Virus record (IMG/VR): IMGVR_UViG_3300009537_001678
Location: 1-20,210 of that record
Origin: a virus
Direction: 5' to 3' (one strand)
Length of the DNA: 20,210 bases
Under the pieces are notes generated by a model. It ran no database searches, had not been told where the DNA came from, and saw only the letters and a program-made list of their open reading frames with translations. Position numbers and translations under genes: made by a program. Within the stretch, counting starts at the first letter, position 1; every line of letters starts with the position of its first letter. This document shows positions 1 through 20,210 of this stretch, piece after piece.

Positions 1-1
1 T

Positions 2-616
2 AATCTTAGCAGGGCTAATCTTAGCGGGGCTAATCTTAGAGAAGCTAATCTTAGAGGAGCTAATCTTGGACGGGCTGATCTTAGCGAGGCTGATCTTAGC
101 AGGGCTAATCTTAGCGGGGCTAATCTTAGAGGAGCTAATCTTAGCGGAGCTAATCTTGGACGGGCTGTTCTTAGAGGAGCTAATCTTAGAGGAGCTAATC
201 TTGGACGGGCTGATCTTAGAGGAGCTAATCTTGGACTGGCTGTTCTTGGCGGGGTTGATCTTAGCGGGGCTGATCTTAGCGGGGCTGATCTTAGCTGGGT
301 TGATCTTAGCTGGGCTGATCTTAGCGGGGTTGATCTTAGCGGGGCTAATCTTAGAGGAGCTAATCTTAGAGGGGCTAATCTTAGCGGGGCTGTTCTTAGA
401 GGAGCTAATCTTGGACGGACTGATCTTAGAGGAGCTAATCTTAGAGGAGCTAATCTTGGACGGGTTGATCTTAGCGGGGCTGATCTTAGCGGGGCTGTTC
501 TTAGGGGGGTTGATCTTAGCTGGGCTGATCTTAGCGGGGCTGATCTTAGAGGAGCTAATCTTAGAGGAGCTAATCTTGGACGGGCTGTTCTTAGAGGAGC
601 TAATCTTAGCGGGGCT
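2..616 (+). repeat. Tandem array of 41 x 15-bp units inside the pentapeptide gene
   Basis: Exactly 41 units of 15 bases, of consensus GCTAATCTTAGCGGG and its variants, run from the left edge to 616. Every Leu codon in the array is CTT, and the Ala codon is GCT wherever Ala is kept. Unit changes cluster in a few alternatives (AGCGGG, AGAGGA, GGACGG, AGCTGG). Higher-order blocks recur, for example units 29-31 and 37-39 both read DLRGA NLRGA NLGR. Because the unit is a multiple of three bases, other frames also stay open and periodic, and the frame-3 reading (LILAG repeats) is an artefact. Such DNA-level uniformity points to recent expansion by slippage or recombination. The array continues off the left edge. 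Confidence 0.95.
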
Positions 617-850
617 AACGGAATACTTGCGCTCTCACCTATTGGTTCAGACTTATCAACGGCGGTTGTAGTGTACCATGACATCGCCCCAATGATTGGA
701 CGAGGGTGTTTTTGGGGTACATTTGACGAGTTTTTAGAACGTGTATATGAGAAACCTGTGGGGGATAAGCATCGGGTAATCTATGAGGCACTTGCCCCGT
801 TTTTACAGGTTTGGTATAAGGAACAGAAAAGAGAGGAAAGGCAGGATTGA
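2..850 (+). CDS. Pentapeptide-repeat protein, 3' part (starts before the window)
   Basis: The open frame starting at base 2 has no stop until TGA at 848-850 and no start in the window, so the gene begins upstream. It encodes 41 consecutive pentapeptides of the form (N/D/V)-L-(S/R/G)-x-(A/V/T), the classic A(D/N)LxX repeat, then a non-repeat tail of about 77 residues. The tail contains a GCFWGTFDEFLERV segment that resembles, from memory, C-terminal tails of other phage pentapeptide proteins. Such proteins fold as a right-handed four-sided beta-helix; Qnr and MfpA relatives mimic DNA and bind gyrase, but most phage members have no known role. This repeat block has more Arg (about 23) than Asp plus Glu (about 17), so it is not clearly an acidic DNA mimic. 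The stop lies one base before the nuclease start at 852, and AGAGGAAAGG near 831-840 serves that next gene. Function unknown. Confidence 0.88.
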   Translation, partial: NLSRANLSGANLREANLRGANLGRADLSEADLSRANLSGANLRGANLSGANLGRAVLRGANLRGANLGRADLRGANLGLAVLGGVDLSGADLSGADLSWVDLSWADLSGVDLSGANLRGANLRGANLSGAVLRGANLGRTDLRGANLRGANLGRVDLSGADLSGAVLRGVDLSWADLSGADLRGANLRGANLGRAVLRGANLSGANGILALSPIGSDLSTAVVVYHDIAPMIGRGCFWGTFDEFLERVYEKPVGDKHRVIYEALAPFLQVWYKEQKREERQD

Positions 851-851
851 G

Positions 852-1922
852 ATGAAAAAACGACGTGTTTCATATTCTCAGATTGACCAGTTTAACCAGT
901 GTGGGCGTAAGTACAAATTGTCATATGTAGATGGCATAGTGCCTGCATCCGAAGTTAGTAAGCCTGTGACATTGGGAGGCTTAATTCATGTCGGGTTAGC
1001 GGCTGCAATGCGTGAATACTATACCAACTCTCAGCTTTCGCTTGAATATGTTACGTCTATAGTCCGTGATGCTATGATTAGTAAGTGGCGTGAAGGGCGT
1101 TTAGCAGAAGGACGGCCTACAGATACTTTAACACTGAAGTATCCTAGTGGCCTGACTACAACCTCTGTTCCTGAAGTTGTGGCCGAAGCTATCCAGATCG
1201 TACAGCACACGCTGAGTAATCTGGATATGTCGAATAAAAGTATCTTGTCTGCACAGGTGAAACGAGGACGCACTACAAGTTTTGAGCCGATGGTTGAGTT
1301 TCCCTTAGAAGTTAAAATTCCTAAGACCGCGTTCTACTTTGTGGGTTTTGTGGATGTTGTCTGGTTTGATAGGGAAACTCAACTAGTCGAGTTGGTAGAC
1401 TGGAAAACAACTAGTCGTATTGAGAGGCCGGAAGTACGAGAGCTTGATATGCAGTTGCCGATTTATCAACACGCCTTGCAACAGATGGGAATTGATGTTA
1501 GTCACAGTGTCCTGTACCAAATCCGATCCGCAATACCAGCTATTCCAGGCCTGAATAAGAACGGTACGATGGCACGTACTAAGATCACTACAACCTGGGA
1601 AGTTTATCGACAGGCGCTTATCGACAACAACCTTAATCCAGACGACTATGAAGAGGATATGCGGCCTAAGCTAGATGAGAATGTATTCTTTGCCCCGATA
1701 GCCTATTACTTTTCCCAAGAAATAACCCAAAGATATTGGGATAACATGTTGGAAACATTCAAGGCTATACGTCGTTCTAAACGATACCCCTATACTGGCG
1801 TGTATGGTTTTCCCTGTCGTTCTTGTTGGTATCATGACCTCTGTTTTGCAGAATTACATGGGCATGATGTAGAAAACATGATCGGTGAGGGGGAACGATA
1901 TGTGTATAAGGAGAGAAAGTAA
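852..1922 (+). CDS. Cas4/RecB-like PD-(D/E)XK nuclease with Fe-S cluster cysteines
   Basis: The 356-residue product opens with VSYSQIDQFNQCGRKYKL (about residues 6-22), the usual N-terminal motif of the RecB/Cas4/AddB nuclease family. The catalytic segment ELVDWKTTS has D183 and K185, and a GFVDVVWF strand lies shortly before it. C17 together with C322, C325 and C331 near the C terminus (CRSCWYHDLC) matches the split four-cysteine pattern that holds a 4Fe-4S cluster in Cas4 and AddB. The expected role is DNA end resection or single-strand exonuclease activity in phage recombination. I chose ATG 852 over an in-frame upstream start at 783 because AGAGGAAAGG lies just ahead of 852 and the upstream start would add 23 residues overlapping the pentapeptide gene. 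Its TAA overlaps the next ATG (TAATG). No CRISPR array is nearby, so the Cas4 resemblance is structural only. Confidence 0.87.
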   Translation: MKKRRVSYSQIDQFNQCGRKYKLSYVDGIVPASEVSKPVTLGGLIHVGLAAAMREYYTNSQLSLEYVTSIVRDAMISKWREGRLAEGRPTDTLTLKYPSGLTTTSVPEVVAEAIQIVQHTLSNLDMSNKSILSAQVKRGRTTSFEPMVEFPLEVKIPKTAFYFVGFVDVVWFDRETQLVELVDWKTTSRIERPEVRELDMQLPIYQHALQQMGIDVSHSVLYQIRSAIPAIPGLNKNGTMARTKITTTWEVYRQALIDNNLNPDDYEEDMRPKLDENVFFAPIAYYFSQEITQRYWDNMLETFKAIRRSKRYPYTGVYGFPCRSCWYHDLCFAELHGHDVENMIGEGERYVYKERK

Positions 1923-2182
1923 TGTCGGATTTTTTAGCGGACTTATATGAACGTTTGGATAAACTGTATAAGGATATGCTACCTATTCTAGATACCCATA
2001 AAAGGCTAACATTTATATTTGGAATTGAGGCAATTGAGGTAGGGGTTGAGCGTAAGGTCCATGAACTTAACTCGATAATCTCTGGGTTAGACGATAAGGT
2101 AGACGAGTTAAAAACTCAGGATGAGGTGTTACGTCGAGACATTGTTGAACTTAATGCAACTATTGATAGTCTCGAAAGATAA
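1922..2182 (+). CDS. Small coiled-coil protein A (86 aa), unknown function
   Basis: This 86-residue, charged, helical protein starts by TAATG overlap with the nuclease gene. Residues of about 45-86 show heptad-like spacing of Val, Leu and Ile (VHELNSIISGLDDKVDELK and onward), consistent with a coiled coil. Its central segment closely matches the next gene: bases 2063-2089 and 2350-2376 agree at 25 of 27 positions, and the proteins share V-x-E-L-N-S-x-I-S-x-L. The two are therefore probably tandem duplicates that have diverged. There are no cysteines, membrane segments or enzymatic motifs. Its place between a Cas4-like nuclease and a Sak4-like ATPase suggests an accessory or scaffolding part of the recombination module, which is inference only. 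Confidence 0.75.
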   Translation: MSDFLADLYERLDKLYKDMLPILDTHKRLTFIFGIEAIEVGVERKVHELNSIISGLDDKVDELKTQDEVLRRDIVELNATIDSLER

Positions 2183-2208
2183 CTTGATGCGTAAAAGGAG
2201 TGAAGATA

Positions 2209-2433
2209 ATGAGTGAGTTCGAGAGAAAATTGTCCGAACATTTAGAGGACCTGTATACAGCAGTTGAGTGGAAGTTGACCGATCATCAGAGTACGATGCT
2301 GCTTAATCGACTTGGCACTATTGAAGAGCTTGTTGTTAATCAGGTTGACGAACTTAACTCGACAATCTCTGAGTTAAAAGATCAAAATAAGAGACTTGAA
2401 TATGCGCTTGAAGAAGTGAGCGGAGAGGAGTGA
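2209..2433 (+). CDS. Small coiled-coil protein B (74 aa), paralogue of its neighbour
   Basis: This acidic 74-residue helical protein begins MSEFERKL. ATG 2209 is preferred because AAAAGGAG at 2193-2200 is correctly spaced for it (8 bases); an in-frame GTG at 2200 overlaps that binding site. The C-terminal half (VDELNSTISELKDQNKRLE) is predicted coiled coil and matches the preceding gene at both DNA and protein level. The stop is TGA 2431-2433, one base before the ATPase start, so translation is probably coupled. No known family is recognised. Hetero- or homo-oligomerisation with protein A is a reasonable guess given the shared coil, but nothing in the sequence shows it. Confidence 0.75.
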   Translation: MSEFERKLSEHLEDLYTAVEWKLTDHQSTMLLNRLGTIEELVVNQVDELNSTISELKDQNKRLEYALEEVSGEE

Positions 2434-2434
2434 T

Positions 2435-3280
2435 ATGTCACTAACATTTAGTACGCCAAAAGCAACAACCAATTTTCGTACCCTGTTGTACGGTGATACG
2501 GGGGTAGGTAAGACTGTAGTGGCGCTGTCTGCGCGACTTGACCCTGATCTTTGCCCTATTTTAGTGGTGGATATTGATGCAGGGCTGTCTTCGGTTAACT
2601 GGCTTAATGAGGATAAAGAACGGGTAAGGGTAGTAACTCTTACCGAGTTAGAGGACTTAAAACAACTCATTAATGAGTTTACTAAGCCCGCTAAGTTTCA
2701 AAACGACGGGGTTAAGGGGGTTAAAACCCTTATTATTGACAGTGTATCTGCTCTACGTAATCGCACTCTTGACTTGGCGGTTGAGCGCGCACATAAAAAA
2801 TATCCAGATAAGTATGAGCGTTGGCGACCTCAAATTCAGCATTATGCAGAGGCTACGTACTCTATTGCAACAGTGGTAGATGTTTTACGGCAGATGCAGC
2901 TTAATCTCATTTTAACAGCGGGGGTTGATGAGCTTCGCACCGATGCAGGGATGATAGACGAAGCGCGCCCTTTGATGAATGATCGTCTCAGACAATCTAT
3001 TTACTACATGATGGATAACGTTTGGTTTTTACGAGAGGTAAACGGTAGATATACGTTACAAGTTTTACCTCGTGAAAGTTCAGTCAAGATCAAAACAAGA
3101 AACGATAAGTATACTGAAAGGTTGCGCCAACTGACAAGAGAGGTTGCCCCAAAAGGGAAGGAAACTGCATATGAGGGGCGACTAGTAATATCGTCGCCAT
3201 ACGAACAAACTATCCCATATCTATATAATCTATATAAACAGTCGGTAGAAACTGAGGAGAATGAAAATGACAAAGAATAA
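2435..3280 (+). CDS. Sak4-like P-loop ATPase (RecA-fold recombinase, AAA_24 type)
   Basis: The 281-residue protein carries a Walker A motif G-D-T-G-V-G-K-T at residues 20-27, a VVDIDAG strand at 44-50 and a Walker B strand KTLIIDS at about 97-103. This arrangement and length fit the AAA_24/Sak4 group of phage single-strand annealing, RecA-core ATPases, which load on single-stranded DNA with the help of a phage SSB. The next gene is a putative SSB, the common Sak4 pairing, and a Cas4-like nuclease lies upstream, so these genes form a recombination set. GGAGAGGAG directly precedes the start. The end overlaps the next gene by 14 bases. The exact subfamily is inferred from context and could be settled by profile search. 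Confidence 0.85.
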   Translation: MSLTFSTPKATTNFRTLLYGDTGVGKTVVALSARLDPDLCPILVVDIDAGLSSVNWLNEDKERVRVVTLTELEDLKQLINEFTKPAKFQNDGVKGVKTLIIDSVSALRNRTLDLAVERAHKKYPDKYERWRPQIQHYAEATYSIATVVDVLRQMQLNLILTAGVDELRTDAGMIDEARPLMNDRLRQSIYYMMDNVWFLREVNGRYTLQVLPRESSVKIKTRNDKYTERLRQLTREVAPKGKETAYEGRLVISSPYEQTIPYLYNLYKQSVETEENENDKE

Positions 3281-3791
3281 TACCCTGCACTTGCCAGGAC
3301 AAAAACAAGCGATTGAAGATCGTAACCGCCCTGCCCTTGACGTTGGGGAGTATTTGGGGGTTATCACTCAGGTTGCAGAGCATGTTAAAGAGGAGACGGG
3401 CAGTATTAGTTTGAAGTGGTCAATCCTGGTGAACTCCAATCAAGATTGGGAGTTTGAAGGGTGGGATGCTGATGCTACCAAGTTTGACTTGACATATTAT
3501 ACCTGGATCGGTTATCTTAAGGGGGGCGAATTGCATCATTCGGATAAGGCGTTCTCTCTGACTGAGGCTTTACAAAGTGTGGATGCTTTTAATCATGAGA
3601 CTGAAACCCTTGATTTGGACGGGGTTAAAGGTACACTGGTTAGGGTGACAATTAACCATGAGCCGGGATTTAATGCCCCTGATCGCCTGTTTGCGGGCGT
3701 GGCTCGACTGAAGCCTTATTATGCCGAAGATGGAACGTTTGCGCCTAAGATTGAGGTTGAAGTTCCAGAGGACGGTGAAGTAGCTTTCTAG
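3267..3791 (+). CDS. Putative single-stranded DNA-binding protein (DUF669-like)
   Basis: The 174-residue protein has a beta-rich body (GEYLGVITQVAEHVKEETGSISLKW, then FDLTYYTWIGYL and LVRVTINHEPG) and a short acidic tail ending in a hydrophobic residue (EVPEDGEVAF). Such a tail is typical of SSBs, where it recruits partner proteins. Its position right after a Sak4-like ATPase is where phages often encode a DUF669 or SSB-like protein. ATG 3267 is chosen because GAGGAG at 3254-3259 sits 7 bases ahead; the ATG at 3261 is only one base from that site. The gene overlaps the ATPase gene and is followed by an intrinsic terminator, making it the last gene of the first early segment. The SSB role is inference from tail and context. 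Confidence 0.68.
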   Translation: MTKNNTLHLPGQKQAIEDRNRPALDVGEYLGVITQVAEHVKEETGSISLKWSILVNSNQDWEFEGWDADATKFDLTYYTWIGYLKGGELHHSDKAFSLTEALQSVDAFNHETETLDLDGVKGTLVRVTINHEPGFNAPDRLFAGVARLKPYYAEDGTFAPKIEVEVPEDGEVAF

Positions 3792-3816
3792 TTACAAGTT
3801 AGTTCGGGTGTTGGTC

Positions 3817-3844
3817 AGAGTGGGGGTATTTCCCCCACTCTTTT
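3817..3844 (+). terminator. Rho-independent terminator between SSB-like and polymerase genes
   Basis: A perfect 10-bp stem AGAGTGGGGG / CCCCCACTCT (3817-3826 and 3832-3841) encloses a TATTT loop and runs directly into TTT (3842-3844). It sits in the only sizeable gap of the early operon (3792-3860). No convincing promoter is visible between it and the polymerase start at 3861, so polymerase expression probably depends on partial read-through or antitermination. The T tract is short, which also favours partial termination. Confidence 0.85.
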
Positions 3845-3860
3845 AGATAGGGAGATAATT

Positions 3861-5723
3861 ATGGACTGGTACAATATCACTGAAGAAGGCGAAGATTTTA
3901 GTTATTTACTTGACTTACTTGATCCTACTACTGCTAACCTGTCTTATCATGAGTATGTAGCTCTTGACATTGAGACTACAGGGTTACGGCCCTATCATGG
4001 GGACAAGATAGCAGGTATTTCGCTATACTTTCCTCATACGGATCAAGGTTTTTATCTCCCTTATCGACACGGAAAAGAGAATTTATCGTTTTCAACTTGG
4101 GAACGGCTTAAAACATTGTTATTTAATGATAATACTACTTATATACTGTTTAATGCTAAGTTTGATCTGACGTTTTTAGCTCTGGAAGGGTTTGGTTTAC
4201 CTGCCTGTATTGAAGAGGTTATGGTAGCTGCCAAGCTCTTGAATGAGAATGAACATCTTTCTAATTTTAATTCTCGTAAGGGGGCATACCAACTAAAACG
4301 ACTGTCGCGTAAATATTTGGGAGCGTGGGCAGTAGCGGGTGAAGAAGAATTACAACGTAATGCTGAGGCGTATGGGGTTGATCCTAAGAAGGGCATGTAT
4401 CGAATGCCGAGCAGTATGGTTGCCTATTATGCTATCATGGATACCTATATTACCTGGAGACTGCGGGAATTTTATCGTCCTGCTCTGGATAAATGGGGTC
4501 AGTGGGATTTATATAAGGATCGTAGTCAGTTCATTTTAGATGTACTGCTCCGCATGGAAATGAACGGTATGCGGATAGATGTCGATAAACTATATCAGTA
4601 TAAAGCTGAGTATGAGGAAGTGGCCGATGAACTTAGGGGCGGCCTGGTTTTTGAAGCGGGTAAGTTAGGTTTAGGGGACTTTAATCCAGCTTCATCTACA
4701 CAACTTAGGCGATTTTTACAGCTTAGTGGGTATAACATTGAAGATACCCGTAAAGAGACGCTTATGCCCTTAGCTAAACAAGGCGCAGAGCTTATACAGC
4801 AGGTATTAGATTATCGAACAGCGTATAAGGCTGTTAGTACGTTCTATGCCCCCTACTTAAAATATGTAGATGAAAGTTGGGACATTCACCCCTCTATTCA
4901 TCCAATGGGTACGGTTAGCGGTCGCTTGTCCTGCTCTAATCCCAACTTGCAACAAGTACCTCGTACCAAATATCTAAGCAATACAGACTACGAGCCTATG
5001 CAGTATGCGATTAAAGAGGTTTTTATTCCCCGCCCTGGCTATACCTGGGTACAGGTTGACTATAAACAGTTGGAACTACGGCTTGCAGTCTTTTATGCTG
5101 GCGAGGAAACAATGCGGCAGATGTTCTTAGATGGTACGGATATGCACCAGTACACTGCCGATCAGCTAGGGATTACTCGTTTTGAAGGTAAGACAGCTAA
5201 CTTTTCTCTGCTCTACGGTATGGGGGCTGTGACAGGGGCTGTACGTTTGGAGACAAGTGTAGATGAAGCGCGACGTATCATTGAGGGTTGGCATGAACTT
5301 TACCCGGCTTTCAGACAGGCCTATGCTAATGCGGAAGCGTCTGCTAGAGTAGCCCGTGATGCAGACGGGTTAGAGCCAGGGCCATATAAGTACATACGTT
5401 TGGCGAATAATCGTATCAGACACTTTCATGAGTTCGCTGCTTATAAACAAGTGCCACCCTATTACACTGCTTGGAATTTTATCGTACAGGGTACAGCGGC
5501 AATTGTTACGGATGCTTCTATCCATAAAATTTGTGAGGGGTTTTCTAATGACGAACTTCGCCCTATGATGCAAGTACACGATGCTTTTGTCTTTGAAGTG
5601 CGAGATGATCGGGTTGATGAGATCGTGCCTCAAGTAGTGGATATTATGACTGATTGGGAGTATGATCCCCCGATGGCAGTTGATGTAAGTATGTCTAAAG
5701 AGAGTTGGAAAGGTGCAGAATAA
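3861..5723 (+). CDS. Family A DNA polymerase with 3'-5' exonuclease domain
   Basis: This 620-residue replicative polymerase lacks the 5'-3' nuclease domain of bacterial Pol I. Exonuclease motifs are present: D36-x-E38 (ALDIETTG), N98-x-x-x-D102 (FNAKFD) and Y190-x-x-x-D194. Polymerase motif A is DYKQLELR with catalytic D400. Motif B is R440-x-x-x-K444-x-x-x-F448-x-x-x-Y452-G. Motif C is Q-V-H573-D574-A575-F, so the second metal-binding Asp is kept but the usual Glu after it is Ala. Phe at the position equivalent to E. coli F762 predicts normal discrimination against dideoxynucleotides. The gene follows the terminator, with GGGAG shortly before its ATG, and ends in a TAATG overlap with the next gene. 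It is the main phage replication enzyme. Confidence 0.95.
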   Translation: MDWYNITEEGEDFSYLLDLLDPTTANLSYHEYVALDIETTGLRPYHGDKIAGISLYFPHTDQGFYLPYRHGKENLSFSTWERLKTLLFNDNTTYILFNAKFDLTFLALEGFGLPACIEEVMVAAKLLNENEHLSNFNSRKGAYQLKRLSRKYLGAWAVAGEEELQRNAEAYGVDPKKGMYRMPSSMVAYYAIMDTYITWRLREFYRPALDKWGQWDLYKDRSQFILDVLLRMEMNGMRIDVDKLYQYKAEYEEVADELRGGLVFEAGKLGLGDFNPASSTQLRRFLQLSGYNIEDTRKETLMPLAKQGAELIQQVLDYRTAYKAVSTFYAPYLKYVDESWDIHPSIHPMGTVSGRLSCSNPNLQQVPRTKYLSNTDYEPMQYAIKEVFIPRPGYTWVQVDYKQLELRLAVFYAGEETMRQMFLDGTDMHQYTADQLGITRFEGKTANFSLLYGMGAVTGAVRLETSVDEARRIIEGWHELYPAFRQAYANAEASARVARDADGLEPGPYKYIRLANNRIRHFHEFAAYKQVPPYYTAWNFIVQGTAAIVTDASIHKICEGFSNDELRPMMQVHDAFVFEVRDDRVDEIVPQVVDIMTDWEYDPPMAVDVSMSKESWKGAE

Positions 5724-5986
5724 TGAATGAAGGAGTAGATCACTGGCTTGAATGGTTACAGAAGCGTAAAGAGTTGGAAGATGCAGACTATAAGATTATC
5801 AATATGGATGCAGATAACCGGACCAGAGTTGCTACACTTATCTCGAATGGATACGTAAGTATTCTTGGCAGTGTCTATAAAGTTGCTGTTAATTGGGAGA
5901 TGTGTAAGGAGTGCTATACTGATGGATGTGGCCACTGTCGAGGACACGGCGAAGTACCTGTAGTTACTATACAAAAGGTCATATGA
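5723..5986 (+). CDS. Small cysteine-rich (zinc-knuckle-like) protein, 87 aa
   Basis: The start ATG 5723 overlaps the polymerase stop (TAATG); an in-frame upstream ATG at 5705 would lie inside polA-like coding sequence and is not favoured. The N-terminal half is helical and charged (HWLEWLQKRKELEDADYK). The C-terminal part carries CKECYTDGCGHCRGHGEV, i.e. C-x2-C-x4-C-x2-C followed by R-G-H-G, which resembles half of a DnaJ-type zinc centre or a zinc ribbon and could bind one zinc ion. This suggests a nucleic-acid or protein-binding accessory factor. Translational coupling to the polymerase hints at a link to replication. No family is recognised. Confidence 0.75.
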   Translation: MNEGVDHWLEWLQKRKELEDADYKIINMDADNRTRVATLISNGYVSILGSVYKVAVNWEMCKECYTDGCGHCRGHGEVPVVTIQKVI

Positions 5987-6210
5987 TGAGGGTGTATAGG
6001 TGTGGTCGATTGAGTAGGCTTGATAAGGATGATGTTATATTTCCTTCTGGGCATATAAACCGTGTTTTGTTACATGCACGCACTCGAACAAGGGCTAAAC
6101 CTAGTGTTGTTTTGGCTATAAGACTTCATATTGGTGGTCGCGTTTCTAGTCCTGAGCGGCTAATCTATAATGGTAATGTGTATATTGTTGATAAGGGAGA
6201 ACTTGTATGA
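5983..6210 (+). CDS. Small basic hypothetical protein (75 aa)
   Basis: The start is one of two adjacent ATGs, 5983 or 5986, giving MMRVYRCGRLSRL; ATG 5983 overlaps the upstream TGA, and AAAAGG at about 5972-5977 is well placed. The product is basic (many Arg), with alternating hydrophobic strands (SVVLAIRLHIGGRV, LIYNGNVYIVDKGELV), so probably a small beta-rich fold. A longer in-frame version starting at 5926 would lie entirely in the preceding gene and is unlikely. The 3' end overlaps the VRR-NUC start by four bases (ATGA). No function can be assigned. Confidence 0.6.
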   Translation: MMRVYRCGRLSRLDKDDVIFPSGHINRVLLHARTRTRAKPSVVLAIRLHIGGRVSSPERLIYNGNVYIVDKGELV

Positions 6211-6626
6211 AAGAGGAGACAGTTATTCAACGGACAATACAGAACTTTGTCAAAAGTCGTCAGGGCGTTATTTTGAAACTTCATGGTAACGAGTTTCAGC
6301 AGTCAGGCGCGCCCGATCTTATAGGCGGCTTGCCTATTGTGTGCGCGCATATCTTGAGCGACGGTTTTACAATACGTAATGTAAATACTGTGCCTTTTGT
6401 TGTCGAGTGTAAAACCGAACATGGTGCGCCTAGTCGTATTCAACTTCACAGGTTGGCAGTGTGGCGTAACGTTGGCTATGCGGCAGGAGTTGTTCATAGT
6501 CTTAACACGTTTATTGATTTGATAGCTAACTACGTTAGAAAAGGTGGGATACCTACACAGATTGATCCTACGTGGCTACTTGATAATGGGGGTTGGGAAG
6601 TGACGGTAAGCCAGCAGCATGACTAA
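6207..6626 (+). CDS. VRR-NUC domain nuclease
   Basis: The 139-residue single-domain protein matches the VRR-NUC layout: N-terminal helix with E4 (EETVIQRTIQNFV), KLHGNEF (24-30), G-A-P-D37, the catalytic strand FVVECKT with E67 and K69, and Q79 in the following helix (PSRIQLHRLAVW). VRR-NUC proteins are PD-(D/E)XK nucleases found in FAN1 and as small phage proteins; the phage ones are thought to act as structure-specific or Holliday-junction-like nucleases. The gene overlaps both neighbours (ATGA at the start, 8 bases with the helicase at the end). In many phages a VRR-NUC gene stands next to an SNF2-like helicase, as here, implying joint action on branched DNA. Confidence 0.88.
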   Translation: MKEETVIQRTIQNFVKSRQGVILKLHGNEFQQSGAPDLIGGLPIVCAHILSDGFTIRNVNTVPFVVECKTEHGAPSRIQLHRLAVWRNVGYAAGVVHSLNTFIDLIANYVRKGGIPTQIDPTWLLDNGGWEVTVSQQHD

Positions 6627-8019
6627 GCTATGGGCGCATCAGAAAGAGATCGTGGAAACGATTGAAAGGAAGCAAGGGATAATTATCAACGCCGGGATGG
6701 GTACAGGTAAGACGCTGGCTACCCTTACTTTTATTTCAGATCACCCTGAGTTAAATGTATTGATCGTGACTACAAAAGCAGGTATTCAGGTCTGGAAAGA
6801 TGAGATTGAAAAGCACATGCCCCCTGATTTTGAATACTTAGTGTTGGAGAGGGGTACGGTTAAACAAAAAGCGACAGCGGTAGCTGCAACCCGTTTTTCT
6901 GTAGTGATTACTAACTATGAGAGTGTGTGGCGAGAGCCTCTATGGGGGGCGTTACTCCACTCTGATCTGGGTGCGATCATACTTGATGAAAGTCATAAGA
7001 TCAAAGCCCATAACAGTAAGGTTAGTAAAGGGCTATACAAGCTGGCAAAGGAAACTAAAGCGAAGTATCGAGTATGTTTAACGGGCACTCCTTTTCCTAA
7101 TAGTCCGTTGGATATATTTGGACAGGCACGGTTTGTCGATGACACTCTGTTTAATCAGACAATAAACGGTAGACAGGCGCGTTACAGTACCAGCTTTACC
7201 TTGTTTCGCGCACACTATGCAATACTTGTGCCTGTAGGGTCACACATCTATAAGGAAGTCGGATATAAAAACCAAGATGAGATGCACAAGATATTAGGAG
7301 AAATAACGATGACCGTTGATCGGAACGCAGTGCTTGACTTACCGCCGGAACAGCACATTGTCCGCCGTGTTGAGTTAGAGCCAAAGGCCAGACGTATCTA
7401 TGATAGTCTGGCTAAAGAGATGATTGCTGAACTGGCAGAGGGGGTGCTGACTGTTGATAACGTACTTGTAAAGGCTTTACGCTTACAACAGCTTACAGGT
7501 GGTTTTGTTCGCCCCGACAACAGTGAGGAATACCAGCGCGTATCCCTGGCTAAGGCAGCGATGACAGAGGATATTCTGTTTGGTATTTCCCCTACTCAGC
7601 CTGTGGTTGTCTTTGCTCGTTTTACTGAAGAGATTAAGCACCTTAAACAGTATCTATCTGATCGGGGTTATCGGGTCGCCCTGCTTACGGGACAGGTTAA
7701 TGAGTTACGTTTCTGGAAAATGGGGCAGTATCGTATCTTGATTGTTCAGATAGATACGGGCAGCGAGGCTATTGATCTTACAGATGCCCACTACGCAATT
7801 TACTACTCCCATACTTATAGTTTGGGTAAGTATGAACAGTCATTAGCCCGTCTCAGTCGCCCCCGGTTCGATACACCAGAGGCTGTGTTATTTTACCATA
7901 TCGTTGCGAAGAATACGATTGATGTGGATATTCAGACGGCTTTGGCTAAGAAGTTCAATGTTAAAGAAGAACTGATCGCTGGAATTAAAGAGTATACAAT
8001 TGGGGGTTATAGGGTTTGA
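6619..8019 (+). CDS. SNF2-like superfamily 2 helicase
   Basis: The 466-residue protein has an HQKE segment at 7-10, Walker A G-M-G-T-G-K-T (26-32), Walker B L-D-E-S-H (DESH at 123-126), motif III T-G-T-P (155-158) and a motif VI region with Q407, R411 and R414 (QSLARLSRPRF). The DESH box and compact length fit phage SNF2-type DNA translocases. It probably remodels or unwinds DNA for the adjacent VRR-NUC nuclease or clears proteins ahead of replication. It starts inside the nuclease gene (8-base overlap). Its stop forms TGATG with a very short downstream frame. Motif VI has RP where many SNF2 proteins have an R-x-G-Q run, which is common in phage forms. Confidence 0.9.
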   Translation: MTKLWAHQKEIVETIERKQGIIINAGMGTGKTLATLTFISDHPELNVLIVTTKAGIQVWKDEIEKHMPPDFEYLVLERGTVKQKATAVAATRFSVVITNYESVWREPLWGALLHSDLGAIILDESHKIKAHNSKVSKGLYKLAKETKAKYRVCLTGTPFPNSPLDIFGQARFVDDTLFNQTINGRQARYSTSFTLFRAHYAILVPVGSHIYKEVGYKNQDEMHKILGEITMTVDRNAVLDLPPEQHIVRRVELEPKARRIYDSLAKEMIAELAEGVLTVDNVLVKALRLQQLTGGFVRPDNSEEYQRVSLAKAAMTEDILFGISPTQPVVVFARFTEEIKHLKQYLSDRGYRVALLTGQVNELRFWKMGQYRILIVQIDTGSEAIDLTDAHYAIYYSHTYSLGKYEQSLARLSRPRFDTPEAVLFYHIVAKNTIDVDIQTALAKKFNVKEELIAGIKEYTIGGYRV

Positions 8020-8046
8020 TGAGATTATTAGAGAGGATAAGGCGTT

Positions 8047-8193
8047 ATGACACAGATCAGTTATATGAAGATGGAGCGCGGGATTGAATGGGATTATATG
8101 GCACGAGATTATAGTTATGAAGTGTGTGATTACTGGCAGGACGGGGATATGATATATCCAGGCGTGTCAGTATATCGCCGTAATACGAGGTGA
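8047..8193 (+). CDS. Small hypothetical protein (48 aa)
   Basis: An ATG at 8047 follows AGAGGATAAGG and reads 48 codons to TGA 8191-8193. The product is rich in Tyr, Asp and Trp (IEWDYMARDYSYEVCDYWQDGD) with a basic C-terminal end, and has no recognised family. It fills the gap between the helicase and the membrane protein, in the strand and spacing expected of the operon. A 22-codon frame starting by TGATG overlap at 8019 and ending at 8087 competes with it and could be a leader; it is too short to judge. Confidence is moderate because only the binding site and context support this gene. Confidence 0.55.
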   Translation: MTQISYMKMERGIEWDYMARDYSYEVCDYWQDGDMIYPGVSVYRRNTR

Positions 8194-8227
8194 AAGATTT
8201 AGAATAGTCTATATAAAGGAAGGCATT

Positions 8228-9091
8228 ATGGGGTTTGATGAAGCGTGGGAAAAGTTTCAACACGAGTATCAGGCGGTTAACCTGCCCCCAGAAAAACCAG
8301 AGATACAGTCCCGTTCAAAGTGGCAACGACGTTCTCTGGCGCTGGCAGTAATTGGGAGCAGCATATTTTCAACACTGCACTCTGTCCCTACACTGCTTAA
8401 AAGTCTGGGCATGGATTTGTCAGGGACTTCCCCACTTATCATCGTTGGGATCGGGGCAGTTATTACCATGATGGCTGAGATACCGTTGTTTGTGTTTGCC
8501 TTTATTCGTGTGCGGTACAAGGCGCGTCAACAGATGTCTAGTGTCGGGTCAACCCTCACTTGGTTGAAGCGTGGGCTAATTATGGTGTTTGTCCTCATGC
8601 TGGTATCTAACGTTGTAGCGTCACTGGAAGGGTTTGACATCGAATTGCCGGGCATTGTCCGGCTTGCTCTGGCGATATTTTTAGGCGCGTCTGCACCAAT
8701 GGTAGCGTTGATTAGTGGTGAGACCTTTGCTATCTTAGATATTGAGGGGCGTACAGACGAGCGTAAGGGCATGGCGATCTATGATAAAGCGGTAGCAGAG
8801 TACGAGGAAGCAAAGAGACGCTCCTGGAACTCTCGAAAAGGCCGTATGATTGAACGTACATCGAACGTACAGGATCGTACACTGTACGATGTTCGTTCGA
8901 TAACGAACGTACAAAATCGTACAGATCGTACAAAACGAACAAAGCCTGAACAAATAGCAGACATGATCGTACAAAACGGGCATGAAAATATGACTGTACG
9001 CGAACTACGTGAAGCCTATGCGGACATGAGTACATCGTTAGATACGCTTAGTAAGGCCAGAAAGATTGCAAGAAACGAAAACGATGCTTGA
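8228..9091 (+). CDS. Four-helix membrane protein with cytoplasmic HTH-like tail
   Basis: The 287-residue protein starts after AAAGGAAGG. Hydrophobic segments at about 37-58, 68-93, 114-134 and 144-170 predict four membrane helices with both ends in the cytoplasm. A charged helix follows (about 180-200), then a repetitive R-T/N-V-Q linker (209-238), and then a segment of about 240-281 (PEQIADMIVQNG, MTVRELREAYADMS, LDTLSKARKIA) whose three-helix pattern resembles a DNA-binding helix-turn-helix. The layout, membrane part plus C-terminal HTH, recalls proteins on actinobacterial plasmids and phages, but I cannot name a family with certainty. The linker-coding DNA is packed with CGTACA repeats. 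It is the last early gene and converges on the lysis-like operon. A role in tethering DNA or replication to the membrane is inference. Confidence 0.85.
   Translation: MGFDEAWEKFQHEYQAVNLPPEKPEIQSRSKWQRRSLALAVIGSSIFSTLHSVPTLLKSLGMDLSGTSPLIIVGIGAVITMMAEIPLFVFAFIRVRYKARQQMSSVGSTLTWLKRGLIMVFVLMLVSNVVASLEGFDIELPGIVRLALAIFLGASAPMVALISGETFAILDIEGRTDERKGMAIYDKAVAEYEEAKRRSWNSRKGRMIERTSNVQDRTLYDVRSITNVQNRTDRTKRTKPEQIADMIVQNGHENMTVRELREAYADMSTSLDTLSKARKIARNENDA
8852..9000. repeat. Cluster of ten CGTACA elements with two palindromes (iteron/operator-like)
   Basis: CGTACA occurs on the plus strand beginning at 8855, 8866, 8876, 8908, 8918, 8927 and 8968, usually as GAACGTACA or GATCGTACA. It also occurs inverted (TGTACG) at 8884-8888 and at 8995-9000. 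ATCGTACA-C-TGTACGAT (8874-8890) is a perfect 8-bp inverted repeat with a one-base centre. GTTCGTT-CGAT-AACGAAC (8891-8908) is a second, 7-bp palindrome. The copies fall in different codon phases of the surrounding gene (CGT ACA = Arg-Thr, or xxC GTA CAx), so a protein repeat alone does not explain them. This is the layout of a protein-binding array: a replication origin, a multi-operator or a partition site. Elsewhere in the window CGTACA is scattered singly, for example at 1199 and 5483. Confidence 0.75.
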
Positions 9092-9119
9092 GCCTTTATG
9101 CTCTAATCTTTGTCAAGCA
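9085..9119 (-). terminator. Weak hairpin at the convergent junction
   Basis: TGCTTGA (9085-9091) and TCAAGCA (9113-9119) are a perfect 7-bp inverted repeat, with an alternative inner GAGC/GCTC pair. Read on the minus strand it is followed by a T-rich run (TCGTTTTCGTTTCTT) inside the opposite gene. It could terminate the lysis-like operon where it meets the early operon. The long loop makes this uncertain. Confidence 0.3.
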
Positions 9120-9435
9120 ATACGAACAACCTGTCGAGCCGATCTGCAATACTGGCAAGACAACGTTCTAAGGTAGAGAGCGTTTCCTGAGTACGCTCTC
9201 TATCTGTTTTTATATCTTCTCGTATGTCCCGCATAGTTAGAGTAAGCTCTCGAATGGCTTCAGTCAAATGATCCGTAAACTTCCCCCATATTTCATCGGT
9301 ATCTGTTCGTGCTTTTGTAAATCCGATTATAATGCCCGACAGGAGCTTGTAAGCCCCTGTCGTTAGAATGATCGCAGTTGTCAGTATAGCAATGACGATC
9401 CCGGCCTCGCCTAATGCTTGTACAAACTCTGTCAT
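9103..9435 (-). CDS. Small membrane/coiled-coil protein, possible second holin-like protein
   Basis: The 110-residue protein has one N-terminal hydrophobic stretch (about 12-39, GIVIAILTTAIILTTGAY) followed by a charged helix with heptad spacing (about 45-108, ending LASIADRLDRLFVLLDKD). This order, one membrane helix and then a cytoplasmic coil, resembles BhlA/UviB-type holin-like proteins, but no signature is decisive. It begins by ATGA overlap with the metallophosphoesterase gene and is the last gene of the operon driven from the promoter near 10812-10840. It ends 11 bases from the convergent early operon. A holin or anti-holin role is inferred only from topology and context; a tail or membrane-anchored accessory protein is possible. 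Confidence 0.7.
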   Translation of the reverse strand: MTEFVQALGEAGIVIAILTTAIILTTGAYKLLSGIIIGFTKARTDTDEIWGKFTDHLTEAIRELTLTMRDIREDIKTDRERTQETLSTLERCLASIADRLDRLFVLLDKD

Positions 9436-10397
9436 GTAATCCTACTCCAGTCTGTGAGGTACGGGTTGTCTGTCCACAACTCACCTCGCCCGTCAATAAT
9501 AATTCCAAAGCCTTTGTTCATATTCGGCATTTTGTTTGTCTTTAGTTGCACATAGTCAAACATGCTCGGTTCATGTAACCCACCAATATCCAGTATGATA
9601 TAGCGCCCCCATTCATCTAACCCAATGGCGCTAAAGTGGTTGTGGGTAACGACAACGTTGGCTTGAAACTTTTGGGCCATTATGTTGCCGATGACCAGCT
9701 TGTTCTTACTATAGTTTTGTTGGTGGGATACAACCCACTTTTGACCTCCGCTATAATGGGTGATACGATCATAGGGAGAGGTCCTTAGAATTGTTCTCAG
9801 GCCGGGGACGATAGTTAGCATTTCAGCAAAGTCGAAAAACTCTAAATCCCCCTGCAAGTTTTCCATAAACCAGTCGTCGTGGTTGCCGGGCGTAAACCAT
9901 ATTTCATTGAACCAGTTGGCGTAATATTTTAAGAGTTCTCGCCCTTTCTTTAGTTCATAGCTGATAGTCGGCGGTCTTACTTTTCGTTTATGGTGTTTAG
10001 CAGATGATCCCGCGTCAAACAAGTCGCCCGCTATATGGAGTTTTTTGATGCCATAATAACGGGCTACATCTACCACCCGTTCAGCCAGATCAAAATCTGT
10101 TTTAGGGAGATGTATGTCTGAGATAACGACTACATCTCCTGTAAGGGTTTGATGTCCGTTAAAGACCGGGATACCTTTTTCTTCTTCTATCCCATAACGA
10201 TAGGTGTCTTGCCGCCTGTTTTTTCTGGACAGGGATAGCCTTTCTGATTTTATGTCTCGACTTACGCCAGCTATGACGTTGCGGCTCACCTTTATACCTA
10301 ATCGCGTTGTCTCCCGTTCTGCGATTTGTTTGAATGTCTTGTTCTGTAACAGGGCAGCGGCTATGTACTCTAGGTCTAAACGATCCCGGATAGCCAT
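9432..10397 (-). CDS. Calcineurin-like metallophosphoesterase with N-terminal HTH-like region
   Basis: This 321-residue protein carries the full metallophosphoesterase motif series: D94-x-H96 (SDIHLP), G124-D125-x-x-D128, G-N-H-D (171-174), H225 and the paired H252-x-H254. Such enzymes use two metal ions to cleave phosphodiesters or phosphomonoesters; the substrate is unknown. Residues of about 8-50 (LEYIAAALLQNKTFKQIAERE, then SRNVIAGVSRDI) look like a helix-turn-helix, suggesting DNA binding. ATG 10397 is chosen over an in-frame TTG at 10439 because GGGGAG at 10405-10410 is 7 bases ahead and the TTG version would run deep into the holin gene. It sits between two membrane protein genes in a lysis-like operon, overlapping the downstream one by four bases. 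It is not a peptidoglycan hydrolase by sequence. Confidence 0.9.
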   Translation of the reverse strand: MAIRDRLDLEYIAAALLQNKTFKQIAERETTRLGIKVSRNVIAGVSRDIKSERLSLSRKNRRQDTYRYGIEEEKGIPVFNGHQTLTGDVVVISDIHLPKTDFDLAERVVDVARYYGIKKLHIAGDLFDAGSSAKHHKRKVRPPTISYELKKGRELLKYYANWFNEIWFTPGNHDDWFMENLQGDLEFFDFAEMLTIVPGLRTILRTSPYDRITHYSGGQKWVVSHQQNYSKNKLVIGNIMAQKFQANVVVTHNHFSAIGLDEWGRYIILDIGGLHEPSMFDYVQLKTNKMPNMNKGFGIIIDGRGELWTDNPYLTDWSRIT

Positions 10398-10401
10398 AGA
10401 A

Positions 10402-10764
10402 CTACTCCCCACGACGTTCAGCGAAAAGCATAGCTTCAATGGCAGCGTCTAAAACAGACAGATCAATGTTTTTATAGCCTGCCTCTCTAAGATAGTTATA
10501 AGCCGCATCCATCGCAGCTTCTTTTTTAGTTTTACCATACTCTCTTAGCAACTGATCTGCTCCGATCTGCTCTGCAAAGTAGATAGCCAAGCCTACAGCA
10601 CTGCCTAAACTGGTACGAAAGTTTTCTGGTAAATATCGCTCGATGTTGGCCTTATGTCGTTTGTACCAGACTGACGCTCCGGCGACGATAAGAGGTACGA
10701 TGTAAGGTAATAGTACCGCTAAAAGGTTAATGGCAGATTGTAACAACGTTTCAGCTTCGTTCAT
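10402..10764 (-). CDS. Phage holin, LLH family
   Basis: The 120-residue protein fits the LL-H-type (superfamily 6) holins: a short N terminus, one membrane helix at about 11-32 (AINLLAVLLPYIVPLIVAG), a basic region (WYKRHK), then a soluble helical domain with the family's conserved pieces AIYFAEQ (60-66), G-K-T-K-K-E-A-A (77-84) and IDLSVLDAAIEAML (100-113). Holins of this type form membrane holes that release or activate the endolysin. AGGAG lies 7 bases before the ATG. It is the first gene after the consensus promoter at 10812-10840, so it can be expressed independently of the tail genes. No endolysin gene is found next to it. Confidence 0.8.
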   Translation of the reverse strand: MNEAETLLQSAINLLAVLLPYIVPLIVAGASVWYKRHKANIERYLPENFRTSLGSAVGLAIYFAEQIGADQLLREYGKTKKEAAMDAAYNYLREAGYKNIDLSVLDAAIEAMLFAERRGE

Positions 10765-10811
10765 GGTAGCTCTCCTAGTAGTTGAGATAGGCTGGCAATT
10801 CTTTACGGTGA

Positions 10812-10840
10812 ATTATATAGTATGAAGCCCTTAAAGTCAA
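10812..10840 (-). promoter_or_regulatory. Consensus sigma-70 promoter for the holin operon
   Basis: On the minus strand, TTGACT (10840-10835) and a perfect TATAAT (10817-10812) are separated by exactly 17 bases. The start of transcription would be near 10805, about 40 bases before the holin ATG. The promoter occupies the 79-base gap between the last tail gene and the holin, the only sizeable gap on this strand. It is close to ideal, so the operon may be read by unmodified host RNA polymerase unless a bound protein blocks it. Confidence 0.85.
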
Positions 10841-10843
10841 CTG

Positions 10844-11740
10844 TTAAAGTACCGCCGCTAAAAATCTAACCCCTCTATTTGTATCCAGACTGGGGTCGCT
10901 TGATCCGGTTTTTCTCCACACGATTTTAATCGTCACGCTGCCGCTATATCCCACCAACAAGGCTTGCATCTGGGCTTGTACATAGTCAGAAGTATTTACA
11001 AACTCGACATACCCGTTACCGCTGCTACTGGCGCTGGAAAAGTAGGCAGTGTCATTAATATAAATATCAAAGGCTGCGTCGTTGATAACGCCTGCATAGA
11101 ACTTAACCAGGATATGTCCGCTCTGTGCGTTGGTAAGGGTTATCTCAAACTCGTCGCTTATACTGACAAAGGTCGTACTACTAGTTGTATGGTCACTGTT
11201 GCCCAACAAGTTTAAGGTTGTAGAACTATCTAAGTAAAACTCAATTTCTGCAAACCCGCTCGATGTACCCCCAGAACTGTTGGTAATATATACCCTGTAA
11301 TAGCGGTACTTTGTCGTGTTTGTAAATGTGAATGTTTTTACTTCTAGGGTTGTCCAGGTTATACTAGACTGGGTATCTAAAACAGCCCAGTTGGTATCGT
11401 CGTTACTCCCCTCAAAAGTCCAGTCGCTAGGAGAATGCGCCGGAGTGGCGTGGCCAGTTATGATATATTTCTGTACTGCCTGTGGAAACCCGGCCAGATC
11501 AGCTTTCCACCAGCAGGGGAGTTCGACATTGGAACGCCATTGAGTTGCGGTGCTGCCGTCAATAGCATATTCTTGTAGTTGGCCACTAGCCTCTGAACTA
11601 GCACCAGGGACAGGTTTAGCCAGACTGAAATAATAAGTATCAGGCGCTTCTAATACTCGTAGATCGTCTATGATTTTCTGTATATCAGCAACGCCTAACG
11701 TTGTAGCATCGACAAAGGTGGGCGGAGTTGACCAAGCCAT
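10844..11740 (-). CDS. Tail-tip/fibre protein with inserted discoidin (F5/8 type C) domain
   Basis: The 298-residue protein has three parts. Residues 1-32 (PPTFVDATTLGVADIQKIIDDLRVL) are the attachment segment shared with the three upstream genes. Residues of about 38-170 form a discoidin-like domain: SSEASGQLQEYAIDGSTATQW, WWKADL, a W-x-F-E-G-S-N-D strand and KYRYYRVYITNSSGG, ending in FAEIEFY. Residues of about 176-298 are a beta-sandwich like the C-terminal domain of its neighbours. Discoidin domains bind sugars or lipids, so this is a candidate receptor-binding protein of the tail tip. It abuts the preceding gene (TAAATG) and is the last tail gene before the holin promoter. The discoidin call is from motif recognition; sugar specificity is unknown. 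Confidence 0.82.
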   Translation of the reverse strand: MAWSTPPTFVDATTLGVADIQKIIDDLRVLEAPDTYYFSLAKPVPGASSEASGQLQEYAIDGSTATQWRSNVELPCWWKADLAGFPQAVQKYIITGHATPAHSPSDWTFEGSNDDTNWAVLDTQSSITWTTLEVKTFTFTNTTKYRYYRVYITNSSGGTSSGFAEIEFYLDSSTTLNLLGNSDHTTSSTTFVSISDEFEITLTNAQSGHILVKFYAGVINDAAFDIYINDTAYFSSASSSGNGYVEFVNTSDYVQAQMQALLVGYSGSVTIKIVWRKTGSSDPSLDTNRGVRFLAAVL

Positions 11741-12235
11741 TTATATCTCCCATGCGACAAAATAAGGTTTATTGGCAGCGTACAGGGTTAAAGTACCTGT
11801 AGATGACATCCACCAATAGAGGGAGAAACTATAAGTTCCCGCTTTTAAGTTTGGGAATATTTTCATAATGGTTATAGGGTGCTTGTAACGATTGCCTATT
11901 ATTGTACCGTTTAGTCCTGTTACTTGGGCAGGAATAATTTCACCTGTTTCAAAAATGTCTACTGCACCTAATCCGCCAGTTGCTACTGCAAATACCCCAC
12001 AAAATAAGGTTATGATGATCCCCCCAGTTGTTGTTAAAGACAAATCAAAGTTTGTACTTATTTTGGTAGTTGTTTGGGTACTGGTTGTATAGTCTCCCCC
12101 AGAACCAGGATCAAGGTATTCATCATAGGGTGGGGCGGCTAGGTGAGTTAAATTGCCGCTTAGTTGGTTGTTGAGTATGGCGGCAGTTAGTACCGTACCT
12201 TGTTTGATAATGTCTACAGGCTCAGTCCACGTCAT
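11741..12235 (-). CDS. Tail-tip/fibre protein, paralogue 3 (164 aa)
   Basis: The protein starts MTWTEPVDIIKQGTVLTAAILN-x-x-L, the short N-terminal module seen in many phage tail-tip proteins and in its three neighbours, followed by a region ending in LAAPPYDEYL. The rest is a predicted beta-sandwich (GGIIITLFCGVFAVATGG, a central strand with GNRYKHPITIMKIFPNLKAGTYSFSLYWW, and a final LTLYAANKPYFVAWEI). The L-x-A-G-x-y-s-f-s-l-y-W pattern matches the equivalent segment of the other paralogues (LTAGVHTISAQW, LTPGQHRLTVWA). Start and stop overlap or abut neighbours (ATGA, TAAATG). A role in baseplate or receptor binding is inferred from order and fold. Confidence 0.75.
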   Translation of the reverse strand: MTWTEPVDIIKQGTVLTAAILNNQLSGNLTHLAAPPYDEYLDPGSGGDYTTSTQTTTKISTNFDLSLTTTGGIIITLFCGVFAVATGGLGAVDIFETGEIIPAQVTGLNGTIIGNRYKHPITIMKIFPNLKAGTYSFSLYWWMSSTGTLTLYAANKPYFVAWEI

Positions 12236-12759
12236 GTGAATAACTCCACAACGTTCAGCGCGTTATTTCGAGCTCTAAGGGTAACTGTGCCCGTATTCTT
12301 TCGTTTTGCCCACACCGTTAGTCGGTGTTGTCCAGGGGTTAGACCTTCTATGATTGCCCAGACCTCTTTTCTTTGGTACCCAATATAGCTCTCACTTTTT
12401 AAGAACATTAACCCGTCCTCACCGCCTAAAAAGTAGTCATCATCTACCTTTATATCGACATAGCCTATGGTCGTTGCGTTAGAATTAACAAACTGAACCT
12501 GTAAGGTGACTAGAACTATGCCCCCACGATATTCAAAATCAACTTCCCAGTAATCCGCCTCTACTTCTGCCCACGTAGCAGAGGCAATTGAATAGTCCTT
12601 TATTGTCGGAACGCCGGGAGAACTATAATATAGGTATTCTGAAGCGTAGGCAGGGTCTTTTAGGTACTGTAAATTCCTCTCTATATCTTTCAGATCGTTT
12701 AGGGTTAGTCGATCTGCGCTGACTACATCAGAAATATCAGTCCAATAAATATTTGTCAT
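12232..12759 (-). CDS. Tail-tip/fibre protein, paralogue 2 (175 aa)
   Basis: The N-terminal module is IYWTDISDVVSADRLTLNDLKDIERNLQYL, corresponding to residues 1-33 of the other three genes. The body is beta-rich (YEWEVDFEYRGG-like strands near 75, then IVLVTLQVQFVN, IDVKVDDDYFLG-type strands and LTPGQHRLTVWAKRKNTGTVTLRARN). The C-terminal L-x-P-G-x-H and the final alternating hydrophobic strand match the jelly-roll-like end of paralogues 1 and 3. It overlaps both neighbours by ATGA. It probably forms part of the distal tail structure or adhesin cluster together with them. No enzyme motif or signal peptide is present. Confidence 0.75.
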   Translation of the reverse strand: MTNIYWTDISDVVSADRLTLNDLKDIERNLQYLKDPAYASEYLYYSSPGVPTIKDYSIASATWAEVEADYWEVDFEYRGGIVLVTLQVQFVNSNATTIGYVDIKVDDDYFLGGEDGLMFLKSESYIGYQRKEVWAIIEGLTPGQHRLTVWAKRKNTGTVTLRARNNALNVVELFT

Positions 12760-13220
12760 AGTTCCCTGACCACAAATTGGATATAACTGTTATCATACAG
12801 CGTAGCCGTACCAGTAAAAGCCCGCCACTGTGCGCTGATCGTATGAACTCCGGCAGTTAATTCCAGAATACGCTGGACACATATACCGCTCTCTGCATCG
12901 CCTTGTCCTAATCCTGTAGTATCGGCGGCCAGATTTGCGCCGTCTACATAAAGATCAAAAGCCGCATTATCGGCGCGACCATAGAGGGCGATAAGAACAG
13001 GGCCGCCTTGAGAGGTAAAATTAATAGACATATTTGTACCGTCAATATCCCCCATTATAGCGGAGGTGGTCGTATAATCCCCCCCTGCGGTACTGCGTGT
13101 ATAGATATAGATAGGCGGGTTTCTAAGGAAGTCAATGTTATGAATGAGATAGTTTATAAATTCCTTTGTTAGATTATCTCCAACCGATACATCAGCCAGA
13201 TCGTTGTATGTTGATGTCAT
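12756..13220 (-). CDS. Tail-tip/fibre protein, paralogue 1 (154 aa)
   Basis: The N-terminal module TYNDLADVSVGDNLTKEFINYLIHNIDFL (about 4-32) introduces a beta-sandwich containing GGPVLIALYGRADNAAFDLYVDGANLA, then GICVQRILELTAGVHTISAQWRAFTGTATLYD and IQFVVREL at the end. This layout, 'open/closed strand, N-x-A-x-x-x-L-Y-V-D-G, L-x-A-G-x-H-T-x-x-x-x-W', is common in phage tail-fibre tip domains. It starts directly after the tail hub stop (TAAATG). Its place right after the hub gene is the usual site for fibre or adhesin genes. The role in host binding is inferred. Confidence 0.78.
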   Translation of the reverse strand: MTSTYNDLADVSVGDNLTKEFINYLIHNIDFLRNPPIYIYTRSTAGGDYTTTSAIMGDIDGTNMSINFTSQGGPVLIALYGRADNAAFDLYVDGANLAADTTGLGQGDAESGICVQRILELTAGVHTISAQWRAFTGTATLYDNSYIQFVVREL

Positions 13221-15287
13221 TTAATACCCTACTTTCGCTGTGCTGCCTATAACCGATGACCCTAAAACCGCCCCACTATCAATACGGGCGAAGGGGAATA
13301 GTTTGTGTGTAATGTCGATATATCCAGGAGAGTATCTGCCGTCCTCTCCTATGATAATATACTCACCAGTATGAGATGTTTGTCCCTCAGTTAAAGTCAC
13401 AAATGATCCAAAAGACAGCGACAGTATGTTAGATAGCCAAGCAGTATTTTTATCTAGCATATTAAAGCTGATAAGCTCTCCCGTTTGTCTGGAATATATG
13501 TGTAGCAAATATTGTGCTAAATTATCCGCCTGTACTTCATCCGTTATAAGTGAGCTATGAAAAGGGAGTTCATATATACCTGTGTTTTGTTGGTTAACAT
13601 CCTCTAACTCATAAATGATTGATCCGTAACTCTCACTAATCTCACCGTATAAAGTAATTTCAACGTCTACTTTACGGTTAGATCGGTTATTAACTGTTAT
13701 ATCTATCTCACCGTTGTTTAGAACTACATCTATGTCAACAAAGCCACTATAATCCTTTGTACCGCCATGTAATACGGCTGTATAACTAGACGTTCCTTCA
13801 AACCCTTCGACGGATAAAACGGTAAGTTTAGACCCTTCTTCATACTCTAATTGTGCTGCAACTTTTACACCCGTCTCATTAGGTTTTAATATAGTCGGCT
13901 CTCTGCTTTCCCACACTTTACCAGTACGCGCAGATTTAGGAGAGTAGGTTAGTCGTATAGTGTTATAAAAGTTATCCCCGTACACATAAGACGAGTTATT
14001 TGCTTCAGTGTTCAGATCAAGTGCTGTAGGAGATACATCATCAAAAGCATGGCGATTAATGAACCTAATCCGACCATTTCTCTCTATAGCAAGCCAACCA
14101 TGTTCAACTTTTAATACGTTCTCTATAGCACGGGTTGCGCTGGTATCCGACCCCCAACTCTCTCCTACAATATCTAAAACCGTTAGCCCAGGATCAAGGT
14201 CGAATATCTTAAATCGGTCATCTAAGGTAGTATCCCCATCATATCCTACCCAACATTCGGATACCTTAGAACTGCCTACCACTGCCTGACAGGGAGCGAA
14301 GGTAGAGACATGTGACTTCTCTAGTACATCCTGAATAATTGTATCCGCAGTTAGTTCCCCTATCAGGGGATTAGAGTATGTAAGATCATCCAGCCTGAAA
14401 CGCCCCTGTTCACAGGTAATACTACATTGTTGGTTTCGGCTAAGTCCGGTACTGACACCGTAACTTGTAACCCAGCCCCGCCAAAGCGGGTTAGCAACGG
14501 TGTCGATATAGTCAATAGTAACGAGCAACTTTTGCTTCATATTACCAAAGACGGCTGATCCGCTATTTTCAGGAGAAAAAATACGGGTCTGATTATCGAG
14601 CGTTAGACTTGCAGTGCCTTCAGCAAAGATCGCGCTTTTCCAGTCACTATACCCGCCTCTCCACTGACAAGCGAGAACGTAGTCAGTTATGTCCTCATAT
14701 AGGCCTACATTATCTCCCAGATTAAATACAGGCAGGGTTGTACCCTCTACCAACATCCAACCCGTTACAGCAATTTCGCTATCATCTGTTGAGCTATCAC
14801 TTTTATTAACTCTAAATGCAATATATCCTGTGCTACCGCTGGTCGTAATAGTTCCGGTAAAGCGTGTCCAGGCTGTGTCTGACACTGTTGATAGGTTGCT
14901 TGTATAGTACGTGGTAGGCTGATGATCGGTGTAGGCTTGTACCTGAAAAACTACGTCTGTAAAGTTTGTCATTCCCTTTAATAAGACGGTGAAGGTATAG
15001 GTTGTATTTGGTAGGGCAGGTATTTCGTAACTTGCTCCGTCCCTTCCAAATATTAAACCGTTTGCAGCAGGCGTTCCGTCTGCTCCCGTCTTAAATTGAG
15101 TGGCCTGTAATCCGTCATCAGTTTTCCAAAACAGGTTGTCTCTAACAATTGAACCTGTGCCGTAGGCAACGCGGGTTAGCCCGTGCCAATATAGGGCGCT
15201 AGGTATTACATTAATCGGGTCAGTTGGCTTTGCACCATAGCAGATAAACCCGTTGTTATCCCAATCAATACCTACTCGGATACTCAC
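13221..15287 (-). CDS. Tail hub/minor tail protein with inserted carbohydrate-binding-like domain
   Basis: The 688-residue protein starts at GTG 15287 (GTGA overlap with the tape measure stop), preceded by GGGGGA. Its frame is a tail hub: VGIDWDNNGF (5-14), then DITDYVLACQWRGGYSDWKSAIFAEGTASLTLDNQTRIFSPEN (199-241), the usual hub start with rG-x-x-D and L-D-N-x-x-x-x-F-S-P-x-N. Between these parts, residues of about 28-188 form an extra beta-sandwich (LPNTTYTFTVLLKGMTNFTDV, DTAWTRFTGTITTSG, IAVTGWMLVEGTTLPVF) that looks like a CBM4/9-type jelly roll. The rest is a long hub body (DIVGESWGS region about 375; two further beta segments). The protein caps the tail tube after the tape measure and probably contacts the fibres encoded downstream. 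Hub function is inferred from motifs and order. Confidence 0.82.
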   Translation of the reverse strand: MSIRVGIDWDNNGFICYGAKPTDPINVIPSALYWHGLTRVAYGTGSIVRDNLFWKTDDGLQATQFKTGADGTPAANGLIFGRDGASYEIPALPNTTYTFTVLLKGMTNFTDVVFQVQAYTDHQPTTYYTSNLSTVSDTAWTRFTGTITTSGSTGYIAFRVNKSDSSTDDSEIAVTGWMLVEGTTLPVFNLGDNVGLYEDITDYVLACQWRGGYSDWKSAIFAEGTASLTLDNQTRIFSPENSGSAVFGNMKQKLLVTIDYIDTVANPLWRGWVTSYGVSTGLSRNQQCSITCEQGRFRLDDLTYSNPLIGELTADTIIQDVLEKSHVSTFAPCQAVVGSSKVSECWVGYDGDTTLDDRFKIFDLDPGLTVLDIVGESWGSDTSATRAIENVLKVEHGWLAIERNGRIRFINRHAFDDVSPTALDLNTEANNSSYVYGDNFYNTIRLTYSPKSARTGKVWESREPTILKPNETGVKVAAQLEYEEGSKLTVLSVEGFEGTSSYTAVLHGGTKDYSGFVDIDVVLNNGEIDITVNNRSNRKVDVEITLYGEISESYGSIIYELEDVNQQNTGIYELPFHSSLITDEVQADNLAQYLLHIYSRQTGELISFNMLDKNTAWLSNILSLSFGSFVTLTEGQTSHTGEYIIIGEDGRYSPGYIDITHKLFPFARIDSGAVLGSSVIGSTAKVGY

Positions 15288-18200
15288 AAGTTGATCCCCC
15301 GTCTACGTAATTCAAACAATATCTGGTCAACATCGTTGCTATAAATATTGACATTAGCGGAGGTAGTTTGCCCCCCACCTCTAGCGGCCTCTCTTAGTGT
15401 GTGAGTAGGAAGTATCGTTCCCTTTGATCCAAAGTAAGCCAGTTCTGGCCCACGTTCACCTACAACCGCCCAACCAGTAGCCGTCCCCCCAGAAGCGTGT
15501 CCTGGGACACCCTCTCTAGCGGCAATGTTAGACATGTCGAGTTTGATTGCATCTAAGACAAGTACCGCACTTACTAAATCATTGACCGATCCAGCCAAAG
15601 CGGTTATCGCATCTGCCAGAATATGGCCATCGTGTTGCATGGCGTTGGTTAGTTTGTGCCAAGTTTTTTTAGTATTAGTAGCATCAGCGACAAAGTTACT
15701 AAAACTTATCTTTGTATTACCTACCATCGTTAGTAGACTATCAGATAGTGTAACGTTGTCATCAGTTACTTTCGATGTAAAGGCATCCCACGCCATCCTT
15801 AGTACCCCTTCTTCTCCAAAGATTAAGACAAGATTTGAGGTATCCGTGTTTAGGGTTTCAACAAAATTATTCCATGTCGTTAAAGCGGCGGACTGTTCGC
15901 CTAATGTCGCTATAATCGTTTGTGCCATACCAGAGGTGATCCCCTGGACGGGGGTCATATCTTCAAAGTTTAACATATCTATAGGAGCAAACGTGGTGTC
16001 AGGAGCAGGCGGCTGCATCGGTATATTTTGACTAAGGTAGGGATTAACAGCGTTACTATAGTCAGGTATTCCCATTTGACCGCTATAAACGTTGGACTTA
16101 AACATATCTAAGCGAAGTGCTTCTCCTTGTTTAGCAGATAAGCCAAAGAGGTTTTTTTCTCTTCTTTCATTCCTTTTTCTTATAGCGTCTAGGTACATAT
16201 CCCCCCACCCGCCGCCCCCTTCTTCCCACTGCGCACCAGTCGCCCCTGCAAGGTAGTCTTTCCCTGTTAAAACACGGGTTATCTCCCCACCAATATCTCC
16301 TAATAGGACTATAACAGCCCCCGCCGCTAACCCTACAGTCAGCGCTGGAAGTAAAAGAGGTATTGTAGCTAAAGCCTCTGCAATTGCGGTAACAAGACCG
16401 CTTGCCGCCGTAGTAACCCATGCCGCCCCCGCCTTTATAGCCCCAAAAGCATCCCCAATCAATGTACCCATTGCTGCAACAATGCCGCCAGCACTACCAT
16501 ACGTAGCGATACTCTCAGAAAAAACTAGCATGATATGTAGGGCCATCCCTTTTATCCAACTAATTGCCCCACTAATTGCCTCAAATGCACGTAAAAGTTT
16601 TTTTCCAATGGCATTACGTATGTCTAATATTTTGAAATAAGCCCATATATGAGGGGATTTTAGAGCGTCAAGTAGTGCGTCGGCAAACGGCATTAGTGCA
16701 ACTCCGGCGATACGCGCGCCAGCGAAGTTAGCTACAATTTTCCCCATAATTGCCGATCCGATAGCCTTAAATCCGAAGAAGAATAACAGCTTATCTACAA
16801 CCTTCCATACAAACCCTAAAACACTTGCTGCGAAAAACCCGGTTACTTTTAGACTTAAAAAGGCTTTTGTAAACCCGCCAGAGATGCCGCTCATCAAAAT
16901 GTTTACAATAAGTACACTGCCAAAAGCCCCTGCAATTGCAGTTGCCATCGCTTCTAACGGCGTGCCTAAGTCAGGTATATCTGCTAAAGCGTCTTTAACC
17001 CCTTGAGCAAAGGGATCAGCAACACTCTCCCCAATAACATTAGCGGTGTCGCCTACACCGCCCCCACCAATAAAGTTACCGATAGCTCGTATGCCCTCAC
17101 CTATAGCCTGACCAATCCTTATAGCAATAGTTGTACCGACATATCCTAACGTATGAAATAGGGTAGGTAGACCTTCATTTAGTATCCAATCCCCCAGGCT
17201 GCCAAAAAACTCCTTCAAAGAGCGGCTAACTTGTGGAAAGTTTTCCTGGAAAAATCCCCCCATATCGCCTAAAGCCTTACCAATCCCCCCACTAAGTAGC
17301 CCACGAACGGCGTTATAGACAGGGCTATCTCCTTGGCCCGTAGACCCGGTTGTATCAAATAGCCCTGCGATTAAAGATATGCCTGATCCTGCTATATCGT
17401 CTAAACCGGGTATGGCTGTGTTAGTAATCCAATTTTTCAGGTTGTCGAATGCAGTAGAAATGCCGGGCTGTATCTTTGTCCATGCCCCTGAGATAGCCGC
17501 TCCGAGCCGCTCCCAAAAACTATCAAACTGAGTTGCCCCAACACCTTCGCCCATGTTTTTAAGCATGAACTTTGAACCAAATTGTTGACCCCCCGCAAGC
17601 TGTAAATCAATTTCAGTTGCTACAGGAATTGTAATCGTTTGTCCCGGTAACAGCGTACCCTTTGCGCCGCCGGGAAGTTGTTCATACACCATATCCCTAA
17701 AAGCGGGCCAGTCAGGGAATTGCTCCCTAAATTGGGTATCCCATATATCCCATATGGTATCTCCCTTTTTAATTTCAATTTGCATCCCTATGGGGATAGT
17801 TATAGGCTTTGTACTTGCAGCCCCGGCAGTGGTCCCCGCCTCTTGTCCGTCTCCAAAGAGAGTACGCATAAACTCGTCAACTCCCGCTTTGATTTCATCG
17901 AGCGGGCCGAGAATATCTGTAACAATCTTCTCAACTGTGGTGCGGATGTTGCCCCAATTGTTTGCCCAGGCCGCTGATAGGGTAGTTATGGCTGTAATGA
18001 TTAATGATATTGGATTAAGCAAATTACCAATAATCATCAAGAGCGGGCCGATGGCCGCTACTAAGATACCTATAGTAACCGCCAGTTTCAGGGCGACGGG
18101 ATTAGCTCGACTTAATTCTAAAGCTACGTCTCGAATGAATGAAATAACGGGAAGTAAGATCGGCATAAGAACGTTGCCTAGCACAATGGCCAGACTTGAT

Positions 18201-19213
18201 ACCGCTGCCTTCATCATATCCCATTGAGCCGCAAAACTCATCATTTGCTGCTCCCACGCCTGTTGAGTTGCAATCCCAAGCCCGTCGTTAAATTCTTCAA
18301 CTGAGGCTTTGAACGCATCAAAGTTGTTAGTTAAAGCAAGCGCAGCTTCCATGCCCGTCTTACTGAAACTCTTAAAGAAGGTTTTATCATCTGTCACGCC
18401 TCGGATAGCCATAAGTGCATCTTCAAGCGTGCCAAACTTCGCTACAAGATCAATCCCTGTAACTACGCCGAGCTTCTTATAGGCTTCAGCCAGTGTTTCA
18501 TTAGGTTTAAGTAGGTTAGACATCAACATACCTAAACCAGTCATGGCTTTTCTAGCGCCCCCGCCTTGCTGAGAAATATAGGCAGCCGCTTGACCGATAT
18601 TTTGGAACTCTAGTCCCATAGCGGCAGCAGTGGGTAGAACCTTTTGAGAGTTTTGTAGGAACTCTTCTAACTCGCCAACCCCAACACCAACCATTCTTGT
18701 CCAGATATTACTTGCTTCAGCGGCTGTTATACCGGATTTACTAAAAGCTGTTACAGTGGCCGTGATAGCGTTGGTAGTCTTTGATAGATCAGCTAGTCCC
18801 GCTTCAGCGGTCTTTACTGACACTGCCATAATTTCAAAAGCCTCTGCACCAACTTTACCCGCAGAATAGACCTCATAGAGAGCTTCAGCGACCTTTTGCG
18901 GCCCACTACGAGTAGTCGAGCCGAACTCTAATGTCTGGGCAGTTAGGGCTTTTAGTTGTTCTTCAGTGAGGTGTGCTATGGAGTTGATGTTACGCATTGA
19001 CGCTTCAAAACTAGCTGCTGACTTTACCGCAGCACCGCTAAGTAACGCTAAAGGAGCAGTCACGGCGAAGGTCATGGCACGGCCAGCAGAAGCTATGCCA
19101 TCCATGGCCTTACCGAGACCGCCTATATCATTTCGTACAGTCCGCATAGATTGTCGGAAGCTGGTAATATCCGCACCTACGATAGCTTCCAAGTATGCTA
19201 TTTGTTCAGCCAT
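15284..19213 (-). CDS. Tail tape measure protein
   Basis: At 1309 residues this is the longest gene. The N-terminal part (about 1-230) is the TP901-type tape measure domain: TPLALLSGAAVKSAASFEASMRNI, then helical stretches with G-x-G-x-x-E-L-x-x-F-L-Q. Hydrophobic segments are visible at about 337-360, 374-405 and 760-800. A LysM-like domain lies at about 478-530. The C terminus has G-x-A-x-G-G-T-A-x-G-W-A-x-V-G-E-R-G-P-E, a common tape measure ending. It sets tail length and passes into the host envelope during DNA entry. AGGAAA precedes the ATG. It follows the frameshifted chaperone genes, the standard order, and overlaps the hub start. Confidence 0.95.
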   Translation of the reverse strand: MAEQIAYLEAIVGADITSFRQSMRTVRNDIGGLGKAMDGIASAGRAMTFAVTAPLALLSGAAVKSAASFEASMRNINSIAHLTEEQLKALTAQTLEFGSTTRSGPQKVAEALYEVYSAGKVGAEAFEIMAVSVKTAEAGLADLSKTTNAITATVTAFSKSGITAAEASNIWTRMVGVGVGELEEFLQNSQKVLPTAAAMGLEFQNIGQAAAYISQQGGGARKAMTGLGMLMSNLLKPNETLAEAYKKLGVVTGIDLVAKFGTLEDALMAIRGVTDDKTFFKSFSKTGMEAALALTNNFDAFKASVEEFNDGLGIATQQAWEQQMMSFAAQWDMMKAAVSSLAIVLGNVLMPILLPVISFIRDVALELSRANPVALKLAVTIGILVAAIGPLLMIIGNLLNPISLIITAITTLSAAWANNWGNIRTTVEKIVTDILGPLDEIKAGVDEFMRTLFGDGQEAGTTAGAASTKPITIPIGMQIEIKKGDTIWDIWDTQFREQFPDWPAFRDMVYEQLPGGAKGTLLPGQTITIPVATEIDLQLAGGQQFGSKFMLKNMGEGVGATQFDSFWERLGAAISGAWTKIQPGISTAFDNLKNWITNTAIPGLDDIAGSGISLIAGLFDTTGSTGQGDSPVYNAVRGLLSGGIGKALGDMGGFFQENFPQVSRSLKEFFGSLGDWILNEGLPTLFHTLGYVGTTIAIRIGQAIGEGIRAIGNFIGGGGVGDTANVIGESVADPFAQGVKDALADIPDLGTPLEAMATAIAGAFGSVLIVNILMSGISGGFTKAFLSLKVTGFFAASVLGFVWKVVDKLLFFFGFKAIGSAIMGKIVANFAGARIAGVALMPFADALLDALKSPHIWAYFKILDIRNAIGKKLLRAFEAISGAISWIKGMALHIMLVFSESIATYGSAGGIVAAMGTLIGDAFGAIKAGAAWVTTAASGLVTAIAEALATIPLLLPALTVGLAAGAVIVLLGDIGGEITRVLTGKDYLAGATGAQWEEGGGGWGDMYLDAIRKRNERREKNLFGLSAKQGEALRLDMFKSNVYSGQMGIPDYSNAVNPYLSQNIPMQPPAPDTTFAPIDMLNFEDMTPVQGITSGMAQTIIATLGEQSAALTTWNNFVETLNTDTSNLVLIFGEEGVLRMAWDAFTSKVTDDNVTLSDSLLTMVGNTKISFSNFVADATNTKKTWHKLTNAMQHDGHILADAITALAGSVNDLVSAVLVLDAIKLDMSNIAAREGVPGHASGGTATGWAVVGERGPELAYFGSKGTILPTHTLREAARGGGQTTSANVNIYSNDVDQILFELRRRGINL
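17625..17785 (-). other. LysM-like domain inside the tape measure protein
   Basis: Residues of about 478-530 of the tape measure read IEIKKGDTIWDIWDT, then FPDWPAFRDMVYEQL and LLPGQTITIP. K-G-D-T-I-W near the start, W-x-x-f in the middle and P-G-Q-x-I-x-I-P at the end are the marks of LysM, which binds N-acetylglucosamine-containing peptidoglycan. The middle is somewhat longer than in a typical LysM. The domain is flanked by helical tape measure sequence, so it is embedded rather than terminal. Confidence 0.7.
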
Positions 19214-19417
19214 TTATCGTTTCCTACTTAGTCGCTTTTCGGCTAAAGACTTACCTGTCCAATACCCTACAATGTCGCTTATGTCTTTCAACGACAAAGT
19301 ATCTATATATTCAAAACTATGTCCCATTTCAAACAAACGAATGCGGATAACTTTGTACATGGATTCAGTAGAAAGAGGTGTATCAAAAGCCATGCTCTTG
19401 TACACCTCTTTAGCTAG
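19214..19417 (-). CDS. Tail assembly chaperone, -1 frameshift extension (T part)
   Basis: After the slippage at GGGAAAC the ribosome continues at CTA 19417 in the -1 frame. It reads LAKEVYKSMAFDTPLSTESM and on to TAA 19216-19214, adding 67 residues to the 91-residue G-type protein for a fusion of 158. The extension lacks its own good start: the only candidate is GTG 19405, which lies inside the downstream stem-loop. It is basic at the end (KSLAEKRLSRKR). In siphoviruses the GT fusion binds the tape measure protein during tail assembly. The stop TAA touches the tape measure ATG. Confidence 0.85.
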   Translation of the reverse strand, partial: LAKEVYKSMAFDTPLSTESMYKVIRIRLFEMGHSFEYIDTLSLKDISDIVGYWTGKSLAEKRLSRKR

Positions 19418-19423
19418 TTTCCC
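19372..19423 (-). promoter_or_regulatory. Programmed -1 ribosomal frameshift signal (GGGAAAC plus stem-loop)
   Basis: The minus strand reads CAG GGA AAC TAG, so G-GGA-AAC (19423-19417) is a perfect X-XXY-YYZ slippery heptamer directly ahead of the zero-frame stop. Five bases later comes a perfect 11-bp stem AAAGAGGTGTA / TACACCTCTTT (19411-19401 and 19382-19372) with an 18-base loop. Slippery site, spacer and stem match the classical tail-chaperone frameshift device. The -1 frame is open to 19214. Confidence 0.93.
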
Positions 19424-19689
19424 TGACTAAACGTATTCCCCATAACGATATTCATAGCACTCATAAGGTGGCTAAACTGGGTAAGGTTAAGTTCCAGGAT
19501 ACTTTCAGGGTCGTTAGGATCAGAGGCATACGGCCACGATACAATTACCTTTGCTAGAAAAGGCGCAAGTTCCTCATAGTTACCTTCACGAACTGCTTCA
19601 GTGAACTTAGAGAATTGTCGCATATTCCAATTATCAAGATCAATCACAAACCGAGGCTTATCTGCCTCTGTACGCTTATCTGTCGTCAT
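19414..19689 (-). CDS. Tail assembly chaperone, G part
   Basis: The 91-residue zero-frame product (MTTDKRTEADKPRFVIDLDN, ending MNIVMGNTFSQGN) is a small, helix-rich, acidic protein. It lies between the tube-type structural gene and the tape measure gene, where siphophages place the G and GT chaperones. Its last codons are the slippery site, and translation stops at TAG 19416-19414 unless the ribosome slips. The G-to-GT ratio set by the frameshift is essential for tail assembly in lambda-like systems. The ATG follows GGGGCAAC after the upstream stop. It shows no long similarity I can name, as is normal for this fast-evolving family; the call rests on order, size and the frameshift signal. Confidence 0.87.
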   Translation of the reverse strand: MTTDKRTEADKPRFVIDLDNWNMRQFSKFTEAVREGNYEELAPFLAKVIVSWPYASDPNDPESILELNLTQFSHLMSAMNIVMGNTFSQGN

Positions 19690-19698
19690 ATGTTGCCC

Positions 19699-20208
19699 CT
19701 AAGCTAACAATCCAAGCTCTCTTGGATCAAATTCAAAAGTAGTTGCCAACGGTGCGACACCTAAGAAGGTAAGGTAGTCGCCTGTAGTAAGATCAGCGCG
19801 TGGAGCAAGCCCCCCACCTCGTACCCCTGGCGTAGTCTCGCTAGGCGTTACGTCAGGCGATGAACCCCCGGTTAGACTGTTATCCTCTAACGTAATTAGG
19901 GCGACATCCGTGCCCCCAAGCTCTTTAATAAAATCTACTGTGATTGCTACTGAAGGCCATACACCGCCCGCGCAGACAACGTTGCCCGTCCCAATAGTAG
20001 ATAGAGCCTCCAATGCGGCTTGAACCGTTGCCGCTGAAGCGTCATAAGCGATGTTGGCAGTAGCCTCACCCCCAAACCCCAATTGTACTGTACCCCCAGT
20101 AGGAGTACCCGTCACTGTAAGGGTTTGTTGTTCGTCTGTCCCACCTGCGAGATAGTAAGCATCCCCCAGAGTTAGGCCGCTAGTTGTCAACTTTCCACCA
20201 GCAGGGAC
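19699..20208 (-). CDS. Tail tube or tail structural protein, C-terminal part (runs off the right edge)
   Basis: The frame is open from the right edge to TAG 19701-19699, and no stop separates it from base 20208, so the start lies beyond the window; an in-frame TTG at 20190 has no clear binding site and the sequence VPAGGKLTTSGLTLGD reads on naturally. About residues 14-130 of the visible part form a beta domain common in phage structural proteins: T-L-T-V-T-G-x-P-T-G-G, I-A-Y-D-A-S-A-A-T-V-Q-A-A-L-E-A-L-S-T-I-G, G-G-x-W-P-S-V-A-I-T-V-D-F and G-G-T-D-V-A. The visible end (LTTGDYLTFLGVAPLATTFEFDPRELGLLA) resembles a tail tube or capsid component. The position just before the tail chaperones favours the major tail protein, but the decorated domain could belong to another structural protein. 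Confidence 0.75.
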   Translation of the reverse strand, partial: VPAGGKLTTSGLTLGDAYYLAGGTDEQQTLTVTGTPTGGTVQLGFGGEATANIAYDASAATVQAALEALSTIGTGNVVCAGGVWPSVAITVDFIKELGGTDVALITLEDNSLTGGSSPDVTPSETTPGVRGGGLAPRADLTTGDYLTFLGVAPLATTFEFDPRELGLLA

Positions 20209-20210
20209 AT

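Follow-up and report, generated by a model that had tools for sequence, protein, structure and literature searches.

What is an array of CGTACA hexamers doing inside the coding sequence of a viral membrane protein? The question is raised by the stretch of DNA analyzed here, a 20,210-base viral genome fragment that is termed the window herein. The gene that holds the array (the host gene; positions 8228 to 9091, + strand) encodes a protein of 287 amino acids and adjoins the right end of a replication/recombination operon (783 to 8019, + strand), which encodes a PD-(D/E)XK exonuclease, a Sak4-like AAA protein, a family A DNA polymerase, a VRR-like endonuclease, and an SNF2 helicase. The array had been predicted to lie at the end of this operon, just before a convergent junction, and this was confirmed by the host gene stop codon at 9091 and the end of the convergent gene at 9103. 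Genes on the other side are late genes, read leftward, among them a weak holin-family match and a tape-measure protein. A hairpin (AGGTAGAGAGCGT/ACGCTCTCTATCT, followed by GTTTTTAT; 9171 to 9212, + strand) lies within the convergent gene and may be where rightward transcription stops; the terminator scan did not flag it.

Two further features of the window were observed. Positions 1 to 618 hold 41 copies of a 15-base unit, one frame of which reads as a pentapeptide-repeat protein (NLSGA-like) that runs off the left end. Between the SNF2 helicase and membrane protein genes there is a 48-codon open frame (8047 to 8193) that falls below the ORF listing limit.

Structure of the CGTACA array

The segment from 8852 to 9000 contains seven exact direct copies of CGTACA (+ strand; 8855, 8866, 8876, 8908, 8918, 8927, and 8968), one near copy (CGAACA at 8936), and two exact inverted copies (- strand; 8883-8888 and 8995-9000). 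Our recount thus agrees with the ten elements of the original prediction, eight direct with the near copy included and two inverted. An extra lone CGTACA is located at 8750. Most copies share the extended unit GAWCGTACA, and the direct copies are spaced 11, 10, 32, 10, 9, and 41 bases apart.

Three direct copies, GAACGTACA TC GAACGTACA G GATCGTACA, make up a first sub-array (8852 to 8881, + strand). A second (8905 to 8941, + strand) consists of GAACGTACA, AATCGTACA, and GATCGTACA, and then the near copy at 8936, and an isolated direct copy, GATCGTACA, follows at 8965 to 8973 (+ strand), within a segment (8965-8978) that exactly repeats 8924-8937. The center had been described as two perfect palindromes. 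The first, ATCGTACA-C-TGTACGAT (8874 to 8890), which joins one direct and one inverted copy, is indeed perfect around its central C, but the second (8891 to 8908) is imperfect, with 7-bp arms, GTTCGTT/AACGAAC, around CGAT. A larger inverted repeat, CTGTACGATGTT / AAAATCGTACAG, spans 8882 to 8924; its arms (8882-8893/8913-8924) are nested with those of another (8860-8871/8890-8901), both repeats being imperfect. The strand fold of 8845-9010 has a z of -5.35; neither Rfam matches nor tRNAs were found.

The array is maintained by selection on DNA

Dinucleotide shuffles of the whole window gave an expectation of 8.5 CGTACA in 20.2 kb, or ~0.06 per 149 bases, but the encoded peptide itself raises the CGTACA count, and the chance expectation is therefore higher than the shuffle value. 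With the peptide fixed and codons drawn at the frequencies seen in the remaining genes, 100,000 resamples averaged 1.15 copies and reached 6 at most, compared with 9 copies observed. Shuffling synonymous codons within the gene gave a mean of 2.98 and a maximum of 8 in 20,000, and shuffling within the array region only, which already contains the chosen codons, gave a mean of 5.5 (P 0.005). Even when any hexamer was allowed in synonymous resampling, the maximum was 7 in 20,000.

An amino acid repeat would be expected to keep to one codon phase and to advance in multiples of three, and the array does neither: its direct copies occupy phase 0 (n = 4) and phase 2 (n = 3), and most of the spacings between them are not multiples of 3. 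These spacings and the two codon phases argue that the DNA, rather than an amino acid repeat, has been selected, as the original prediction had reasoned from the phases, and the synonymous resampling bears this out. The array is real and is kept by selection on DNA. Its iteron-like character was likewise supported by the resampling, the copies, and their codon phases. Like an iteron-type origin, it has several direct copies of a candidate binding unit at approximately helical spacing.

The host gene encodes a membrane protein with a predicted cytoplasmic tail

Four membrane helices are predicted in the host protein (residues ~39-57, 71-89, 117-135, and 144-162), followed by a long helix. The ratios of K+R to D+E by loop, from N to C terminus, are 6/6, 1/1, 6/0, 0/2, and 24/22, and these positive-inside loops place both protein ends, by prediction, in the cytoplasm. 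Hydropathy and loop charge thus give the arrangement expected of a membrane-anchored DNA-organizing protein, in which a soluble tail extends from the membrane helices into the cytoplasm. The array encodes a linker (residues 207-238), and the C-terminal domain (residues 239-287; 8942 to 9088, + strand) comes directly after it, with two outlying copies sitting within its coding part. This domain had been called a helix-turn-helix tail. It is weakly similar to the winged-helix family PF18121 (E 4.6e-4, below the curated cut-off), but a single-sequence model, made with no alignment, consists of two helices without a clear turn (pLDDT 77). No solved relative of the domain was found, and the model of the full-length protein (pLDDT 48) was unusable.

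No homologue of the host gene was found. In phages, tblastn returned three weak matches only (E 0.3), to Mycobacterium phage Typha and its relatives, where the neighborhood differs. None were found in plasmids or viral contigs, and 400 genomes from the phylum of one Dehalococcoidia contig gave weak partial matches only, in the membrane part. With the polymerase, the SNF2 helicase, and Sak4 as anchors, no close sister contigs were found, and the neighborhoods of three distant relatives held no gene annotated as a host gene counterpart 3' of the SNF2 gene; the record of a fourth carries no gene annotation. A literature search on the hexamer CGTACA and on membrane-bound partition proteins with repeats found nothing relevant.

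CGTACA arrays in other genomes

Viral contigs were searched for CGTACA triplets with the pattern CGTACAN{1,4}AWCGTACAN{1,4}AWCGTACA, the reversed hexamer serving as a control. This search recovered 33 stretches versus 5 for the control (6.6-fold), although the 33 are not independent because sister contigs account for several of them. Most of the control arrays were plain in-phase amino acid repeats, and none lay in a recognizable initiator. A composite signature, GAACGTACANNATCGTACA, was also tried and rejected; it recovered four viral loci, each of which had one pair of copies rather than an array. The related loci discussed below were chosen for carrying the motif, so that P-values for single loci do not amount to independent tests, and the lists are samples.

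Among the matches listed, eight arrays lie in the linkers of initiators (L027, L031, L072, L078, L120, L250, L257, and L260), which were named from PHROGs as DnaD-like helicase loaders, replication initiation or O-like proteins, primosomal proteins, or replisome organizers. Their copies occupy three codon phases in six of the eight, two in one, and a single phase in one. Three of these proteins (L031, L072, and L260) are DUF6291 proteins that match replication-initiator PHROGs, and a low-stability segment follows the array in their linkers. The DUF6291 domain, which Pfam lists as of unknown function, was matched in L031 and L072 and is probably an initiator domain. Many viral CGTACA triplets are mere codon-phase repeats (e.g., collagen-like QGVQGVQG), and the collagen-like and other repeat proteins that we checked keep to one codon phase.

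Arrays were also found beside helicase genes. In L043, L065, L077, and L081, direct and inverted CGTACA copies accompany the 3' end of a gene encoding DUF927 + HTH_56, a Cch-type helicase (1922-2196, 10211-10516, 2605-2945, and 4948-5299, respectively), and direct and inverted repeat arrays also stand beside DUF927-HTH_56 3' ends in L271 (10796-11090) and L270 (12801-13110). The phages THSA-485A and FP_Epona encode a distant relative of the SNF2 helicase of the window and carry an array of ~8 copies directly 3' of a DUF927-HTH_56 gene, built of other sequences (GGTAACC and AGGTGAAAC). The arrays beside DUF927-HTH_56 helicase genes are likely origins in which the repeat unit varies between phages.

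Other settings were more varied. In L052 (8264-8791), the gene weakly resembles that of the terminase small subunit and has a CGTACA array in three codon phases adjoining its HTH-like part; this array is possibly a packaging site. At the 3' ends of phrog_1058 genes (L005, L012, L067, L073, and L258), a CGTACA array in 9-base steps encodes a SYKSYKSY-like tail. Bacterial genomes frequently have CGTACA triplets spaced by exactly 11 bases (e.g., L134 and L169 from Rhodobacterales, L128, and L131). Several of them do not fall in a long open frame, and they are possibly operators of a regulator that binds direct repeats. On three contigs of one Bacteroidales assembly, JAFROL01 (L167, L170, and L191), paired opposed CGTACA triplets ~20 bases apart look like a dispersed element. 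None of the other loci examined had such an array inside the gene of a membrane-bound protein.

Possible roles of the array

The reading we favor, tentatively and with less than even confidence, is that the array is bound by the tail of the very membrane protein whose gene contains it, so that phage DNA would be tethered there. The array would comprise ~9 protein-binding sites with the unit GAWCGTACA, mostly in ~10-bp steps, that also encode a tolerant linker. The likeliest binder would be the C-terminal domain of the same product, which is encoded directly after the sites. The four helices would hold this domain on the cytoplasmic side of the membrane, where the bound protein would tether phage DNA, and the tethered DNA could serve as a scaffold for replication or for genome positioning. 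The array itself, the selection on DNA, the topology signals, and the location in the linker were observed directly, and the weak winged-helix match of the tail also favors this reading; DNA binding by the tail, its recognition of this array, and the tethering role are inferences. Precedents exist for a binder gene that carries its own sites, i.e., the eight initiator-linker loci, the probable small terminase gene, and the Cch-type 3' arrays, and the window array looks like a self-encoded binding array of this sort. The binder may also be encoded off the contig.

The main alternative is that the array supplies the iterons of the phage replication origin. Its binder would then be an initiator or Cch-type helicase whose gene lies beyond the 20-kb contig, or else the membrane protein, acting as initiator. 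We regard this as possible but rather doubtful. CGTACA arrays do occur in initiator linkers and beside DUF927-HTH_56 helicases, and the arrays of THSA-485A and FP_Epona indicate that an origin of this type can occur in a phage of the window's kind. Among the scanned proteins of the window, which is an incomplete contig, no initiator, primase, or replicative helicase was recognized, which would suit a binder encoded elsewhere. On the other side, the host gene and its neighbors likewise gave no family match to an initiator or replicative helicase; the compared arrays lie in or beside an initiator gene, whereas the gene here encodes a membrane protein. Stability also separates them. A low-stability segment was found within 120 bp downstream in seven of the eight initiator arrays (z 2.8-4.3; L078, with z 1.2, is the exception), loci that had been picked by eye before stability was computed, and most Cch-type arrays have z values of 3.2-4.5 (2.2 in THSA-485A). 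Around the window array, no such segment was found within 120 bp (z 0.8 in the comparison with the initiator arrays and 0.97 in that with the Cch-type arrays), and the easily melted AT-rich segment that adjoins an iteron-type origin is thus missing here. A complete lambda-type origin is therefore unsupported, even though the analogy with the initiator-linker arrays stands; melting possibly takes place elsewhere, or the origin possibly has no obvious AT-rich segment. The GC-skew inflection that was to mark an origin is present at ~9.2 kb, but it is a maximum of the cumulative skew and coincides with the switch in gene orientation. Because the skew follows gene orientation, we dropped it as origin evidence. 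The missing melting segment fits a membrane tether better than an origin.

A third reading, which we consider unlikely, is that a phage regulator binds the array as a multi-site operator or roadblock, and so controls either transcription through the early operon's end or antisense transcription coming from the late genes opposite. Its place at the early/late convergent junction would suit this role, as would the CGTACA repeats in 9-11-bp steps upstream of ribbon-helix-helix-like regulator genes (L047 and L071) and those at the 3' ends of the phrog_1058 genes. However, promoter-like sites in 7900-9600 showed no excess over chance, with none in the array, and no regulator was recognized in the window. 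It is less probable still that the repeats are a by-product of an Arg-Thr / Asn-Val-Gln linker that arose by local duplication, with no function for the DNA. Duplication may have contributed, given the 90% identity of two 20-nt segments that lie 42 bases from each other, and many viral triplets are indeed codon-phase repeats only; the two codon phases, the inverted copies, the spacings of 10, 11, and 32 (not multiples of 3), a codon choice far past synonymous expectation, and the single phase of the in-phase repeat proteins checked largely refute this reading. About as improbable is a centromere-like partition site of a plasmid-prophage phage with the membrane protein as its anchor, which the array geometry and a membrane-bound candidate binder would suit but for which no ParA- or TubZ-like NTPase was recognized among the scanned window proteins, although the fragment may lack it.

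Returning to the membrane tether, one could extend it, with considerable reserve, to a gene that is both membrane anchor and cis site, i.e., a membrane-tethered initiator or segregation hub with the binding array in its own linker. Initiator genes, the probable terminase gene, and the window gene would then share one device, sites placed within the flexible linker of the binder. To our knowledge, there are few systems in which it is understood how phage genomes attach to the membrane when they replicate or partition, and if one gene codes for both the anchor and the binding sites, it would offer a compact, testable case. Looking within linkers for short arrays whose copies fall into two or three codon phases is a general route to cis sites, origins among them, that are concealed by coding sequence.

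Comparison with known systems

The lambda O gene carries the iterons and origin within itself, so that the protein gains residues with each additional iteron (PMC7466680). Like lambda O, the window gene has tandem sites within coding sequence, which in lambda is that of the binder. The lambda origin combines its iterons with an AT-rich tract, whereas the window array lacks one, and the host of the window array is a membrane protein whose putative DNA-binding part is C-terminal.

In SaPI Rep and SCCmec Cch2, a C-terminal domain binds repeats just 3' of the gene (PMC7581432). A C-terminal DNA-binding domain with repeats near its coding end is putatively shared with the window protein, which differs in having no helicase domain and in having its array mostly upstream of the C-terminal coding part rather than past the stop codon.

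The DnaD-like, O-like, DUF1376, and DUF6291 initiators have the hexamer and the kind of linker (RT, NVQ, NVH, and TYT) in common with the window. They are soluble replication proteins, with an easily melted segment downstream in seven of eight, and the window differs in both respects. Phage phi29 p16.7 is an integral membrane protein that organizes phage DNA replication at the membrane and is described as interacting with single-stranded DNA and the terminal protein, with no array described in its gene (PMC4974454). p16.7 offers a functional precedent for the window protein as a membrane protein that would organize phage replication.
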